NCBI GenBank assembly: GCA_943788195.1
Contig: CALSPH010000001.1
Coordinates: forward strand, 619,673 to 683,672
Direction of reading: 5' to 3'
DNA from: an uncultured Bacteroidia bacterium
GTDB taxonomy: Bacteria > Bacteroidota > Bacteroidia > NS11-12g > UBA955
Length of the DNA stretch: 64,000 nucleotides
The notes under the pieces were generated by a model, which saw nothing but the letters and a program-made list of their open reading frames with translations, was not told the DNA's origin and ran no database searches. The translations under genes were made by a program, and so were the position numbers. This document shows, one piece after another, positions 1-64,000 of this stretch. The stretch's first letter is position 1, and every line of letters begins with the position of its first letter.

Positions 1-831
1 TGAAGAAGTAAGTACAATCTTAGCATCAAAACCTGCATTCAACTTATTGACAGCTGGCGTATTTGCACCATAATCTTTGGAGGTTGAGGTATTGAGGTAT
101 GGTATAACGGCAGCATTTATACCTGATTTTTTCGGATTACTTTGCCAGTCTAATTTACCCATATGACTTAGCACAGCGATGTTTAAGATACGAGGAACCG
201 GAAACCAGGTGCTGTTCTCATTGGTTTTTAAATTGTTTCGTGCAAAGTTGATACGCCAATGCATAAGGTGCTCATTGTATCGGATACTTTTAAATGGAAT
301 TTGAAATTCTGCAGTCCAATATCCATTCTCTCTGCGTGTTTCGGCATACCATTTATTATCCCAAGCGGTAGTAACTCCAAAAGATCCGCCATTTTCTATA
401 AGGCCCTCACGTTGGGCACCAAAGGGATTAACGCCAAATGAAAATCCATTGCTATAATCTAAAAAAGGTTCAATGCTCACCACAAATGCATCACTCCTGG
501 GGTAGCTCCAATCCCGTTTCAAGGATTGAACTACGTAGTCTTTCTGAATACTGGTGTCGTAACAAATGGCAAAAACATATAAGTTTTCATCATCATGCAA
601 TAACCTAACTTGAGTTTTGGTTTCAGCAAATGCAGTATCATATGGGAAGTTTTGAAAAAAGCTGTCTGCTACCGATGCATTATCCGCCCAAGCTGCTTCA
701 CGGTCTAAGCCATCTATGGTAATGACTTCTTGCGTAAAGGCTGATTTTATGTGATACCGACTGGTATCAATATCTATGGCATTCACTTTGCCAAATAAGG
801 AAAGGAAACCTAAAAATAATCCAAAGCGCAT
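1..831 (-). CDS. DUF5916 / CBM9-like outer-membrane protein (3' end outside window)
   Basis: Partial gene: 277 codons run from the ATG at 831 to the window edge with no stop, so the C-terminal part (normally a large beta-barrel) is missing. The N-terminus has a short hydrophobic signal (LFLGFLSLFGKVNA). It is followed by a CBM9-like fold with the pattern ITIDGLDREAAW ... ADSFFQNFPYD ... TQVRLLHDDENLYVFAICYD ... FVVSIEPFLD, which is characteristic of the Bacteroidota DUF5916 family. These proteins are predicted to sit in the outer membrane with a surface or periplasmic carbohydrate-binding-like domain; their substrate is unknown. It lies 15 bp downstream of the LysM protein gene and may be the last gene of the tatA-gatA-LysM run. 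Family call is good; function is not known. Confidence 0.8.
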   Translation of the reverse strand, partial: MRFGLFLGFLSLFGKVNAIDIDTSRYHIKSAFTQEVITIDGLDREAAWADNASVADSFFQNFPYDTAFAETKTQVRLLHDDENLYVFAICYDTSIQKDYVVQSLKRDWSYPRSDAFVVSIEPFLDYSNGFSFGVNPFGAQREGLIENGGSFGVTTAWDNKWYAETRRENGYWTAEFQIPFKSIRYNEHLMHWRINFARNNLKTNENSTWFPVPRILNIAVLSHMGKLDWQSNPKKSGINAAVIPYLNTSTSKDYGANTPAVNKLNAGFDAKIVLTSS

Positions 832-846
832 CAGATGTACCACCAA

Positions 847-2154
847 TTAATCTTTTCTACGTAATTTTTGCTTTTGGGTTGCACTCATTCGGTTGATTGA
901 ACTATACAAACCGTATTTATTCGCTGGCACTAAGAACTTAAGCCGTTGGCCTCTAACAATGGTATTACTTCTTAGTTTATTCCAACGTTTGACATCGGCT
1001 AAATTAGCATCGAATAAATCGGAGAGTAAATAAAGCGCATCCCCTTTCTTGACGGTATAAAAAACCCATCGGTTGCCTGTGGCGTTCTGTCCATTTGCAT
1101 CAGTCTTAATTGGGGCATCGGGATCGATTTTCTTTCCAGCAGAATCCAAAACGGTGAGCACTCCGTCCATCACAAGAACTTGATATTTTGTTGAGTCAGG
1201 TCTAAATTTATCAATAAGTTTTTGTACTCGAACCATCGAGTCTTGGATCCGCTTTTGCTCTGCTTCTTCAGCTAGTTTTATTAAATAAGCATTAAAATTG
1301 GCCGTTTTTGATTTGGGTATTGTAAAGCAATGTGGATGTGGAAGGTGTGGAACAATTTGCTTTCTGTATTGTCTATTTAACTTAAGCATGAGCGACATTG
1401 GGGTTTGCGTTGCAGTTGCCAATTCCCGAAGTGAAAAAGTCTGTGGAGTGCATAAGGTGTCTAGCTCAGGAAGGATGAAATTGTCAGGGGCAATATGGTG
1501 TTTGTCAAAATAATTTGTGACATACAAGAATGCCATAAATCGGCTTAAATCTTTTCTGTGCGAAGACTCAATGAATGGTTCAACCGTAAAATAATCCATA
1601 GAATTACTGGCCATACGAATTGCTTTGTTCATTTCAACAGGTCCACAGCTGAATGCTGCTATGGTAAAATACCAATCGCGATAAATATGAAAAAGGTCTG
1701 CCAAGGCTTTGGCAGTCGCTCGAGTGGATGCTATAATGTGTTTACGTTCGTCCACATAAGAGTTGATCTTAAGGCCATATTTCACCCCAATATAAAAGGG
1801 CAATGGCCACATGCCTGTTTCACCGCTGCTTGCATTGAAATCATTCTCTAACCAAGTATTTGATAATGCGATTAGTTGAAGCTCTGAAGGCAACCCATAT
1901 TCGCCAAAAATTTTGGAAATAGTATCTTGGTAGAAGTTGTATTTACCAAGCGCCAATGGAGTTTTGCTGTTTCCTAAAACCTCTTTGATCTCAACTTGTA
2001 CCTGTTCGTCAAAGTAGGGCGGAATAATTGTACGAATGGTAGACATCCGCTTCCAATAAACATTATTCACATAGGCTGTATCCGTTTGATGCGTTTGGCC
2101 ATTGGCAAGTGTTTGCCCCAAAATCAGAATGGTTAGAAGAAAAAGACGCTTCAC
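847..2154 (-). CDS. LysM protein with a transglycosylase-like (MltD/SLT) domain lacking the catalytic Glu
   Basis: 435 aa, with signal peptide (MKRLFLLTILILGQTLANGQ). Residues ~40-200 align without gaps to the lytic transglycosylase fold of MltD: LPSELQLIALSNTW matches MPMELVLLPIVESA, then SSGETGMW, YVDERKHIIASTRA and AAFSCGP match the later SLT motifs. At the position of the catalytic glutamate (the E of VES) this protein has Asn99, and the Q of the following GxWQ motif is Pro. A single LysM peptidoglycan-binding domain occupies ~365-412 (YTVKKGDALYLLSDLF ... LRSNTIVRGQRLKF). It is therefore probably a periplasmic cell-wall-binding protein, not an active transglycosylase. Its start overlaps the gatA stop by 4 bp (ATGA), indicating translational coupling in the tatA-gatA operon. 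Confidence 0.82.
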   Translation of the reverse strand: MKRLFLLTILILGQTLANGQTHQTDTAYVNNVYWKRMSTIRTIIPPYFDEQVQVEIKEVLGNSKTPLALGKYNFYQDTISKIFGEYGLPSELQLIALSNTWLENDFNASSGETGMWPLPFYIGVKYGLKINSYVDERKHIIASTRATAKALADLFHIYRDWYFTIAAFSCGPVEMNKAIRMASNSMDYFTVEPFIESSHRKDLSRFMAFLYVTNYFDKHHIAPDNFILPELDTLCTPQTFSLRELATATQTPMSLMLKLNRQYRKQIVPHLPHPHCFTIPKSKTANFNAYLIKLAEEAEQKRIQDSMVRVQKLIDKFRPDSTKYQVLVMDGVLTVLDSAGKKIDPDAPIKTDANGQNATGNRWVFYTVKKGDALYLLSDLFDANLADVKRWNKLRSNTIVRGQRLKFLVPANKYGLYSSINRMSATQKQKLRRKD

Positions 2155-3584
2155 TGAATAATGTCCTCCAAATATTTGGCCATTTCAAACATCCCTTTCT
2201 CATCATGTCTTGCCGCTATGAGTTGAATGCCAAAAGGCATGTTGTCTATCGAATGCGTGGATAAAGGAATCGAAATAGCTGGATTTCCGGCCAACGGAGC
2301 TTGAACCGTAAATAAATCAGCGAGGTACATGGCAATTGGATTGGCTGATTTTTCTCCTATTTTAAATGCAGGTGTGCTTGTTGTAGGTAGAAGAATAAAG
2401 TCAAATTCCTTCAATATGTCATCTGTCTTTTGCTTTATAATCTGACGCACTTTTTGTGCTTTGGTATAATATGCATCGTAATGATTGCTGCTTAGCACAA
2501 AGGTGCCTAGCATAATTCTTCGTTTTACTTCAGGACCAAATCCCTCGGTACGAGACAAGGTGAAGGTGCTTTCAAGGTCAGTGCTATTAGAACTTCTATA
2601 GCCAAAAGTTAAGCCACTATAGCGAGCAAGGTTGCTGCTTGCCTCGGCAGTGGTAAGCACATAATAACATGGCACCATTTGATCTAAATAAGGAAAATCT
2701 ATTTCCGTTAAAGTATGCCCTTTGGTTTTAAGATCGGAAATCAATTCAAGTGTCTTTTCTTTGATTTCAGCATCCATGCCTTCATGATTTAAACAATCTC
2801 CGATATAAGCAATTTTTAGCTTGCGGTCCATGTTTTGGAGTGGAAGATATGGCGACACTTCTTGTTGAGATGATGTAGCATCATTTTCATCATAGCCTGC
2901 CATAAGTTCGGTTAACATTGCGTTGTCAGTAACCGTATGAGTTATTGCACCAATTTGATCAAATGAAGAAGCATAGGATAGCAATCCCCAACGGGATATT
3001 TTACCATAGGTGGGTTTCGCTCCCACTTGACCGCAGAAAGCTGCAGGTTGTCTTATACTGCCTCCCGTATCACTTCCCAAAGCAGCGAAACACATGTCAG
3101 ATTGCACTGCAACTGCTGAACCTCCTGAGGATCCGCCTGGAACATACTGTATGTTAGCCGCATTCTTAACATTGCCATAAGCACTATTCTCATTCGATGC
3201 CCCCATGGCAAATTCATCGCAATTTAATCTACCAATTACAATAGCGTCTTCATTTAATAAGCGTTGAACGGCTGTAGCAGTAAATTGGGATTCGAATCCT
3301 TCTAATATTTTACTGGATGCGCTTACATGATGCCCTTGGTAACATAAATTGTCTTTTAATCCAATGACTAAACCAGCAAGAGAACCGGTGGGTTCACCAT
3401 TTTGTATTTTATGATCGATTGCTTTGGCTTGCTGTTTAGCTTCATCAGCATACACTTCCAAGAATGCATTGAGTTCACTATTTTTAAGTTCTATCTGGCT
3501 TAAATAGTGATTAACCAGTTTTTCTACCGAAATTTTGCTAGCGGTGAGATCAGACTTAATCTGGTCGAATGATTGGTACAACAC
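2151..3584 (-). CDS. gatA: Asp/Glu-tRNA(Asn/Gln) amidotransferase subunit A
   Basis: 477 aa, the usual GatA length. It is the cytoplasmic glutaminase subunit of GatCAB, which converts mischarged Glu-tRNA(Gln) or Asp-tRNA(Asn) to Gln-tRNA(Gln) or Asn-tRNA(Asn). The amidase-signature triad is intact: Lys77 in GLKDNL, cis-Ser152 in PGGSSGGSA and nucleophile Ser176 in GSDTGGSIRQP, the same spacing as in characterised GatA proteins. gatB and gatC are not in the window, as is common in Bacteroidota where the subunits are scattered. The gene sits 16 bp after tatA and overlaps the next gene by 4 bp, so the three are probably one operon. Confidence 0.95.
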   Translation of the reverse strand: MLYQSFDQIKSDLTASKISVEKLVNHYLSQIELKNSELNAFLEVYADEAKQQAKAIDHKIQNGEPTGSLAGLVIGLKDNLCYQGHHVSASSKILEGFESQFTATAVQRLLNEDAIVIGRLNCDEFAMGASNENSAYGNVKNAANIQYVPGGSSGGSAVAVQSDMCFAALGSDTGGSIRQPAAFCGQVGAKPTYGKISRWGLLSYASSFDQIGAITHTVTDNAMLTELMAGYDENDATSSQQEVSPYLPLQNMDRKLKIAYIGDCLNHEGMDAEIKEKTLELISDLKTKGHTLTEIDFPYLDQMVPCYYVLTTAEASSNLARYSGLTFGYRSSNSTDLESTFTLSRTEGFGPEVKRRIMLGTFVLSSNHYDAYYTKAQKVRQIIKQKTDDILKEFDFILLPTTSTPAFKIGEKSANPIAMYLADLFTVQAPLAGNPAISIPLSTHSIDNMPFGIQLIAARHDEKGMFEMAKYLEDIIQ

Positions 3585-3600
3585 AATAAATTAACGTGAT

Positions 3601-3825
3601 TTACTCAGAAGTATTCTCTTTTGAGTCAGATTTTTTGGTGTCCTTAATGCCATCTTCAATATGTTCTTTAACATTCTTTTTGGCGCTATTAAACTCTCTT
3701 ATTCCGTTACCCAACCCACGCATTAATTCGGGAATTTTCTTTCCTCCAAAAAGGAGCAAAACAACTCCGAGAATAAGTATCCATTCGGGTAATCCGGGCA
3801 TTCCTATTAATATTACTAGTAACAT
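3601..3825 (-). CDS. tatA: Sec-independent translocase protein TatA/E
   Basis: 74 aa from the ATG at 3825. I prefer this start because AAGGAAG lies 8 nt upstream; an upstream in-frame start at 3861 would add 12 unlikely residues and overlap the promoter. The protein has the single N-terminal membrane helix (PEWILILGVVLLLFGGKKIPE), the hinge FGGKKIPEL and the amphipathic helix (RGLGNGIREFNSAKK) typical of TatA, then a charged tail. It forms the pore of the twin-arginine export system with TatC, which is not in the window. First gene of a likely tatA-gatA-LysM operon, divergent from frr. Confidence 0.9.
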   Translation of the reverse strand: MLLVILIGMPGLPEWILILGVVLLLFGGKKIPELMRGLGNGIREFNSAKKNVKEHIEDGIKDTKKSDSKENTSE

Positions 3826-3848
3826 AACTTGCTTCCTTAAATTACATA

Positions 3849-3856
3849 CAAAAGTA
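3849..3856 (-). promoter_or_regulatory. Bacteroidota -7 promoter box for tatA
   Basis: TACTTTTG on the minus strand matches the consensus TAnnTTTG exactly and lies 23 nt before the tatA ATG. No good TTTG -33 element is seen at the ideal 19 nt spacing. Back-to-back with the frr promoter. Confidence 0.5.
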
Positions 3857-3874
3857 AGCAATTATTTATCAAAT

Positions 3875-3905
3875 TTTGTGGGCTAATCTTTTGGCTTTAT
3901 TTTTG
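3875..3905 (+). promoter_or_regulatory. frr promoter (TTTG-N19-TATTTTTG)
   Basis: Full Bacteroidota sigma-ABfr type promoter: -33 TTTG at 3875-3878, exactly 19 nt spacer, -7 TATTTTTG at 3898-3905. The frr ATG follows 16 nt downstream. This is the cleanest complete promoter in the window. Confidence 0.8.
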
Positions 3906-3921
3906 CCCCAATAATAATATT

Positions 3922-4485
3922 ATGGCTGATACATTAACAGACGTTTTTGACCTTTTAGAAGATTCTCTTAAAAAGAATATCGATCACACGTATGCCGAGT
4001 TTTCCAAGCTCCGTGCAGGGAAAGCAAATCCAAGGATATTGGATATGGTAATGGTTGATTATTATGGCAATCCAACTCCCATGAGTCAGGTAGCGAATGT
4101 TTCAGCTCCTGATCCAAGAACATTGATGATTCAACCTTGGGAAAAATCTATGGTGGCTGCAATTGAAACGGCAATTATTAATTCAAATTTGGGGTTCAAC
4201 CCAAATAGTGATGGAGATTCAGTTCGCATAAATATTCCCATACTTACTGAAGAGCGAAGAAAGGACCTCGTTAAGCAAGTACGAACAGAAGCAGAAAACT
4301 CCAAAATTGGGATTAGAAATCTTCGCAAAGAAGCTAATGAAAGCATCAAGAAACTAAAAACGGATGGATTGTCTGAAGACGAGGCTAAAGATGGGGAAGA
4401 TCAAGTGCAAAAGCTGATTGATACGTATATTACTAAGGTAGATGGAATTACTTCTGAGAAGGAGAAAGAAATTATGACCGTTTAG
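3922..4485 (+). CDS. frr: ribosome recycling factor
   Basis: 187 aa, the standard RRF length. Cytoplasmic factor that, with EF-G, splits post-termination ribosomes. The three-helix bundle core and family signatures are clear: LRAGKANPRILD, VDYYGNPTPMSQVANVSAPD, TLMIQPWEKS, and near the C-terminus LTEERRKDLVKQV and NLRKEANESIKK. In many bacteria frr follows pyrH; here pyrH is absent and frr has its own consensus promoter, back to back with tatA. It ends 42 bp before the CDGSH gene. Confidence 0.97.
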   Translation: MADTLTDVFDLLEDSLKKNIDHTYAEFSKLRAGKANPRILDMVMVDYYGNPTPMSQVANVSAPDPRTLMIQPWEKSMVAAIETAIINSNLGFNPNSDGDSVRINIPILTEERRKDLVKQVRTEAENSKIGIRNLRKEANESIKKLKTDGLSEDEAKDGEDQVQKLIDTYITKVDGITSEKEKEIMTV

Positions 4486-4501
4486 CTTTTAGCTAGAATT
4501 A

Positions 4502-4527
4502 ATTATATTTGTTCAAACAAATATAAT
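4502..4527. promoter_or_regulatory. perfect 12+2+12 inverted repeat overlapping the CDGSH-gene promoter
   Basis: Left arm ATTATATTTGTT (4502-4513), spacer CA, right arm AACAAATATAAT (4516-4527); every base pairs and the repeat ends directly before the ATG at 4528. The left arm contains a perfect -7 box TATATTTG (4504-4511), with a TTTA at 4481-4484 in the -33 position. A repressor bound here would block the promoter, so an operator is the simplest reading; an mRNA 5' hairpin is the alternative. Confidence 0.7.
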
Positions 4528-4767
4528 ATGACAACACCAAAAATTTTTGCGAAGAACCCAGTTCCTGTTGAGTTAGAGGCGGGCAAGACCTATGCGTGGT
4601 GCGCATGCGGGTTATCAGATAACCAACCCTGGTGCAATGGTGCACATCAAGGAACTGGTCTAAGTCCTAAAGTATTTAAGGCCGAAGAAACCAAGACCGC
4701 ATACATGTGCCAATGTAAAGCTACAAATAATCTAGGCATGTGCGATGGAACACACAATAGCATATAG
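4528..4767 (+). CDS. CDGSH-type iron-sulfur domain protein
   Basis: 79 aa small cytoplasmic protein with two CDGSH-type [2Fe-2S] motifs: CACGLSDNQPWCNGAH (near residues 25-40) and CQCKATNNLGMCDGTH (near 61-76). In both, three Cys and one His are preserved (CxC...C..H). The first motif has Asn in place of the usual Asp of CDGSH. Tandem CDGSH proteins of this size are common in bacteria and are thought to act in redox or Fe-S handling, but substrates are not established. The gene is preceded by a perfect palindrome over its promoter, suggesting specific regulation. Confidence 0.88.
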   Translation: MTTPKIFAKNPVPVELEAGKTYAWCACGLSDNQPWCNGAHQGTGLSPKVFKAEETKTAYMCQCKATNNLGMCDGTHNSI

Positions 4768-4839
4768 TAAATCCATTCATATTCGATCGAAAAGAGGTTG
4801 GGTTAATTAGAGCCAAAATTGCATATTTGCATTGCCCAT

Positions 4840-6387
4840 TTGCTCAACTCTAGTTCTATATTATTCATCTTAGCATCGTACTTTATTGTACTGGTTCTAA
4901 TTAGTTGGCTCACATCACGAAGGGCAGAAAACAAAGACTATTATTTAGGGAATAAAAAATCTCCCTGGTTTGTGGTTGCGTTTGGAATGATTGGCGCTTC
5001 CTTATCTGGAATTACCTTTATTTCTATACCAGGATGGGTAGGTTCCAGTGCCAAACAATTTGGGTACATGCAAATGGTTCTGGGATATCTGGTAGGCTAT
5101 GTGATCATTGCTTATGTGCTGATGCCTTTGTATTACCGGATGAATTTGACATCCATTTACACTTATTTGCGCAAACGATTTGGGGTGAACACCCATAAGA
5201 TTGGGGCAGTATTTTTCCTGCTTTCAAGAATTACAGGAGCCTCCATTCGACTATTATTGGTAGCAAATGTGCTTCAGCGGTTTGTTTTTGATGATTTGAA
5301 TTTGCCTTTTGAATTAACCGTGCTAATATCCATTGGGTTGATATGGCTATATACCTTTAGAGGTGGAATAAAAACCATTATATGGACCGACACGTTACAA
5401 ACCTTATTCATGCTGCTTTCACTGGGGTTTACCTTTTGGTATTTACACGGAGAATTGTCTATAGAGCATACCCAAGGAATTATAAGCACAATTAAAGATA
5501 GCGAGTATTCACAAATCTTTTTCTTCGATAATTGGAAAGGCGGGAATCACTTTGTTAAAATGTTTTTTGGTGGAATTTTTATTGCAATCGGAATGACTGG
5601 TTTAGATCAAGATATGATGCAAAAGAACCTGAGCTGCAAGAACATTAAGGCAGCACAGAGCAATATGATGACGTTCAGTGTGCTGTTGGTTATCATCAAT
5701 CTGATTTTTCTTTCTCTTGGGGCATTGCTATACATGTATGCAAGTCAAAAAAACATTGCAATGCCATTGGATGAAATAACGGGCAATCCAAGAACGGACT
5801 TGCTGTTTCCTCAAATAGCCTTGCGAAGTGGTATGCCTATATGGGTTGGCATTCTGTTCCTATTGGGCCTAATTGCTGCGGCATATTCGTCAGCTGATTC
5901 GGCACTTACTTCATTAACAACATCGGTTTGTATTGACTTTTTGGAGGAGAAAGAAGAAGTGAGTAAAAAGAAAAGAATGCTTGTGCATCTAATCATGTCT
6001 GGCGTATTGTTAATCACTGTAATTATATTTAAACACACACTTCAAGATGCAGCAATATGGCAGCTAATAACATTGGCTGGTTATACTTATGGACCATTGA
6101 TTGCCTTATTTTTCTTTGGTATTTTAACCAAACGGTCACTCAACCAAAAGTGGGTTATATCTGTTTGCATCCTAGCACCCGTGCTTACTTTTTTTATAAA
6201 TCAATTTGTAAGTTCAGGGTCATTAACCATAGGGACCGCAGAATTATTTTCAGTCTCGGCCGTTAAAGAATTTGGGTTTAGTTTCGGAGCCACGCTCATT
6301 ATTCTAAACTCATGCTTAACCTTTGCAGGTCTTTTCCTTATATCACAAAAGACCAATTCACTCGAACCTGAGGTAACCAATAAATAA
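4840..6387 (+). CDS. sodium:solute symporter (SSS family)
   Basis: About 515 aa and 13 predicted membrane helices. Inner-membrane Na+-coupled uptake protein; the substrate cannot be read from sequence. Family signatures: YYLGNKKSPWFVVAFGMIGA, SLSGITFISIPGWVG, YTFRGGIKTIIWTDTLQ and the helix-8 region GLIAAAYSSADSALTSL, which carries Na+-site Ser residues. No ATG lies near the start. The frame opens at TTG 4819, but CATATTTG (4822-4829) looks like the promoter -7 box, and family members begin about 13 residues before the first-helix YF; TTG 4840 (then LNSSSILFILASYF) fits both. The start is uncertain by seven codons. Confidence 0.88.
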   Translation: MLNSSSILFILASYFIVLVLISWLTSRRAENKDYYLGNKKSPWFVVAFGMIGASLSGITFISIPGWVGSSAKQFGYMQMVLGYLVGYVIIAYVLMPLYYRMNLTSIYTYLRKRFGVNTHKIGAVFFLLSRITGASIRLLLVANVLQRFVFDDLNLPFELTVLISIGLIWLYTFRGGIKTIIWTDTLQTLFMLLSLGFTFWYLHGELSIEHTQGIISTIKDSEYSQIFFFDNWKGGNHFVKMFFGGIFIAIGMTGLDQDMMQKNLSCKNIKAAQSNMMTFSVLLVIINLIFLSLGALLYMYASQKNIAMPLDEITGNPRTDLLFPQIALRSGMPIWVGILFLLGLIAAAYSSADSALTSLTTSVCIDFLEEKEEVSKKKRMLVHLIMSGVLLITVIIFKHTLQDAAIWQLITLAGYTYGPLIALFFFGILTKRSLNQKWVISVCILAPVLTFFINQFVSSGSLTIGTAELFSVSAVKEFGFSFGATLIILNSCLTFAGLFLISQKTNSLEPEVTNK

Positions 6388-6393
6388 AAAATT

Positions 6394-7101
6394 ATGACAC
6401 AAGATAAAAGAATAAAGAGAGCGTTTGAACGTAAAAAATGGCCAGATGTAAAAAGTAGTAACAGCTGGAGCATTTTTAAAATAATGTCCGAATTTGTTGA
6501 AGGGTATGAGACCTTGGCTAAAATTGGGCCTTGTATTAGTATTTTTGGGAGTGCAAGATCTACACCCGAAAGTGCGCATTTTAAATTAGCGGACGAGATT
6601 GCTTATCAACTCGCGAATGAAGGATGGGGTATCATCACAGGAGGTGGTCCAGGAATCATGGAAGCAGGTAACAAAGGTGCCAAACGGGCCAAAGGAAAAT
6701 CAGTGGGTTTAAATATCAACTTGCCTTTTGAGCAAACATCAAATCCGTATATCGATAACGATAAGTTGATAAATTTTGACTATTTCTTTGTGCGGAAAGT
6801 GATGTTTGTGAAATATGCACAAGGTTTTGTGGTATTGCCAGGTGGTTTCGGAACATTAGATGAATTGTTTGAAGCGCTGACATTGGTGCAAACCAATAAA
6901 AAGGCAAAATATCCTATCATACTGGTTGGAACAGACTATTGGAGTGGTTTACTAGATTGGATTAAAAAAGTTTTACAGGACGAAAATGAGTATATCAGTC
7001 CTGAAGATCAATTCTTGTTCAAATTAGTCGACACACCCGAAGAAGTAGTAGAAGCAATTACTTCTTTTTATGAAAAATATGATATTGATATCAACTTCTA
7101 A
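6394..7101 (+). CDS. LOG family (TIGR00730) Rossmann-fold protein
   Basis: 235 aa. It contains the family's nucleotide-binding and catalytic signatures GGGPGIMEAGNKGA and LPGGFGTLDELFE (PGGxGTxxE), plus SIFGSARSTPES near residue 50. LOG proteins cleave cytokinin-type or ordinary nucleoside 5'-monophosphates to release the base; older annotations call them lysine decarboxylases, which is not supported. There is an N-terminal extension of ~45 basic residues, usual for the longer Bacteroidota form. It starts 6 bp after the symporter stop, so probably the same transcript. Confidence 0.88.
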   Translation: MTQDKRIKRAFERKKWPDVKSSNSWSIFKIMSEFVEGYETLAKIGPCISIFGSARSTPESAHFKLADEIAYQLANEGWGIITGGGPGIMEAGNKGAKRAKGKSVGLNINLPFEQTSNPYIDNDKLINFDYFFVRKVMFVKYAQGFVVLPGGFGTLDELFEALTLVQTNKKAKYPIILVGTDYWSGLLDWIKKVLQDENEYISPEDQFLFKLVDTPEEVVEAITSFYEKYDIDINF

Positions 7102-7148
7102 AATAATTGGCATAATTGATGCGTTAAATTAAGTAAGGAGGAAGTTGT

Positions 7149-7682
7149 ATGAGAGGAATAGTTGTAATAAGTTTAATATTTTTAATGGCGTTTACTACGC
7201 CTGTAGAAAAATCAGTGCCAGCTGTGGAAGCTGCACCTAAACGCAAAGAGTTGAGAATTAATGATACGATTACTAAAATCATTATTAACAAAACACAGCG
7301 AAAATTATACGCATTTTATGGGGACACATTTAAGTGGTACTATTGCGCATTCGGGGCAAATCCGGTAGGGTACAAACAGCGTGAAGGGGACAATAGAACA
7401 CCCGAAGGGAACTATTACATTTCTTTAAAGAACCCCCAAAGTCGTGGTTATCGATCTTTGAAAATTTCCTATCCCAATGCGCAAGATAGAGCCAAAGCTA
7501 GAAAAATGGGTGTGAGTCCAGGTGGAGATATTTTTATTCATGGGCTATGGTGGCCAGATCAAAATCCAGAAACGCATTGGATGTATGATTGGACTTGGGG
7601 CTGTGTTGCATTGAATAATGAACAAATAGCAGAACTTTTTAAGTGGACCTTTGTTAAGACTCCAGTAACTATTAGCCCTTAA
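7149..7682 (+). CDS. L,D-transpeptidase (YkuD) family protein
   Basis: 177 aa. N-terminal hydrophobic signal (IVVISLIFLMAFTTP), then a YkuD catalytic domain from ~40 to the end. Active-site pattern: His131 in IFIHGLWW and Cys152 in TWGCVAL, spaced as in the family (HGx...[ST]xGC). Earlier family elements TPEGNYYIS and INKTQRKLYAF are present. Likely a periplasmic enzyme that makes or edits L,D peptidoglycan cross-links or anchors proteins to the wall. The start is marked by an unusually good Shine-Dalgarno (AAGGAGG, ~7 nt upstream), rare in this window. The stop overlaps the next ATG by one base. Confidence 0.87.
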   Translation: MRGIVVISLIFLMAFTTPVEKSVPAVEAAPKRKELRINDTITKIIINKTQRKLYAFYGDTFKWYYCAFGANPVGYKQREGDNRTPEGNYYISLKNPQSRGYRSLKISYPNAQDRAKARKMGVSPGGDIFIHGLWWPDQNPETHWMYDWTWGCVALNNEQIAELFKWTFVKTPVTISP

Positions 7683-7936
7683 TGCAAATAGAACCAATTG
7701 AGGAACAAATTCTGAATAAGCTCACCTTTGCAGAAAGTTTGGAGTCATTATTCGAAGAAATTGATCAACCCAATCACATTATATCTGATGTGCTTAAACA
7801 GCTGATCAGAAAACGATTGGTCGCTACAGTCAAAGATAAAGAGAGTAAGAAAACTCAGATTTACTACGACAGTGATCACATGGACTCATTTGCTTATATC
7901 ATCACTGCATCAGGCCTAAATATGTTAGGACATTAA
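7682..7936 (+). CDS. small hypothetical protein, winged-helix-like
   Basis: 84 aa, not recognised. The pattern of short helices followed by a two-strand wing (SLESLFEEIDQPNHIISDVLKQ, LIRKRLVATVK, QIYYDSDHMDSFAYIITASG) resembles a small winged-helix domain, but this is inference only. No signal peptide or cysteines. It is translationally coupled to the L,D-transpeptidase (TAATG overlap) and followed 10 bp later by the Lacal_2735-like gene. Confidence 0.65.
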   Translation: MQIEPIEEQILNKLTFAESLESLFEEIDQPNHIISDVLKQLIRKRLVATVKDKESKKTQIYYDSDHMDSFAYIITASGLNMLGH

Positions 7937-7946
7937 AAAACACATT

Positions 7947-8111
7947 ATGTTTGGATTATTTAAGAAAAAAGACCCTTTAAAAGCACTACAAAAACAGTAT
8001 GCCGATTTACAACAGAAATCCTTTGATATGAGTACCAAAGATCGGGCTGCTTCAGATAAATTGAAAGCAGAAGCCGAAGAAATTGCAAAACAAATAGAAG
8101 CATTGCGCTAG
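7947..8111 (+). CDS. Lacal_2735-type small protein
   Basis: 54 aa, too short for most ORF filters but convincing. It starts MFGLFKKKDPLKALQKQY and is a Lys/Glu/Ala-rich helical protein ending EEIAKQIEALR. The N-terminal MFGLFKKK followed by one coiled-coil-like helix with a TKDRAASDKLKAEAEEI segment matches a small conserved protein of Bacteroidota called Lacal_2735 family; the function is unknown. Starts 10 bp after the previous stop. Confidence 0.75.
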   Translation: MFGLFKKKDPLKALQKQYADLQQKSFDMSTKDRAASDKLKAEAEEIAKQIEALR

Positions 8112-8162
8112 TTTTTGCGCTATCATGACGAGGTTGCTGAACAGGTATTGCGAATACTTTAA

Positions 8163-8170
8163 TACCTTTG
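8163..8170 (+). promoter_or_regulatory. -7 box of the ApbE/DUF3570 operon
   Basis: TACCTTTG, a perfect TAnnTTTG, 10 nt before the ATG at 8181. It marks the probable start of the four-gene operon running to 10892. No consensus -33 TTTG at 19 nt. Confidence 0.6.
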
Positions 8171-8180
8171 TCTTGATATC

Positions 8181-8546
8181 ATGCTCCCGAAAAAAGCAAC
8201 GCTTCTACTTCTTTCAATTTGTGTTTGGATGTTAAGCTTGGCAACTACGCCAGTTAAGCCAGTAAAACTTCGGTTAATTGTTTTTCAGGGGTCCGATTCG
8301 TTGTTTATTCGCTATATAACGGAAAATGATATTACGATTGAACGCATAGACTTTCCGCAAAGAATTAAACTCGATTCTGTCACACAGGAACGCAATGAGG
8401 GCATGGCTGATAAATTTGAATTCCAAGGTCAGTTTCCAACTGTGATATTGGCCAATTCGGCAGACAGTGCGTTGCTGAAGATGAACCCCAAACGGAATCA
8501 AACCGTGAAGGAATTCATAACAATCCTTAAAGAGAAAATACCCTAA
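8181..8546 (+). CDS. thioredoxin-fold protein that has lost the CxxC motif
   Basis: 121 aa with an N-terminal signal-like segment. The first gene of the Bacteroidota ApbE-DUF4266-DUF3570 operons is normally a thioredoxin-family protein with the flow FSGSDWCxxC ... ADFPR ... NExLAxKY ... GxFPTvvL. Here the same landmarks are visible (IVFQGSD, RIDFPQRIKLDS, RNEGMADKFEFQGQFPTVIL), but the stretch between GSD and the second strand is about 20 residues too short and contains no cysteine. Mature protein has no Cys at all. Likely a non-redox remnant or scaffold. It is followed 5 bp later by apbE. Family assignment rests on motif order and operon position. Confidence 0.7.
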   Translation: MLPKKATLLLLSICVWMLSLATTPVKPVKLRLIVFQGSDSLFIRYITENDITIERIDFPQRIKLDSVTQERNEGMADKFEFQGQFPTVILANSADSALLKMNPKRNQTVKEFITILKEKIP

Positions 8547-8551
8547 TAAAC

Positions 8552-9481
8552 ATGAAATGTTTTAAAAAGGAGTGCATCCGAATGGGTTCAGTTTTTGAGT
8601 TAGGTGTTGTTACTATTGACGAGAATTGGGCAACCAAATTAATTGAAATAGGGATAAAGGAAATCGAACGGTTTGAAGATATTTTGTCTGAATTTAGGCC
8701 GGACTCTATGACAAGTAAGATTAATCAGAATGCAGGCGTTGTTCCCACAAAATTGAATACAGAGGTTTTTGAATTGATCAAACGGAGTATACAAATCGCT
8801 CAAATATCCAATGGTGCTTTTGATATTACCGTTGGACCTTTAAAGAAATTGTATCAGTTTAAAAACGCAGACTTCGTTTTTCCAAAATCGAAAAAAATCA
8901 CTCAAGCATTGAATCTTGTGGGTTATGAAAAGGTAAAATTGGATGATTCAAGAGGAGAGATCCAACTTGAAAAACCTCAAATGAGCATAAGTTTTGCGGC
9001 CATTGGCAAAGGGTACGCGGCAGATCAAGTACGAAAAATATGGAGATCACACCAGGTTGAATCGGGTTATATTAATGCGAGTGGAGATTTGTGTGCATTT
9101 GGCAAAAATGCAAAAGGCAAACCATGGACCATTGGTATAGCTAATCCGAATGATCGAAAAAAGAACCTACTGCATTTAGATTTGAGTGATAGAGCCATTG
9201 CTACTTCTGGGGATTATGAGCAGTTTTTTAATTATCAAGGGAAACGCTATTCGCATAGTTTAAATCCAAAAACTGGCTTGCCATTGAGCGGAATCAAAAG
9301 TGTTTCTGTAATTTCGCCTAGTGCTGAATTGTCAGACGGTCTGGCAACAGCGGTTTATACATTGGGTGAGAAGGCAGGCATATCATTTGTGAATAGCCTT
9401 CCTCAAACCCATGCAATAGTCATCAATGAAAATAATGAGGTCCATTTTTCTGAAGATATCAATTATGAAGGCATACGTTAA
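8552..9481 (+). CDS. apbE: FAD:protein FMN transferase
   Basis: 309 aa. ApbE transfers FMN from FAD to a Thr/Ser of target proteins, with Mg2+. Family motifs: RMGSVFEL at the N-terminus, GAFDITVGPL, SFAAIGKGYAADQV, INASGDLCAFG, IATSGDYEQFF with YSHSLNPKTGLPL, and SDGLATAVYTLG near the C-terminus. There is no signal peptide or lipobox, unlike many periplasmic ApbE proteins, so the product as annotated would be cytoplasmic. No obvious FMN acceptor motif (D/S-G-A/S-T-x-x-S/T) was found in the neighbouring proteins, so its target is unknown. Its last 17 bp overlap the DUF4266 gene. Confidence 0.92.
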   Translation: MKCFKKECIRMGSVFELGVVTIDENWATKLIEIGIKEIERFEDILSEFRPDSMTSKINQNAGVVPTKLNTEVFELIKRSIQIAQISNGAFDITVGPLKKLYQFKNADFVFPKSKKITQALNLVGYEKVKLDDSRGEIQLEKPQMSISFAAIGKGYAADQVRKIWRSHQVESGYINASGDLCAFGKNAKGKPWTIGIANPNDRKKNLLHLDLSDRAIATSGDYEQFFNYQGKRYSHSLNPKTGLPLSGIKSVSVISPSAELSDGLATAVYTLGEKAGISFVNSLPQTHAIVINENNEVHFSEDINYEGIR

Positions 9482-9680
9482 GTTGATATGTATCACATGC
9501 GTATTTTTAATGGTCAGTTGCACTAGTTTGAAAATGCATGAGCGCGTTTATGTAAATGACCCAGAAATGCAAATGGGCGATGGCTCAGCAGCTCAATTTG
9601 AAGATTATGTAGAGTCCATACGCGGATCATCTGTCCCAGCCAAAAGCAAAAAAGGCAGTGGAGGGTGCGGATGTAATTAG
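9465..9680 (+). CDS. DUF4266 lipoprotein
   Basis: 71 aa from the ATG at 9465, chosen because it gives a proper lipoprotein signal (KLICITCVFLMVSC, lipobox LMVSC). The longer frame from 9426 would put the signal internally. The mature part carries the DUF4266 pattern ERVYVNDPEMQ and ends in the family's glycine-cysteine tail GGCGCN. Predicted to be anchored to a membrane facing the periplasm; function unknown. The CGC tail could bind a metal or form a disulfide. Overlaps apbE by 17 bp and is 3 bp from the DUF3570 gene, so synthesis is coupled. Confidence 0.85.
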   Translation: MKAYVKLICITCVFLMVSCTSLKMHERVYVNDPEMQMGDGSAAQFEDYVESIRGSSVPAKSKKGSGGCGCN

Positions 9681-9683
9681 TCC

Positions 9684-10892
9684 ATGCGCAGAATACTGAT
9701 TTTGGCTTCTTTGCTGGTGTTCAGTTGTTTTACAAAAAACGCTTTTGGCCAGAAAAAAAACCAAGCGCCACAACCCACTAAACAAGAGATTGAACTCCTC
9801 TATAATCATTACATCCAAGATGGGAATAATTCTGCGGTAACAGGTGGAATTGGCACAGAAAAACTCAATGTGTATGGCCCTTCTGTTCGCATTACTCGTC
9901 AAAAGGGAAAAGGGATTTGGAATTTTAAAGGAGGTACGGATATCATCAGTTCAGCATCAACTGATAATATTGACTCCATTCAATCTTCCGCCTCAGTTCT
10001 AGATGCCAGAACCTATGTAAATGCCAATTATGCGCGATACTTTCCGCAAAAAAAATGGACCATCGATGCAGGTTTTGGAGGCTCAATTGAATCGGATTAT
10101 TTTTCTTATGCCCCAGAAGTTGGAGTAACAAAGGGATCAGCTAATGGATTACGTAATCTTGAAGTTCAATTTAAAACGTATTTTGACGACTTGCGATGGG
10201 GCAGATTGAATCCAGGTTACAATCGTCCGGTTAAACTGATTTATCCTGATGAATTGCGCTACAAAGAATGGACTGATCAGTATAAAAGGCAATCGTATAA
10301 TTTAAATATTGGGGTAACACAGGTGTTAAACAAACGGAATGTGTTGGGCATATTTGCATTGGTTGGTGTGCAAAACGGTTTGCTGTCAACCCCGTTTCAT
10401 CGGGTTTATTTTAATACGGACTCCTTAGCAGTTGAAAAATTACCGAACCAGCGAAACCGGTTCTCATTAAGTATAAAATGGAATTCATTTGTCGGTGGAA
10501 GGTTTATTCTTAAGAATACCGCTTATGCGTACACCGATAACTTTGGTGTGTTGGCTGCTTCTTTACAGCATGAAACGGCTTATAAAATAAATCGAAAGTT
10601 GACTGTCTTAGGGGATCTTAAATTGTATTCCCAGCGTGCTTCAGATTATTTTGCACCTTTTAAAGAACATGAAATCACGGATTTGTATTATACCTCAGAT
10701 TACGACATGTCGCAATTTCAAACGCTTAAATTAGGCGGAGGGTTCAAGTTTAGGCCTTATCTGTACAAGGCGCAACCACTTATTAATCTAATAACACTTC
10801 GCTACCATCATTATCTCCGCTCCAATGGATTACGCAGCCATGCTATTTCATTTGCGATTCAGTTGCCAATTGGCAAAAAGATGAATCCATAA
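9684..10892 (+). CDS. DUF3570 outer-membrane beta-barrel protein
   Basis: 402 aa with signal peptide (LILASLLVFSCFTKNAFG). The mature protein is a run of alternating amphipathic strands typical of an outer-membrane barrel and ends in a strand (HAISFAIQLPIGKKMNP). DUF3570 hallmarks: LYNHYIQDGNNSAVTGGIGTEKL near the start, and the middle VNANYARYFPQKKWTIDAGFG. DUF3570 proteins occur with ApbE, DUF4266 and a thioredoxin-like protein in many Gram-negative genomes, but the role of the system is not known to me. Last gene of the operon; a 7-bp hairpin (10903-10909/10914-10920) without a T tract follows. Confidence 0.87.
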   Translation: MRRILILASLLVFSCFTKNAFGQKKNQAPQPTKQEIELLYNHYIQDGNNSAVTGGIGTEKLNVYGPSVRITRQKGKGIWNFKGGTDIISSASTDNIDSIQSSASVLDARTYVNANYARYFPQKKWTIDAGFGGSIESDYFSYAPEVGVTKGSANGLRNLEVQFKTYFDDLRWGRLNPGYNRPVKLIYPDELRYKEWTDQYKRQSYNLNIGVTQVLNKRNVLGIFALVGVQNGLLSTPFHRVYFNTDSLAVEKLPNQRNRFSLSIKWNSFVGGRFILKNTAYAYTDNFGVLAASLQHETAYKINRKLTVLGDLKLYSQRASDYFAPFKEHEITDLYYTSDYDMSQFQTLKLGGGFKFRPYLYKAQPLINLITLRYHHYLRSNGLRSHAISFAIQLPIGKKMNP

Positions 10893-10977
10893 GCGGTGTT
10901 AGATTGAACCTAAGTTCAATAGGTCTTCTGTAAACTTTGCTTAATTGAATAATAGTGTAGAACTCTGTTTTTTTGAA

Positions 10978-10985
10978 TAGTTTTG
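10978..10985 (+). promoter_or_regulatory. -7 box of the M28 peptidase gene
   Basis: TAGTTTTG, perfect TAnnTTTG, ending only 4 nt before the ATG at 10990. If used, the transcript would start at or within a few bases of the start codon. No clear -33 element. Confidence 0.45.
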
Positions 10986-10989
10986 AACA

Positions 10990-12507
10990 ATGCGAGCATT
11001 AAGAAAGAGTTTATTGGGGATGGTGTTTTTTACTTCAATACAAATGTTGCTCGTTGGGCAAACTACCCAAGAAGTAATCAACCAAGTTAATCAAGACTCC
11101 TTAATTCACACGGTTAGTCAGTTTTCTGGAGAAGATTCATGCATCGTAAATGGCACTCAAGTACTTATCAAGCATAGAGTAAGCTCACGTGGCAATAATT
11201 TGGCAGCAGATTATTTGGCAGAGCGATTACGTGGATATGGGCTCTCAGTTGAAGAGTTAAATTATCGACCTGGGGGCAGAAATATTGTAGCCACACAAAT
11301 TGGCAAAACATTTCCAGATAGTATTTATTTAATTGGAGCGCATTATGATGCAGTGGCAGATTTTTGTGCTGACGACAATGCAAGTGGAAGTGGAGCGGTA
11401 TTAGAAGCAGCTCGGATTTTATCTCAATATTGTGTGGACTATACGATTAAATATGCTTTTTGGGATGAAGAAGAAAGGGGATTGATAGGAAGCGATTATT
11501 ATGCGGATACTGCTAAGGCTTATCAGCTGCCAATACTAGGAGCAATTAACTTAGATATGATGGGGTATGACGGGAATGGAGATAAAATATTTGATATCCA
11601 TACGAATAATTTGCCAGCAAATCTTCAGTTGAAGGATACGGTTTTATTTATTTTGGACTCATTTAAAATTAACTTGGTTCCACAAATACTTAATCCAGGG
11701 ACTAATCGCAGCGACCATGCATCATTTTGGCGTAATGGGTATCCAGCCATTTTATTTGGAGAATCGGTTCTAGGTGGCGATCCCAATCCAGAGTATCATA
11801 AATCAACAGATCGACTGGCGCTTTTTGATACTTCATATTACTTCAAATTAGCTCAATTGGGTATTGGTACTTTGGCACAATTAAGCGGTATTATCCCCGC
11901 AACTGAAGTTAGGGATACACTGGTAGCTTGTGATTCCTTTTATTATTCAAATGCTTGGTATGTGGAGTCAGGTATTTACGTAGACAGCTTAAAAACCAGC
12001 CAGGGTTACGATAGCATTTATACGTTTGATTTAAGTATAATCAACACGAATGATTCAGTTGAACAATCTGTCAATTCATTAAGATCATATCAATTTGGAG
12101 CGCAATATCAATGGTTAGACTGTGATATGAATTATGTGCCAATTAGTGGAGCCACAACACAATTATTTGAAGTTCCTTCAAGTGGGAACTATGCAGTTGA
12201 AGTCACCAATGGAAGGTGTGTAGATACTTCTAAGTGCTTTAATGTTCAATATGTGGGTGTAGAATCACTAAAGCTAAGCGGAGTCTCCGTTTACCCTAAT
12301 CCTACCGATGGCCTAGCGAAAGTGGACTTTGGCAGGATGCTGAATAATGTGCGCTATGCAGTCTATTCATCCACAGGGAGTATGGTAGAAAATGGGAAAT
12401 TGGATCAAGCCAAGTACATACCTATTCAATTGCATGTCAAGGGGATGTATTACATCATGGTTAGCTCAGAAAATAAGGTGGTTTGGTTAAAAGTGATAAA
12501 AAATTAA
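10990..12507 (+). CDS. secreted M28-family zinc peptidase with T9SS type A sorting domain
   Basis: 505 aa. Signal peptide (LLGMVFFTSIQMLLVG), M28 peptidase domain ~55-295, a linker with Cys-rich Ig-like segment, and a T9SS C-terminal sorting domain from ~430 (VSVYPNPTDG ... VKGMYYIMVSSENK ... WLKVIKN). All metal ligands of the di-zinc site are present: His118 (GAHYDA), Asp128/129 (ADDNASG), the Glu160-162 cluster (FWDEEERGL), Asp189 (NLDMMGYD) and His270 (PEYHKSTD). It is therefore a likely active aminopeptidase or carboxypeptidase exported across the outer membrane and attached to the surface or released. Confidence 0.93.
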   Translation: MRALRKSLLGMVFFTSIQMLLVGQTTQEVINQVNQDSLIHTVSQFSGEDSCIVNGTQVLIKHRVSSRGNNLAADYLAERLRGYGLSVEELNYRPGGRNIVATQIGKTFPDSIYLIGAHYDAVADFCADDNASGSGAVLEAARILSQYCVDYTIKYAFWDEEERGLIGSDYYADTAKAYQLPILGAINLDMMGYDGNGDKIFDIHTNNLPANLQLKDTVLFILDSFKINLVPQILNPGTNRSDHASFWRNGYPAILFGESVLGGDPNPEYHKSTDRLALFDTSYYFKLAQLGIGTLAQLSGIIPATEVRDTLVACDSFYYSNAWYVESGIYVDSLKTSQGYDSIYTFDLSIINTNDSVEQSVNSLRSYQFGAQYQWLDCDMNYVPISGATTQLFEVPSSGNYAVEVTNGRCVDTSKCFNVQYVGVESLKLSGVSVYPNPTDGLAKVDFGRMLNNVRYAVYSSTGSMVENGKLDQAKYIPIQLHVKGMYYIMVSSENKVVWLKVIKN

Positions 12508-12531
12508 TGGATTATACTAAATTCGTTTCTT

Positions 12532-13131
12532 ATGAATGCACCTTTAGTAAACCCGCTAGATATAAACAGCAGCCCCGAATTATTAGAATTGGCTACCTTC
12601 TTTAATGAAACCTTGGGTTTCTGCCCCAACTCTGTGCGCACGATGCACCACAGACCTGCCATTGCAACTGCTTTCATTAATCTAAATAAAGCAGTTATGG
12701 CGAATGATGGACGGGTGAAATCAGCCTTAAAACGTTTGATAGGATATATTACTAGTCAGGTTGCAGGATGTAATTATTGTAAAGCACATACGATACGGGC
12801 GGCAGAACGTTATGGAGCAGAACAGGAACAATTGGACCATGTTTGGGAGTATAAAACCCATAATGCTTTTAATGATGCTGAACGTGCAGCTTTAGATTTT
12901 GCTTGGGCGGCAAGTACTATTCCCAATGGAGTGGACGCCACCATCAAAGAAAAACTATACCAACATTGGAATGAAGGAGAGATTGTAGAAATGCTGGGTG
13001 TGATTTCGCTATTTGGATATCTAAATAGATGGAATGATAGTATGGGAACTACTATAGAAGACCCAGCGATTGAAAGTGGCAATCAGTGGTTAGCAGAAAA
13101 CACCGATTGGCAAGTGGGTAAGCATGGCTAG
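12532..13131 (+). CDS. carboxymuconolactone decarboxylase / AhpD-like peroxidase-related protein
   Basis: 199 aa cytoplasmic all-helical protein. The AhpD/CMD core carries the redox pair Cys80-x-x-Cys83 with His86 (AGCNYCKAHT), the arrangement seen in AhpD-like alkylhydroperoxidases; a second helix block FNDAERAALDFAWAAS and GEIVEMLGVISLFGYLNRWND match the peroxidase-related subfamily. Likely reduces peroxides or acts with an unknown thiol partner. It stands 24 bp after the M28 gene and is followed by a strong bidirectional terminator. Confidence 0.88.
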   Translation: MNAPLVNPLDINSSPELLELATFFNETLGFCPNSVRTMHHRPAIATAFINLNKAVMANDGRVKSALKRLIGYITSQVAGCNYCKAHTIRAAERYGAEQEQLDHVWEYKTHNAFNDAERAALDFAWAASTIPNGVDATIKEKLYQHWNEGEIVEMLGVISLFGYLNRWNDSMGTTIEDPAIESGNQWLAENTDWQVGKHG

Positions 13132-13150
13132 CCAATGATAAATTATCAAT

Positions 13151-13186
13151 AAAAAACCCGAAGCTGACTTCAGCTTCGGGTTTTTT
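13151..13186. terminator. bidirectional intrinsic terminator
   Basis: Perfect hairpin between two convergent genes: CCCGAAGCTGA / TCAGCTTCGGG with a 2-nt loop (CT), extended on both sides by six A and six T so that both strands end in a U tract. It serves the AhpD-like gene (+) and the Cys-rich protein gene (-). Confidence 0.93.
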
Positions 13187-13205
13187 AGTTAAGGTTAATT
13201 GGTCT

Positions 13206-13568
13206 TTAGCTTTTGGCTTTATCTTGGCAACAAGAACGCTTTTTTGAAGTACATTTCTTTTTTTCATCTGTGTTTGCGTTGTTACTTTGTGTGCCACTGT
13301 TATTGTTGGATGCCGCCGCTTTGTCTTTGCAACAAGATTTTCCTTTGCTACATTTCTTGCCGTTTGCTTCACCACTACACTTTTTGCCTGTAGCTGCTTT
13401 GGTTTCTGATTTCTTTGTATTATCTCCTGCCGCAGCATCATCACTCGCTGGAGTTTTAGTTACTTTAGCTTCAGTTTTCTTTTCTGCCGTATTGTTTCCA
13501 GCGGTTTGTGCTTGAGAAATTACTGCAAGGCCTAAAAATAGGCTCATCATTATTAATATCTTTTTCAT
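13206..13568 (-). CDS. secreted Lys/Cys-rich protein of unknown function
   Basis: 120 aa from the ATG at 13568, which gives a clean signal peptide (MKKILIMMSLFLGLAVISQAQ); a longer frame from 13610 is not plausible. The mature part is low-complexity (Lys, Ala, Asn, Ser, Thr, Asp) with seven cysteines in two clusters: KKCSGEANGKKCSKGKSCCK (C64, C73, C79, C80) and KKKCTSKKRSCCQDK (C106, C113, C114). The repeated K-C-S/T-K-x-x-S-C-C pattern suggests duplication and possible metal or thiol binding in the periplasm; this is inference. Located just downstream of psd, separated by 13 bp, and ends at a strong terminator. Confidence 0.7.
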   Translation of the reverse strand: MKKILIMMSLFLGLAVISQAQTAGNNTAEKKTEAKVTKTPASDDAAAGDNTKKSETKAATGKKCSGEANGKKCSKGKSCCKDKAAASNNNSGTQSNNANTDEKKKCTSKKRSCCQDKAKS

Positions 13569-13581
13569 ATAGTAATCAAAT

Positions 13582-14235
13582 CTACAAAAATTCGGCCAAT
13601 ATGGTTTCACCCCCTCTTACTTTATCTCCAATCTTAACGTTTATTTTTACATTCTTAGGACAAATCACATCCACACGGCTACCAAATTTAATGAAACCCA
13701 TCTCAGCTCCTTGGCGTACTTGGTCATTTTCTTTAATGTAATATCGAATTCTTCGTGCAACGGCTCCTGCAATTTGACGGAATAATACTTGCCCATTATG
13801 ATTTCCAATAACCATTGTGGTGCGCTCATTATCTGTAGATGCTTTGGGATGCCAGGCTACTAAATATTTCCCTGGGTGGTATTTGGCGTATTTCACTATT
13901 CCGCCAATAGGATTGCGATTTACATGCACATTAAGAGGTGACATGAATATGCTGATTTGTACCCGTTTATCTTTTAGAAATTCCGTTTCTTCAATTTCTT
14001 CAATCACCACCACCTTGCCATCGGCTGGGGCAATAATATGATCATCATTCATAGCTGTATGTCTTTTAGGGTCTCTAAAAAACTGTACTACTAATCCCAA
14101 GAACACCAATAGACCTATGGATAATATTTGAGCCAATGGAACGGGTTTTAGCCATGTCATCATTACGTATGAAAGACCAACACAAATTAAGCTAGCTCCT
14201 AATATTATAATAAATCCTTCGCGATGTATTCTCAT
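13582..14235 (-). CDS. psd: phosphatidylserine decarboxylase (short, archaeal-type form)
   Basis: 217 aa proenzyme. Two N-terminal membrane helices (FIIILGASLICVGLSYVMM; ILSIGLLVFLGLVVQFF), then the catalytic domain: IIAPADGKVVVIEE, IFMSPLNVHVNRNPI and the self-cleavage site FGSR with Ser186, which becomes the pyruvoyl group. It makes phosphatidylethanolamine from phosphatidylserine at the inner membrane. It sits directly behind the glutamate dehydrogenase gene (3 bp gap) and near cdsA, which makes the CDP-diacylglycerol precursor of the same pathway. Confidence 0.93.
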   Translation of the reverse strand: MRIHREGFIIILGASLICVGLSYVMMTWLKPVPLAQILSIGLLVFLGLVVQFFRDPKRHTAMNDDHIIAPADGKVVVIEEIEETEFLKDKRVQISIFMSPLNVHVNRNPIGGIVKYAKYHPGKYLVAWHPKASTDNERTTMVIGNHNGQVLFRQIAGAVARRIRYYIKENDQVRQGAEMGFIKFGSRVDVICPKNVKINVKIGDKVRGGETILAEFL

Positions 14236-14238
14236 AAT

Positions 14239-15510
14239 TTAACCATAAACTCCTCTTAGTTTTTGGGTATCTGCTACTTTCTTGATTGCCACGATATATG
14301 AAGCTATGCGCCAATTACAGCGATGTTTTTGCGCTGCTGCATACACCTCGTTAAATGCTTGTTTCATTACTCGATCAGCTCTTCGATTTACGCGTTCTTC
14401 AGTCCAGTGATACCCCAAACGGTTTTGTACCCATTCAAAATAAGAAACGGTAACACCTCCTGCATTGGCAAGAATATCAGGAACCACATAAATGCCTTTT
14501 TTATCTAAAATATCATCGGCATCACTACTAGTAGGGCCGTTTGCGCCTTCCACAATAAGCTTTGCTTTAATCTTATCGGCATTGTTGCGGGTAATCTGAT
14601 CTTCCATAGCAGCGGGAACTAAAATATCTGTTTCCAGTTCAAGCAATTTATCATTGCTGATTTTGCGACCGTCTTTGAACCCCTCTAAGGTGCCATTATT
14701 GCGTTCCTTAAATTTGATGGCCTTTTCAATATCAATTCCCTTTTTGTTGTAATACCCTCCAGAGATATCTGAGATGCCTATTATGGTAACGCCAAGCATT
14801 TCGATCAGTTTCGCCGATATGCTACCTACGTTTCCAAATCCTTGAACTACACAGGTTGACTCTTGCGGATTCATACCCAACTTGGACATGGCAGAACGAC
14901 AGCTTACCATTACACCTCTGCCCGTAGCTTCTACTCGCCCTGCAGAGCCACCCATTGTTAAGGGTTTTCCTGTAATAACTGCAGGTGTGAAAGCGCCTTT
15001 AATTTTAGAGTATTCATCAACAATCCAAGCCATTTCTTGAGGTCCCGTATTCATATCTGGAGCTGGAATATCCTTGTCAGGTCCAATCACATCAGACATT
15101 GCTGCTGCATAAGATCTTGTTAAACGTTCCAATTCACCCTTACTCATTGTTCTCGGGTCGCATTTTATACCTCCTTTACCGCCACCAAAAGGCATACCTA
15201 CTACGGCACATTTCCAAGTCATCCAAGCAGCAAGCGCTTTAACCTCATCTAAGGTAACACTCATGCTATATCGAATACCTCCTTTAGAAGGTCCAAGGGT
15301 TTGGGAATGTTGGACACGATGTCCTTCAAAAACTTTTACTGTACCATCATCCATTTGTATCGGTAGGTTGGCTGTAACGATACGTGCAGGATTGATTAAT
15401 ACTTGGTAAATAGATGGGTCAAGCTGGATTTTCTTGGCCGCAATTTCAAATCGCGACATCATTGACTCTAATGGATTATAGACTTTTCCATTCTTTTTAG
15501 AGACAGTCAT
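14239..15510 (-). CDS. Glu/Leu/Phe/Val dehydrogenase (glutamate dehydrogenase)
   Basis: 423 aa, the size of hexameric NAD-linked glutamate dehydrogenases. Substrate-site Lys in KCAVVGMPFGGGKGGIKCDP and PAPDMNTGPQEMAWI, followed by a Rossmann domain (CVVQGFGNVGSISAKLIEMLG), then ANAGGVTVSYFEWVQN. It interconverts glutamate and 2-oxoglutarate plus ammonium in the cytoplasm. A -7 box (TACGTTTG) lies 37 nt before the ATG. psd follows after 3 bp, so they likely share a transcript. Cofactor preference (NAD or NADP) cannot be settled by eye. Confidence 0.95.
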   Translation of the reverse strand: MTVSKKNGKVYNPLESMMSRFEIAAKKIQLDPSIYQVLINPARIVTANLPIQMDDGTVKVFEGHRVQHSQTLGPSKGGIRYSMSVTLDEVKALAAWMTWKCAVVGMPFGGGKGGIKCDPRTMSKGELERLTRSYAAAMSDVIGPDKDIPAPDMNTGPQEMAWIVDEYSKIKGAFTPAVITGKPLTMGGSAGRVEATGRGVMVSCRSAMSKLGMNPQESTCVVQGFGNVGSISAKLIEMLGVTIIGISDISGGYYNKKGIDIEKAIKFKERNNGTLEGFKDGRKISNDKLLELETDILVPAAMEDQITRNNADKIKAKLIVEGANGPTSSDADDILDKKGIYVVPDILANAGGVTVSYFEWVQNRLGYHWTEERVNRRADRVMKQAFNEVYAAAQKHRCNWRIASYIVAIKKVADTQKLRGVYG

Positions 15511-15547
15511 ATTTTAGGTTTATTTTAAGGTTAGCTTAATGTTACAG

Positions 15548-15555
15548 CAAACGTA
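15548..15555 (-). promoter_or_regulatory. -7 box of the glutamate dehydrogenase-psd unit
   Basis: TACGTTTG on the minus strand, perfect TAnnTTTG, leaving a 37-nt leader before the ATG at 15510. No clear -33 TTTG. Confidence 0.5.
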
Positions 15556-15626
15556 AAGAAAAATATAATGCCACAGAAAGAACCCTTCATTTATTTAACC
15601 TGTTTTAAAGGTTTTTTAATGAAAAA

Positions 15627-16514
15627 TTATTGGAACATATTGTTGACAATAATCCAGAAGAATAAACTGAATGGAGCAGCAAGTAATACTCCATCAATGC
15701 GATCTAAAATTCCACCATGGCCAGGGATAAGGGTGCCACTGTCTTTAATGCCCATATTTCTCTTCCATAAAGATTGAACTAAATCGCCCAAGGTGGTTGT
15801 ACATGCTAATAAGGCGCCAAATATTGCGGCAATATACCAAGTGCTAGTGCTATTGAAAACAGACAAAAAAAGAATTTCAAAAACTACGGTAACAATCAAC
15901 CCACCTGCAAATCCTTCAATGGTTTTGTTTGGGGATATGTGAGGGGATAATTTGCGTTTGCCTAGCATGCGCCCACTTAAGTAAGCAAAAGTATCACTCA
16001 CCCATATACCGATTATGGTTGCAAAGCTTAAAATAATCTGGTCTGTACTTTCGCTGTTAATCAGGGCGTTATGTCTTAAAAAGCCCATGCTTAATAACCC
16101 AAATCCAATGTAGAATAATCCAAATACCTGGAATTGTAAACGATTGATTCTTGCTTTTTCCCCTTTTCTAATCTCAAAATAAGCAAGTAATAAGATAATA
16201 GGTATGCTTAAAATAAATGCAAAAATGTATCCAGCAGGTAGGGCTACTTTATATGTGCCTAATCGTTCGAAATAATCTAAAAAGTAATAATGGCCTGCAA
16301 GACTGGCTGCAAACCAAATGGTAATCATGGCAATGGAATTGGTGTGTTCTAAAAATCCACTTTCTGGTTGTTGAGCTTTAAAGTATTCAAAGCAAGCCAA
16401 AAGAAACAACACCGTTAATAGTGCCATCCAGAACCATGAACCTAAATAAAGGCACAGGGATAAAAGGGCAACATAAACTGCCCCAGAAAGGGCCCGAGTC
16501 ATCATATTACTCAT
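15627..16514 (-). CDS. cdsA: phosphatidate cytidylyltransferase
   Basis: 295 aa, about eight membrane helices. CDP-diacylglycerol synthase of the inner membrane. The family signature lies at the C-terminal third: SPNKTIEGFAGG, LGDLVQSLWKRNMGIKDSG and PGHGGILDRIDGVL (GHGGxxDRxD), with the conserved Asp residues that bind Mg2+. The start codon overlaps the end of the CPBP protease gene by 8 bp, so the two are translationally coupled. Confidence 0.95.
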   Translation of the reverse strand: MSNMMTRALSGAVYVALLSLCLYLGSWFWMALLTVLFLLACFEYFKAQQPESGFLEHTNSIAMITIWFAASLAGHYYFLDYFERLGTYKVALPAGYIFAFILSIPIILLLAYFEIRKGEKARINRLQFQVFGLFYIGFGLLSMGFLRHNALINSESTDQIILSFATIIGIWVSDTFAYLSGRMLGKRKLSPHISPNKTIEGFAGGLIVTVVFEILFLSVFNSTSTWYIAAIFGALLACTTTLGDLVQSLWKRNMGIKDSGTLIPGHGGILDRIDGVLLAAPFSLFFWIIVNNMFQ

Positions 16515-17451
16515 AATCCATATTATTTAAGTGATTTGCGATAGGTTGGCTTTCGTCCAGTTTGTTTTTTGAAATATGCTTGAAAAAGTAGTAAAGTCCA
16601 ATACCCAAAATAAGCACGCCCAAGGCATATTGCCAATAAGGCAAAGATTCATCTGCATTCATTTTTTTGGCCCATTGGTAGGAATCAGCATAAAACAATG
16701 CTATAACTGCGATGGCATTATTCAAGAAATGTATGAGCACTGAATACCATATGCTCTTGGTTGCATAAGTAATATAGCCAAACAGAATACCCATTCCCAT
16801 AATTGGCAGCATTTGGCTCATATTGAAATGCATGAAACCAAACAGAATACCTTGTGTAATTATAGCGGCATGCTTATTTCTAAAAGTTCGATCAAGCAGT
16901 TGAAGGGTCACACCTCGAAAAGCGAATTCTTCGAGCAGGGCAGGAAGCAAAGCCACCACAAAAAGACTGGTGAATAATTGGCTTATACCTTGACCCTCGA
17001 TTAAGGCTTTTTGTTGGGCGATATTCTGAAGTTCCTTTGATTTCCAAAAATCAGAAATGGGAAAAAGTTGATTGATTTCATGCATCAAACCAATAGAAAT
17101 TAAGGCTCCATAGAAAATAATAGTTCCACTGAGTATCAAAAGAATTGGTTTTGCTTTTGCTAGATGAGCGAATTTTTTTAAGCTGTATCCTTCAACAAAA
17201 TATGAAATAACTAAACCGGGTACAAGAAAACCCCCTAGGGTACTGATTACTTGAAAAATGTAGAGGGATGATTTGTGGTTTTTGAGTAATTCAACATCTA
17301 TCGGGTCGGTTAAAACATCGCTAAGAGAAAAACCACTATCCAACAAAGAAGCAATAAGAACACCCAATTGGCCAAATAGAAGCAAGCTGATTACGGTCAA
17401 TCCTGCAAAACAAAGCAGTACACCTAAAGGATTTAATTGGATCTTTTTCAT
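16507..17451 (-). CDS. CPBP family intramembrane glutamic protease
   Basis: 314 aa, about eight membrane helices. Motif 1 EExxxR is intact (Glu174, Glu175, Arg179 in LLEEFAFRG), followed by motif 2 FxxxH (GFMHFN) and motif 3 HxxxN (LIHFLNN), all needed for activity in the CAAX-protease/bacteriocin-processing (Rce1-like) family. Substrate unknown. It leads a two-gene unit with cdsA and is divergent from dus across a 50-bp intergenic region. Confidence 0.9.
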   Translation of the reverse strand: MKKIQLNPLGVLLCFAGLTVISLLLFGQLGVLIASLLDSGFSLSDVLTDPIDVELLKNHKSSLYIFQVISTLGGFLVPGLVISYFVEGYSLKKFAHLAKAKPILLILSGTIIFYGALISIGLMHEINQLFPISDFWKSKELQNIAQQKALIEGQGISQLFTSLFVVALLPALLEEFAFRGVTLQLLDRTFRNKHAAIITQGILFGFMHFNMSQMLPIMGMGILFGYITYATKSIWYSVLIHFLNNAIAVIALFYADSYQWAKKMNADESLPYWQYALGVLILGIGLYYFFKHISKNKLDESQPIANHLNNMDYE

Positions 17452-17470
17452 GTGTTCGCAGTAATTGCGC

Positions 17471-17478
17471 TATTTTTG
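17471..17478 (+). promoter_or_regulatory. -7 box of the dus gene
   Basis: TATTTTTG, perfect TAnnTTTG, 23 nt before the ATG at 17502, inside the 50-bp divergent region shared with the CPBP protease gene. Confidence 0.55.
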
Positions 17479-17501
17479 CAAAGTAAGCATTAATATTTTT
17501 A

Positions 17502-18491
17502 ATGGTAAAAATTGGTTCAATAGAATTACCCGACTTTCCGTTACTTCTGGCTCCCATGGAAGATGTTAGCGACCCTCCGTTTCGATACTTATGCAAGAAG
17601 TTTGGGGCTGACATGATGTACACTGAATTTATTAGCAGCGAGGGACTCATTCGAGATGCCATTAAGTCCAGGGAAAAACTGGATATTTTTGATTACGAAC
17701 GACCTGTCGGGATACAAATTTTTGGAGGAGACGAAGAAGCCATGGCACTTTCGGCTAAAATTGTAGCTGCTGTTGGTCCAGATTTAGTAGATATTAATTT
17801 TGGTTGTCCGGTAAAGAAAGTAGTTACCAAGGGTGCAGGAGCGGCTGTATTAAAAGACATCGACTTAATGGTTCGATTAACCAAGGCTGTGGTAGATTCT
17901 ACCGATCTGCCGGTGACCGTGAAAACGCGATTGGGCTGGGATGATGGCAGCAGAAATATAGAAGAAGTAGCAGAGCGATTGCAAGATGTTGGAATAAAAG
18001 CATTGAGTGTGCATGGAAGAACCCGTTGTCAATTATACAAAGGGGAAGCGGATTGGACTTTAATCGGAAAAATCAAAGAGAACCCGCGCATCCAAATACC
18101 CATATTTGGCAATGGAGATATTGATACCCCAGAAAAGGCTTTGGAATATAAAGAGCGCTACGGGGTGGATGGCGTGATGATCGGGAGAGCGAGTATCGGG
18201 AACCCTTGGATTTTTAGAGAGATTAAGCATTTTTTAAAAACGGGGGAAAGGTTGGCTGCACCGAGCATATTAGAACGATGGGAGGCTTGTAAAATTCATC
18301 TGGAGAAAAGTCTGGAATGGAAGAATGAAATCTTGGCTTTGAATGAAATGAAACGTCATTATGCCCCTTATTTTAGAGGCTTGCCTGGGATCAAAGAATA
18401 CCGAACCAAGCTTATGGCGGGCAGAACCGCAGAGGAAGTTTTTGCAACCCTCGAGGAAATCAGAGATGGGTTTGCTGGCGTGGAGGTTTAG
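17502..18491 (+). CDS. dusB: tRNA dihydrouridine synthase (DusB type)
   Basis: 329 aa. FMN-dependent enzyme that reduces uridines in the tRNA D-loop. TIM-barrel signatures: LLAPMEDVSDPPFRYLC at the N-terminus, VDINFGCPVKKV with catalytic Cys102, VTVKTRLGWDD, LSVHGRTRCQLY, GNGDIDTPE and GVDGVMIGRASIGNPWIF, then the C-terminal helical domain. Subclass DusB is the usual single Dus of Bacteroidota, but DusA/DusC activity cannot be excluded. Convergent with the cyclophilin gene, 12 bp apart. Confidence 0.92.
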   Translation: MVKIGSIELPDFPLLLAPMEDVSDPPFRYLCKKFGADMMYTEFISSEGLIRDAIKSREKLDIFDYERPVGIQIFGGDEEAMALSAKIVAAVGPDLVDINFGCPVKKVVTKGAGAAVLKDIDLMVRLTKAVVDSTDLPVTVKTRLGWDDGSRNIEEVAERLQDVGIKALSVHGRTRCQLYKGEADWTLIGKIKENPRIQIPIFGNGDIDTPEKALEYKERYGVDGVMIGRASIGNPWIFREIKHFLKTGERLAAPSILERWEACKIHLEKSLEWKNEILALNEMKRHYAPYFRGLPGIKEYRTKLMAGRTAEEVFATLEEIRDGFAGVEV

Positions 18492-18503
18492 CTTTTGATG
18501 AGC

Positions 18504-19142
18504 TTAAAGCTTAGGCTCATACCCATACTCGGCTTTAATTTCTGCCAGTGTTTTTTCCAAAACATTCACATCCATTTTTATATCTGTAAAAGGACGATTG
18601 TTGCTTGTTTTCTTGGGTTGAATTACGACAGAATCTACTACTTCAATACCTTTCATTACCATTCCATATACCGTGTAATTGCCGTTTAAACTTGCGGTGC
18701 CTGATGTACTATGGCAGATATAGAATTGACTTCCACTGCTCGCTTTGGTTGGGTTATTTGTTCGAGCGGCCGCAAGCGCACCTCTTTCATGTTTGATGGT
18801 GTCTCTAATTTCAGCAGGGATGGTATATCCGGGTCCACCTTGACCATCATTATTGGGATCAGTATCTTTAGAATTTGGGTCACCACCTTGAATCATAAAC
18901 CCCGAAATGATACGATGAAATGTAGTGCTATCATAGTAATCCTCACTGGCTAACTTGAGAAAATTATCCCGATGTAAAGGAGTTGCCTTGTATAACCATA
19001 TATACATATCCCCATATTGCGTTTTTATTTCAATGATTTTTTCAGTAGGTATGGGATCTGACTTGATTTCTTCTTTGGGCTCTTCCTTTTTGCAGGCGGT
19101 TATTGATACGATAACAAGGAGTAGAAATAATTTGGTTTTCAT
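18504..19142 (-). CDS. cyclophilin-type peptidyl-prolyl isomerase lipoprotein
   Basis: 212 aa. Lipoprotein signal MKTKLFLLLVIVSITACKK (lipobox SITAC), then a Lys/Glu-rich linker and a cyclophilin domain from ~38: ATPLHRDNFLKLA, YYDSTTFHRIISGFMIQGGD, GALAAARTNNPTKASSGSQF and GMVMKGIEVVDSV. FHR, FMIQGGD and SQFYI carry the active site. Probably assists folding of exported proteins at the inner or outer membrane. A TACATTTG -7 box ends 5 nt before the start codon. Confidence 0.93.
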   Translation of the reverse strand: MKTKLFLLLVIVSITACKKEEPKEEIKSDPIPTEKIIEIKTQYGDMYIWLYKATPLHRDNFLKLASEDYYDSTTFHRIISGFMIQGGDPNSKDTDPNNDGQGGPGYTIPAEIRDTIKHERGALAAARTNNPTKASSGSQFYICHSTSGTASLNGNYTVYGMVMKGIEVVDSVVIQPKKTSNNRPFTDIKMDVNVLEKTLAEIKAEYGYEPKL

Positions 19143-19147
19143 TTCCT

Positions 19148-19155
19148 CAAATGTA
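19148..19155 (-). promoter_or_regulatory. -7 box of the cyclophilin gene
   Basis: TACATTTG on the minus strand, perfect TAnnTTTG, ending 5 nt before the ATG at 19142. The 5-nt gap reads AGGAA, so it could also pass as a weak Shine-Dalgarno. Confidence 0.45.
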
Positions 19156-19173
19156 GCAATAAATAATTAGGTA

Positions 19174-22100
19174 CTATCTAAGAAGTGTCACAGTCCCTTT
19201 TTCTTCAAAGAGTGTTCCATCGGCAAATTTGCCGTTTATAAGCCAAATGTAAGCATCCATCAATACCAGATTGTCTTTAACCCGACCATCCCAGGCAGCA
19301 TTTATGTCGTGGGTTTCAAATAATTTCATTCCCCAGCGGTCAAATATTTGGAACGTATAGCCGGAGTCAAGAACTCCCAAAATAACAGGTTTAAACGTTT
19401 CATTATTTCCATCCCCGTTGGGCGAAAAGGCATTGGGAACTAATACCCTGCCTTCTGCCGCAACATACAATAAAGCCGTTCTCAAAGAGGTGTCTCTGCA
19501 GCCATTTGCATTGGTAACAATGAGACGCACTGTGTAGTACCCCGGAACGGTTAGTTGAAATTGTGGGCTTTGATCGGTAAAGGTATATTGAAATTGGGGT
19601 AGGCTATCATGTGTTATTAAATATTCCCAGCTGGTAGCATCTGCACTGCCGTCAATTAAGGTAAATATTGCACTCGGTAAATAACGCGTTCTTGGGCTCG
19701 CAGCAAAAAAGGCATTCGGTTTTGGGTATACATAGATAAAGCTATCTTTGGTTTCGAAAGAACTTCCACCTGGTCCAAATGCTCTAAGGGTAATGTTATA
19801 ATATCCCGGAAGCATGAAGGTATGCGTTGGGTTAGGGTCAGTGGATTCTTGACCATCATCAAAAATCCATCGGAAGGAAGTTGCATCGATTGTATTTTCA
19901 AAGAATTGAACCGTAAATGGTCCACAACCCGCTGTATCTGAGGCCGTAAAGTCAATAGACGGTATAGGTGGTTCAACATAAATAGTCTGCTGAATCGTAT
20001 CCGCACAAAGGCCATTGGTGACGGATAGTACTATGGTATAGTATCCAGAATCGGTATACATATGAACCGGTGATAATCCCGTGCCTGTTCCTCCGTCTCC
20101 AAAGTCCCAAGTATGTGTTAACCCATTAGGCGAGCTTAAGCTGGTAAAGAATACATTGGCATTTGGTATTTTAGGACTTGCAGGGTTAAAGGTGAAATTC
20201 GCTCTTGGTTTTTCCAAAACTTCAAGTATTGCGGCACTTTCAAAGCTATCAGGGCAGGAGTTTCGGTCATAAGAAACCAATTTTACTCCAAATATTCCGG
20301 GGTCAACAAAAATATGGGTGGGAAGAGAGTCTGTGCTGATTCCCCCGTCTTCAAAATGCCATACTTGATACAGTGCATGGGTGGTGCGGTTCATGAAGGG
20401 TACTGATGCGGGTTGACAAACTGTTCTGAATGGAACCGTATCGAACCGTGTGACCATGCGTACCGGTAAAGTGATGGTTCTGCTAATCTGCTCAGAACAA
20501 CCGTAACTGTTGGATGCAGTTAAGGTTATGGTATAACTGGCGTCTTGATAAACACTTCGCTCAAATTTATGTCTTGGGTTTGCAGTTGTATTTGTACTTC
20601 CATCACCAAAATCCCATAAATACTGAGGTGCATTCACGCTCCTATTGACCAAATCATAGTATCCGGAATCGCAGATGTCTGTGCGTATGGCAACAAAATC
20701 TGCATAAGGAACTGGAATTGTAGTTAAATTAATGCTATCGTAATCGACACATCCATATTGATTCGATGCTCTTAATATCGTGCGATAGGTAAGGTTATTG
20801 GTGGTGTAATTATCGAAACGATGTGTTGGGTTTTCTAAAGAACTGGTGTCTCCATCACCAAATTCCCAAAAACTGGCGTTGTGATTGATTGAATTATTGG
20901 TATACACAGCGATCAAAGGTGCACATGCAGAATCAGGAGTTACCGTAAATTGCGCATTGACTGCAGGGAATACATATAGATCCCTTCGAAGACTGTCTTT
21001 GCAACCAAAGAAATTAGTTGCTTCTAGCTTAACACTATATACGCTTGGAATAAAAGGATTGACTGCAGGGGGGTAATTATATACGGGATTATACCTCGTG
21101 CTTGAATCGCCCGTTCCAAAATGCCACTTAAATTGACTTGCCCCTTGTGAAAGATTATAGAATAAACTCAGTTGTTCTACGCAAATACTATCATCACTCA
21201 TACTAAAATTAGCAATGGGGTTGGCTCGCACCACGATAGGCAAATCAAACGTATCGTCACTCTGACAGTTTCGATTACTGGTTACATACAATCGAACATG
21301 GTAAAGCGTGTCTGCTAAATCAATGGATTGGAATGTTTGCGTCATGTTAGCTTGACCCAAATTGAATCCACTGCCAAAGTCCCAATAATATTCGTTTGCT
21401 AATGTGGAGGAACTGGTAAAATTAACCGTCAATGGACCGCAACCATTAAATCGATCTGCAGTAAAGAAAGGGTAGGGTTTTGGATGCACAGTGCTCGTGC
21501 TCGTTGCTGTATCAAGGCACCCGTGCTCACTTGTGCCAATCAATTGCACGTTGTACGTAGTGACATATAGGGGCTGGTCTAAGAACCGCACCAATGTGTC
21601 TCGTGCATTGGATTGTGTACCATTGCCAAAATCCCATAAAAATGACATGATTTGAATGGATCCTGTATCATGTGGAGTAGAATTATTGATAAATTGAATA
21701 TCCAATGGACTGCAACCAGAATCTGCACTTTGTGTATATTGAACGGTGGGCTTCGGGAAGATACGAATGGTATCAACCGCTGAATCGCGGCAATTATGTT
21801 CAGACATACCAATGAGCTTAATTGGGTAAATGGAGTCTTGCGTTAAAGAGGCTATGTATGAATTTACAGGGTTTTGTAGACTGCTGCTGGATCCATCTCC
21901 TAAATCCCAGTTAAACGTCATAATCTGTATTGAACCCGTATCATTGGGTGTGGATTGGTTGGTAAAAGATACAGCCAACGGAGCACAACCTTGTGAATCG
22001 GATAAGCTAAATGCTACTGTTGGATTTGGATATACCGTTATTTCCACACTGTCTTCGTTTACACAACCATGTTCAGAGTTTCCAGTCAATAGTACACGAT

Positions 22101-24702
22101 AGATGGTATCTCTTAATAAATCTGCACTAAAATTGTGATTTACTTGAGTGCTTGTAGAAGAGTTGCCGTCACCAAAATCCCAATTAAAGGCCATTATTTG
22201 GATTGAACCCGTATCATTTGGGGTTGAATTATTGGTAAAAACTACATTCAAAGGGCCACATCCACTGGTGACGGAAGCGTTGAATTGAGTGGTTGGCAAT
22301 GGATATACTTTGCGTGTTGCCAATGCGGTGTCTTCGCAACCCATCCAGTTAATCGATCTTAATACAATGTTATAATTCGTGTCTTGTGTTAATGAGGCTA
22401 CAAAAGTTTCCGACGGGTTGGCCATATTGGAAGTATTGCCGTTCCCAAAATCCCATATGTAGCTGCTTGCAAATTGTGAAGTGTTGTTGAATGTATCCAA
22501 AAAAGGACCACAATTTGAATCAAGTGGGTTCGCAATTGTTGCAATCGGAGATCTACTGGTAAACAATGTTTGCTCAATACTATCTGCAAAACAGCTGGTA
22601 GAATCAACTGCCCATAGTTTTACTCGAATAAAGGTCGAATCTGTGCTAACCGTGATTGGGTTTAATGTAGAAGTAATGGAACGCAAGGTATCGTTCACAT
22701 ACCATCGATATTGGTTGGCCAACAGACTGGTATTAGTAAAAGTAAATGTGAAAGGTGCACAGGCTTGGGTTTGGTTTACCGTAAAATTGGCTTGTGCACT
22801 GGAGCGCACTAAGATGGATTGTGTATCTCGATGCTCACATCCAGATGGGCTTTGAGCAATGTAAATGATTTGTAAATTACCTGGATTTGAGTACACATGA
22901 TAATACGTGCCATTGGTAGTAAGTGTATCCCTTGTGCCATCTCCATACTCAGTAATTAAGTACTGATATTGCAAACTGGTATTTGTAAACCAGAGGGTGT
23001 CAAAGGCGCAGATTGTAGTGTCCGCGAAAACACTCGCGACAGGAGTTGTATCTACTACTATTGTAGCGCTAAGCGAATCCGCACCGCATAAATCGGTAAC
23101 GCGTAATTTTAAACTATACGTTCCCGGTGTGAGGTACGTAATGGCTCCGGGACTAGCATTGGTGCTAGTTCCTCCGTTTCCAAAATCCCAATAATACAGT
23201 GGAGGAATAAAATCAGAGGTAGATAGATTAACTGGGTTAATGGTGTGGGGCGCACAGCCTCCAGCAGTGTCATTGAAGCCAGCAATGGGGTCGTTGTATA
23301 TGTTTATGGTATCTCGTGCGGTAACCGTTCCGCAGCGGTTGGTTATGGATAAAACCAAGTAATATGTGCCAGGAGTGTTGTAATAATGCGTTACGGTATC
23401 CGCGGTGCTGTTTGTGCCATCACCAAAATCCCAAGAACGCGTTGCGTTGAATCCACTTGACGTATCATCCACAAATACAGTTGCACTTCCGCATCCGCTT
23501 GTGGTGTCAATTATAAAGCCAGCTTGAGGAGTAAACACTACATCAAAGGAATGTTGTATGGTATCATCACCACAGTTATTTCTCGCAATTAATGTGATGG
23601 TTTTGGGGCCTGGAGTTGCATAGATATGTGTTTGAGCTGCTCTTGTTCCAATCCAACCGCTATTGCTTCCATCACCCCAATCCCAGTAGTATTGCTTAGG
23701 GTCAGGTATTAAACAATATTGGTCGGTAGAAAGGTTGTTAAAAGTGAAAGGCATTGTTGGGTCGCAATTTGAGCTATCAATGCCAAATTCAGCGAGATCC
23801 GTATCGGAAATATTAATGGGGTTCCAAGTGGTAAATGAGCTTCCGCAAGCGTTAGTGGCAGTAAGTCTTACATTGGCATTACACAAGAATGCAAAATAGG
23901 TATGATTAATTGGAGTTGTATTCTGTGTCCAGTTTTGGCTCGAGGTAGTACCATCTGCCCAATCCCATGTAAATTGAGTACCCCGACTGATATTGGAGGA
24001 ATTGTTGGTCATGGTTAGGGTGTGAGGTACACATCCTGCATTGTTAGATCCGGGTCCTATTAAGCCTGCTGTAGGCTGACGCAGGTTGACAACTGTCCCA
24101 TATATGGTATCAGTACAAGAGCCGCTGCGTTGTACAATGCGCACCGTGAATATGCCAGTTGAAGTGAACCAATGGCTGAAGTTTGTATTTGGATTTTGAT
24201 CCGTGCTGTAAACATCTTGGCTGCCATCTCCCCAAATAAATATTGGCCTTCTTAAGGTGTCATTACTAGATGTTGTAATTTGAAAACTATCTGGCGCTGC
24301 AGCCAATTGAATGCAATTGATCCAAGTTGGAGTATAGGATAATAAATTATTTTGATCACGCAGTTGTGCTGCGTTGGTAGTTATTGTTGTGGTTGTAAAG
24401 CTAGAATCTACACAACCGCTGGTGTCGGTTACAATCATACTAATCCGCTTTAATCCCGTACCTGTAACTAATACTGAAGTACCTCCTGTTCCCACTATGG
24501 TAGATAGTAATTGTCCATCCACAAAGTACCTATAAGTAGATACAGCAGAATCTGCTCCTGTAGTAGTGTTCGTTATGGTTGCTGTGCGTGGTGTTCCACA
24601 GGTATTGCTGTAGGTAATCGTAAAACTAGGGGATAGTCTTGGGCATGCGGAAACCGCACCGGCAGCTAGGGTTAGAAGAAATAGGAGTAATTTTATGCGC
24701 AT
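19174..24702 (-). CDS. giant multi-PKD-domain surface protein with T9SS type B (gliding-associated) sorting domain
   Basis: 1842 aa from the ATG at 24702, which gives a proper signal peptide (IKLLLFLLTLAAGAVSACP); the frame also opens at 24744. Almost the whole length is PKD-like Ig repeats of ~85-95 residues, recognised by WDFGDGxxSxxxxPxHxY (e.g. YYWDWGDGSNSGW, RSWDFGDGTNST, FNWDFGDGNSS). About 17-20 repeats are visible. The C-terminus is the gliding motility-associated type B tail: VPNAFSPNGDGNNETFKP, FQIFDRWGMKLFET, AWDGR and LVLMDAYIWL. Exported by T9SS to the surface; likely an adhesin or matrix protein. Monocistronic, next to a WcaF-type acetyltransferase gene. Confidence 0.93.
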   Translation of the reverse strand: MRIKLLLFLLTLAAGAVSACPRLSPSFTITYSNTCGTPRTATITNTTTGADSAVSTYRYFVDGQLLSTIVGTGGTSVLVTGTGLKRISMIVTDTSGCVDSSFTTTTITTNAAQLRDQNNLLSYTPTWINCIQLAAAPDSFQITTSSNDTLRRPIFIWGDGSQDVYSTDQNPNTNFSHWFTSTGIFTVRIVQRSGSCTDTIYGTVVNLRQPTAGLIGPGSNNAGCVPHTLTMTNNSSNISRGTQFTWDWADGTTSSQNWTQNTTPINHTYFAFLCNANVRLTATNACGSSFTTWNPINISDTDLAEFGIDSSNCDPTMPFTFNNLSTDQYCLIPDPKQYYWDWGDGSNSGWIGTRAAQTHIYATPGPKTITLIARNNCGDDTIQHSFDVVFTPQAGFIIDTTSGCGSATVFVDDTSSGFNATRSWDFGDGTNSTADTVTHYYNTPGTYYLVLSITNRCGTVTARDTINIYNDPIAGFNDTAGGCAPHTINPVNLSTSDFIPPLYYWDFGNGGTSTNASPGAITYLTPGTYSLKLRVTDLCGADSLSATIVVDTTPVASVFADTTICAFDTLWFTNTSLQYQYLITEYGDGTRDTLTTNGTYYHVYSNPGNLQIIYIAQSPSGCEHRDTQSILVRSSAQANFTVNQTQACAPFTFTFTNTSLLANQYRWYVNDTLRSITSTLNPITVSTDSTFIRVKLWAVDSTSCFADSIEQTLFTSRSPIATIANPLDSNCGPFLDTFNNTSQFASSYIWDFGNGNTSNMANPSETFVASLTQDTNYNIVLRSINWMGCEDTALATRKVYPLPTTQFNASVTSGCGPLNVVFTNNSTPNDTGSIQIMAFNWDFGDGNSSTSTQVNHNFSADLLRDTIYRVLLTGNSEHGCVNEDSVEITVYPNPTVAFSLSDSQGCAPLAVSFTNQSTPNDTGSIQIMTFNWDLGDGSSSSLQNPVNSYIASLTQDSIYPIKLIGMSEHNCRDSAVDTIRIFPKPTVQYTQSADSGCSPLDIQFINNSTPHDTGSIQIMSFLWDFGNGTQSNARDTLVRFLDQPLYVTTYNVQLIGTSEHGCLDTATSTSTVHPKPYPFFTADRFNGCGPLTVNFTSSSTLANEYYWDFGSGFNLGQANMTQTFQSIDLADTLYHVRLYVTSNRNCQSDDTFDLPIVVRANPIANFSMSDDSICVEQLSLFYNLSQGASQFKWHFGTGDSSTRYNPVYNYPPAVNPFIPSVYSVKLEATNFFGCKDSLRRDLYVFPAVNAQFTVTPDSACAPLIAVYTNNSINHNASFWEFGDGDTSSLENPTHRFDNYTTNNLTYRTILRASNQYGCVDYDSINLTTIPVPYADFVAIRTDICDSGYYDLVNRSVNAPQYLWDFGDGSTNTTANPRHKFERSVYQDASYTITLTASNSYGCSEQISRTITLPVRMVTRFDTVPFRTVCQPASVPFMNRTTHALYQVWHFEDGGISTDSLPTHIFVDPGIFGVKLVSYDRNSCPDSFESAAILEVLEKPRANFTFNPASPKIPNANVFFTSLSSPNGLTHTWDFGDGGTGTGLSPVHMYTDSGYYTIVLSVTNGLCADTIQQTIYVEPPIPSIDFTASDTAGCGPFTVQFFENTIDATSFRWIFDDGQESTDPNPTHTFMLPGYYNITLRAFGPGGSSFETKDSFIYVYPKPNAFFAASPRTRYLPSAIFTLIDGSADATSWEYLITHDSLPQFQYTFTDQSPQFQLTVPGYYTVRLIVTNANGCRDTSLRTALLYVAAEGRVLVPNAFSPNGDGNNETFKPVILGVLDSGYTFQIFDRWGMKLFETHDINAAWDGRVKDNLVLMDAYIWLINGKFADGTLFEEKGTVTLLR
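21649..22260 (-). repeat. near-identical tandem PKD repeat units inside the giant T9SS gene
   Basis: Three successive PKD units, spaced ~270 bp (90 residues), share the block NxSTPxDTGSIQIMxFxWD (starts near 22190, 21917 and 21649 in plus coordinates) and the same DNA backbone (GTATCAT..GG.GT). This is much closer than the other PKD domains in the protein, implying recent in-frame duplication. Confidence 0.8.
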
Positions 24703-24761
24703 GCTTGAATTACTTAGACCATGTAAAGATAAAAAATGTTGCATAGTGTTGAAAGAAATAT

Positions 24762-25313
24762 TTAAAATCTTTCACCTTTTTTAATCGCAGGCACGCCCGC
24801 ATAAATCATACCTTTCTCTAAGTCTGAATTTGCAAAACTATGCGGAGCCAAGATGCAATCGGGATTACAAGTAACTCCTGGCCCAACGGTTGCCTTGCTG
24901 CAGATCCAAACACCATCTAAAATTTGGATGGGTTGCGTAAATAAATCAAAGGTTGATTTTTTATAGTTGTGATTACCACAAAGCAACATCGCACCTTGTG
25001 AAATACAAACATTGTCTCCTATGGTCACTTGGTCCAAATTGTCAATCCAAACTTCTTCTCCAATCCAGATATGATTTCCCATGCTCAACTTCCAAGGGTA
25101 TTTTATGTTTACATTTGGTTTTACAAGGACTCCTTTTCCTAATTTCGCCCCAAAAACGCGCAAAAGTATTCGTTTTAAACCATAGAAAGGGAAGAAGGCC
25201 GACTTAAAGAAAACGGCATTGACCACATACCATAGGCCTTGCTTGATGCTGCTTGCACCACGTTTAAACTCAGGGTTACTGAATGATTTTAATTGCTGCG
25301 ATTCTGCGGCCAT
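24762..25313 (-). CDS. WcaF-type sugar O-acetyltransferase (left-handed beta-helix)
   Basis: 183 aa. Left-handed parallel beta-helix built from hexapeptide repeats (VLVKPNVNIKYPW, MGNHIWIGEEVWID, VTIGDNVCISQGAMLLCGNHN, ILDGVWICSKATVGPG) with the catalytic His in GNHNY. The order of motifs matches the WcaF family of extracellular-polysaccharide acetyltransferases, which acetylate sugars using acetyl-CoA. N-terminal ~45 residues resemble the family's short helical region. It stands alone between the PKD gene and rpmH, so the polysaccharide it serves is unknown. Confidence 0.87.
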   Translation of the reverse strand: MAAESQQLKSFSNPEFKRGASSIKQGLWYVVNAVFFKSAFFPFYGLKRILLRVFGAKLGKGVLVKPNVNIKYPWKLSMGNHIWIGEEVWIDNLDQVTIGDNVCISQGAMLLCGNHNYKKSTFDLFTQPIQILDGVWICSKATVGPGVTCNPDCILAPHSFANSDLEKGMIYAGVPAIKKGERF

Positions 25314-25321
25314 TTCTTTTA

Positions 25322-25329
25322 CAAAAATA
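25322..25329 (-). promoter_or_regulatory. -7 box of the WcaF-type acetyltransferase gene
   Basis: TATTTTTG on the minus strand, perfect TAnnTTTG, 8 nt before the ATG at 25313. Confidence 0.45.
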
Positions 25330-25388
25330 GAATAAAGAGTTGCATTTAGTGAGAGAATATTTAATCAATCCTTTTTTTTATGGTTTGG

Positions 25389-25419
25389 GTTGATATTAAT
25401 ATTAAATCAATTACCTTTG
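25389..25419 (+). promoter_or_regulatory. rpmH-rnpA-yidD promoter
   Basis: -7 box TACCTTTG at 25412-25419, preceded with a 19-nt spacer by GTTG (25389-25392; consensus TTTG). Leader of 22 nt to the rpmH ATG, with AGAGG just before it. Confidence 0.7.
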
Positions 25420-25441
25420 CAGACCTTTAAAACTCAGAGGT

Positions 25442-25600
25442 ATGAAAAGAACATTCCAACCATCCAATAGAAAAAGAAGAAACAAACACGGTTTTCGTGA
25501 AAGAATGTCAACTGTGGCAGGTAGAAAAGTGTTGGCTTCTAGAAGAGCAAAAGGAAGAAAAACGCTTTCTGTATCAGATGAATACAGACATAAGCGTTAA
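25442..25600 (+). CDS. rpmH: 50S ribosomal protein L34
   Basis: 52 aa, below the usual ORF cut-off but unmistakable: [40 protein letters not shown], then [11 protein letters not shown]. Very basic, part of the large ribosomal subunit. In its classic place ahead of rnpA and yidD, with its own consensus promoter. Confidence 0.98.
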
Positions 25601-25616
25601 TTAACCAAGCTTAACC

Positions 25617-26003
25617 ATGAGTTTCAAGTCGGATTTTGCTTTGCCAAAATCACATAGGCTTCGTTCTACTTCATTAATTCAACAATTATTTAAATCACAG
25701 CATACCGTTAAGGAATTTCCTTTATTGGTACATTATTTTTGGTCTTCTGATCAGAATTATCATCAGTTTATGCCAATTGTTTCTAAACGAAAGTTCAAAC
25801 GAGCTGTAGATAGAAATCGTTTAAAAAGGCAACTTAAAGAAATTTGGCGCTTGAATCAACATTTAATCCAATGCGAAGGGAAAGAGTTTTTAGTGATTGG
25901 TTTAGCGTATATTGCTACAAAGAAATTGAAATACAATCAAATTGAAACTGCTTTTCTCAGTTTGGTGAACTCTTTAAACAATGAAACTAAGAACCATTCT
26001 TAA
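25617..26003 (+). CDS. rnpA: ribonuclease P protein component
   Basis: 128 aa basic protein that binds RNase P RNA and pre-tRNA leaders. Landmarks: LPKSHRLRS at the N-terminus, [20 protein letters not shown] containing the RNR motif, and a C-terminal helix ([17 protein letters not shown]). It follows rpmH by 16 bp and overlaps yidD by 23 bp, the usual gene order. Confidence 0.96.
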
Positions 26004-26208
26004 TTTCCCATTAGTTGTCTTAATTAAGGTGTATCAATATTTGATTTCACCTTTAATTCCTAATGCCTGTAGATATGAACCGACTTGTTCTGTTTATTAT
26101 ATTGAGGCATTGAAGAAATATGGTCCTTTAAAAGGCTCTTATTTAGGTATAAAGCGAATTCTGAGTTGTCATCCTTGGGGAGGACATGGACATGATCCTG
26201 TACCTTAA
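25981..26208 (+). CDS. yidD: membrane protein insertion efficiency factor YidD
   Basis: 75 aa. Signature [57 protein letters not shown]. Small amphipathic membrane-associated protein that helps YidC-dependent insertion. yidC is not next to it here; instead queA lies convergent on the other strand and the two stop codons overlap within TTAA (26205-26208). Confidence 0.96.
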
Positions 26209-27353
26209 ATCAGCCAAAGTAAACTACTATCACCATAACTTAAAAAACGATACTGGTTTTTAAGGGCTTCTGAATACACCCGTTTCCAATCTTTTCCAAT
26301 GCATGTGGCAATGAGCATCAATAAGCTGGAACCAGGCTGATGAAAATTGGTAATGAGGCCGTCAATACTGGATACTTTTTTACCCGGGTAAATAAATATT
26401 TGTGTAGCGGCCAATTGATCGCCATTTACTTCTAAATATTCTGCAAGAATCTCCAGACTTTCAGAGTAGCTTAGCCCGGCCAAAGGGGCATCATTTTGAA
26501 GAATGATAAAGGGGTTTGCCTTACCGAGTTTGATTTTTGATCCAATCAAATAAAGGCTTTCAAGCACTCTTAAGCTAGTTGTTCCTACTGCAAATCGAGG
26601 AGCAGAATGAGCCATTAGCGACTTAACTTGTTCAAGCCTAACCTCGAACCTTTCGGAATGCATATTATGCTCTAATATATTCTCAGATTCAACAGGTTTA
26701 AATGTTCCTGCTCCGACATGCAATGTGGTTTCAACAAGATTGACATCTTTTTTACTTAATCGGGCCATTACTTCTTTCGTAAAATGCAATCCAGCGGTTG
26801 GAGCAGCAACACTCCCTGCAATTTTGGCATACATTGTTTGATAATCAAGGCTATCTTGTGCTGTGTTTTTTCTGTTTAGATAAGGAGGAATTGGTATTTG
26901 CCCTATGGATTCAACCAGACTGGAAAAAGACGTTCCATTTTTCCATTTTAGCTCTACGGTATTATTCTCACGATCGACCCACCGAATCTCTAAGCGATTG
27001 GAGATATCAAAAATGCTACCTTCTTTCCATCGTTTTTTGTTTCCTACCAAAACATGCCACTGGCAAGAATCCGTTGCTGAAAAGCAGGTTTCATAATCAT
27101 CAATGGGTTCAAGCAGAAAAATTTCAATAGACGCTCCTGTAGGTTTTTGGCAATGAATTCGTGCAGGAATTACTTTGGCATTATTCATAACCAATTGCGA
27201 TTTTTCTGGGATCAATTGATCTAATTCTAAAAAGCTATGATGACTTATTGTACCATGTTTGTGCTGCAAGAGTTTGCTGTTGTGTCTTGGGTTAACAGGA
27301 TGTTTGGCAATCTGTTTATCAGGTAAATCATAAAGAAACTCGGTTCTATTCAT
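26205..27353 (-). CDS. queA: S-adenosylmethionine:tRNA ribosyltransferase-isomerase
   Basis: 382 aa from the ATG at 27353 ([19 protein letters not shown]), preferred over 27368 because it matches the family N-terminus. QueA transfers and isomerises the ribosyl group of SAM to 7-aminomethyl-7-deazaguanine in tRNA, giving epoxyqueuosine. Motifs: [63 protein letters not shown]. The start overlaps the end of rdgB by 8 bp (coupled). Stop codon overlaps yidD's on the opposite strand. Confidence 0.96.
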
Positions 27354-27924
27354 CCAACAAGAAATCAATCATTTTTTGCATGGCTTTGGCTCGATGACTC
27401 ACTTTTTTCTTTACTTCCGCACCAAGCTCAGCGAAACTTTTTTGATAACCTGCTGGAATGAAAATGGGATCATATCCAAAACCCCCTTCTCCCAAAACCT
27501 GGTTCCCTATGGTGCCCTTGCAAATACCCTCGAAATAATGAATATGCTCATTTAACTTTAAGCAAATTACAGTCCTGAACTGACCCTTCCGATTAGGTGT
27601 ATCTTTTAATTGAGCGAGTAATTTTATCATATTTTCAGAAGCATTGGCATTGTCCCCAGCATATCTGGCGGTGATTACTCCAGGTGCTCCATTCAGTGCT
27701 TCTACTTCCAAGCCAGTATCTTCTGCAAATATATTCCCTGAATATGCCGATTGGTAAGCATCTACTTTGATGCGTGCATTCTCTTGGAAAGTGGTTCCAG
27801 TTTCCTCAACATCATCTGTAAAATGTATATCACTTGGAGTAATAATCCGATAAGAATTCCCCAGAATATGCCGAACCTCTGTGACTTTGTTCGCATTATG
27901 TGTTGCAAAAAGTAACTCGATCAT
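27346..27924 (-). CDS. rdgB: non-canonical purine NTP pyrophosphatase (RdgB/HAM1)
   Basis: 192 aa. Hydrolyses dITP, XTP and related damaged nucleotides to monophosphates. Signatures: LFATHNANKVTEVRHIL at the N-terminus, EETGTTFQENARIKVDAY, IFAEDTGLEVEALNGAPGV (general base Asp), ARYAGDNA, GEGGFGYDPIF and SHRAKAMQKM. Between the hypothetical 27927-28397 gene (2 bp gap) and queA (8-bp overlap), suggesting a three-gene transcript. Confidence 0.96.
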   Translation of the reverse strand: MIELLFATHNANKVTEVRHILGNSYRIITPSDIHFTDDVEETGTTFQENARIKVDAYQSAYSGNIFAEDTGLEVEALNGAPGVITARYAGDNANASENMIKLLAQLKDTPNRKGQFRTVICLKLNEHIHYFEGICKGTIGNQVLGEGGFGYDPIFIPAGYQKSFAELGAEVKKKVSHRAKAMQKMIDFLLDE

Positions 27925-27926
27925 GA

Positions 27927-28397
27927 TTAGATTATATTGAAGACCGCTTTCATGCTATGCCAAAGCAATATTTTTTGTTCTTTGTTTTCCTTAATGGCAC
28001 CGATTTCTGGGCAGTGAATGCATCCGATGTTCCCTAGGAAAAGCGGAGTAAGGATGGATTTTTCAACCCCTTTTAATCCTGTCATATCTCCCCAAGTAAT
28101 GAGATGTTCAGGTTTATACTTTTGAATGATTTGCAAAATGCTTACGTCTTTTCCTCCTAAATTAAGGATGCCTATTTGGGCAAGATCAATTGGATCAGTA
28201 TTGGGTATTTGTTTGAGTATGCTTTGGATAAAAGTGATGTCTTGTTCGTTTATAGGTTCGGGGTTATGATGATTTAAGATAAATAATAATGGGAAAGTGT
28301 ACCCGCCTGATAACTCAATAGACGGGTTCTCAGGGATGATAAAAAGTTCATCTTTAAATAAATTTCCTTGGGCTATATCTCTTGTATATTTATCCAC
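27927..28397 (-). CDS. hypothetical protein, possibly HolD-like
   Basis: 156 aa, no signal peptide or membrane helix. Alternating strand/helix pattern (LFIIPENP, TFPLLFILNHHNP, IGILNLGGKDVSILQIIQKY, HLITWGDMTG, KSILTPLFLGN) with a C-terminal LLWHSMKAVF. This layout, ending in an LWxxMK-like helix, resembles the psi-subunit (HolD)-like proteins of Bacteroidota in the DNA polymerase III clamp loader, but I cannot confirm it without a profile search. First gene of the unit with rdgB and queA, divergent from ilvE. Confidence 0.6.
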   Translation of the reverse strand: MDKYTRDIAQGNLFKDELFIIPENPSIELSGGYTFPLLFILNHHNPEPINEQDITFIQSILKQIPNTDPIDLAQIGILNLGGKDVSILQIIQKYKPEHLITWGDMTGLKGVEKSILTPLFLGNIGCIHCPEIGAIKENKEQKILLWHSMKAVFNII

Positions 28398-28427
28398 GCC
28401 TTACTATAAATGCTTAAATAAAAACCT

Positions 28428-28435
28428 TATTTTTG
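28428..28435 (+). promoter_or_regulatory. -7 box of ilvE
   Basis: TATTTTTG, perfect TAnnTTTG, ending 6 nt before the ilvE ATG at 28442. This argues against the longer TTG-initiated frame from 28433, which would lie inside the box. Confidence 0.55.
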
Positions 28436-28441
28436 CTTGCT

Positions 28442-29533
28442 ATGAGTGAGTTCAAAATTAATATTAATCTAACTAAGAATTCAAATATTAATTCGGTTGA
28501 TTTTGAGAACATTAAATTTGGAAGAGTAAACACAGATCATATGTTTATTTGTCATTTTAAAGATGGGAAATGGCAAGATGGTGAAATCAAACCTTTTCAG
28601 AATATCTCACTAAGTCCAGCTACTTCCGCTTTGCATTATGGTCAATCCATATTTGAAGGGATGCGTTGCCAAAAATCAACGGATGGAGAAGACATTCTAT
28701 TGTTTAGGCCAGAAGAAAATTTCAAGCGGTTGAATTTATCTGCTAAACGGATGTGCATGCCAGAGATTCCAGAACAGGTTTTTAATAGAGGATTAGAAAC
28801 CTTGATTGCTATAGATCATGAATGGATTCCAACCACTCAAGGTTCTGGCTTGTATATTAGACCTTTCTACTTTGCGAGCGATAATTTTCTTGGTGTAAAG
28901 GAGTCTGAAGATTATATCTTTATCATCTATTGTTGTCCCGTGAATGCCTATTATTCCAATCCATTAAGTGTATGGGTGGAGCAGCGGTACAGCAGAGCAA
29001 CTAAACAGGGTGGAGTGGGTTATGCGAAATGTGCGGGTAATTATGCAGCAAGTATGTATCCTGCAAAATTGGCTAAAGAAAAAGGCTATGATCAGGTTAT
29101 GTGGACGGATTCTGAAAAACATGAATTGATTGAAGAAACAGGAACAACCAATATTTTTGCTCAGATAGGGGGTATAATAGTTACCCCTTCCCTAAGCGAC
29201 TCCATTTTACCTGGAATTACGCGTGAATCTATCATTACCTTCCTCAAGTCTAAAAATTATGTTGTAGAAGAACGTGAGCTGGATATTCATGAGTTGGTGG
29301 AAGCATCAATAAATGGTATGCTAAAAGAAATGTGGGTGAGTGGCACAGCTGCTACAGTAGTTAATATAAAACGGTTCCACTTCAATTATAAGGACTATGA
29401 AGTTCCTATGCCAGAAAATGGTTTGAAAGATGAAATTTTACAAGCTTTGGTAGGTATAAAAAGAGGGGAAATAGAAGATTCTTTTGGGTGGATGAAGAAA
29501 GTAAAACCAAAAACCTCAGCTAATCTTGCTTAA
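28442..29533 (+). CDS. ilvE: branched-chain amino acid aminotransferase
   Basis: 363 aa from the ATG at 28442. PLP enzyme of fold type IV, interconverting Leu/Ile/Val and their 2-oxoacids. Motifs: LSPATSALHYGQSIFEGMRC, SGLYIRPFYFAS, GVGYAKCAGNYAAS with the PLP-binding Lys, HELIEETGTTNIFA and LPGITRESIITF. Length and motif set fit the longer BCAT group (IlvE/BCAT2 type). A -7 box just 6 nt upstream suggests an almost leaderless mRNA. The end overlaps the next gene by 8 bp. Confidence 0.95.
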   Translation: MSEFKININLTKNSNINSVDFENIKFGRVNTDHMFICHFKDGKWQDGEIKPFQNISLSPATSALHYGQSIFEGMRCQKSTDGEDILLFRPEENFKRLNLSAKRMCMPEIPEQVFNRGLETLIAIDHEWIPTTQGSGLYIRPFYFASDNFLGVKESEDYIFIIYCCPVNAYYSNPLSVWVEQRYSRATKQGGVGYAKCAGNYAASMYPAKLAKEKGYDQVMWTDSEKHELIEETGTTNIFAQIGGIIVTPSLSDSILPGITRESIITFLKSKNYVVEERELDIHELVEASINGMLKEMWVSGTAATVVNIKRFHFNYKDYEVPMPENGLKDEILQALVGIKRGEIEDSFGWMKKVKPKTSANLA

Positions 29534-32021
29534 GTACTTCTTTCTTTGTTTTCTAGTTGTGTGCTTTTATGCATTAGGGAACGCCCAAACAAAGGTCAAA
29601 GGAAAAGTAACGGATATTGAAACTAATGAAGGCGTTTCATTTTGCAAAGTGTTTTTTGTGGATGCTAAGAAAACTACCAGTGCAGATTTCGAGGGAAATT
29701 TTAGTATAATTGGGCCAGTCGGTAGCAAGAAGTTGGGTTTTGCTTTTAATGGTTATGATACCGTTTTTGTTGAATTAATTCCTGATACGCAACAATATAT
29801 AACGGTGGATATGTCACCTGTTCGCAATGAGGTTAAAAAAGTTTTAATTACAGGGGGAAAAAAAGAGAATCCAGCATTTCGCATCATGCGAGAAATGGTA
29901 AAAAATAAGAGTAAAAACGATGGTTATTTGCTGGATGCCTTTCAACATGAGAGTTATAGTAAAATTGAAATTGATATTGATAAGATGTCACAGAAGTTTC
30001 TGGAGAAAAAAACGGTTCGGAAAATTCTTGATCAACTGGATAGCAATAACCGACTAAAAAGTGAAAAGGGGACGTTGTTGTTGCCTGTTTTTTTCTCTGA
30101 AACGCATAGTGAATATTTCCATAACCATAATCCAGAATTTTATCGTGAGAACATTTTGCGAACGAAAATATCCGGGGTGGGTATAACCGATGGATCATTT
30201 ACTTCGCAACTCATCGGGTCTTATTTTCAGACCTATAATATTTACCGAAATTACTTGAATATAGCTGGTCGAGATTTTGTTTCACCAGTAACCGATCGTT
30301 GGAAACTATATTATGACTATGTATTGGAAGAAGTAGTGGACAAGGTGGATGGCAAATTTTGCTATCGCCTCAGCTTTACGCCAAAAAGAACACAAGATCT
30401 AGCCTTTAAAGGAACCATGTGGATTACTCATGATGAGTATGCATTGCGACAAATTGATGTGAAAATCGGTAAAGAAGCCAATCTGAACTTTATTGAAAAA
30501 GTGAACATAACGCAGGAGTTTAAACAAGTGCAGGACTCAGGGGCTTGGCTGCCGAATAAAACACGTATTGTATTAGATGTAGAGCAGATAGGAAAAACCC
30601 CTGGGTTAATTGCCAAGTCTTATGTGAGCAATTATAATTATGTGATCAATAAAATTAGACCAGCTGAATTCTTTTCCTCTAAAATTGTTTTGGACGAGGA
30701 TGCTTTATCTACAGATCCAACATACTGGAATACGCATCGATCTGATAGCTTAACACCAGAAGAAATCAGAGTGTATGGTATGATTGACACCATTAAAAAT
30801 GTGCCTGTAGTAAAAACCTATACCCAAATTGTTGATTTAATTGTAAGTGGGTATAAAGATGTTGGAAAGCTTGGTATCGGTCCACCGCTCACCTTATATG
30901 CTTTTAATAATGTAGAAGGTCACCGATTTAGACTAGGCGCCAAAACCAATCACAAATTCAGTCAAAAGTTCTTTGCTAAAGGGTATGTGGCATATGGAAC
31001 CAAAGACGAGACATTTAAATATTACTTGAGAACGGAGGCCCGATTACTTAAAAAGACCTATACGATCTTAGGTGCTCAATACAAAAAAGACCTAGACCAA
31101 GTAGGGGTGTACAATCAATTTAGCGTTAACAATTATTTGTTTGATGCATTCAATCGATGGGGTACTTTGCGTCAGCCATTTATGCTTGAAGAAAAATCGG
31201 TTTATATCAACACGGATTTGGTTAAAGGCATGCGTCAAATGCTCAAACTTTCGAATAGAAAAATCAATCCTTTATTTCCGTTTCGTTACTATCCAGAACC
31301 CCTAACATCTCCCCATTTAGATTCCCAAATCAATGTAACCGAATTGGTTATTGGCTATCGTTTTGGATTTAAAGAGAGTCATTTATACAATGATTTTGAT
31401 CGAATCACTGTGCCCATGGCAAACAAACCCGTTTTTAAGATTTATGGAATTTTTGGTTTCAAAGGCTTATTGGGAAGTACATTCGAATACCAGAAGTTTT
31501 ATGCTGACGTAAAACATAATTTTAGATTGGGTCTATTTGGCAGATTAAATTATCAAATTAAAGCAGGGTATACCCCAGATATTTTGCCCTACCCACTGCT
31601 GGAAAATCATTTAGGGAATCGCACGTTTTTCTATAATAGTGCGAGTTTCAATATGATGCGCATATTTGAATTTGTGAGTGATAAATTCGTATCCCTTTCT
31701 ATTTATCATGATTTTGATGGGCTAATTGCCAATCGCTTACCTTTATTTAAGCGCTTGAAATGGAGGTTTCATGCAACATCAAATCTATTGATTGGCAGTG
31801 TGAAAGATGAAAACAAAGCTTTGATTCCATTAACCGATGAGAATTTACGACCTCTACAAAAATTTAATGGACTTACAGAAAATAAACCTTACGCAGAATT
31901 GGGATATGGGATCAACAATATTCTTAAATTTGTACGTGTGGACTTCATTCACCGGGTAAATTACCTACAAGGTGGAGCCAGCCCTTTTGGAGTGAAGGTA
32001 AGTGTTCAATTCAGTTTGTAG
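29526..32021 (+). CDS. DUF5686 outer-membrane protein with carboxypeptidase-like regulatory domain
   Basis: 831 aa. There is no ATG at the start; TTG at 29526 gives a proper signal peptide (LLKYFFLCFLVVCFYALGNAQ) and overlaps the ilvE stop by 8 bp. Residues ~22-105 form a CarboxypepD_reg-like beta-sandwich (KVKGKVTDIETNEGVSFCKV ... GFAFNGYDTVFVELI), followed by the DUF5686 region (ITGGKKENPAFRIMREMVKN, WITHDEYALRQIDVKI) and a C-terminal barrel ending in an aromatic strand (ASPFGVKVSVQFSL). Outer-membrane protein of unknown role. Coupling to ilvE is probably chance compaction. Confidence 0.86.
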   Translation: MLKYFFLCFLVVCFYALGNAQTKVKGKVTDIETNEGVSFCKVFFVDAKKTTSADFEGNFSIIGPVGSKKLGFAFNGYDTVFVELIPDTQQYITVDMSPVRNEVKKVLITGGKKENPAFRIMREMVKNKSKNDGYLLDAFQHESYSKIEIDIDKMSQKFLEKKTVRKILDQLDSNNRLKSEKGTLLLPVFFSETHSEYFHNHNPEFYRENILRTKISGVGITDGSFTSQLIGSYFQTYNIYRNYLNIAGRDFVSPVTDRWKLYYDYVLEEVVDKVDGKFCYRLSFTPKRTQDLAFKGTMWITHDEYALRQIDVKIGKEANLNFIEKVNITQEFKQVQDSGAWLPNKTRIVLDVEQIGKTPGLIAKSYVSNYNYVINKIRPAEFFSSKIVLDEDALSTDPTYWNTHRSDSLTPEEIRVYGMIDTIKNVPVVKTYTQIVDLIVSGYKDVGKLGIGPPLTLYAFNNVEGHRFRLGAKTNHKFSQKFFAKGYVAYGTKDETFKYYLRTEARLLKKTYTILGAQYKKDLDQVGVYNQFSVNNYLFDAFNRWGTLRQPFMLEEKSVYINTDLVKGMRQMLKLSNRKINPLFPFRYYPEPLTSPHLDSQINVTELVIGYRFGFKESHLYNDFDRITVPMANKPVFKIYGIFGFKGLLGSTFEYQKFYADVKHNFRLGLFGRLNYQIKAGYTPDILPYPLLENHLGNRTFFYNSASFNMMRIFEFVSDKFVSLSIYHDFDGLIANRLPLFKRLKWRFHATSNLLIGSVKDENKALIPLTDENLRPLQKFNGLTENKPYAELGYGINNILKFVRVDFIHRVNYLQGGASPFGVKVSVQFSL

Positions 32022-32034
32022 TAGCTGAATATCT

Positions 32035-32042
32035 TAACTTTG
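32035..32042 (+). promoter_or_regulatory. -7 box of the lamin-tail protein gene
   Basis: TAACTTTG, perfect TAnnTTTG, ending 5 nt before the GTG start at 32048. A TTTG at 32015-32018 is 16 nt upstream (shorter than the ideal 19). Confidence 0.5.
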
Positions 32043-32047
32043 TCTGC

Positions 32048-34600
32048 GTGAATCGCATTTTTTTACTTTTTGTATCGCTGTTATTTTCGGGTAATCAGTT
32101 TGCCCAAATTCAGGAAGATTTTGAACGAACTATTTTTTTTCCATGGCAGGGTGATACGGCCAAATTTCAACTCATAGGTGGCAAGCTTCAGTCCAATTCC
32201 ACCACGCTAAATGATCAATTTTACATAGCCCATCCGAATACAATTGCTGCAAGGGAATGGTTGCTGGATATCGAACTTAAATTTAATACAAGCAGTGCCA
32301 ATTATGTGGATTTCTATTTGCTCGCTAACAATCAAAACTTAAGTACGGCTGACACCGCATTGTACATCAGAATTGGCAACACTAAAGATGAAATTTCATT
32401 GTATCAACGGCAAGGAGGAGGGGATGTATTGCTCATTGACGGATTGGATGGAACAACCAACAGCAGCAGCACAGACTTGCGCTTGCATGTGAAATTGAGC
32501 AATGATACACTAAGCTTAGATTATTCAACAGACTTGGTTAATCCCTTATTCTCATCCCTGCAATCCATCCCATTTGACACCAACAAATTAGCTAAAGCCA
32601 ATGTCCACTCGGGGCTGTATATTCGTCAATCAACGGCATCCTTTTTTAAGGATCATTATTTTGATTATTTCAGGGCAGCATCCATTCAAAAGGATACCCT
32701 CAGACCAATGATTTCTGCATTCAAATTGCTCGATAGCAATCGAGTGAGTTTATTTTTTTCGGAAGAAATTTCCAGCGACATACTCAACCGATTATCGAAT
32801 TACATAATTCTGGAAACCAGCGAAAATCCCATATCCATTCAAACCCAATCCTTGGATTCGGTCCAGTTACAATTTGCGGATGCGTTTGTTTCAGGGCAAC
32901 CATTGACCCTTCAAATAGATACTTTAAAGGATTTGTCTGGCAATGGCAGCTTGCAACAGCAGCGCACATTTACCTATCGAAGGGTTGTTGAACCCACTTA
33001 CAAATCTTTGCGCATATCTGAAATATATGCAAAGCCAATTGGTTCAGGCTTGCTATCGGAAGCGTTTGAATTGTATAATGCAACCGAAGACTTCACTTCT
33101 ACAAAAGGCTTAATTTTATCAGATTTAAGTACAAAGGAAGTATTTCCAGAACTGGTTTTACCACCCAAAAGCTATTGGGTGGTATGTGATGATTCAGACA
33201 CAAATATTTTTTCAGGATTGAATACCATAGTACTTAAAACCATGCCCAGTTTGAATGATGCGGAGGACTTAATCCGGATAGAGCATGCTACGTATGGGTT
33301 GGTCACTCAAGTGCTTTACCAGAGGGGTTGGCACAATAGTGCAAAAGGTGATGGCGGTTGGTCTTTGGAAATGCGCGATTTGGTTAAGGGTTGTTGCACC
33401 CAAAATAATTATAGTTCTTCAATTGCATCTGCAGGACATAGCTTAGGAACAGTCAATAGCTTAAGTGGGCCCATAAGCAATGCAATATCTCCTAAAATTG
33501 AATCGATCTATTTAAGCAACGCAAGACAGCTTACCCTAAGATGGAATGAAACCATTGATTATCAAACAGCAACAGATAAAAATAATTATATATTTAATCC
33601 ATCCATAACGATTGACTCAATCGGAGTCGATAATGCAAAGCACAACGAGGTTACGCTTTATTTAAGCGTTCCAATTAGCGAGGCTACTGAATTCACTGTA
33701 AATCGGTTTACAAGTTGTGAAGGGGTTGTGGTGGATGCCCAAGTGTTCACATTAAACATGCCACGTGTCCCGAATTCAGGCGATTTACGCATTACCGAAA
33801 TAATGTTTAATGCTGCATCGGGTTGCAGTGAGTTTATTGAAATAGATAATACTACAGATTCAATCCTTGATTTGAAAAATACATTTTTGGGCATTGGGTC
33901 TTCCACAAAATCCGAAGTGCTTAACATTTCTTCGACAGGCCATCTTTTATTTCCAGGACAAAAACTAGTTTTAGCACAAAGCGTGGAGGCTTTGAAACAG
34001 TGCCATGCCGTTTGTGATGAAGCGCTCACCTTAGAACTAAATAATTGGAGTAGCCTAGATGATAAAGAGGGCAATCTGTGGATCACCAACTTTGCCACTA
34101 CACAAATTGATTCAGTCAGGTATGACTACCGATATCACAGTGCATTGCTTTCATCAACGGATGGAGTATCGTTGGAAAAGCTGGATACTTCAGCAAGTGG
34201 TTTGACACAAAAGGCATGGTCCAGTTCTAATCTAAGTCAAAACTTTGCCAGTCCGGGTTGTGTAAACACTGTAATGGTATTTTCTGAATCAGAAGAACCT
34301 TTTAGTTTGAGCAATCCATATTTTCAATCTAAATCTAACCAATATTCTCAAGCAGTAGTTCAGTACCAGTTAAGTAAATCGAACTATTCTGCTCATATTG
34401 AGGTCCGCAATCGGAACGGGCAGCATGTAAAACAGCTTGCGAACAATGATTTAATCGGCACAAAAGGAATTTTTTTCTGGGATGGTACTAATGACGAAGG
34501 GCAAAATGCAGCGCTTGGCATCTACTTTATTTATATCAAAGCGGTGCATGGCGATGGAAACTCGCTCAAGCAAGTATTGGAAGTAACCAAATTGGATTAG
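32048..34600 (+). CDS. secreted protein with lamin-tail and FlgD-like Ig domains
   Basis: 850 aa, GTG start followed directly by a signal peptide (NRIFLLFVSLLFSGNQFAQ). Visible parts: a jelly-roll-like N-terminal domain (~25-215); Ig-like strands (~220-320, FKLLDSNRVSLFFSEEIS); two lamin-tail-like domains (LRISEIYAKPIGS..FELYNAT near 325-450 and LRITEIMFNAASGCSEFIEI near 580-720); a C-terminal FlgD-type Ig fold (YSAHIEVRNRNGQ, IFFWDGTNDEGQNAALGIYF) that can stand in for a sorting tail in Bacteroidota. Probably exported to the surface. Its stop overlaps the convergent gene's stop by 4 bp. Confidence 0.8.
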   Translation: MNRIFLLFVSLLFSGNQFAQIQEDFERTIFFPWQGDTAKFQLIGGKLQSNSTTLNDQFYIAHPNTIAAREWLLDIELKFNTSSANYVDFYLLANNQNLSTADTALYIRIGNTKDEISLYQRQGGGDVLLIDGLDGTTNSSSTDLRLHVKLSNDTLSLDYSTDLVNPLFSSLQSIPFDTNKLAKANVHSGLYIRQSTASFFKDHYFDYFRAASIQKDTLRPMISAFKLLDSNRVSLFFSEEISSDILNRLSNYIILETSENPISIQTQSLDSVQLQFADAFVSGQPLTLQIDTLKDLSGNGSLQQQRTFTYRRVVEPTYKSLRISEIYAKPIGSGLLSEAFELYNATEDFTSTKGLILSDLSTKEVFPELVLPPKSYWVVCDDSDTNIFSGLNTIVLKTMPSLNDAEDLIRIEHATYGLVTQVLYQRGWHNSAKGDGGWSLEMRDLVKGCCTQNNYSSSIASAGHSLGTVNSLSGPISNAISPKIESIYLSNARQLTLRWNETIDYQTATDKNNYIFNPSITIDSIGVDNAKHNEVTLYLSVPISEATEFTVNRFTSCEGVVVDAQVFTLNMPRVPNSGDLRITEIMFNAASGCSEFIEIDNTTDSILDLKNTFLGIGSSTKSEVLNISSTGHLLFPGQKLVLAQSVEALKQCHAVCDEALTLELNNWSSLDDKEGNLWITNFATTQIDSVRYDYRYHSALLSSTDGVSLEKLDTSASGLTQKAWSSSNLSQNFASPGCVNTVMVFSESEEPFSLSNPYFQSKSNQYSQAVVQYQLSKSNYSAHIEVRNRNGQHVKQLANNDLIGTKGIFFWDGTNDEGQNAALGIYFIYIKAVHGDGNSLKQVLEVTKLD

Positions 34601-35103
34601 TATTCTGGGCGATTTAAAATAGCACTCAGAATTACTGCTTCACGCATATCAGAAGCGGTATAATGATCCTTTATTTGCTCATTCTTTTCAATGATCAATT
34701 CATTTCTTTCAAGGTGCATTAATCGATCATTTTCATGGTCCATTAAGATCTTTTCTGTTGCTTCTCGTTCTTTTTTAAGACCAGAATGATTCTCGGCTTT
34801 ATATTCTGCTACAGATTTTTCTCTAGGCTTGTTGGTATCATCTTGCTTGGGTTGTGAGATGGAACGTCTAGAAGACTCTTTCTTAATAGGTGGGGCTGGT
34901 GCTTCATTTGTACCTGCCATTCTGCTTTCAAGCTCTCTTAGTACCTCTTCAATGGATTTACCTGGTTGAGGTTCATTAGGTGCTGTTTTGCCTTCTTTCT
35001 GTTGTTTCTTTTTACCAGCTTTATACAAAGAGTAAATGGCATAAATTACCATAGCCGCGATATAAAACGGGCTTAATGCTGCATATGTAAATTCAAGAGG
35101 CAT
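34597..35103 (-). CDS. hypothetical protein with N-terminal membrane anchor
   Basis: 168 aa. One membrane helix at the N-terminus (LSPFYIAAMVIYAIYSLY), a Lys-rich border (KAGKKKQQKEGK), a long polar, proline-containing linker with SIEEVLRELESRM, then a coiled-coil-like acidic/basic helix and a C-terminal REAVILSAILNRPEY. The last motif (AVILSxILNRP) recurs in unnamed Bacteroidota membrane-anchored proteins; function unknown. A TATATTTG box ends 4 nt before the ATG. Convergent with the lamin-tail gene. Confidence 0.72.
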   Translation of the reverse strand: MPLEFTYAALSPFYIAAMVIYAIYSLYKAGKKKQQKEGKTAPNEPQPGKSIEEVLRELESRMAGTNEAPAPPIKKESSRRSISQPKQDDTNKPREKSVAEYKAENHSGLKKEREATEKILMDHENDRLMHLERNELIIEKNEQIKDHYTASDMREAVILSAILNRPEY

Positions 35104-35107
35104 TTTT

Positions 35108-35115
35108 CAAATATA
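35108..35115 (-). promoter_or_regulatory. -7 box of the membrane-anchored hypothetical gene
   Basis: TATATTTG on the minus strand, perfect TAnnTTTG, ending 4 nt before the ATG at 35103. Confidence 0.45.
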
Positions 35116-35169
35116 GGGGATATTATATGAATTGCTATTGTACTTCGATAAAGCACTTAAAAAGGCGCA

Positions 35170-35991
35170 CTACGGAAACTGAGGAAACTGATCAAAGTCC
35201 GGCTTGCGTTTCTCAAGGAATGCATTTTTACCTTCCTGGGCTTCTTCCATCATATAGAACATCAATGTAGCGTCTCCTGCAAACTCCATTAATCCTGCTT
35301 GGCCATCCAGTTCTGCATTTAAACCGCGCTTAATCATGCGCAAAGCCATGGGGCTACGTTGTAAAATGAGCTCGCACCATTCTACTACTTCATCTTCTAA
35401 TCGATCTTGGGCCACCACTTTATTCACCAATCCCATCGTTTCGGCTTCATGCGAAGAATATTGCTTGCATAAGAACCAAATCTCGCGTGCTTTTTTCTGA
35501 CCTACGTGTCGTGCCAAATAACTGCTTCCAAAACCTGCATCAAAGCTTCCTACTTTGGGTCCAGTTTGTCCAAAACGCGCATTTTCTGAAGCGATACTTA
35601 AATCGCACACCACATGCAGAACATGTCCACCACCAATAGCGTAGCCATTAACCATAGCAATAACGGGCTTAGGTAGCGAACGAATTCGTTTGTGCATATC
35701 TAGAATGTTTAATCGAGGTACCCCATCATCTCCAATGTAACCCCCTTCGCCTTTTACGTTTTGATCTCCGCCACTGCAAAACGCTTTGTCTCCAGCACCT
35801 GTGAGTACAACTACACGCAAATCAGGGCGTTCTCGTACAATGTCCATGGCCTCAATCATTTGTGTATTGGTTTGGGGACGAAATGCGTTATGCACCTCAG
35901 GACGATTAATGGTAATTTTAGCAATTCCGTTATAGCTTTCAAAAAGGATATCGGAATATTCTTTAATGGTTTCCCAATTTCTCTTGCTCAT
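35170..35991 (-). CDS. menB: 1,4-dihydroxy-2-naphthoyl-CoA synthase
   Basis: 273 aa, the usual MenB length. Cyclises o-succinylbenzoyl-CoA in menaquinone synthesis. Crotonase-fold motifs: [31 protein letters not shown] (MenB-specific SGGDQ), [20 protein letters not shown] and [12 protein letters not shown] (MenB signature with the catalytic Asp loop), then [19 protein letters not shown]. It shows the organism uses menaquinone. One bp downstream of the DUF4230 gene stop, so co-transcribed. Confidence 0.96.
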
Positions 35992-35992
35992 G

Positions 35993-36583
35993 TTATTTTA
36001 GTAATTTCTTTTCGGATGGTTGATCTAACTTATAACCACCTTCAGAGGTAATTTGTTCAATCAAGACATTTAATTGTGCATGTGCAGCAGCGATTAATTC
36101 ACTGTTATTTACTTTCGTCTTAATATGTTCTTTACCTGCTTTAAGGATTTCGGTATAATCTTCAGATTTAAATTTATTGAGGATGCCATTATTGATATCA
36201 TAGAATTTAAAATCTGTTTCCATAGACAGCACTTCAGGCTCAGGTAGATGGGTGAATTTAATGGACCGAGAACGTTCGTCTATTTCTAGTTTAACTTTCT
36301 TAAAGTCAAAACCAATCAACACTTTAGCATCAACAATGAGTAAAGATTTTTTTGTGCTAGACAGAAGCCCAAATAGCTTTTTATTCTCATTCCTGAAATC
36401 AACAATTTCACTAAAAAAACCTTCGGCCAACACCAGTTTAAATACCTTCTCCACTCGGTTCAAAAGTACATGGCTCTGCAATTCATTCCGATTGCGTTTC
36501 CTAAAGAATCGCTTGCCAAAAAAGAACCAAACCATGCCAAGTAGGATCAGAAAACAAATGGTAAAGAATAGAAAATCAAACAT
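35993..36583 (-). CDS. DUF4230 membrane-anchored protein
   Basis: 196 aa. N-terminal membrane helix ([19 protein letters not shown]) with basic flank, then the DUF4230 domain: [52 protein letters not shown], and a helical end ([20 protein letters not shown]). DUF4230 proteins are widespread and uncharacterised. Promoter box TAGATTTG lies 13 nt upstream; menB follows after 1 bp. Confidence 0.82.
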
Positions 36584-36596
36584 AGACTCTGGTCTG

Positions 36597-36604
36597 CAAA
36601 TCTA
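36597..36604 (-). promoter_or_regulatory. -7 box of the DUF4230-menB unit
   Basis: TAGATTTG on the minus strand, perfect TAnnTTTG, 13 nt before the ATG at 36583. Confidence 0.5.
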
Positions 36605-36614
36605 ACTAAAAAAT

Positions 36615-36646
36615 AAAACCCATCCGCCAATAGACGAATGGGTTTT
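36615..36646 (-). terminator. intrinsic terminator after the first GCPY lipoprotein gene
   Basis: On the minus strand AAAACCCATTCG (36646-36635) pairs with CGGATGGGTTTT (36626-36615), one G-U wobble, 8-nt loop, followed by TATTTTTT. It ends the 36667-37197 gene just before the DUF4230 promoter. Confidence 0.88.
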
Positions 36647-36666
36647 ACCATTGGGATTAAATGAGA

Positions 36667-37197
36667 TTAATCGTCTTCATCCTCTTTGTAGTATTTAAGT
36701 GTTGACTTTTCATAAAAGAAACTCAAATCTTTGTATTTGGCGATGTAGGCCTTAAGTTCTGCAGCAGATTCGAATTCCTCATCAATGTTATCGGTTACTT
36801 CATACAACTTAACAATGGTACCAGAAGAGTTTGCATTCACCTTATAAATGTAATAATCTGCATTGTCTTTCCCGTAATCTGTTGAGTTGACAAAGTCTGA
36901 TTGTGTTTTACGTGTTACTAAGAATGGAGTTCCTTTAATTGTCGTGGTATATCCTTCGTAGGTATAAGTTACTTTGTCATCACTGTTTTTAACTTCTTCA
37001 ATCTTATATAGATTAGCGCTTTTTTTAGAAACGACATAACGATACGTTGTGCTACCTTTTTTCTCGTAAGATCCTAAATAAGAAGATTTAACCGCTTCAC
37101 TTGGATCGGACTCTAAGCTAACCTTGGTTTTGTACGGGCAACCCATGAATAGGAATGACAGTGTTACAATACTGAGGGTGTAAATAAGTTTTTTCAT
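36667..37197 (-). CDS. unknown lipoprotein, GCPY paralog 1
   Basis: 176 aa from the ATG at 37197, which gives a lipoprotein signal MKKLIYTLSIVTLSFLFMGC (lipobox LFMGC); the longer frame from 37251 is not credible. The mature part starts PYKTKVSLESDPSEAV and holds a single small beta-rich domain ending in DEEFESAAELKAYIAKYKDL, SFFYEKSTLKYYKEDEDD. It is not a family I can name. Strong paralogy with the next gene (LGSYEKKGSTTYRYVVSKKS versus MGNFEKQSSSYYYAVISKKS; EEFESAxxLKxYIxKxKDLSFFY in both) shows a tandem duplication. Acidic tail. Followed by a terminator. Confidence 0.8.
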   Translation of the reverse strand: MKKLIYTLSIVTLSFLFMGCPYKTKVSLESDPSEAVKSSYLGSYEKKGSTTYRYVVSKKSANLYKIEEVKNSDDKVTYTYEGYTTTIKGTPFLVTRKTQSDFVNSTDYGKDNADYYIYKVNANSSGTIVKLYEVTDNIDEEFESAAELKAYIAKYKDLSFFYEKSTLKYYKEDEDD

Positions 37198-37269
37198 AGT
37201 ATATAATTTTTTATTTGGTTCAAATATCAAATAACCCGTTGGGTATATCAATACGCACTATTGCGTATT

Positions 37270-37776
37270 TTATTCCTCATCCGCTTTGTAGTATTTATCT
37301 ATTCTCTTCTGGTAGAAAAAGCTTAGATCTTTGTGTTTTTCAATATATTTTTTAAGATCTGAAGCGGATTCAAATTCTTCTGAAATGTAGTCAGTAATGC
37401 CTTGAAGCTTCATAATATAACCACTTTTTGAAGGCATGAATTTATATATATAGCCTTTCTTTTTATAGTAAATTGAACTGCTGCTAGACTCACGTTTTAC
37501 ATATAAAAATTTCGTGCCTTTTATATCGTAAATTTTACCAACTCCGGTTTCACGAAGTTCGTCATCTTTAGTTCTAAATTTTTCAATTTTGTACTCGTTT
37601 TCTGATTTTTTAGAGATAACGGCATAATAATATGAGCTACTTTGTTTTTCAAAATTGCCCATATACTTACCATCCACTTTTTCAGCACCATCCATTTCTA
37701 GGTCCGTGCTGTAGGGACAGCCACTAAATAGAATCATGGCTAACGCCAAAAAGCTCAAATGGGTCAATTGCTTAAT
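37270..37776 (-). CDS. unknown lipoprotein, GCPY paralog 2 (probable non-ATG start)
   Basis: Same architecture as its neighbour: signal IKQLTHLSFLALAMILFSGC (lipobox LFSGC), PYSTDLEMDGAEK, then a beta-rich domain ending EEFESASDLKKYIEKHKDL, SFFYQKRIDKYYKADEE. No ATG is available. TTG at 37767 leaves a signal with no positive charge; ATT at 37776 aligns residue for residue with the ATG of paralog 1 (both 22 residues to GCPY) and restores the Lys. A TAACTTTG box ends 7 nt before the ATT. The start is therefore either ATT 37776 or TTG 37767; I list the former. Function unknown. Confidence 0.72.
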   Translation of the reverse strand: MKQLTHLSFLALAMILFSGCPYSTDLEMDGAEKVDGKYMGNFEKQSSSYYYAVISKKSENEYKIEKFRTKDDELRETGVGKIYDIKGTKFLYVKRESSSSSIYYKKKGYIYKFMPSKSGYIMKLQGITDYISEEFESASDLKKYIEKHKDLSFFYQKRIDKYYKADEE

Positions 37777-37783
37777 TATAAGA

Positions 37784-37791
37784 CAAAGTTA
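37784..37791 (-). promoter_or_regulatory. -7 box of GCPY paralog 2
   Basis: TAACTTTG on the minus strand, perfect TAnnTTTG, 7 nt before the proposed ATT start at 37776, in the gap after rlmD's 3' end. Confidence 0.5.
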
Positions 37792-37808
37792 ACAAAAAAA
37801 ATGAAAAA

Positions 37809-39209
37809 TTACCTCTTAAGTTGCAGAGATACAATGTTTTCGATATGATGGGTTTGAGGGAACATGTCAACCGCTTGGCTCAATTCTACCTCATACGACT
37901 CAGATAACAAGGCCAAGTCTCTTGCTTGGGTTGCCGGATTACAACTGATATAAATGATTTGTCTTGGGAGGGCAGTAAGCAAGGTTTCAATCACCTCTTT
38001 ATCCATTCCATTTCTTGGCGGATCAACCATAATCACATCTGGTTTGCCTTCTTGGGCAATAAGTTCATTGGTAAAGGCTTTTTTCATGTCACCCACAAAG
38101 AAGGTGCAGTTATCAATGCCATTTTCTTTGGCATTTTCACGCGCATCGTCAATCGCCTGAGGCAGGATTTCAATTCCAACGACCTTCTGAACACTTTTAG
38201 CCATAAATAAGGCGATAGATCCCGTTCCGGTATAAAGATCATATACCACATCGCTTGGGTTAAATTGGGCAAGTTTAAGTGCAGCTTCATATAAATGAAA
38301 AACCTGGGTACTGTTGGTTTGAAAAAAGCTTTTGGGTCGTACTTTATATTTTAGGTCGCCAATCTGATCATAAAGCAGCTCATCTCCACTATATCGAACC
38401 ACATCTAAATCAAATATCGTATCGTTCTTTTTGGTATTTATAACAAAATTTAAACTACTGATTTCGCTGAATTTTTCATCTAAGTTCTGAAGCAGCTGAT
38501 CAATGAGGGCTGTTTTTTCTGTAATCACAAGAATTACCATTAATCCCCCTAAAGAAGAAGTGCGCACAATAAGATTACGCAAAATCCCAGTATGCATGCG
38601 AATGTTGTAGTGCTCAATTTCTTGTTCTTTGGTGAACTTTCCTACATATTGAATGATATCATTTACCGACTGGTTCACCAAATGACAGTGTTCTACGTTT
38701 AATACCTTATCAAACCGACCTGGCACATGAAAACCCAAAGCAGGTTCCTTAAGAACACTTTTGTCTGTAACATCTTCAATCCAACCTTCATGGCAAAAAG
38801 AGAGTTCAACTTTATTTCTATACTCAAATTCACTTGGGGCACCAATGATTGGAAGCAGTTTTTTGGGAGTTACTTTTCCAATTTTATCCAATTGGTTAAT
38901 CACTTGTTTTTCCTTTTGGATTAGTTGCTCTTCATATGAAATATGTTGCCATTTACATCCTCCACAAACGGAAAAATGGGCGCATTTGGGCTCGATTCTT
39001 AAATCACTCCGTTGGTGAAAATGCGTAGCTCGTGCTTCTAGATAATTCTTTTTTTTACGTGTAACTTGCGCATCAATAATATCTCCCGGGGCAGTAAATG
39101 GAATAAAAACAACTTGCTCATCTAGCCTGGCAATGCACTTACCTTCGGCAGCAAATTGGGTGATTTCTAAGTTACTTAATGGCCCGTACTTGTGTTTTCT
39201 TCGACTCAA
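37809..39209 (-). CDS. rlmD: 23S rRNA (uracil-5-)-methyltransferase RlmD/RumA family
   Basis: 466 aa. N-terminal TRAM domain (~8-65, ITQFAAEGKCIARLDEQVVF), Fe-S cluster cysteines (KCAHFSVCGGCKWQHISY plus CHLVNQ), central domain, then the SAM-dependent methyltransferase: VYDLYTGTGSIALFMA, VDPPRNGMDKEV and the nucleophile Cys in IYISCNPATQARDL. Methylates C5 of a uridine in 23S rRNA (or tRNA in some relatives). It lies 4 bp behind the broken thioredoxin gene, in the same direction. Confidence 0.92.
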   Translation of the reverse strand: MSRRKHKYGPLSNLEITQFAAEGKCIARLDEQVVFIPFTAPGDIIDAQVTRKKKNYLEARATHFHQRSDLRIEPKCAHFSVCGGCKWQHISYEEQLIQKEKQVINQLDKIGKVTPKKLLPIIGAPSEFEYRNKVELSFCHEGWIEDVTDKSVLKEPALGFHVPGRFDKVLNVEHCHLVNQSVNDIIQYVGKFTKEQEIEHYNIRMHTGILRNLIVRTSSLGGLMVILVITEKTALIDQLLQNLDEKFSEISSLNFVINTKKNDTIFDLDVVRYSGDELLYDQIGDLKYKVRPKSFFQTNSTQVFHLYEAALKLAQFNPSDVVYDLYTGTGSIALFMAKSVQKVVGIEILPQAIDDARENAKENGIDNCTFFVGDMKKAFTNELIAQEGKPDVIMVDPPRNGMDKEVIETLLTALPRQIIYISCNPATQARDLALLSESYEVELSQAVDMFPQTHHIENIVSLQLKR

Positions 39210-39213
39210 TTAT

Positions 39214-39760
39214 TCAGCAGATTTGATTCTTTTTTGCTGAAAGACTGTTCAGTATCGCTGCAAATGCAGTAGGGTCTTTATATCCTGGTATAACTTCTAG
39301 ACGTTCTTTTTTGGAAGGGTTAATCCAAAAGGTAGTGGTAGGATAACCACCGCTTCTTCGATCAAATAAAAATGCCTTGAAGTAAATTATTGTCAATCGT
39401 AGCGGTATCAAAACACATAATCCTTCTTAGCAATTTCTGGATTAAACTTAACACATACAAAATCTTTGTTTAGTTGCTTTATGATTGATGCATCTTTATA
39501 TGTATTTCGATCCATCACCTTACACCATCCGCACCATTCGGTATATACATCAACTAGGAGTATTTTGTTAATGCGTTTTGGCTTTTAAATAGCCTGTGTT
39601 CCAATCATAGAAAGTGAGTTGTGTATCTGTTTCATGAGGCAATTCGCTCATTTTCAACGGACTTTAGCGTCTTTTTTAGATAAGCCCATCCTGACTCTTG
39701 CATGCAGACCAAACTAAACTAAGTGAAAGAAATACAAATAAATATATTCTTGAGTTTCAT
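39214..39760 (-). pseudogene. thioredoxin-like lipoprotein gene, broken by several frameshifts
   Basis: Reading from ATG 39760 and changing frame several times recovers one coherent protein: lipoprotein signal MKLKNIFICIS..SLSLVWSACKSQ, then SELPHETDTQLTFYDWNTGY, ILLVDVYTEWCGWCKVMDRN with a WCGWC active site, IIKQLNKDFVCVKFNPEIAK, TATIDNNLLQ and SGGYPTTTFWINPSKK..PGYKDPTAFAAILNSL. This is a periplasmic thioredoxin-fold (DUF255-like) protein of ~180 aa. Frame breaks lie near 39722, 39677, 39649, 39570, 39410 and 39370. Conserved motifs are intact between breaks, so local sequence error is as likely as true decay. Four bp before rlmD. Confidence 0.75.
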
Positions 39761-39765
39761 TCTTA

Positions 39766-39773
39766 CAAAGGTA
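39766..39773 (-). promoter_or_regulatory. -7 box of the broken thioredoxin gene
   Basis: TACCTTTG on the minus strand, perfect TAnnTTTG, ending 5 nt before the ATG at 39760. Confidence 0.5.
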
Positions 39774-39878
39774 ATAAAACAGATTCTCGAAATTCTAGAA
39801 AAATGAAATCCTTCCAATTATTCGATGGAATATTACCTAAGGCTGATTTATGTCACTGCTGCCAACCAATAAATTCAA

Positions 39879-39886
39879 TATATTTG
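39879..39886 (+). promoter_or_regulatory. -7 box of the DUF4175 gene
   Basis: TATATTTG, perfect TAnnTTTG, 12 nt before the proposed TTG start at 39899. The divergent gap 39774-39878 holds nothing else I can recognise. Confidence 0.5.
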
Positions 39887-39898
39887 CGTTATATAGAT

Positions 39899-41009
39899 TT
39901 GCAAGCAACCAACCAACTTATATCATCCCTAGAGCGCTTTATACGCAAGTTCTATATCAATCAAATATTGAAAGGGTTGGGGTTGCTTTTGGTTATTTTG
40001 TTACCCCTTGTTTCTGGTCTTTGTTTATTTGGAATATCTAGGACATTTTTCCATTGAGATTAGGACTTTTCTTTTTTACACTTTTATTCTGACGGGTTCA
40101 ATTATTCTAATTCGATATATACTTTTTCCATTGTTCAAACTCTATGGGATTTCAAAGAATAGATTAAGTCATGATGAAGCTGCTGGAATCATAGGCAACC
40201 ACTTTTCAGAAATTAAGGATAAACTTATTAATGCCATGCAACTGTCGGTTGCTTCAGTAAAGGCAGATGAGAATGAGTTGCTGATTGCTGGTGTAAATCA
40301 AAAGATGGATGAAATAAAGCCGTTTAATTTCACCTTAGCAATCAACAAAAAGGAAAAGTGGTAAAATGTTGCGTTATGCTGGCCTTGCGATTTTATTGTT
40401 GGCCATAGTGTCTATTTTTCAAGGAAAACATGGTAACAGAAGGGTCCAAGAGATTAATTAATTATAATCGCGAGTTTGTGCGAAAAGCGCCATTCTTGTT
40501 TCATTTTAAAACCCCAAAAACATTAAAAAAGGGGGATAATTTAAACTTAATCCTTTGAGTTTAGGTGGGGATGAAATCCCTGCTGATGCATACCTTTTTG
40601 TGAATAATGAATGGGTGAAAATGAAATCAGATGTGGCAGGCAAGTTCTCCTTTGAACTGCGCAACTTGCAGGCAAACAAAGTGCTTAAGTTTAGAGCTGA
40701 TGATTTTGAAAGTGTAACGTTTGAAGTGCCCTGTAATATCTGCACCAAGCTTATCGCAAGTTCAAATAGAATTGGACTATCCAAATTATATCGGTAGAAA
40801 GAGCGAGACCAAAAACACCACATCTGATCTGATTATCCCAGAAGGAACAAAAGTGACATGGAATTTAAAGGCTTTGAACACCGATCAACTGGATTTTATC
40901 TTGGGAGGAAAGAAGTTAACGGGGGAATGGTTATTATCAAAGTAGCATTCGAAGCAATACGGACTATCGTGTATTACTGAGGAATAAAATCCTAAATGAG
41001 ACCGATTCA
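39899..41009 (+). pseudogene. 5' part of the DUF4175 gene, broken by six frameshifts
   Basis: Frame order 2,3,1,2,1,2,3 recovers the N-terminal third of a DUF4175 protein: QATNQLISSLERFIRKFY, INQILKGLGLLLVILL, VYLEYLGHFSIEIRTFLFY, SHDEAAGIIGNHFSEIKDKL, LRYAGLAILLLAIVSIFQG, EFVRKAPFLFHFKTP, DEIPADAYLFVNNEWVKM, QIELDYPNYIGRKSET and LIIPEGTKVTWNLKAL. Breaks fall near 40015, 40360, 40430, 40550, 40735 and 40935, several beside short homopolymers. Probable start is TTG 39899. The encoded sequence is well conserved throughout, so this may be a consensus error and not a dead gene. Confidence 0.72.
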
Positions 41010-43250
41010 ATGGTCTATGGCATTGAGGTGGTTAAAGATAAATTCCCGGTGTTAATGGTAGAAAAGAGAGAAGATTCGCTCAGTAGCAAGCTTCTTTATT
41101 TTGTGGGTACCGCAAATGATGACTACGGTCTGAGCCGACTCACTTTTCATTATAAAATTGAGAATGAAAAGACGCGTGCAACTACAGGTTTCAAAAGCAT
41201 AAAAGTGCCCATTGGTAAAAGCAATAGCGAGGTTTTTAGTTTTGTGTTTGATTTGTTCAACCTTGACTTTGAGTTGGGCAGTACCATGAAGTGCTATTTT
41301 CAAGTGTATGATAACGATGGTATCAATGGTGCTAAATCAACTAAATCTGCCGTTATGGAATACAAGGCTCCTACGGCCGAGGAGTTGGAAAACTTGAGTG
41401 ATCAGGGCAATTCCAGCCTAGTCGCACAGATGGATAACGCGATCAAGGAGGCCCAAGAAATTCAAAAGATGATAAAGGAGTTGCAAGTTAAAATGAACGA
41501 CTCCAAAACGATGGATTGGCAAGAGAAGAATAAAATCAATAACCTATTGCAAAAGCAAAAAAACTTGCAAAAGAAAGTCGATCAAATTAAACAGCAACAA
41601 GAAAAGATTAGAACTAGGGAAGATGAGTTTAAAAAGATTAATCCTAAGGTTAAGGAAAAACAAAAGATTTTGGATGATATGTTTAAGAAGACCATGTCTG
41701 AAGAAATGAAAGAACTGTTTAAAAAATTGGAGGAGTTATTAAAAGATAAGAATAAGCAACAAATCAATAAGCAGCTGGATAAGATGAACCAGGCAGACAA
41801 GGATGTCTCTAAGGATCTCGAACGACTGCAGGAGCAACTTAAACAGCTGGAGCTTGAAAAGAAAATTGAAGAAACTGCAGATAAGTTGGACGAGCTTGCA
41901 AAAAAGCAAGAAAAGCTAGAATCACAAACCAAGATGAAAGCAGAAAACAACGAGACCTTGGCTAAGAAGCAGGAAGAGTTGAAGAAAGAGTTTGATGGGA
42001 TTAAAAAAGACTTGGATAAAATCGAAGAGAAGAACAAGGAATTGAAGGACAAATTGGATTTGAACTCTACCCAGGAGGATCAAAAATCCATAGAACAAGA
42101 GATGGGTGAAGCCAAAGAGAGTCTGGATAAAGGGAAGAACAAAAAAGCTGGAGAAAGTCAGAAACAAGCAGGGGAAAAGATGAAGCAGCTTTCCAAAAAG
42201 ATGAAGCAGAACCTGGAATCTGAAATGAAAAAGCGCGAGGCGGAGGATTACAAAACTTTAAGGCAATTATTAGAGAACCTAATTGCATTAAGTCATGAAC
42301 AGGAGAACACCATGAAGGAATTTAAAAAACAACCTGGGTATTCACCACGATTTATTGAGTTAGCAAAACAACAGCAAAAAATTAAGCGGGATGCCGAAAT
42401 GATTGAAGATTCGTTGCTGGCACTAAGTAAAAGAAATATTAAAATCCAGAGTTTTGTAAACACTGAAATAGGCAAGATCAACCACCACATGGAAAAAACG
42501 GTGAATTGGCTTAGTGAGCGGAATACCTATATGGCCGCTGCAGATCAACAGTATGTTATGACTTCGGTAAATAATTTAGCTGTAATGTTGAGTGAGTCGC
42601 TTAAAAATATGCAGATGGAAATGAACCAGAAACAAAAAAGCGGTTCTAAAAAAGTAGGTCAATGTAAAAAGCCTGGAATGGGAGATGGTAAAAGTGGTGC
42701 AAAGCCAAAGAAAGGCGGGAAATCACCAAGTATGGGAACATTGAAAGAGCTTCAGGGCGATTTGAATAAAATGGGCAAAGAGCGCAAAGAAGGTAAGAAG
42801 AATGGCACAGGAAAGAATGGAGCCATGACTTCGGAAGATTTTGTGCGGATGGCAAATCAGCAAGAAGCCTTGCGTAGAGCAATACAAGCTGTCCAGCAAA
42901 AACTAAAAGAAGAAGGCAAAACAGGTGCCTTGGGCGACTTAAATAAGACCCAGAAGTTGATGGAACAAACCGAGAAGGATTTGGTCAATAAAAAATTCGA
43001 TGCACAAACCATTCAACGACAAAAAGAAATTGAGATACGCTTAAGCAAGCATGAAGAGGCTGAAATCAAGCAGGAGCAGGATGAGAAAAGACAAGGCGAG
43101 ACGGCCAAAGAAAAACCAAGAGTTGTTCCGCCTTCACTTCAACCTTATATTGAAGAGCTGAAACGGCAACAAGAGATTCTAAAGACATTGCCAGCCGAAA
43201 TGCTTCCTTATTATCAAAACAAAGTAAAATCATATTATATTCTATTGTAA
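41010..43250 (+). CDS. DUF4175 coiled-coil membrane protein (C-terminal two thirds)
   Basis: 746 aa from the ATG at 41010; the open frame extends back to 40941 (SSIRSNTDYRVLLRNKIL), so this is not the real start. Joined to the upstream fragments the protein would be ~1115 aa with two N-terminal membrane helices and Ig-like periplasmic domains, the usual DUF4175 size and layout. This part has one more Ig-like domain (YGLSRLTFHYKIENE) and then a very long Lys/Glu/Gln coiled coil (~150-480), a Gly/Lys-rich stretch (~545-605) and a helical end. Function unknown. Followed immediately (0 bp) by the SanA-like gene. Confidence 0.85.
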   Translation: MVYGIEVVKDKFPVLMVEKREDSLSSKLLYFVGTANDDYGLSRLTFHYKIENEKTRATTGFKSIKVPIGKSNSEVFSFVFDLFNLDFELGSTMKCYFQVYDNDGINGAKSTKSAVMEYKAPTAEELENLSDQGNSSLVAQMDNAIKEAQEIQKMIKELQVKMNDSKTMDWQEKNKINNLLQKQKNLQKKVDQIKQQQEKIRTREDEFKKINPKVKEKQKILDDMFKKTMSEEMKELFKKLEELLKDKNKQQINKQLDKMNQADKDVSKDLERLQEQLKQLELEKKIEETADKLDELAKKQEKLESQTKMKAENNETLAKKQEELKKEFDGIKKDLDKIEEKNKELKDKLDLNSTQEDQKSIEQEMGEAKESLDKGKNKKAGESQKQAGEKMKQLSKKMKQNLESEMKKREAEDYKTLRQLLENLIALSHEQENTMKEFKKQPGYSPRFIELAKQQQKIKRDAEMIEDSLLALSKRNIKIQSFVNTEIGKINHHMEKTVNWLSERNTYMAAADQQYVMTSVNNLAVMLSESLKNMQMEMNQKQKSGSKKVGQCKKPGMGDGKSGAKPKKGGKSPSMGTLKELQGDLNKMGKERKEGKKNGTGKNGAMTSEDFVRMANQQEALRRAIQAVQQKLKEEGKTGALGDLNKTQKLMEQTEKDLVNKKFDAQTIQRQKEIEIRLSKHEEAEIKQEQDEKRQGETAKEKPRVVPPSLQPYIEELKRQQEILKTLPAEMLPYYQNKVKSYYILL

Positions 43251-43895
43251 ATGAAGAAGTGGCTGGTGCGTATTGTTAAATGGGGGTTAGTTGCACTTTT
43301 ATTCACCTACGCATTAATTTATTTTGGAAACAGAGCGGTCATTCTGCGTTCTCAAAAGTATTTATACGGAGATTTAAAGGAAGTACCAAAACAAAAAGTA
43401 GGCCTGCTCTTGGGAACCTCTAAATATGTGAGCAATGGAAATATTAATCAATTTTACGCTTATCGCATACAAGCAGCCGTTGACCTATACAGGGCAGGGA
43501 AAGTTTCATTCATTTTAGTGAGCGGAGATAATGGTACCACATCGTATAATGAACCAAGAACCATCAAGCGTGATTTAATTGCTCGGGGAATCCCAGCAGA
43601 AAAGATTATTTTAGATTATGCAGGTTTCAGAACCTATGATTCTGTAGTGAGAGCAAACAAGGTATTTGGACAAAACGGTTTCATTGTGATATCTCAAGAA
43701 TTTCATAACCAAAGAGCCGTTTATATTGCTCGTAAAAGAGGGATTGAAGCGTATGGCTATAATGCAAAGTCTGTGGGTTCGCGATATGGTTTCAAGACAA
43801 TGCAACGCGAAAAATTGGCTAAAGTAAAAGCGATATTAGACGTAATGGTCAATAAGACTCCTAAATTTCTGGGAGATAAAATTGTAATTGAGTAG
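43251..43895 (+). CDS. SanA/YdcF-like DUF218 membrane protein
   Basis: 214 aa. One N-terminal membrane helix (WGLVALLFTYALIYFG), then a DUF218 domain: VGLLLGTSKYVSNGNINQFY, RIQAAVDLYRAGKVSFILVS, GDNGTTSYNEPRTIKRDL, GIPAEKIILDYAGFRTYDSV and ISQEFHNQRAVYIARKRG. SanA of E. coli affects envelope permeability and vancomycin resistance; the ElyC/YdcF superfamily is linked to envelope polysaccharides. It starts on the base after the DUF4175 stop. Confidence 0.88.
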   Translation: MKKWLVRIVKWGLVALLFTYALIYFGNRAVILRSQKYLYGDLKEVPKQKVGLLLGTSKYVSNGNINQFYAYRIQAAVDLYRAGKVSFILVSGDNGTTSYNEPRTIKRDLIARGIPAEKIILDYAGFRTYDSVVRANKVFGQNGFIVISQEFHNQRAVYIARKRGIEAYGYNAKSVGSRYGFKTMQREKLAKVKAILDVMVNKTPKFLGDKIVIE

Positions 43896-43918
43896 TTCAT
43901 TGAATTGCGTTATTTTTG
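43887..43918 (+). promoter_or_regulatory. hisH2 promoter (ATTG-N20-TATTTTTG)
   Basis: -7 box TATTTTTG (43911-43918) with ATTG at 43887-43890, 20-nt spacer. The box lies inside the upstream-extended open frame, so the gene must start downstream of it. Confidence 0.6.
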
Positions 43919-43923
43919 CTTCT

Positions 43924-44535
43924 CTGAAAATAGCCATTATAAATTACGGACTTGGAAACTTGGGGAGTGTTAAAAACATGCTCAAGAAGGTGGGTTGCAA
44001 TAATGCGGTGATTACCGATGACTTGAATGAGATTGGGCAAGCCGATAAACTAATTCTACCTGGGGTAGGGTCTTTTGATCATGGAATGCAACAATTGCAT
44101 GAAAAGGGTTTGGTAGAGGGACTTAATAGGATTGTTTTAAAGGATAAGAAACCCATCTTGGGTATTTGTTTGGGTGCACAGTTGATGTGCAAGTCCAGTG
44201 AAGAAGGTGAATTACCTGGACTGGGATGGTTTAACGCTGAAGTAAAACGGTTTAGTCTAGAAGACAAAGCCTTAAAAATCCCACATATGGGTTGGAATAG
44301 AGTTCATATGGAGAAGAAACATCCGTGGATGGAAGGCCTTCCAGAACCTGCACGTTTTTACTTTGTACATACATATTTTATAAGGCCCAATGAGGAAAAT
44401 GATATACTATTAACGTGTAAATATGGGCAATCTTTTTGCGCTGCTTTGCAATATGAGAATAGAGTAGGAATGCAATTTCATCCTGAAAAGAGTCATAAAT
44501 TTGGCATGCAAGTTTTTCGTAATTTTATAAAATAA
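43924..44535 (+). CDS. hisH: HisH-like amidotransferase subunit for sugar amidination (HisH2/WbuY type)
   Basis: 204 aa. Class I glutamine amidotransferase: GVGSFDHGM, nucleophile Cys in LGICLGAQLM, and MQFHPEKSHKFG with the His/Glu pair. Family members begin MKIAIIxYGxGNxxSV; here LKIAIINYGLGNLGSV is encoded from CTG at 43924. The only upstream start codons in frame (TTG 43888, TTG 43900) precede or overlap the -7 box, so CTG is the probable start. Resembles histidine-pathway HisH, but no other his gene is nearby; its partners here are hisF2 and wbpG, which point to acetamidino-sugar synthesis. It supplies ammonia to that pathway. Confidence 0.87.
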   Translation: MKIAIINYGLGNLGSVKNMLKKVGCNNAVITDDLNEIGQADKLILPGVGSFDHGMQQLHEKGLVEGLNRIVLKDKKPILGICLGAQLMCKSSEEGELPGLGWFNAEVKRFSLEDKALKIPHMGWNRVHMEKKHPWMEGLPEPARFYFVHTYFIRPNEENDILLTCKYGQSFCAALQYENRVGMQFHPEKSHKFGMQVFRNFIK

Positions 44536-44539
44536 AGGA

Positions 44540-45301
44540 ATGTTAGAAAATCGTGTAATGCCTTGTTTGCTAATGATTGATTCTGGTTTGTATAAAACCG
44601 TTCAATTTAAGAAACCGGGTTATGTGGGCGACCCTATTAACGCCATCAAAATTTTCAATGATAAAGAAGTGGATGAATTGGTGTTTTTGGACATTACGGC
44701 TACCGAGAAGAAAAAGGAGCCCAATTTCAAACTCATTGAAGACATCGCAAGCGAGTGCTTTATGCCTTTGGCTTATGGCGGGGGCATTTCAACATTGGAT
44801 CAAGCCAAAAGAATATATGAAATTGGGGTTGAAAAAATAGCATTAAATAATGCGGCAATCCACAACCCAAAACTGATTGAAGATATCGCTAACATATATG
44901 GAAGTCAGGCTGTAATTGTAAGTATTGATTACAAAAAGAATGTTTGGGGTAAAGTTCTTGTGCATGGACAGCGAGGTAAGAAGAGTATTGGTAAAACACC
45001 AGAAGTTTTTGCCAAAGAAATGGAGCAAGCAGGTGCTGGGGAGTTGTTAATTACAAGCATAGATAGGGAAGGAACATGGCAAGGATTGGATGTAGAAGTC
45101 CTCAAAAATATTACCGATAAAGTAGATATTCCGGTAATAGCGAATGGTGGTGCGGGCAATTTACAGCATGTTGAGGCAGTAGTTAAGCAAGGTGGAGCCA
45201 GTGCGGTTACATTGGGAAGTATGAGTGTTTATCAGAAACAAGGATTAGGAGTTTTGATAAATTTCCCAAAGCGATCGGATATTTTGAAGGTTTTGAACTA
45301 A
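44540..45301 (+). CDS. HisF-like protein of acetamidino-sugar synthesis (HisF2/WbuZ type)
   Basis: 253 aa TIM barrel. RVMPCLLMIDSGLYKTVQFK replaces the histidine-pathway RVIPCLDVxxGRVVKG, the sign of the HisF2/AglZ/WbuZ branch. Barrel elements: ELVFLDITATEKKKEPNF, MPLAYGGGIS, KIALNNAAI, VIVSIDYKKN, ELLITSIDREGTWQGLDVE, IPVIANGGAGN and GASAVTLGSM. It works with HisH2 to pass ammonia in amidination. 4 bp after hisH2 with AAGGA upstream. Confidence 0.9.
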   Translation: MLENRVMPCLLMIDSGLYKTVQFKKPGYVGDPINAIKIFNDKEVDELVFLDITATEKKKEPNFKLIEDIASECFMPLAYGGGISTLDQAKRIYEIGVEKIALNNAAIHNPKLIEDIANIYGSQAVIVSIDYKKNVWGKVLVHGQRGKKSIGKTPEVFAKEMEQAGAGELLITSIDREGTWQGLDVEVLKNITDKVDIPVIANGGAGNLQHVEAVVKQGGASAVTLGSMSVYQKQGLGVLINFPKRSDILKVLN

Positions 45302-45358
45302 ACTGTTTTCTAGAATTAAGGTCTTATAGTTTCGCTGATTATTATATTGTAATTAGGC

Positions 45359-45389
45359 ATTGATTAGTTTTAGGGACGGTTTATCTTTG
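45359..45389 (+). promoter_or_regulatory. promoter of the TylF-wbpG-glycosyltransferase unit
   Basis: ATTG at 45359-45362 (consensus TTTG), 19-nt spacer, TATCTTTG at 45382-45389. Leader of 14 nt to ATG 45404. The 80-bp gap after hisF2 supports an independent transcript. Confidence 0.65.
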
Positions 45390-45403
45390 TGACATATAAA
45401 AAA

Positions 45404-46135
45404 ATGAATATAATTTCAAATCTTCGGTATTACGTTTCTAAATTATTTCCAACTAGTTTAAAATGGAAATTGATTCGTATTTTACCCGAAATCAATAATT
45501 TTACTGGCAAGTTTTTTCAGGGCATACGGTATGCATGGGAAGAGGACAAAGATTATTACCCATTATATCAGCAGGCAAAAGAACGCAGTTTATTGGACAA
45601 GAAAAGGGGTTTTATGATTTATCAGACTGCCAAGAACAGTGCAAATGTGGAAGGCAGTATGGCAGAAATCGGTGTATACAGAGGCGCTTCAGCATTTGTG
45701 GCTGGTGAGGCAGTAAATTACTCCAAGAAATTTTATCTTTTTGACACGTTTGAAGGATTGCCTAAAACCGATGCAAAAAATGACCCATACTGGAAAGAGG
45801 GTGACATGGATGAACCCGATTATCAAGACGTGAAAAAGTTTTTATCCCAAGACTGTTTTGAATTTCACAAAGGGTACTTTCCGGATACAACAGTAAACAT
45901 CAGTGCGGATGAAAAATTTGCATTTGTACATATCGATGGGGATATTTATCAAACTACTGTAGACGCCTGTAATTATTTCTATCCAAAAATGAATAAAGGG
46001 GCTTATATGATGTTTGACGATTACGGTTTTTTATCTTGTCCTGGAGTAAAAATAGCAGTAGATGATTTTTTTAAGAATAAGCCAGAAACACCTCTGTATG
46101 TGGCAACTGGTCAATGTTTGGTGATTAAACAATAA
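45404..46135 (+). CDS. TylF/MycF-type O-methyltransferase
   Basis: 243 aa from the ATG at 45404; the GTG at 45389 lies in the -7 box. SAM-dependent methyltransferase of the macrocin O-methyltransferase (TylF) family: GSMAEIGVYRGASAFVAGEA (SAM loop), FYLFDTFEGLPKTD, FAFVHIDGDIYQTTVDACNY and GAYMMFDDYGFLSCPGVKIA (metal-binding DDYG). Likely methylates a sugar of the surface polysaccharide. Sits between HisF2 and WbpG. Confidence 0.87.
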   Translation: MNIISNLRYYVSKLFPTSLKWKLIRILPEINNFTGKFFQGIRYAWEEDKDYYPLYQQAKERSLLDKKRGFMIYQTAKNSANVEGSMAEIGVYRGASAFVAGEAVNYSKKFYLFDTFEGLPKTDAKNDPYWKEGDMDEPDYQDVKKFLSQDCFEFHKGYFPDTTVNISADEKFAFVHIDGDIYQTTVDACNYFYPKMNKGAYMMFDDYGFLSCPGVKIAVDDFFKNKPETPLYVATGQCLVIKQ

Positions 46136-46143
46136 ATAATATA

Positions 46144-47280
46144 ATGCAAGTTTGTAAACGTTGTTTGTATGATGAAAACATACCTATGATTAGCTTTGAT
46201 GCTGATGGGTTGTGTAATTACTGTAACCAATATGATGATATGTGCGCTCAATACCCGACAGGTAAAGAGGGTATGTCTATATTGGAAGCAGAAATAGTAA
46301 AAATTAAAAAGGACCAGAAGAACAGTAAATACGATGTAGTAATAGGTGTTTCTGGCGGATGTGATTCTTCTTATATGATTCATATGGCACACAAAATGGG
46401 CCTACGGATTCTAGCAGCGCATTTTGACAATACTTTTAACTCTAAAATTGCAGTTGAAAACATTAAAAATGTTTTGGACCCTTTGGGTATCGACTTGTAC
46501 ACGCACGTGGTGGATAATCAGGAATATCAGAGGATATTTAAATCCATGCTTTTAGCTGGAGTGCCAGAATGTGACGCCCCCACAGATTTAGCATTGGCAG
46601 TAACGCATTATATGGCTGCATCTAAACATAAAGTGAAATACATTTGGGAAGGACATAGTTTTAGAACAGAAGGTATAACACCACCCGGTTGGGTTTATAT
46701 GGATGCGAAATACGTTTCTTCAATTCATAAACGATTCGGTGATGGAAAAATCAAAACTTTACCCATGTTCTGGTTAAAGAAGTGGTTGAAATGGATGGTC
46801 ATTGATGGGATTAAAAAGTTTAGACCTTTGTATTATTTGGACTATGATAAAGAGGAAGCGAAAAAAATGCTGGCCGAAACATATGGTTGGCAATGGTATG
46901 GGGGGCACCATATGGAAAATAGGTCTGCATTTTTTGCTGATAACTATTGGGCTTTACTTCACGACATTGATTTGAGAAGTTGCGAATTTTCTGCGCTAAT
47001 TAGATCGGGCCAAATGAGTAAAGAGGTAGCAGAAGTTGAAATAAAAAAGCCTAAGAGGATGGATCAGGATGTAATGGAAGAAGTTAAAAATCGATTAGGT
47101 TTTTCAGATTCAGAATGGGATGATATGATCAATGCTCCTAAAAAGCATTATACCGCATACCCAACATATAAGCGCACCTTTGAAAAACTGAGGCCCCTGT
47201 TTTATATACTGTATAAAAAAGGGTATGTAACTCGAAGTTTTTATTCGAAGTTTTGCTTTCCACAATCATTTAATAATTAA
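46144..47280 (+). CDS. wbpG: N-acetyl sugar amidotransferase (WbpG type)
   Basis: 378 aa. N-terminal Cys4 site (Cys4, Cys7 in VCKRCLYD and Cys24, Cys27 in LCNYCNQY), then a PP-loop ATPase motif VIGVSGGCDSSYMIH and the conserved YIWEGHSFRTEGITPPGWVYMD. This is the ATP-using subunit that, with HisH2 and HisF2, converts an N-acetyl group on a UDP- or CMP-sugar to an acetamidino group (WbpG in Pseudomonas O5 antigen, PseA for pseudaminic acid). The sugar itself cannot be told from this window. Confidence 0.92.
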   Translation: MQVCKRCLYDENIPMISFDADGLCNYCNQYDDMCAQYPTGKEGMSILEAEIVKIKKDQKNSKYDVVIGVSGGCDSSYMIHMAHKMGLRILAAHFDNTFNSKIAVENIKNVLDPLGIDLYTHVVDNQEYQRIFKSMLLAGVPECDAPTDLALAVTHYMAASKHKVKYIWEGHSFRTEGITPPGWVYMDAKYVSSIHKRFGDGKIKTLPMFWLKKWLKWMVIDGIKKFRPLYYLDYDKEEAKKMLAETYGWQWYGGHHMENRSAFFADNYWALLHDIDLRSCEFSALIRSGQMSKEVAEVEIKKPKRMDQDVMEEVKNRLGFSDSEWDDMINAPKKHYTAYPTYKRTFEKLRPLFYILYKKGYVTRSFYSKFCFPQSFNN

Positions 47281-47291
47281 CAAAATTTTTT

Positions 47292-48548
47292 ATGAAAATT
47301 GCGTGCATAGGAAACATGAATAATATGATATTTCCTATTTGCAGGTATTTAAATAGCTCTGGATACAAATCTGTCCTGTTTTTATTAGAAGAATACGAGC
47401 ATTTTTTACCAGAAGCGGATACAGATAAAGTAGAAATTGAAATAGTAAAACTTGGTTGGAATGAAGCCATGTTTGGACAGGTCTCGCCAGAACAAATTCG
47501 TTGCACTTTCAAAGAATTTGATTTTTTTATTGGCACGGATTACAGCGCCTCTTATTTAAGTAAAGCAAGAATTTCGTTAGATATTTATATGCCAGCTGGG
47601 AGTGATTTATTTCAATACCCTTTCAAAAAATTTAATCATTTTTTTCCAGAAGTTTGGGAAATAAATAAATATAAATGTGCAAGGAATCAGTTTTGGGGTA
47701 TTAAACAAGCAACATATTTAAGTTTGGATACTACCAATGATCTAAGTGAAGAATGCATTAGTAAAATTCAGCCAATTGGCAAGCGGATTCAAGTTTTACC
47801 GTTTTTATACGTTGAAAATGGTCAATACAATAAAGTAGAGATTCCTGATAACTTAAAGTCTTTTGCAAAGGAAATTTCTAAAGCTGATTTCGTTACAATT
47901 CAGCATTGCAGGCAGGCTTGGGGTTATAATGTGTCTAACCCTCATTATAAAGCGAATGACATACTAATTAGAGGGTTTGCATATTTTTCTAAAGATAACC
48001 CCAATGCATTATTAGTACTTTTGGAATATGGTGAGCATGTTGAAAATAGCAAGGCCCTGATAAATGATTTGCAAATAGCACATCAAGTACTTTGGCTTCC
48101 TAAAATGCAAAGGAAACATTTAATGCAATTTGTTAAAATGGCAAATATTGGTGTAGGTGAATTAGGGCATAGCTGGCTAAGCTATGGCGCTGTTTATGAG
48201 ACTCTTGTTTGCGATGTGGCATTTATGGGATTTAGAATAGATGAACTTTATAAAGAACAGTATACTGAATTATATCCTATGATTAATGTGAAATCATCTG
48301 TGGAGATTTCTGATAAATTGGAGTACTATTATAGTAATCGGGAGGGGTTAGCGGCAATGGGAAAAAAGGGACATACTTGGCTATTGAAGTATGCCATTCA
48401 CCCTAGTGTTGAGAAAGTGCTAAAAATAGTGGAGAACCATCAAGGAAGATCCAAGCTGCCAATTGATTGGAAATTAGTGTTTATACAACCTTACTTTTGG
48501 GTTATTAAGATCTTTAATTTTTTCAAAATAAGATTCATGCGGTCATGA
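47292..48548 (+). CDS. GT-B type glycosyltransferase, family not recognised
   Basis: 418 aa. Two Rossmann-like halves: N-terminal MKIACIGNMNNMIFPICRYL with FDFFIGTDYSASYLSKARIS, and a C-terminal half VTIQHCRQAW, ALLVLLEYGEHVENSKALIN, VLWLPKMQRKHLMQFVKMAN, IGVGELGHSWLSYGAVYETL. The late pattern (position of the GYxE-like segment LSYGAVYETLVCDVAFMG) suits glycosyltransferase family 4-like enzymes, but no exact family is clear. Basic C-terminus may bind membrane. Overlaps the next gene by 4 bp. Confidence 0.72.
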   Translation: MKIACIGNMNNMIFPICRYLNSSGYKSVLFLLEEYEHFLPEADTDKVEIEIVKLGWNEAMFGQVSPEQIRCTFKEFDFFIGTDYSASYLSKARISLDIYMPAGSDLFQYPFKKFNHFFPEVWEINKYKCARNQFWGIKQATYLSLDTTNDLSEECISKIQPIGKRIQVLPFLYVENGQYNKVEIPDNLKSFAKEISKADFVTIQHCRQAWGYNVSNPHYKANDILIRGFAYFSKDNPNALLVLLEYGEHVENSKALINDLQIAHQVLWLPKMQRKHLMQFVKMANIGVGELGHSWLSYGAVYETLVCDVAFMGFRIDELYKEQYTELYPMINVKSSVEISDKLEYYYSNREGLAAMGKKGHTWLLKYAIHPSVEKVLKIVENHQGRSKLPIDWKLVFIQPYFWVIKIFNFFKIRFMRS

Positions 48549-49750
48549 AAAACGTTATTTTATGCACGAATGCTTATCCGGGGCCATATGAAGAGCCTTT
48601 TCTGGCTGTCGAGGTACCTTACTTGGAAAAAATTTTTAGTAAAATTTATGTGCAACGTTATGAAACCAAACTTACACCATACGATGTGAGCAACATTTGC
48701 ATGCTCAATCTTCGATACAATTCAATGAAATTAAGGACCTTGTTTTGGAGAAACAAAGGTTTACTTATTAAAGCTTGGTTAACCGAACTATTTAAGAGTG
48801 GTCGTCCTCTATTTTACTTGAGTAATATGAAACGGTTTATTCATATCTGGGTAGGGTGGTTACAGGATTCATCTGCCTGGGAGGAGGCCCTCAAGTCATT
48901 TGATCCAAAGGATACGGTCATATATTCTTATTGGTATGAAAACCAGGCGATGCCATTATCTATTTTGAACGCTCAAAATAAACTTAATTTTACATGGGTC
49001 TCAAGAGCACATGGGTGGGACGTTGATAAACGCCAGAGAAACGATGGAGTAATTCCTTTCCGGCATTGGATGCTAAAACATAAACCAGATAAATTAGTGA
49101 GCATTTCTGAATTTGGAAAAAACATTTTTAACAATGATTATAATGTTGATGTTCAGGTTCAACGCTTGGGTACAAAGGATTTTGGAATGGCTTCCCCTCC
49201 TTCTTTAACTGATCCATTGAGCATTGTGAGCATTTCAAGCTTAATACCTCTTAAAAGGGTACATTTGATTATTGATTGTTTAAAACAGTGTAATGTCCCT
49301 ATAGTATGGACTCACTTTGGCGAAGGTCCATTGAGAGGTGAATTGCCATGGGAAAGTTTACCGAAGAATATAAAAGTAATACGTAATGGGCATATAGAAC
49401 ATGATCAATTATTGCGCGAATTAAAGCGGACTACATATGATTTAATGATCCATTTAAGCGAATTAGAAGGAATTCCAGTTTCAATAATGGAATGCATGAG
49501 TTTTGGTATTCCAGTAATAGCCTGTGATACAGGTGGAATATCAGAAATAGTTGACAATGATTGTGGTTGGTTATTGCCGGTAAATTTTGAGATAGAAAGG
49601 GTGAGTAATTTATTGGATGAGATTGTTCAGAATAGGGAAATCGCCAATCAAAAACGCCCCTTAGCTAGGGCTAAATGGGAAAAAGAGTATCAAGCGGACG
49701 TCAATTTTCCAGCATTCATCCATAGCTTCTTAAGCAATAACAAGAAATAG
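48545..49750 (+). CDS. glycosyltransferase family 4 protein
   Basis: 401 aa GT-B enzyme. C-terminal GT4 domain: IVSISSLIPLKRVHLIIDCL (xxGRLxxxKG equivalent), WTHFGEGPLRGEL, VIRNGHIEHDQLLRELK, and the donor-binding stretch LSELEGIPVSIMECMSFGIP, VIACDTGGISEIV. N-terminal half has WVSRAHGWDVDKRQ, typical of GT4 enzymes that act on surface polysaccharide repeat units. Coupled to the preceding glycosyltransferase by ATGA overlap. Confidence 0.9.
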   Translation: MKNVILCTNAYPGPYEEPFLAVEVPYLEKIFSKIYVQRYETKLTPYDVSNICMLNLRYNSMKLRTLFWRNKGLLIKAWLTELFKSGRPLFYLSNMKRFIHIWVGWLQDSSAWEEALKSFDPKDTVIYSYWYENQAMPLSILNAQNKLNFTWVSRAHGWDVDKRQRNDGVIPFRHWMLKHKPDKLVSISEFGKNIFNNDYNVDVQVQRLGTKDFGMASPPSLTDPLSIVSISSLIPLKRVHLIIDCLKQCNVPIVWTHFGEGPLRGELPWESLPKNIKVIRNGHIEHDQLLRELKRTTYDLMIHLSELEGIPVSIMECMSFGIPVIACDTGGISEIVDNDCGWLLPVNFEIERVSNLLDEIVQNREIANQKRPLARAKWEKEYQADVNFPAFIHSFLSNNKK

Positions 49751-49752
49751 GT

Positions 49753-49760
49753 TATTTTTG
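49753..49760 (+). promoter_or_regulatory. -7 box of the rhodanese-thioredoxin gene
   Basis: TATTTTTG, perfect TAnnTTTG, 2 nt after the glycosyltransferase stop and 19 nt before the ATG at 49780. No -33 TTTG at 19 nt. Confidence 0.5.
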
Positions 49761-49779
49761 TGCCCAATTGATTAAAAAT

Positions 49780-50484
49780 ATGAAAAATTATATCCTAATT
49801 TTACTTACGAGTTTTGCGCTAAGTGCCTGTAATGATTCGGAAAGTGTACTTACGGTTGGCCAATTTTCAGAAGCAATTTTTGCAGGAAATATACAGTTGG
49901 TTGATGTGCGTACCCCAGGAGAATATCGAAGTGAGCATATTGAGAATGCCGTAAATTATGATGTGAATGCTGACGATTTTAGCAAACAAATCAGTAGCCT
50001 GGATAAAAGCAAACCGGTCTATGTTTACTGTCTTTCGGGTTCAAGAAGTTCATCTGCTACCAAGATTTTAAGAAGTCAGGGACATACTCAAGTATTTGAT
50101 TTAGACGGGGGCATACTGGCATGGACCAAAGCAAACAAACCCGTGGTTGCGGATAAGGCCAAAACTCAAGAAAAAGGAACCATAGGTGAACGACTCGTGG
50201 CTAAGTCAATCGCAAATGACACATTGACCATGATAGATTTCTGGGCAACATGGTGCGGTCCTTGCCTTAAGATGAAACCTTCAATTGATAAACTTGAAAA
50301 GGAGTTGAAAAGAGATGTTGAAATACTTTCTATTGACGTGGATATAGAAAAAGCGCTCTCCGTTAAATATGCTATATCTGCTATGCCAACCTTAGTATTT
50401 TTCAAAAATAATCAAGAAGTGCATCGCATTGTGGGTTATCAAAACGAAAGTCAATTACGCAAGGTTATTGCCAAATATAAATAA
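49780..50484 (+). CDS. rhodanese-thioredoxin fusion lipoprotein
   Basis: 234 aa from the ATG at 49780. Lipoprotein signal (LTSFALSAC, Cys17). Rhodanese domain ~25-120: QLVDVRTPGEYRSEHIENAV and active-site Cys84 in VYCLSGSRSSSA. Thioredoxin domain ~135-234: MIDFWATWCGPCLKMKPS (Cys159, Cys162), SIDVDIEKALSVKYAI, SAMPTLVFFK with cis-Pro. Both active sites complete. Predicted periplasmic sulfur/thiol handling protein. The frame also opens at TTG 49768, not needed. TAATG overlap with the TPR gene. Confidence 0.92.
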   Translation: MKNYILILLTSFALSACNDSESVLTVGQFSEAIFAGNIQLVDVRTPGEYRSEHIENAVNYDVNADDFSKQISSLDKSKPVYVYCLSGSRSSSATKILRSQGHTQVFDLDGGILAWTKANKPVVADKAKTQEKGTIGERLVAKSIANDTLTMIDFWATWCGPCLKMKPSIDKLEKELKRDVEILSIDVDIEKALSVKYAISAMPTLVFFKNNQEVHRIVGYQNESQLRKVIAKYK

Positions 50485-51053
50485 TGACGGATGCTCAATT
50501 TTCTGAGTTTCGACAATTAATTGCTCAAGAGCAATTTAGCGAGGCACTGGCAATACCGAAGGATGTACTTGCTGCCAACCCTAATAATGCTGACGCACTC
50601 GGAGCTCGTGCTGTGGCGAAGTATCATTTAAAAGACCTCAGTTGTATGTCAGATCTCAATCAGGCCATTGAGCTGGATCCGGTCAATGCTTATAGATATA
50701 GCAGCAGGGCCTATATTCTTGATGCCTTAGGAGATACAGAAGCTGCCGTGGTAGATTACTTGAAAGCCGTTGAATTGGATCCAGAAGATTTTGTGGCATT
50801 CAATAATTTAGGATTATTGGAAGAAAAATTAGGTCGCAAAGGAAAAGCACAATCCAGCTTTGATCAATCCGATGCTTTGATGGGATTGAAGAAAAAAGAG
50901 GGGAAATACCATTTCCCAGAAGCTCCGTTGCAACAAAAATTAAACGAAGCAAAAGACAGGTCTTTGTTAAGTAGTTTCAAAGAAACCTTCACTTCTAAAG
51001 AAGGTTGGCAGTCTTTTTATACGTTTCTCAGGCAAAAAATTAAGCGAAATTGA
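50484..51053 (+). CDS. TPR-repeat protein
   Basis: 189 aa, no signal peptide. At least three tetratricopeptide repeats (~5-125): FRQLIAQEQFSEALAIPKDV, ALGARAVAKYHLKDLSCMSD, AYRYSSRAYILDALGDTEAA, DFVAFNNLGLLEEKLGRKGK. The C-terminal helix (SSFKETFTSKEGWQSFYTFL) matches a common tail of small Bacteroidota TPR proteins. Cytoplasmic scaffold; partner unknown. Coupled to both neighbours by stop/start overlaps. Confidence 0.85.
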   Translation: MTDAQFSEFRQLIAQEQFSEALAIPKDVLAANPNNADALGARAVAKYHLKDLSCMSDLNQAIELDPVNAYRYSSRAYILDALGDTEAAVVDYLKAVELDPEDFVAFNNLGLLEEKLGRKGKAQSSFDQSDALMGLKKKEGKYHFPEAPLQQKLNEAKDRSLLSSFKETFTSKEGWQSFYTFLRQKIKRN

Positions 51054-51760
51054 AAGACTTGAGAATGAAGCTTTGGTGGGTGCTTAAATCTCCTTGGGCC
51101 ATAAAGTCGGGTAAATTCAATTCGTTTTATAGCTATATCCTTAGCTATTTTTCGAAGTCTTTTGAACCAGCAGAACTCTCAATTTGTATTTCATGTGCAG
51201 GGCGAATGGCTATGCTGGAAAAGGTGTTTATACCCTCCTTTAGGGGATTGAATGATAAGCATGGCGTCACTGTATATTTAGCATGCCCGGAAAATGAGCT
51301 AGATGAAATAACCGCGCTTTGCGTCAAACACGAGGTGCAATTCAATATAGTGCCATGCCCGTTTAAGTTTAGTAGAAGTGGTTATCTTAATGAGGTGCTA
51401 AAAAAGGCCAAAACTGACTTTATTTTTATAAGTGATGTGGATGTTGCATTACCAGCGAATCTTTATCAATTGTATTTTAAACATGTGCGCACAAAGCGGG
51501 CTTGGTACCCAATATGTCAAATGTTGGGTGAAGATGAAAAAGAAACGAGGAGTTACCCAGAAGGGGTAGGTTTAGTTGGGTTTAAGCAATCCGGCAATTT
51601 TAGTTTGAATGATGAGATTAAAACTTGGGGCAATGAAGATTGGGAATTCCTTTTTCAGTTGTACCATGCTGGCATTTATCCCATCCGAAACCAGAACGGC
51701 AATTTTCTACATTACTACCATCCTCCGGTAGATAAAAAAAACTACAAAAAAATATGGTAA
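51050..51760 (+). CDS. GT-A fold glycosyltransferase (galactosyltransferase-like)
   Basis: 236 aa. GT-A features: ELSICISCAGRMAMLEKVF (nucleotide-binding loop), FIFISDVDVALPANL with the DxD motif DVD, WYPICQMLG and a C-terminal WGNEDWEFLFQLYHAG that resembles the WGxEDxE acceptor motif of beta-1,4-galactosyltransferase-type and chondroitin-polymerase-like enzymes. Start: TTG 51050 (overlapping the TPR stop in TTGA) or ATG 51065 (MKLWWVLKSPWAI); unresolved. Likely cytoplasmic, building the surface polysaccharide. Confidence 0.82.
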   Translation: MKDLRMKLWWVLKSPWAIKSGKFNSFYSYILSYFSKSFEPAELSICISCAGRMAMLEKVFIPSFRGLNDKHGVTVYLACPENELDEITALCVKHEVQFNIVPCPFKFSRSGYLNEVLKKAKTDFIFISDVDVALPANLYQLYFKHVRTKRAWYPICQMLGEDEKETRSYPEGVGLVGFKQSGNFSLNDEIKTWGNEDWEFLFQLYHAGIYPIRNQNGNFLHYYHPPVDKKNYKKIW

Positions 51761-51810
51761 AACATCTTATTCTTACCATTAATTCTTAATTTGGCGATTG
51801 AATGTATAAA

Positions 51811-54800
51811 ATGAAAAAACGGGCTCTTAGAGCCGCACTTAGCCTTATCATATTGACTTTTAGCCTAAGTGCATTTGGGCAAATTGATTATGTTACACCG
51901 AGAGAAAAAATAATAAAAAGCCTTGAGTTTAATCAAGAAGGGAATTATGCCAAAGCGCAAAATTTACTAAAAACATTTAGCGCGAATGATTCATTTTATG
52001 AATTGTCGGGAACCCTCTTGTACCTTACCCATTATCAGCTTTCTGAATATAATGAAGCATTAACTGTTGCAACTCAATTCGCGAATGATTTAACCATTAA
52101 GAATAGGGAGAGCTTTTTTAAGAAAGCTGGTAAAGCAGCTTTCTATGGCAAAGAATACAAAAAAGGTGTAAGTGCATTGTTGCAAGGCTTAAACAGCTTT
52201 GAGGATGATGTTAACCTTCTGGACTATTTAGGCAAGAACTACATAATGCTTGGAGAAGATAGCTTGGCTTATGAGACCTGTATGAAGGGGTTGCGAATTA
52301 ACCCATTCCATGCAGGCGTTTTGGAAAATTTGGGTGAATTGAACGCCATCCAAAGTAATTATACCCAGGCAGGTATGGCTTGGTACTTGAGCTTGTTTAC
52401 TACTTTTCATAATTCTGACGATTATTACAAACAGACGAAAACGTTCAATCTGATGCAGAAATTCGAAAGTATTATGAGCGGAACTTATGAAAGAGGGTTG
52501 TTCCCATTTAATTGGGATGGCAAGAAAGAATCTAAAGAGGATTATGAAGACCTTAAAATCCCTGAGCCCGTATCCTCTGGTTTTAATATTCTTAATTATT
52601 ACCCAGAAATTGACCAGGTACTTCAAGGGGATGTGGCATTAAATGCGAGATACAAAACGTTGTCTAAACTAAAATATAAATTTGCCAAGCAAAGCCAAAT
52701 GATGGGTGAGATGTTGGTGAAGGCAGATAAGCCAAGAGAGACACAGGATGATTACTACGTTTACAATAACCTATTGGGTAACTTAATTGCTGAGATTACT
52801 AAAAACAAGGTTTATATCACTCATTTTCAGCAGTCAATTATCTTATTGTTTGACTCGAAATATCAAGTTAAGATGTTGAAGAAATATACTAAAAAAGCAC
52901 TTCCAGTGAACCGTCAAATTACCAAAATCATGAGTGAATCGATGGAAGACATGAAATTGCCATTTAATGGAAAAGTGCAGAAAGTAAGTAGAAGATTCAG
53001 CCCATATAGTTTCAATTGGTATGCGATTGGAGATTTGATTATCGAGTCTGGGACTGATGAGTTAGAGAATAGAAAGGGCGTTTGGGAGTATTACTATAAT
53101 AACGGCAAACTGGAGTCAAGAGGTAGATATAAACTTGGGAAAAAGGATGGAGCTTGGAAAGAGTTTGACAAACTAGGTGTTCTTACGGAGGCCTATGAAT
53201 ATAACAATGGAGAATTGAACCAAATCAGAGAATATGAAAAGAATGGTGTAATGCTTGAAGAGCGTAACATAAAAGATTTGGCTTTGATCGATTCTTTGTT
53301 GATCTATTATCCAGATGGGGCTTTGAAAAAGTGGTATTACCTTCCAAAAGGATCCAAAAACATGGGCAAAACTGCAGCCTTTCATCCAAATGGCGTAAAG
53401 CAGCTGCAAGCGGATATAAAAAACTTTGATTATCAAACCGGATATGTATATCACAACGATAGGGGTATTGGTGTTTTTGATGTTAAGTTTAAAAATGGCG
53501 AAAAGAATGGACCCGTGCTAGAAAATTATTCGGATGGGAAACTTTATTTGAACGGTTTTTATAAGGATAATGAAAAAGACGGAAAATGGGAATATTTTGA
53601 CCGAGAGGGAAAAACTTCAGCAATTTTGAATTATTCAAAAGGAGAGCAAGATGGCAAACAAGAGTATTTTTACCATAAAGGAAAAATCAGTGAAATTGAA
53701 AACTTTAATGATGGAGAAAAAGATGGCGATCAGTTAATCTATCAAAAAAATGGAAAATTAGAATCTAAGCGAGTTTATGAGGATGGAGTGCTTAAGTCCA
53801 TTGAAAATTTTGATTTCGAAGGGAACTCAATATACAAGAAGACCGTAAAATCGAGCACGCAAATATCTCCTAAACATCCGAATGGAACCATTAAGTCAAA
53901 AGGAAAATTAGTGGACGGAAAAAAAGAAGGGAAATGGGAGTTTTTCTCAGAGTTTGGTGTGTTGCTTTCTAGTTATGAATATAAGGATGGAAAGATGGAC
54001 GGTAAGGTTACAAAGTATTACAAGTCTGGAGTAAAATTTTCAGAATTTTTTGCAAAAGATGGAGATTATAATGGGAAGTACATCGGTTTTTATGCAAATG
54101 GCAAGAAGAGTACTGAAGGGTTTTATAAAGAAGGTGAAAAAGTAGGGGAGTGGTTTAACTTTCATCCTGATGGGTTAATTAAGGACAAGATGTACTTCAT
54201 TGATGGAGAATTTTATGGCTTTCAATATAGTTATGATGTAAAAGGGAAACTAAATACGTCCAATTACATGAAGGATGAATGGAGTTACTACCGTGTTAGT
54301 TATGACAGCACAGAAAGGGCATTTGATACCTTGCATTATGTAACTCCAATTAGCTCCATTTATTACTCCTTAAATGTACTTGGAGATACCACATTTGTTT
54401 CTGGGCTTAAGAACAATGAGGTGAATGGAAGAGGGGTCTTTTATCCTGGAACTAAACAGGCCTATGTTCAAAATTATATCAATGGAAGCAGAGATAAGAC
54501 CTGGGAAGTTAAAAACGTTTTGGGCCAGGTTACATCCATAAAGACCTATGATTATGGCAATATTTTAACCAATACGTTCTATAACCCGGTCAACGGAAAA
54601 GTTACTTATTCGGCAAAATACAAGGATGATGATTTGGATGGCACAGTTTCCGACTATTATCCCGATGGGTCTATTAAACTTACCTCGGAGTATAAAAAGG
54701 GCTCACTAGACGGGCCACAAGTTAGATATGCACCGGATGGAAATGTAGTATTAGTGCTTATTTATGATGAAGACGATCTGATTTCTTATGGAGAATCTAA

Positions 54801-55197
54801 AGATAAGCAGAATAAGGCTGACAAGGCTGTGATTAATATAAATTATAGCTATGATAATGGTAACCCTAAAGCAATAATGACTATTAAATACGGCTCATAC
54901 GATGGTGAGTGGAAAGTGTTTAATAAATCAGGAACAGTCGGAGAATCTCGTGTTTACAAATATGGCTACCGTAATGGTACAGATAGTGTTTATGATAAGC
55001 GCGGAAAGATTATGAAAATCATTCCAAACATTTATGGTGAAACCAATGGAGCGGTTAAGGTTTATTATGCCGGGAAACTAGTACGAAAATCGCAATACTT
55101 AAATGATGAAAAACAAGGTTGGGAGTTTCTTTACAAGAATGGAAAATTAATTAAGAAGGTGTATTATTACAACGGAGACCCAATAATAATTGAATAA
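51811..55197 (+). CDS. exported TPR + MORN_2 (YwqK-like) repeat protein
   Basis: 1128 aa from ATG 51811 (or 1131 from ATG 51802). Signal peptide (LRAALSLIILTFSLSAFGQ). Residues ~25-230 are TPR-like (EGNYAKAQNLLKTF, LDYLGKNYIMLGEDSLAYET), ~230-395 helical, and ~395-1128 an array of MORN_2 repeats with the core G(x)W(x)Y(Y)(x)NGK(L): GVWEYYYNNGKLESRGRYK, KDGKWEYFDREGK, KEGKWEFFSEFGV, VGEWFNFHPDGL, QGWEFLYKNGKL. About 25-30 units by eye. Such repeats are annotated as 'YwqK antitoxin', but no toxin is present and the protein is exported. Overlaps the DUF3857-like gene region (stop 5 nt before its ATG). Confidence 0.85.
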   Translation: MKKRALRAALSLIILTFSLSAFGQIDYVTPREKIIKSLEFNQEGNYAKAQNLLKTFSANDSFYELSGTLLYLTHYQLSEYNEALTVATQFANDLTIKNRESFFKKAGKAAFYGKEYKKGVSALLQGLNSFEDDVNLLDYLGKNYIMLGEDSLAYETCMKGLRINPFHAGVLENLGELNAIQSNYTQAGMAWYLSLFTTFHNSDDYYKQTKTFNLMQKFESIMSGTYERGLFPFNWDGKKESKEDYEDLKIPEPVSSGFNILNYYPEIDQVLQGDVALNARYKTLSKLKYKFAKQSQMMGEMLVKADKPRETQDDYYVYNNLLGNLIAEITKNKVYITHFQQSIILLFDSKYQVKMLKKYTKKALPVNRQITKIMSESMEDMKLPFNGKVQKVSRRFSPYSFNWYAIGDLIIESGTDELENRKGVWEYYYNNGKLESRGRYKLGKKDGAWKEFDKLGVLTEAYEYNNGELNQIREYEKNGVMLEERNIKDLALIDSLLIYYPDGALKKWYYLPKGSKNMGKTAAFHPNGVKQLQADIKNFDYQTGYVYHNDRGIGVFDVKFKNGEKNGPVLENYSDGKLYLNGFYKDNEKDGKWEYFDREGKTSAILNYSKGEQDGKQEYFYHKGKISEIENFNDGEKDGDQLIYQKNGKLESKRVYEDGVLKSIENFDFEGNSIYKKTVKSSTQISPKHPNGTIKSKGKLVDGKKEGKWEFFSEFGVLLSSYEYKDGKMDGKVTKYYKSGVKFSEFFAKDGDYNGKYIGFYANGKKSTEGFYKEGEKVGEWFNFHPDGLIKDKMYFIDGEFYGFQYSYDVKGKLNTSNYMKDEWSYYRVSYDSTERAFDTLHYVTPISSIYYSLNVLGDTTFVSGLKNNEVNGRGVFYPGTKQAYVQNYINGSRDKTWEVKNVLGQVTSIKTYDYGNILTNTFYNPVNGKVTYSAKYKDDDLDGTVSDYYPDGSIKLTSEYKKGSLDGPQVRYAPDGNVVLVLIYDEDDLISYGESKDKQNKADKAVININYSYDNGNPKAIMTIKYGSYDGEWKVFNKSGTVGESRVYKYGYRNGTDSVYDKRGKIMKIIPNIYGETNGAVKVYYAGKLVRKSQYLNDEKQGWEFLYKNGKLIKKVYYYNGDPIIIE

Positions 55198-55201
55198 AAG
55201 A

Positions 55202-57199
55202 ATGAGAAATATAATTTTTGCAGCCTGTTTAGCTGTGTTCACAACAGGAATATCAGCCCAATCATTTGATCATGAAAGTTGGAAGCTTTCTAAGAAAACC
55301 CAAATGGATTCTGTAGATCCAAGTGATGTGAAGGACTTTCCATACCATTATTTAAAGTATGAGGAAAGTGATCAAATATTTATCAATAAGAAGGAGAATA
55401 GCTATAATAAATTTCATGCTGTTCATGCGAAGATTCATATCAATTCACAGAAAGCGGTTGATGAATTTAAGAGTTTATACCAATCTGGGTCTAAAGAGTT
55501 TTTTCAATACCGCATTGTTAAAGCCAATGGAGATGTTTTGGACAAGAATGATGAAGAGGAAGATGAGGATGAAACGGCAACATTTGATTACAGTAATTTT
55601 AACATCAACAGCCTTGCCTTACTGAGTTTTCTTGGAGGAGATGCAAGTATATCTGGATTAGATACCAATTGTCAGCTAGAATATATCTATGTAACCAAAA
55701 AGAAATATTTGAGAAATGATGGAGACTTCTATGGGGTGAATTTTATTCAATCGAAAGTTCCTATTTACAATTATGAATACAACTTAATAACTTCGGATAA
55801 TTTAGTTTTCAAAATTTCCGGGTTCAATGGATGCCCTGAAGCAATTGAGGATGAGAGTGATGACAAGAATTACCTGACTATTGGAATGGATAAAGTAAAT
55901 CCTTTTTATAAATCTCCAATAACAGCTACGGGCGCAAATAAAACGGGTTTCCTGTTCACCCTTTACAAAAATGAATTTGAAAGTAAGACTAAAATAAGGT
56001 ACAAATACAGCAATTATTCTAGAAGTATTTTTGAGATTTATATGAAGCCAGATCCGGATAAAGATAAATTAATTAAGAGCTATTTAAAGGACAAAACAGA
56101 ATTGGCAAACAAAAGTGGTTTGGAGCGCATTCAGCTTTTTGAGTTATTGGCCAAGGAAGAATTGGAGTATAGTTATCTTCAAACACCTCTTTCAAAAGTG
56201 GTAAAAGAAAGGCGTGCTAATACAACAGGTAAATTGCATTTGTTTTGTGCGACTCTAAATTACTGGGGGGAAAAATTTGAAATTGTAAGTGTTACAAGTC
56301 GAAGGTACATCCCATTTGATGAAACCTATGATAATTATGCCTTTTTAGATGAGGTATTGATTTATTTACCTAATTATAATGCTTACATGTCACCAACCAA
56401 TAGCTATAACTTTCTGGAGTTGATTCCTTCTGTTTACCGTGAAAGAAAAGCGGTGTTTACAAAGAAAATGGGGGTGAATGATTTTGTATCTGGAACGCAT
56501 TATATAGAAACGATACCTCCCTTGGATCCTAAGATTAACTTTTTTGATCGGGCGATAGATATTAATCTCTCAGGCGATAAAGCCAAAGCTTCTATTGTTT
56601 CTAAAACAGGCGGAATGCAAGGTTTAGTTTATTGGAACACGCTTAAGGATATTAATTATGAAAGTGAAGAAGATTTTTTCACTGGACTTAGCAAAGTAAA
56701 ATATGCGGATGCTATTCTTGTGAATAGTAGTATTGATGCTGCTGAAAAAAATAAAACACCCTTAAACAATCCAGTTGAGTTTAGTTATAGCTTTGTATCT
56801 GATCAGTTAATTACGAAATCAGGCAACACGATGCAGGTAAATGTTGGTGGGTTTATCAATGAGGCCAAAGGGTTGCAAGAAAGTCCAAAAGCGGAATATC
56901 CGCCAGATATATATTCTGGTTATTACAAAACCCGAATCATTTCAATTCAAATACCTACAGGTTATAAATTGGCCAATATGGCGGATTTAAATTCAAATAA
57001 AACGTATGGCTCAGGAGATAATAAGGAAGCGATGGTTTATAAAATGGCCTCAAAAGTGGAGGGGAATAAGCTGATTATTCAAGTTACCGAAAAAATGGCC
57101 ATGGGGCATTTTGAGGCTAAGGATATGGACAACTTCTTAGCAGTTTATAATTCAGGATGGAACTTGAGAGATTTGGCGGTAGAATTCGTTAAAAAGTAA
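55202..57199 (+). CDS. DUF3857-like exported protein with degenerate transglutaminase core
   Basis: 665 aa from the ATG at 55202 (signal RNIIFAACLAVFTTGISAQ). The N-terminal half follows the DUF3857 layout (HAKIHINSQKAVDEFKSLYQ, YRIVKANGDVLD) with an unusual acidic insertion DEEEDEDE near residue 120. The middle corresponds to the transglutaminase-like part: TTGKLHLFCATLNYWGEKFE, SVTSRRYIP, but lacks the GxCxxxA catalytic context, so it is probably inactive. The last part is beta-rich. Pairs with the MORN_2 protein 4 bp upstream, so the two likely act together in the periplasm. Confidence 0.72.
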   Translation: MRNIIFAACLAVFTTGISAQSFDHESWKLSKKTQMDSVDPSDVKDFPYHYLKYEESDQIFINKKENSYNKFHAVHAKIHINSQKAVDEFKSLYQSGSKEFFQYRIVKANGDVLDKNDEEEDEDETATFDYSNFNINSLALLSFLGGDASISGLDTNCQLEYIYVTKKKYLRNDGDFYGVNFIQSKVPIYNYEYNLITSDNLVFKISGFNGCPEAIEDESDDKNYLTIGMDKVNPFYKSPITATGANKTGFLFTLYKNEFESKTKIRYKYSNYSRSIFEIYMKPDPDKDKLIKSYLKDKTELANKSGLERIQLFELLAKEELEYSYLQTPLSKVVKERRANTTGKLHLFCATLNYWGEKFEIVSVTSRRYIPFDETYDNYAFLDEVLIYLPNYNAYMSPTNSYNFLELIPSVYRERKAVFTKKMGVNDFVSGTHYIETIPPLDPKINFFDRAIDINLSGDKAKASIVSKTGGMQGLVYWNTLKDINYESEEDFFTGLSKVKYADAILVNSSIDAAEKNKTPLNNPVEFSYSFVSDQLITKSGNTMQVNVGGFINEAKGLQESPKAEYPPDIYSGYYKTRIISIQIPTGYKLANMADLNSNKTYGSGDNKEAMVYKMASKVEGNKLIIQVTEKMAMGHFEAKDMDNFLAVYNSGWNLRDLAVEFVKK

Positions 57200-57296
57200 C
57201 CTTCCATCAATTAATGGAGGAACGAATTAATGAATAGCTCATGAAATTGTACGGCCTCTTTTTAGTCATTATTGAATTGGTTCCAGTTCATGCCAT

Positions 57297-58034
57297 TTAG
57301 AAAACCTTTATTTGAAACACTTTAAAAAGATATTTGGCCCATATAAGGATAGTCCAAGCGGTCCTTCCATTCTCTTTCAGCGAATGCTTCACTTCTTTAT
57401 TCATCAACTGTTTTTTATTCAAACTTCCAGAGCTTGCTCCACCGTGTTGCATATTAACCGCAATTAATTTAGCGGTTTTCCATTTTAGATTTGGATTCGA
57501 AAAAACACGTAGCATTAAGTCAAAGTCGCCTGCTATTTTATAGGATTCATTAAAACCATTGAGTTCCTTTAAAATGAAAGTTTTGCAAAAGAAGCCGGGA
57601 TGTGGAGGTTGATGTCCAAATAAAAACATCCAAGGCTTAAACCTAGAAGCACAGTAATTTCGGTAAAGGGATTTTCCTTTGAAGATCTGTATGCTAGCAC
57701 AAAGTAAATCTAGATTAGCACTCGATTTGACTAGTTCGGTAATTACATGATTAGAATTAAACTTGTCATCCGCATTTAGGAACAAACAATATTCTCCTTG
57801 TACTTGATTGAGCCCTTTATTCATAGCATGATAAATACCATGATCAGGTTCGCTAATGAAATACTTGGGAAGATAGGATTGAATGATTTCCTGTGATCCA
57901 TCGGTACTGGCTCCATCAATAATTATATGCTCGCAAGCTTCATATAATTGTTCTTTTACTGATGAAAGACAAGCATCAATGGTTGAAGCATTGTTATATG
58001 AAACGGTTATTATGGATACAAGTGGTCCTTGCAT
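57297..58034 (-). CDS. glycosyltransferase family 2 protein (WcaA/WcaE-like)
   Basis: 245 aa. Classic GT2: LVSIITVSYNNASTIDACLS, HIIIDGASTDGSQEIIQSYL, YFISEPDHGIYHAMNKGLNQ and YCLFLNADDKF with the nucleotide-binding ADD. Metal- and UDP-sugar-dependent transferase. The EPDHGIYHAMNKG motif matches the colanic-acid-type group. Located 3 bp downstream of metH in the same direction, away from other polysaccharide genes. The 97 bp between it and the DUF3857-like gene have only a weak hairpin near 57203-57220. Confidence 0.9.
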   Translation of the reverse strand: MQGPLVSIITVSYNNASTIDACLSSVKEQLYEACEHIIIDGASTDGSQEIIQSYLPKYFISEPDHGIYHAMNKGLNQVQGEYCLFLNADDKFNSNHVITELVKSSANLDLLCASIQIFKGKSLYRNYCASRFKPWMFLFGHQPPHPGFFCKTFILKELNGFNESYKIAGDFDLMLRVFSNPNLKWKTAKLIAVNMQHGGASSGSLNKKQLMNKEVKHSLKENGRTAWTILIWAKYLFKVFQIKVF

Positions 58035-58037
58035 AAA

Positions 58038-60686
58038 TTAATCGTTCAAGATAGGAGAAAGCCATTGCTTGGCTAATTTTAAATCGATATTTTTTCGTTT
58101 TACATATTCGGACAGTTGATCGTTTCCGATTTTGCCTAATCCAAAATATTTACTTTCGGGATGGGCCAAGTAATAACCAGAGACAGCTGCCGCTGGATAC
58201 ATAGCCATACTTTCTGTTAGACTTATGCCAATTTTATTGGTTACGTCTAAAATGGAGAATATAGTTTCCTTTTCTAAATGGTCAGGACATGCTGGGTAAC
58301 CTGGAGCGGGTCGAATTCCTTGATATTTTTCGCTTATGAGTTCAGAATTGCTGAGTGATTCATTCTTAGCATATCCCCAATATTCTGTTCGTACCAATTG
58401 GTGCAGTTTTTCAGCAAATGACTCTGCTAATCGATCTGCCAGCGCTTTGAGCATTATGGAATTATAATCATCATGATCTGCTTCAAACTCAGCAACCTTT
58501 TTTTCAATCCCTAAACCAGCAGTAACTGCAAAGCATCCGACATAATCTTTTTTGCCAGAGCTTTCTGGGGCTACAAAATCGGCAATGGATAAGTTGGATA
58601 TATTCTTCCCCATCTTTCTTTGTTGTCTCAGGCAAATAAATGTTTGGTCTTTGCCTTGATCATCCGTCAATTTAATATCACCAGCCGCATTCGTATTCGC
58701 CTCGAAAATTCCAAAAACACCGGAGGCAGTTAACCACTGCTCATCAATGATTTTATCTAACATTTTTTTAGCATCATCCAGCAGTTGCTTAGCATGTTCG
58801 CCTACTACATTGTCTTCCAAAATGTCAGGATATTTACCACTTAATTCCCAAGTTTGAAAGAAGGGAGTCCAATCAATGGTTTCAACTAATGATTCCAAAG
58901 GATAGTCTTCGATGGTTTTAACACCTAAAAAAGAGGGTTGTTGTATATAATCATAGGAGAAGGTAGGCTTATTTGCTTGAGCCTCTTCAAAGGGAAGTAG
59001 GTTTTTCTCTGCTTGACGGGCCTTGTGTTTTTCTGCTAGATCTAAATATTCGTTATTGTATTTGGTCTTGAAATCTTGATTTTCTTTTTGCAGGAGCCCA
59101 CTTGCTACTGCAACAGATTTACTAGCATCAAGCACGTGAATAACAGGACCACTATATTGAGGATGAACTTTTACTGCAGTGTGTATTCTACTTGTTGTAG
59201 CGCCTCCAATTAATAAGGGAACTACAAAATTTCTGCGTTCCATTTCTGCTGCAACATTTACCATTTCATCTAAACTTGGTGTAATCAATCCACTTAATCC
59301 GATGATATCAGCTTTGCACGCAATCGCTTCGTCTAATATTTTTTGGGCAGGAACCATTACACCCAAATCAACAATGTTGTAATTATTACATGCCAGCACC
59401 ACACCCACAATATTTTTGCCGATATCATGTACATCTCCTTTTACGGTGGCCAGAAGAACTGTTTTTTGCCGAGAGCTGGTATCCTTATTTCTTGCCTTTT
59501 CTTCAATCAGATATGGCTCTAAATAAGCAACTGCTTTCTTCATTACGCGTGCACTTTTAACCACTTGAGGTAAAAACATTTTACCGCTTCCAAAAAGATC
59601 ACCTACTACATTCATCCCATCCATTAAAGGCCCCTCAATTACTGCTATGGGAGACTCAATTTCTTGAAAAGCTTCTTCAGCATCAACTTCAATGAATTCA
59701 TTGATACCATTCACCAAACTGTGTGTAATTCTTTCTCGAATTGGCAAATTGCGCCATTCCTGCTTGTCTTTAACAACTTTTTTGGTTTGTTCAACCGTTT
59801 CTGCATAAATGAGTAGACTATCTGTAGCGTGATTGTTCCGATTCAACAAAACATCTTCTACGAGCGTCAATAGCTCCTTTGGGATTTGATCATATACCGT
59901 AATCATACCAGCATTCACAATCCCCATATCCAGTCCTGCTTTAATAGCATGATACAAGAAAGCGCTGTGCATGGCTTCGCGTACCGTATTATTGCCTCGG
60001 AATGAAAAGGAAATGTTGCTTACCCCACCACTTACCCGAGTTCCTTTTAGGTTCTGTTTAATCCATTTGGTCGCCTCAATAAAGTCCACTGCATAATTAT
60101 TATGCTCTTCTATACCCGTTGCTACTGTAAGGATATTGGGATCAAAAATAATATCTTCAGGATTAAAATTGATACCGATTAGTAGATCATAGCATCGTTG
60201 ACAAATTTCAATTCTGCGCTCAAAATTATCAGCTTGCCCTTGCTCATCAAAAGCCATAATAACCACAGCAGCACCATAGCGCCTTACTAACTTAGCTTGA
60301 TTGAGAAATTCACTTTCACCATTCTTAAGGCTTATTGAATTTACAATTCCTTTTCCCTGTAAACATTGTAATCCAGCTTCAATAATTTCCCATTTACTGC
60401 TGTCTACCATGACTGGAACACGACAGATATCGGGTTCTGCAGCTAGTAAACAAAGGAATTTTACCATAGCAGCTTTCCCATCCAACATGCCTTCATCCAT
60501 GTTTACATCGATGATTTGTGCGCCATTTTCAACTTGCTGACGTGCTACTTCAACTGCTTTGTCGTATTCATTGTTTAATATGAGACGCGCAAATGCCTTG
60601 CTTCCTGTAATATTTGTTCGCTCTCCAATATTTATAAAATTTGTATTGGGGCTAAGTATGAGAGGTTCTAGTCCACTTAATTGCAT
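58038..60686 (-). CDS. metH: methionine synthase, cobalamin-dependent, without the homocysteine-binding domain
   Basis: 882 aa. Pterin-binding domain (~10-275: [33 protein letters not shown]), then the cap and B12-binding domain with cobalt-ligand His420 in [12 protein letters not shown], and [29 protein letters not shown]; the activation domain fills ~560-882 ([40 protein letters not shown]). The N-terminal homocysteine/zinc domain of full-length MetH (about 1200 aa) is absent, so it must be supplied by a separate protein, as in many Bacteroidota. A TACCTTTG box lies 26 nt upstream. Confidence 0.94.
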
Positions 60687-60712
60687 GCTCTATTATTACT
60701 GGCTTTTGGTTG

Positions 60713-60720
60713 CAAAGGTA
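60713..60720 (-). promoter_or_regulatory. -7 box of metH
   Basis: TACCTTTG on the minus strand, perfect TAnnTTTG, 26 nt before the ATG at 60686, between the T9SS gene stop and metH. No cobalamin riboswitch fits into the 50-bp gap. Confidence 0.5.
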
Positions 60721-60736
60721 GCAAATTGATTGACGA

Positions 60737-63700
60737 TTATTTGCGGATTAAAATTTGCAAATGTGCTTCACCCATGAGGCCTGAAACATGCAGAAAATAA
60801 ACGCCTGGTTTTAAATGGGTTAAATCTAATACTGTATCGTTTTTGTTGGTTTGATTGTACCCGGTTTCAGGATGTTTTTGATTCACTTGCTTTCCAGTTG
60901 GGTCCATTAAATTTAACGAATGGATTGGATACTTAGATTTGATATGCAAGAGAGCGTTCGTTGGGTTTGGATAAACAGACAACCCCATTTGTGACAATTT
61001 TTGAACGGATGTGGGGCGTTTTGTTTTAATGACCGTAATAATAGCAGTGTCTTCAGCAATGCAAGAAGTAGCTGGGTTGGTGGCAGTCATGATAAAATTA
61101 TTAATCCCTTCTGGTGTAGCAAATTCACGTATTAATCGTGTTGGACTAATATTTCCATTTTCCCATTTAAGATTTAGACCAGTTCCTTGACTAACTTCTA
61201 AAAGGATAGTCTCACCCAAGTATAGAGAGTCTTTGTTGATATTCAATTGTAAGCCTGGGCGTTTGTTTACAATCATTTCTAAGGAGTCTCGGTTTGGGCA
61301 TTTCTCGCTTTCGTTTACATATCGCCAGAAGTAAATCCCACCTAAACGGTCCGGGCTATTGATATCAATTTGTGTGCTATCCATCATTCTAGATAGTGCA
61401 GCATTAAATGCGAGACCAGTAGAATCATTATTGAAATATTTTAGTTCCCAGCGTCCTTTTTTCAAACTTACATAGGAGTCCAATTGAACAATCGGGTCGT
61501 TATAGCATAATTTTGGAAAAGCAGTAAATTCAATGTTTGGTGTAGGCGATATAGTTATATAAGAATATGCGCAAGATTGACAATGCGTTGCACTATCTGC
61601 GTAGCAAAACTTCAATTTATACATTCCTAATCTAGTTTGATTGGTTGGATTCGATGGATGACTCCCTTTCATAAATGGATAGAAATGATAATCGGTTTTT
61701 ATAGGATGCGGGTCTTCATCAACTAATATTTGACTCAGATCAAATGAGTTTAATCCAGCAGGTGCAGAATCAATTAACCAGCTATGTGTGCCGACTTCAG
61801 GGTTAGATGGGCTTGTAATAAGAAGTTCATTTGGTCTAAACGATCCGGTCGCTTGGCAAAGGTTTAAATTATTCAGATCAATAACCGGATTTGCATAAAT
61901 TCTTACCCAGAACGGTGCGCTGTCAATACAACCGTTGTTTAGGTCTTGTGCATAAACACGGACTGTATCCACATTGGGGTCTGGGATATAACCATTATTT
62001 AGACTGGCATTATAAAAACGTTCTGTTTGATACCAATACGGAGCTCCTAAACCTTGTTTTACCATCACGCTTCTCCGTTTGTCCACTGTATTAAACCAAA
62101 TTGCCGAAGAGTCCTTTGTGATCTGATTTAAGTCAATACCGGTTGGATAATTTTCATATAAATCGAATCTGCCTTCATCAAAACAACGAGGTTCGGGGTT
62201 CTTTATAGAATTAAGGTTGGGCAGCTCTTTAGCGGTTATGGAAATGGTTTCATAATACGTTTGATTGGTTGCATCCTTTGCATTTAGGACATAGGCAATG
62301 TCTGCATTAATTTCTACAGATAAAAAAGAGTCACTGGAGATTTGATTTGCACTTCCACTCACATACCACTGATAAATTATAGGTCTTTTGGCGGTGAATA
62401 ATTTAGGCCGGATGATCAGATTGTTTTGTTTACAAACTTTAGTGGGTACACCATCAAAATTGAACCTAAAATATGGATCAATTACAATTGAATCAATTAT
62501 ATTAATATCACAATTGGTGGTGTTCTCGACAAGCAATCGGACATAATATTTTCCCGGTTCCAAACGGATAATAGAATCAACTTCTTTCGTACGAGTTATT
62601 GGTGTTGTAAAGTTACTTAAAGTGTCAATTGACCAAGTAATGCGATTCGCCAACCTAGGCGAGCCTCCTGAAATAGAAGCATCTAAAAACAGTGTCCCAT
62701 TTTTTCGATCTATGATTCGATAATCTGATTTTAAACTATCCACGGCATACAATACAATAGATTTTGAAGTGCTTGTATTGCTGCTGCAATTGCTTTCTGT
62801 AACCAACAAATGGACATATTCATCGTTTTTTAAAATATCTGATTTTGCTGGAGTCCATATTAAAGTGGCTTTTTGGTTTTTGGCATTTACATCGTTAATA
62901 AATAAGCTCGCATTTGCTACAGAATGCTCCCATGAGATATATGTGCTGTCGCTAAAACCACCTGTTGGTGCTTTGTCTTTGCTTTCAAATAAAATGTTTA
63001 CACTATCGCCTACACAGCCATAATAGGCTTCTTTGGTTTCTAATGAAGGTATAATATTGTTATTTAGTTGAGATATAAAGATGAGTTGATCTCTTCTTGT
63101 CGTACCAATTAATCGCCAAATTCCTCCGGTATCTTTTCGATACTCATCGGTTCGGTTTACAAATGTAGAAACCTCCGTGCACTTTTTTGGTGTTAAACGG
63201 ATGGTATTGGTGATACTGTCAAAATCGAAACCAGTGTAAAATCCAGAGATAAATGCGGGCACACAAGCTACACTTAGATCTGCGCAAACAGGAGTGATAG
63301 GGATAGTAGGGCTGAGAGGTGTGTTAAATAATATTGAATTTGTCCTGCTTGAGCCAAGGGGTGAATCCAAGCTAAATACCAGTGAGTCTCCATCTGCATC
63401 AATTGCAAAGGGACTGTACTCAAAAGTGGTATTGCAATATGCATTAAGGGCAATTTTATTATTGTAATTAACAGAAATGTTACTCTTTCCATAGCATCTG
63501 TTCAGATATGCATAATTTGTTGCTGAACCAGTGATTCCTGTTGTTACTGCTCCACTCCTACAACAGTCACTGTAAACAAAATAGATGTCGCAGCAATTGC
63601 TGTCCAAAACAACCTTATAGGGTGCGCTGTCAAAATCAATCGTAGCTGAATAAATTTGCTCTTCGACACCAATATTACCTACTCCATTCTGAATATTGCA

Positions 63701-63982
63701 ACTATTGCCTGATGAACATTCAAACGTTCCGTTAATAATGGTGTCTCGTGTTACATAAAAATTAATGGCATTGAAACAGTTATTATCCCCTTCTACTTTC
63801 ATCAGCAGACTATCGTTATAACCAATACCGCGACAATCTCGATAAACGTGAAGTGAAACTTGGTACGCATTGCCATTAACATGTTTATAAGAAATATAAT
63901 TGGCTAAATTGCTAATTGAATAGCCTGATGAACAAAAAAGTAGGAATATAAAAGTTGTTAGTAAAGGTATTCTGGTTTTCAT
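60737..63982 (-). CDS. large secreted protein with T9SS type A sorting domain
   Basis: 1081 aa, with signal peptide (LTTFIFLLFCSSGYS). The N-terminal ~350 residues are Cys-rich and start ANYISYKHVNGNAYQVSLHV, YRDCRGIGYNDS, a domain common at the start of Bacteroidota adhesin-like proteins. This is followed by several Ig/PKD-like domains (SKSIVLYAVDSL, GKYYVRLLVENTT) and a T9SS type A sorting domain from ~1000 (MGLSVYPNPTNALLHIKS, LTHLKPGVYFLHVSG, HLQILIRK). Surface-exposed, function unknown. Cysteine pairs (NCCDIYFVYSDCCRSG) probably form disulfides. Only 18 bp of upstream sequence are in the window. Confidence 0.88.
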   Translation of the reverse strand: MKTRIPLLTTFIFLLFCSSGYSISNLANYISYKHVNGNAYQVSLHVYRDCRGIGYNDSLLMKVEGDNNCFNAINFYVTRDTIINGTFECSSGNSCNIQNGVGNIGVEEQIYSATIDFDSAPYKVVLDSNCCDIYFVYSDCCRSGAVTTGITGSATNYAYLNRCYGKSNISVNYNNKIALNAYCNTTFEYSPFAIDADGDSLVFSLDSPLGSSRTNSILFNTPLSPTIPITPVCADLSVACVPAFISGFYTGFDFDSITNTIRLTPKKCTEVSTFVNRTDEYRKDTGGIWRLIGTTRRDQLIFISQLNNNIIPSLETKEAYYGCVGDSVNILFESKDKAPTGGFSDSTYISWEHSVANASLFINDVNAKNQKATLIWTPAKSDILKNDEYVHLLVTESNCSSNTSTSKSIVLYAVDSLKSDYRIIDRKNGTLFLDASISGGSPRLANRITWSIDTLSNFTTPITRTKEVDSIIRLEPGKYYVRLLVENTTNCDINIIDSIVIDPYFRFNFDGVPTKVCKQNNLIIRPKLFTAKRPIIYQWYVSGSANQISSDSFLSVEINADIAYVLNAKDATNQTYYETISITAKELPNLNSIKNPEPRCFDEGRFDLYENYPTGIDLNQITKDSSAIWFNTVDKRRSVMVKQGLGAPYWYQTERFYNASLNNGYIPDPNVDTVRVYAQDLNNGCIDSAPFWVRIYANPVIDLNNLNLCQATGSFRPNELLITSPSNPEVGTHSWLIDSAPAGLNSFDLSQILVDEDPHPIKTDYHFYPFMKGSHPSNPTNQTRLGMYKLKFCYADSATHCQSCAYSYITISPTPNIEFTAFPKLCYNDPIVQLDSYVSLKKGRWELKYFNNDSTGLAFNAALSRMMDSTQIDINSPDRLGGIYFWRYVNESEKCPNRDSLEMIVNKRPGLQLNINKDSLYLGETILLEVSQGTGLNLKWENGNISPTRLIREFATPEGINNFIMTATNPATSCIAEDTAIITVIKTKRPTSVQKLSQMGLSVYPNPTNALLHIKSKYPIHSLNLMDPTGKQVNQKHPETGYNQTNKNDTVLDLTHLKPGVYFLHVSGLMGEAHLQILIRK

Positions 63983-64000
63983 TAAAACTGTGACTATCTA

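Follow-up and report, generated by a model that had tools for sequence, protein, structure and literature searches.

Organization of the locus

The window, i.e., the whole stretch of 64,000 nucleotides that was analysed, comes from a genome of an uncultured Bacteroidia bacterium with 2.53 Mb on 3 contigs and an estimated completeness of 94.5%. Positions 8181 to 10892 carry four genes in series on the plus strand that encode a thioredoxin-like protein, ApbE, DUF4266, and DUF3570, the four adjacent same-strand families of a flavinylation operon. Open reading frames and Pfam matches bear out the originally proposed order and coordinates of these genes; the thioredoxin-like member was identified through its relatives in other operons and not by Pfam. 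The features are as follows (E-values refer to Pfam):

8181–8546, plus strand: thioredoxin-like protein (DsbH/Thioredoxin_7-type), 121 aa, signal peptide at about residues 1–23, without CxxC
8292–8300, plus strand: deletion junction, codons S38-D39-S40 (TCC GAT TCG), where relatives have 45 additional nt for WCxxC and the N-terminal half of helix 1
8552–9481, plus strand: ApbE (FAD:protein FMN transferase), 309 aa, without signal peptide (E 8.6e-80)
9471–9680, plus strand: DUF4266 small lipoprotein, 69 aa, C-terminal GGCGCN (E 2.8e-10)
9666–9674, plus strand: CXC of DUF4266
9684–10892, plus strand: DUF3570, 402 aa, predicted outer-membrane beta-barrel and ApbE substrate (E 1.9e-22)
9948–9959, plus strand: first predicted flavinylation motif SSAS, DUF3570 residues 89–92, opposite the first [ST]GAS of a Bacteroidota family
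9984–9995, plus strand: second predicted flavinylation motif SSAS, DUF3570 residues 101–104, opposite the second SGAS with a one-column gap

The start of the DUF4266 gene was chosen from its lipoprotein-type signal and placed at 9471 rather than at 9426, where the longest open reading frame begins. Just upstream of the operon lies an L,D-transpeptidase gene (7149–7682; YkuD, E 1.5e-20), then a possible winged-helix open reading frame and a DUF6435 open reading frame.

A known flavin-based electron transfer system

This operon type had been taken to lack an assigned function, a view that we reject because its role is described by Meheust et al. (2021; PMC8238504). There, the gene set is a flavin-based extracytosolic electron transfer system with DsbD as the proposed donor, and DsbD, thioredoxin, DUF4266, and DUF3570 are proposed to form the electron transfer chain. 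Flavinylation of DUF3570 by its cognate ApbE, at two motifs, is reported there for Chlorobium luteolum only, and a conserved CXC terminates DUF4266. The paper counts 285 gene clusters in which DsbD occurs together with flavinylation genes, most often those for DUF3570, a thioredoxin-like protein, and DUF4266, and 316 further clusters of ApbE, DUF3570, thioredoxin, and DUF4266 without a neighbouring DsbD. Compared with this DsbD-associated system and its PF13899 thioredoxin-like protein, the window has the same four clustered families, keeps both SSAS motifs and the CXC of DUF4266, and, like the 316 clusters, has no adjoining DsbD. It differs in that its thioredoxin-like member lacks CxxC and that DsbD (domains DsbD_N, DsbD_TM, and Thioredoxin_7) is encoded about 370 kb away on the same contig. 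Our literature searches for DUF3570, DUF4266, and their Pfam numbers found PMC8238504 only. The flavin system itself is known; what the window adds is that one of its subunits has lost the catalytic motif, a real loss of which this is so far the one case.

The thioredoxin-like protein has lost its active site by an in-frame deletion

Using the 121-aa protein as query, phmmer found operon-adjacent thioredoxins that are encoded beside ApbE in other genomes (E-values down to 5e-17), and alignment with these operon thioredoxins, proposed at the outset as a check, identified it as a true family member. The landmarks F-x-GSD, DFPQR, and G-x-FPT align throughout, so that FQGSD, DFPQR, and GQFPTVIL are indeed retained as had been claimed. 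A single 15-residue gap, preceded by F-x-GSD and followed by DFPQR and G-x-FPT, coincides exactly with WCxxC plus the N-terminal half of the active-site helix and corresponds to 45 nt that are missing in frame at the DNA level. The original prediction was thus right about the loss of the WCxxC helix but put its size too high, at about 20 residues. The CxxC active site is deleted, and the only cysteine of the protein sits within the signal peptide, which leaves the mature chain without any, as predicted. No other start restores the motif, since the open frame totals 127 codons and just six of these lie upstream of the gene. Judging from these features, the 121-aa protein is a relative of the thiol oxidoreductases and not a working member. 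In relatives, the segment that is missing here is often flanked by Ser-Asp on both sides, and the deletion may possibly have arisen because of this by a slip between short repeats.

No Pfam family, Thioredoxin_7 and Thioredoxin_2 included, matches the 121-aa protein at E 0.001, while these two families match 39 and 40 of the 42 sequences in the alignment that includes it. An AlphaFold2 model from the protein and 41 relatives (pLDDT 84.4, pTM 0.60) has the order strand-helix-strand-helix-strand-strand-helix with a first helix of eight residues, and its best solved match is DsbH (2ju5; Foldseek E 8.5e-6; VIA Z 11.2, rmsd 1.8 over 92 residues). The structure prediction, another check proposed initially, therefore shows a thioredoxin fold that is complete apart from a shorter first helix and that is partly imposed by the intact relatives in the alignment. 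Chance resemblance to thioredoxin is ruled out by the phmmer E-values, the aligned landmarks, and the match of the predicted structure. The protein resembles DsbH and Thioredoxin_7-type periplasmic thioredoxins in predicted fold and family landmarks but differs from them by the absent CxxC, the shortened helix 1, and the missing Pfam match. Among the structure matches listed, the b' domain of PDILT (4nwy), which we take to lack CxxC, is likewise a thioredoxin fold without catalytic cysteines, though from an unrelated family and setting.

CxxC is present in all surveyed relatives

A contig scan with the DUF3570 of the window contributed 80 loci, the best 80 of 148 confirmed ones, to which we added four operons from the same order and, from 45 of the 395 genomes of the class, 48 DUF4266 sites, one of them that of the window; 14 duplicate or own-genome loci were excluded from the thioredoxin survey. 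Over all loci, 120 of 120 distinct thioredoxin relatives have CxxC (119 WCxxC and one NCELC, the latter in a second thioredoxin-like open reading frame of L090), a count of thioredoxins found and not of operons, obtained at a threshold of E 1e-10 with a profile built mainly from CxxC proteins that strongly decayed members could escape. As to how often CxxC is lost, a question raised with the original prediction, the window thus stands alone, and because all 120 distinct relatives have the motif, its loss appears to be single within this sample and not family background.

Four operons still had no thioredoxin gene after their flanks were widened: L016 (Taibaiella), L017 and L018 (Edaphocola), and L089 (Saprospiraceae). 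L138 was not counted beside L018, apparently being from the same genome, and L085 ends at a contig end. Five other candidates for this group were rejected: wider flanks (L172, L173, and L175) show a thioredoxin gene near L110, L112, and L132, that of L025 is intact when read stop-to-stop, and that of L052 was overlooked by phmmer and recovered by the profile. Loci that also lack ApbE were not counted as operons (L048, L127/L176, L131/L174, L139/L177, and L140/L178), and the same applies to the DUF3570-only loci L044, L047, L067, and L083 and to L075, which has DUF4266 and DUF3570 at a contig end. No thioredoxin was found within the 1.5-kb flanks of 30 loci from one family of the phylum, perhaps belonging to the Chlorobia (L142–L171). 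In two genomes of the class, we observed DUF4266 genes with an intact CGCN tail (L177 8064–8276 and L178 6942–7166) and no ApbE, DUF3570, or thioredoxin match in the surrounding 16–17 kb.

A FastTree phylogeny of ApbE and DUF3570 from 88 operons places the window operon in a sister relationship (support 0.963) with three Flavobacteriaceae-type operons whose WCxxC is intact, nested in a clade of nine (support 0.999) and on a long branch of its own (0.64). Since it sits within a clade of CxxC-bearing operons, the loss of CxxC is derived. Horizontal transfer of the operon is likely, given that it groups with Flavobacteriaceae-type operons and apart from those of three genomes of the window's own family (L010–L012). 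With the window genome included, DUF4266 occurs in 1 of the 57 nearest genomes, 5 of 108 in the order, 45 of 395 in the class, and 113 of 395 in the phylum.

Faster divergence as a sign of decay was not seen in the thioredoxin-like protein. Outside the gap, its mean residual from the ApbE/DUF3570 expectation is -0.006, within the range of 13 relatives (-0.197 to 0.090), and 16 of 18 conserved columns are retained (in leave-one-out, relatives retain from 13/15 to 15/15). This ordinary divergence, together with the retained columns, suggests either that the deletion is recent or that the remaining chain is still doing something.

The partner proteins keep the CXC and the predicted flavinylation motifs

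ApbE of the window begins 10 residues ahead of MGS in an open frame of 316 codons, has no signal peptide, and departs from its relatives at 1 of 30 strongly conserved columns (I to L). By a crude hydropathy rule, a leader is absent from 92 of 124 distinct ApbE relatives and present in 26, with the remaining 6 cut by contig edges. In this branch, FMN may be attached before DUF3570 is exported. Separately, L014 5607–6569 (G000 C2:62606–63568), where no obvious FMN-binding substrate was found among the listed open reading frames, encodes a second ApbE with a lipoprotein-type leader beside an apparent flavin-dependent oxidoreductase.

The C-terminal CXC of DUF4266 is present in the window (GGCGCN), and all 120 of 120 distinct DUF4266 relatives have a tail ending in CXC and carry [RK]E[GA]. 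The window protein is the sole case in which the Glu of this motif is changed, to Gly, reading RG where all others read RE or KE. As to whether loss of CxxC tracks with changes in DUF4266, a question asked at the outset, there is one case here and no correlation: because the operons without a thioredoxin gene retain RE, the change of this Glu does not track with thioredoxin loss in general.

In DUF3570, both SSAS motifs align with the [ST]GAS pairs of a Bacteroidota family, and the protein departs at 1 of 25 strongly conserved columns (R to K). Two such motifs are found in 119 of 135 distinct relatives; among the 12 listed of the 16 exceptions, 11 keep one motif and have a variant at the other (e.g., SSVS or SSPS), and the remaining one (L137) has TTAS with SSAS.

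Possible alternative sources of thiols

A family thioredoxin with WCxxC is encoded elsewhere in 4 of the 4 genomes with thioredoxin-less operons (E 8.7e-33, 2.5e-32, 6.1e-29, and 1.6e-42); for Taibaiella and E. aurantiacus, its gene is part of another complete operon, the second of the genome. The 94.5% complete window genome yielded no second operon-class thioredoxin that close; the next-best matches are C2:571592 (NCDKC, E 2e-4) and C2:123821 (WCKWC, E 4e-4), both of the Pfam family Thioredoxin_7. If a thiol step is needed, these two proteins or the thioredoxin domain of DsbD would be candidates for it. The original proposal that the system may not need thiol chemistry is therefore not established: one genome of the sample is without CxxC, and it has kept both the CXC and DsbD, while each of the four relatives whose operon lacks the thioredoxin gene has one at another locus.

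Possible explanations for the loss of CxxC

Most probably, a deletion has abolished the function of one subunit while the rest of the flavin system is intact, and thiols are either supplied from another source or not required. That the locus is an ApbE/DUF3570/DUF4266 flavin operon in which a single in-frame deletion of 45 bp deprived the thioredoxin subunit of its thiol chemistry is a statement to which we give about equal credence and doubt. In such an operon, ApbE would attach FMN to both SSAS motifs of the barrel protein DUF3570, as others have shown for a relative, and electrons would pass from DsbD to thioredoxin, perhaps on to the CXC of DUF4266, and to the flavins of DUF3570, as proposed in PMC8238504. 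The thioredoxin step of the window genome would have no cysteines of its own and would either be bypassed or be served in trans by the DsbD thioredoxin domain or proteins such as C2:571592 and C2:123821, and the 121-aa protein would be a loss-of-function remnant or becoming one. In favour of this explanation, family membership and the 15-residue deletion are observed directly, the partners look intact (departures at 1/30 columns in ApbE and 1/25 in DUF3570, with SSAS motifs, CXC, and DsbD in place), and dispensability in cis has a precedent in L016, L017, L018, and L089. What speaks against it is that ordinary divergence with 16 of 18 conserved columns would be unexpected in a long-dead gene, and that the window genome, unlike those four, seems to have no second operon-class thioredoxin.

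An intact frame, a signal peptide, ordinary divergence, and conserved columns that include the cis-Pro loop would also be expected if the protein had lost catalysis and been retained to help dock or assemble DUF4266, DUF3570, or ApbE, with separable relay and scaffold roles. The modelled thioredoxin fold, complete except for its shortened first helix (DsbH Z 11.2), and the likewise altered DUF4266 with its change at an otherwise invariant Glu are consistent with this idea. We nonetheless consider it rather unlikely: a recent deletion accounts for this conservation too, the model alignment of intact relatives partly imposes the fold, and the survey contains no second CxxC-less case that would point to a stable state. 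What remains of the chain has diverged no further than its relatives and is modelled with a thioredoxin fold, which makes a non-catalytic role for it conceivable, if doubtful. An improbable origin of the deletion would be a variant at the level of strain or assembly, i.e., a slip or mis-assembly in a species that normally has WCxxC, for which one could cite that the comparison had one genome of the species and no congener among the relatives, and that Ser-Asp flanking the missing piece in relatives fits a slip. However, exactly 45 nt are missing in frame from an otherwise intact gene on a 1.79-Mb contig, and a loss of 45 nt is not the usual type of sequencing error. Decay or repurposing of the whole operon in this lineage, with the thioredoxin as its first visible loss, is more improbable still. 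The operon is rare in the family, its branch is long (0.64), and the window has the most departures from conserved columns in a clade of 17 operons (6/90 columns in ApbE and 3/19 in DUF4266), but all four frames are open, motifs and CXC are retained, and DUF3570 departs at 2 of 95 columns compared to 8 in L027, 4 in L012, and 3 in L020. A natural operon that misses only the thiols of its thioredoxin offers a ready test of three possibilities for the thiol relay: that it is essential, that it can be replaced in trans, or that it can be separated from a structural role.

Predicted barrel and flavin sites of DUF3570

The AlphaFold2 model of DUF3570 is a barrel (pLDDT 86.4, pTM 0.81) that matches TodX in Foldseek (E 7.6e-10) and BamA as the best VIA match (Z 21.5), with at least 50 VIA matches being barrel proteins judging from their titles. 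DUF3570 is therefore predicted to be an outer-membrane beta-barrel, in line with one half of the initial idea of a cargo or metal-linked outer-membrane system; its other half, cargo or metal, is unsupported. We further speculate, with considerable doubt, that DUF3570 could be a flavin-carrying outer-membrane conduit or surface reductase, with both FMN sites and almost every invariant residue in the outward-facing half of a barrel of 16 strands and electrons crossing by flavins instead of hemes, in which the thioredoxin subunit can lose catalysis yet stay as a structural part. Outward-facing flavins, if true, would make DUF3570 a candidate heme-free electron route across the outer membrane. No source on a DUF3570 barrel or outward flavins was found in the literature searched, which beyond PMC8238504 was judged from titles and the openings of abstracts.

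Outer-membrane barrels generally have both termini in the periplasm. With the termini of the model placed accordingly, every DUF3570 loop longer than 12 residues lies on one side, presumed to be the outside. Of 61 barrel positions that are at least 95% conserved among 42 sequences, 55 fall into the half of the barrel on the long-loop side and 6 into the other, and this half comprises 220 of 364 positions (hypergeometric P 2.6e-8); we assigned the 16 strands manually from the DSSP line, and these counts would change if a strand had been misread. Both flavinylation motifs are located in or at loop 94–106 on the long-loop side, a loop that is modelled with low confidence (pLDDT blocks 53 and 68).

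Follow-up and report, generated by a model that had tools for sequence, protein, structure and literature searches.

The frame breaks that interrupt two adjoining divergent genes, one coding for a thioredoxin-like exported protein and the other for a DUF4175 protein (Table 1), are almost certainly errors in the assembled sequence; they form one patch of ~1.6 kb (39.3–40.9 kb), one of several in this assembly, and the organism most likely has both genes intact. They are not a real biological feature of the window, that is, of the whole stretch of 64,000 nucleotides analysed here (C1:619,673–683,672 of a 2.53-Mb genome in three contigs of 1.79, 0.68 and 0.06 Mb). The actual locus would hold two intact divergent genes, for a DsbH/thioredoxin-like exported protein and for a DUF4175 protein of ~1110 aa. 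A preference for local sequence error over gene decay had already been expressed in a sequence-only reading of this DNA, and it is supported by our analysis because the breaks are confined to patches, recur in rpoB and rpoC as damage of like kind and density, and are found without amino-acid decay or excess divergence.

Table 1. Coordinates of the two interrupted genes, their neighbours and the patch of breaks (positions in the window)
Feature	Position	Strand	Remarks
RlmD-type 23S rRNA uracil methyltransferase gene	37809..39209	-	Intact; control flanking the patch on one side
Thioredoxin-like exported protein gene	39214..39760	-	6–7 apparent frame breaks; frame-aware alignment
DUF4175 gene, whole	39899–43250	+	6 breaks, all within 40001–40919
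DUF4175 gene, 5' part	39899..41009	+	Holds the 6 apparent breaks (40001–40919)
DUF4175 gene, remainder	41010..43250	+	Open; control where compared (41010–41969)
DUF218 gene	43251–43895	+	3' neighbour of the DUF4175 gene
Patch attributed to sequence error	39376..40925	.	First to last confidently placed break; alignment to L032 and codon HMM

The reference for the counting of breaks was the closest relative found, an uncultured Flavobacteriaceae MAG (record CAKZOR010000146.1, here L032), whose contig stops within the DUF4175 gene. In L032 the RlmD-type, thioredoxin-like and DUF4175 genes lie in the same order and orientation as in the window, and the last two are open; a comparison with a close relative had been suggested as a check. 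A purpose-written protein-to-DNA aligner that permits frame changes, applied to the window genes and the L032 proteins, showed the frame of the thioredoxin-like gene changing six times (near 39690, 39662, 39640, 39582, 39425 and 39379) and that of the DUF4175 gene also six times (near 40001, 40359, 40423, 40553, 40714 and 40916), each position being accurate only to several bases. Moreover, a seventh break in the thioredoxin-like gene is probable, between 39760 and 39741, because the ATG (39760) is not in frame with the matched signal peptide, which starts at 39741; the patch may thus reach ~39760 inside this gene. These counts agree with the approximately six frame changes noticed by eye in each gene, and the coordinates given in that reading are also correct. 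The density is one break per ~120–130 bases (12 in ~1.55 kb), over a stretch that takes in the 138-base intergenic gap between the two genes. In contrast, the same aligner found no frame change over 455 residues of the RlmD-type gene or over 319 residues of the DUF4175 gene from 41010, the two controls that flank the broken stretch, so that the breaks form a sharp patch between clean genes. After read-through, both genes show zero in-frame stops and near-complete coverage relative to L032, with identities of 59% (thioredoxin-like) and 51% (DUF4175). The read-through DUF4175 protein has 1110 aa, most complete relatives having ~1100–1190 aa, and the thioredoxin-like protein of L032 has 184 aa, close to the ~1115 and ~180 aa that had been forecast. 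As to direction, 11 of the 12 frame changes at 39379–40916 amount to +1 modulo 3.

The thioredoxin-like homologue in L032 gives Pfam matches above cut-off to Thioredox_DsbH/DUF255 (PF03190) and Thioredoxin_7 (PF13899). The WCGWC motif is visible in the window. The window gene is interrupted six to seven times, and its fragment at 39217–39411, taken alone, has no Pfam match. Likewise, the L032 DUF4175 homologue matches PF13779 (36.7 bits vs a cut-off of 27.3), and the open part of the window gene (41010–43247) alone has no Pfam match, the matching domain lying largely in the broken part. Most members of the family and order have homologues of ~1110 aa, whereas the window copy is interrupted in its first third.

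A codon-usage HMM, trained on long open frames of the same genome and run over the whole window, identified 39187–40923 as the largest stretch without a long single-frame coding segment and flagged no comparable cluster elsewhere in the window, as had been claimed from inspection. Two shorter gaps are listed by the model. The first, 7680–8584 (candidate 7.2–8.5 kb), was rejected as a break cluster and consists of tightly packed small intact genes; the second, 25325–26219, was also rejected and holds a single short coding segment with noncoding gaps on either side. Elsewhere in the window, a tandem pair of similar small lipoprotein-like genes with a GCPY motif after the signal peptide (36667–37767) is probably a local duplication. 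At 43888–47280, HisH-like and HisF-like genes adjoin methyltransferase-like and N-acetyl-sugar amidotransferase-like genes; as named by eye from their translations, these probably belong to a pathway for a surface polysaccharide sugar and not to histidine synthesis.

Damage of the same kind is present in genes that cannot be lost. The rplL–rpoB–rpoC region (L046:5213–12418; G000 C1:1,205,200–1,212,400), first flagged by the codon model in 464 kb of the genome, is shattered, and when the genome was searched for members of the rpoB and rpoC families, this was the single locus found. The main match to rpoB (C1:1,205,731–1,209,504) contains 33 stop codons, vs none in nine of nine relatives with a match. 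By frame-aware alignment, rpoB, 83% identical to L079, has 32 frame changes, and rpoC, 80% identical to L087, has 20; these are 52 in all or one per ~107–110 bases, which is near the density of the window patch. A living cell cannot be without RNA polymerase; the breaks in rpoB and rpoC are therefore sequence errors, and the damage to this region is an error patch of ~7 kb. The direction of the frame changes in rpoB–rpoC (L093) is mixed (23 vs 29, by our own count), whereas it is nearly uniform in the window patch. The two patches may thus not share exactly one error process; the difference may come from other reads or correction steps, or from small numbers, and lends no support to a biological origin.

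The genome was sampled for such patches over 864 kb, the window included (34% of the genome). Most of this sequence is clean, long open genes included, and at least two further patches were found in it besides those of the window and rpoB–rpoC. In one (L106:17531–20000; G000 C1:1,167,531–1,170,000), which may extend beyond the stretch sampled, the broken genes are ftsK, a lolA-like one and that for an ATG22/UMF1-type transporter, the C-terminal gamma domain of ftsK being in a different frame from the motor domain. Like rpoB and rpoC, ftsK is a gene that cannot be lost. In the other (L045:15300–18460; G000 C1:1,015,300–1,018,460), a large protein with PKD domains is fragmented in its C-terminal part over ~3 kb, which makes this a probable error patch. 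Two other candidates, in L036 (11.9–14.3 kb) and L041 (12.9–14.3 kb), were rejected and consist of closely packed intact small genes. Long noncoding gaps in L047, L096, L106 and L114 gave no RNA-family matches.

The large contigs, and single-base frame changes that occur in patches of an otherwise clean sequence, fit a long-read or hybrid assembly, which this one probably is. We infer that the patches would represent the consensus of error-prone long reads where depth was too low or polishing was missed. That indel errors give rise to pseudogene-like genes is well known. One study describes how single-base indels in long-read assemblies result in false frameshifts and premature stops, causing intact genes to resemble pseudogenes (PMC12007338, Kastor). 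The errors found here differ in that they cluster in a small number of patches of ~1.6 to 7 kb, and the other sampled sequence is nearly clean.

An artefact of another origin, a poor consensus of co-occurring strains instead of a simple low-depth or unpolished stretch, is unlikely. The genome is possibly derived from a metagenome, and conserved genes such as rpoB could draw in the reads of relatives; the window patch, however, sits in poorly conserved genes (~34% identity to family members), and single-base frame changes every 110–130 bases are not the normal product of strain mixing.

Far less probable is a real and recent loss of both genes, which as true pseudogenes would mean that an envelope protein and a periplasmic thiol protein had been knocked out together. 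The deposited sequence does contain the breaks, and a further intact copy of either the DUF4175 gene or the thioredoxin-like gene was not found in this genome. However, the breaks are limited to one adjoining stretch and, in DUF4175, to the first third, and both genes are open in nearly all relatives. Of 57 genomes, 52 have DUF4175 homologues (the present genome counted), none of the matches having internal stops, and the thioredoxin-like gene is open in nearly all relatives; L032 and the sampled relatives, none of which belongs to the same species or genus, lack the breaks. The contig search for relatives of the locus returned L032 only, with no second assembly of the same species among the matches. 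Moreover, the excess amino-acid change expected of relaxed selection was looked for in the broken part of DUF4175 against 14 outgroups and was absent: the mean identity was 0.344 for the window read-through vs 0.342 for the intact L032 protein, the corresponding values for the clean part being 0.346 and 0.335. Since its identity to the outgroups equals that of intact L032, DUF4175 shows no missense decay between the breaks, as the sequence-only reading had maintained. A very recent loss would not show decay yet, but twelve indels would then be unexpected too. The reading had also raised the prospect of a fresh double knockout; this is not to be inferred, since the essential rpoB and rpoC, at their sole locus, carry breaks of the same kind. 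It is very improbable that the window indels are real, with two neighbouring envelope and periplasm genes lost very recently and the assembly's other patches, which are errors, being a mere coincidence. Tolerated or programmed frameshifts (translational frameshifting or transcript slippage), which would leave the genes functional despite the indels, can in practice be dismissed: although the proteins are recognisable between the breaks, in rpoB too, the breaks run in both directions, in varied contexts and in patches only, most of the sampled sequence is clean, and they are absent from rpoB of all relatives compared.

Error in the assembled sequence thus being the preferred explanation, the value of the finding is that of a data-quality warning only, and for this assembly. 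Analyses of gene loss, pseudogenes or marker genes would wrongly count five genes as broken or absent, namely rpoB, rpoC, ftsK and those for the DUF4175 and thioredoxin-like proteins, and a frame-aware check of rpoB alone exposes the assembly problem.
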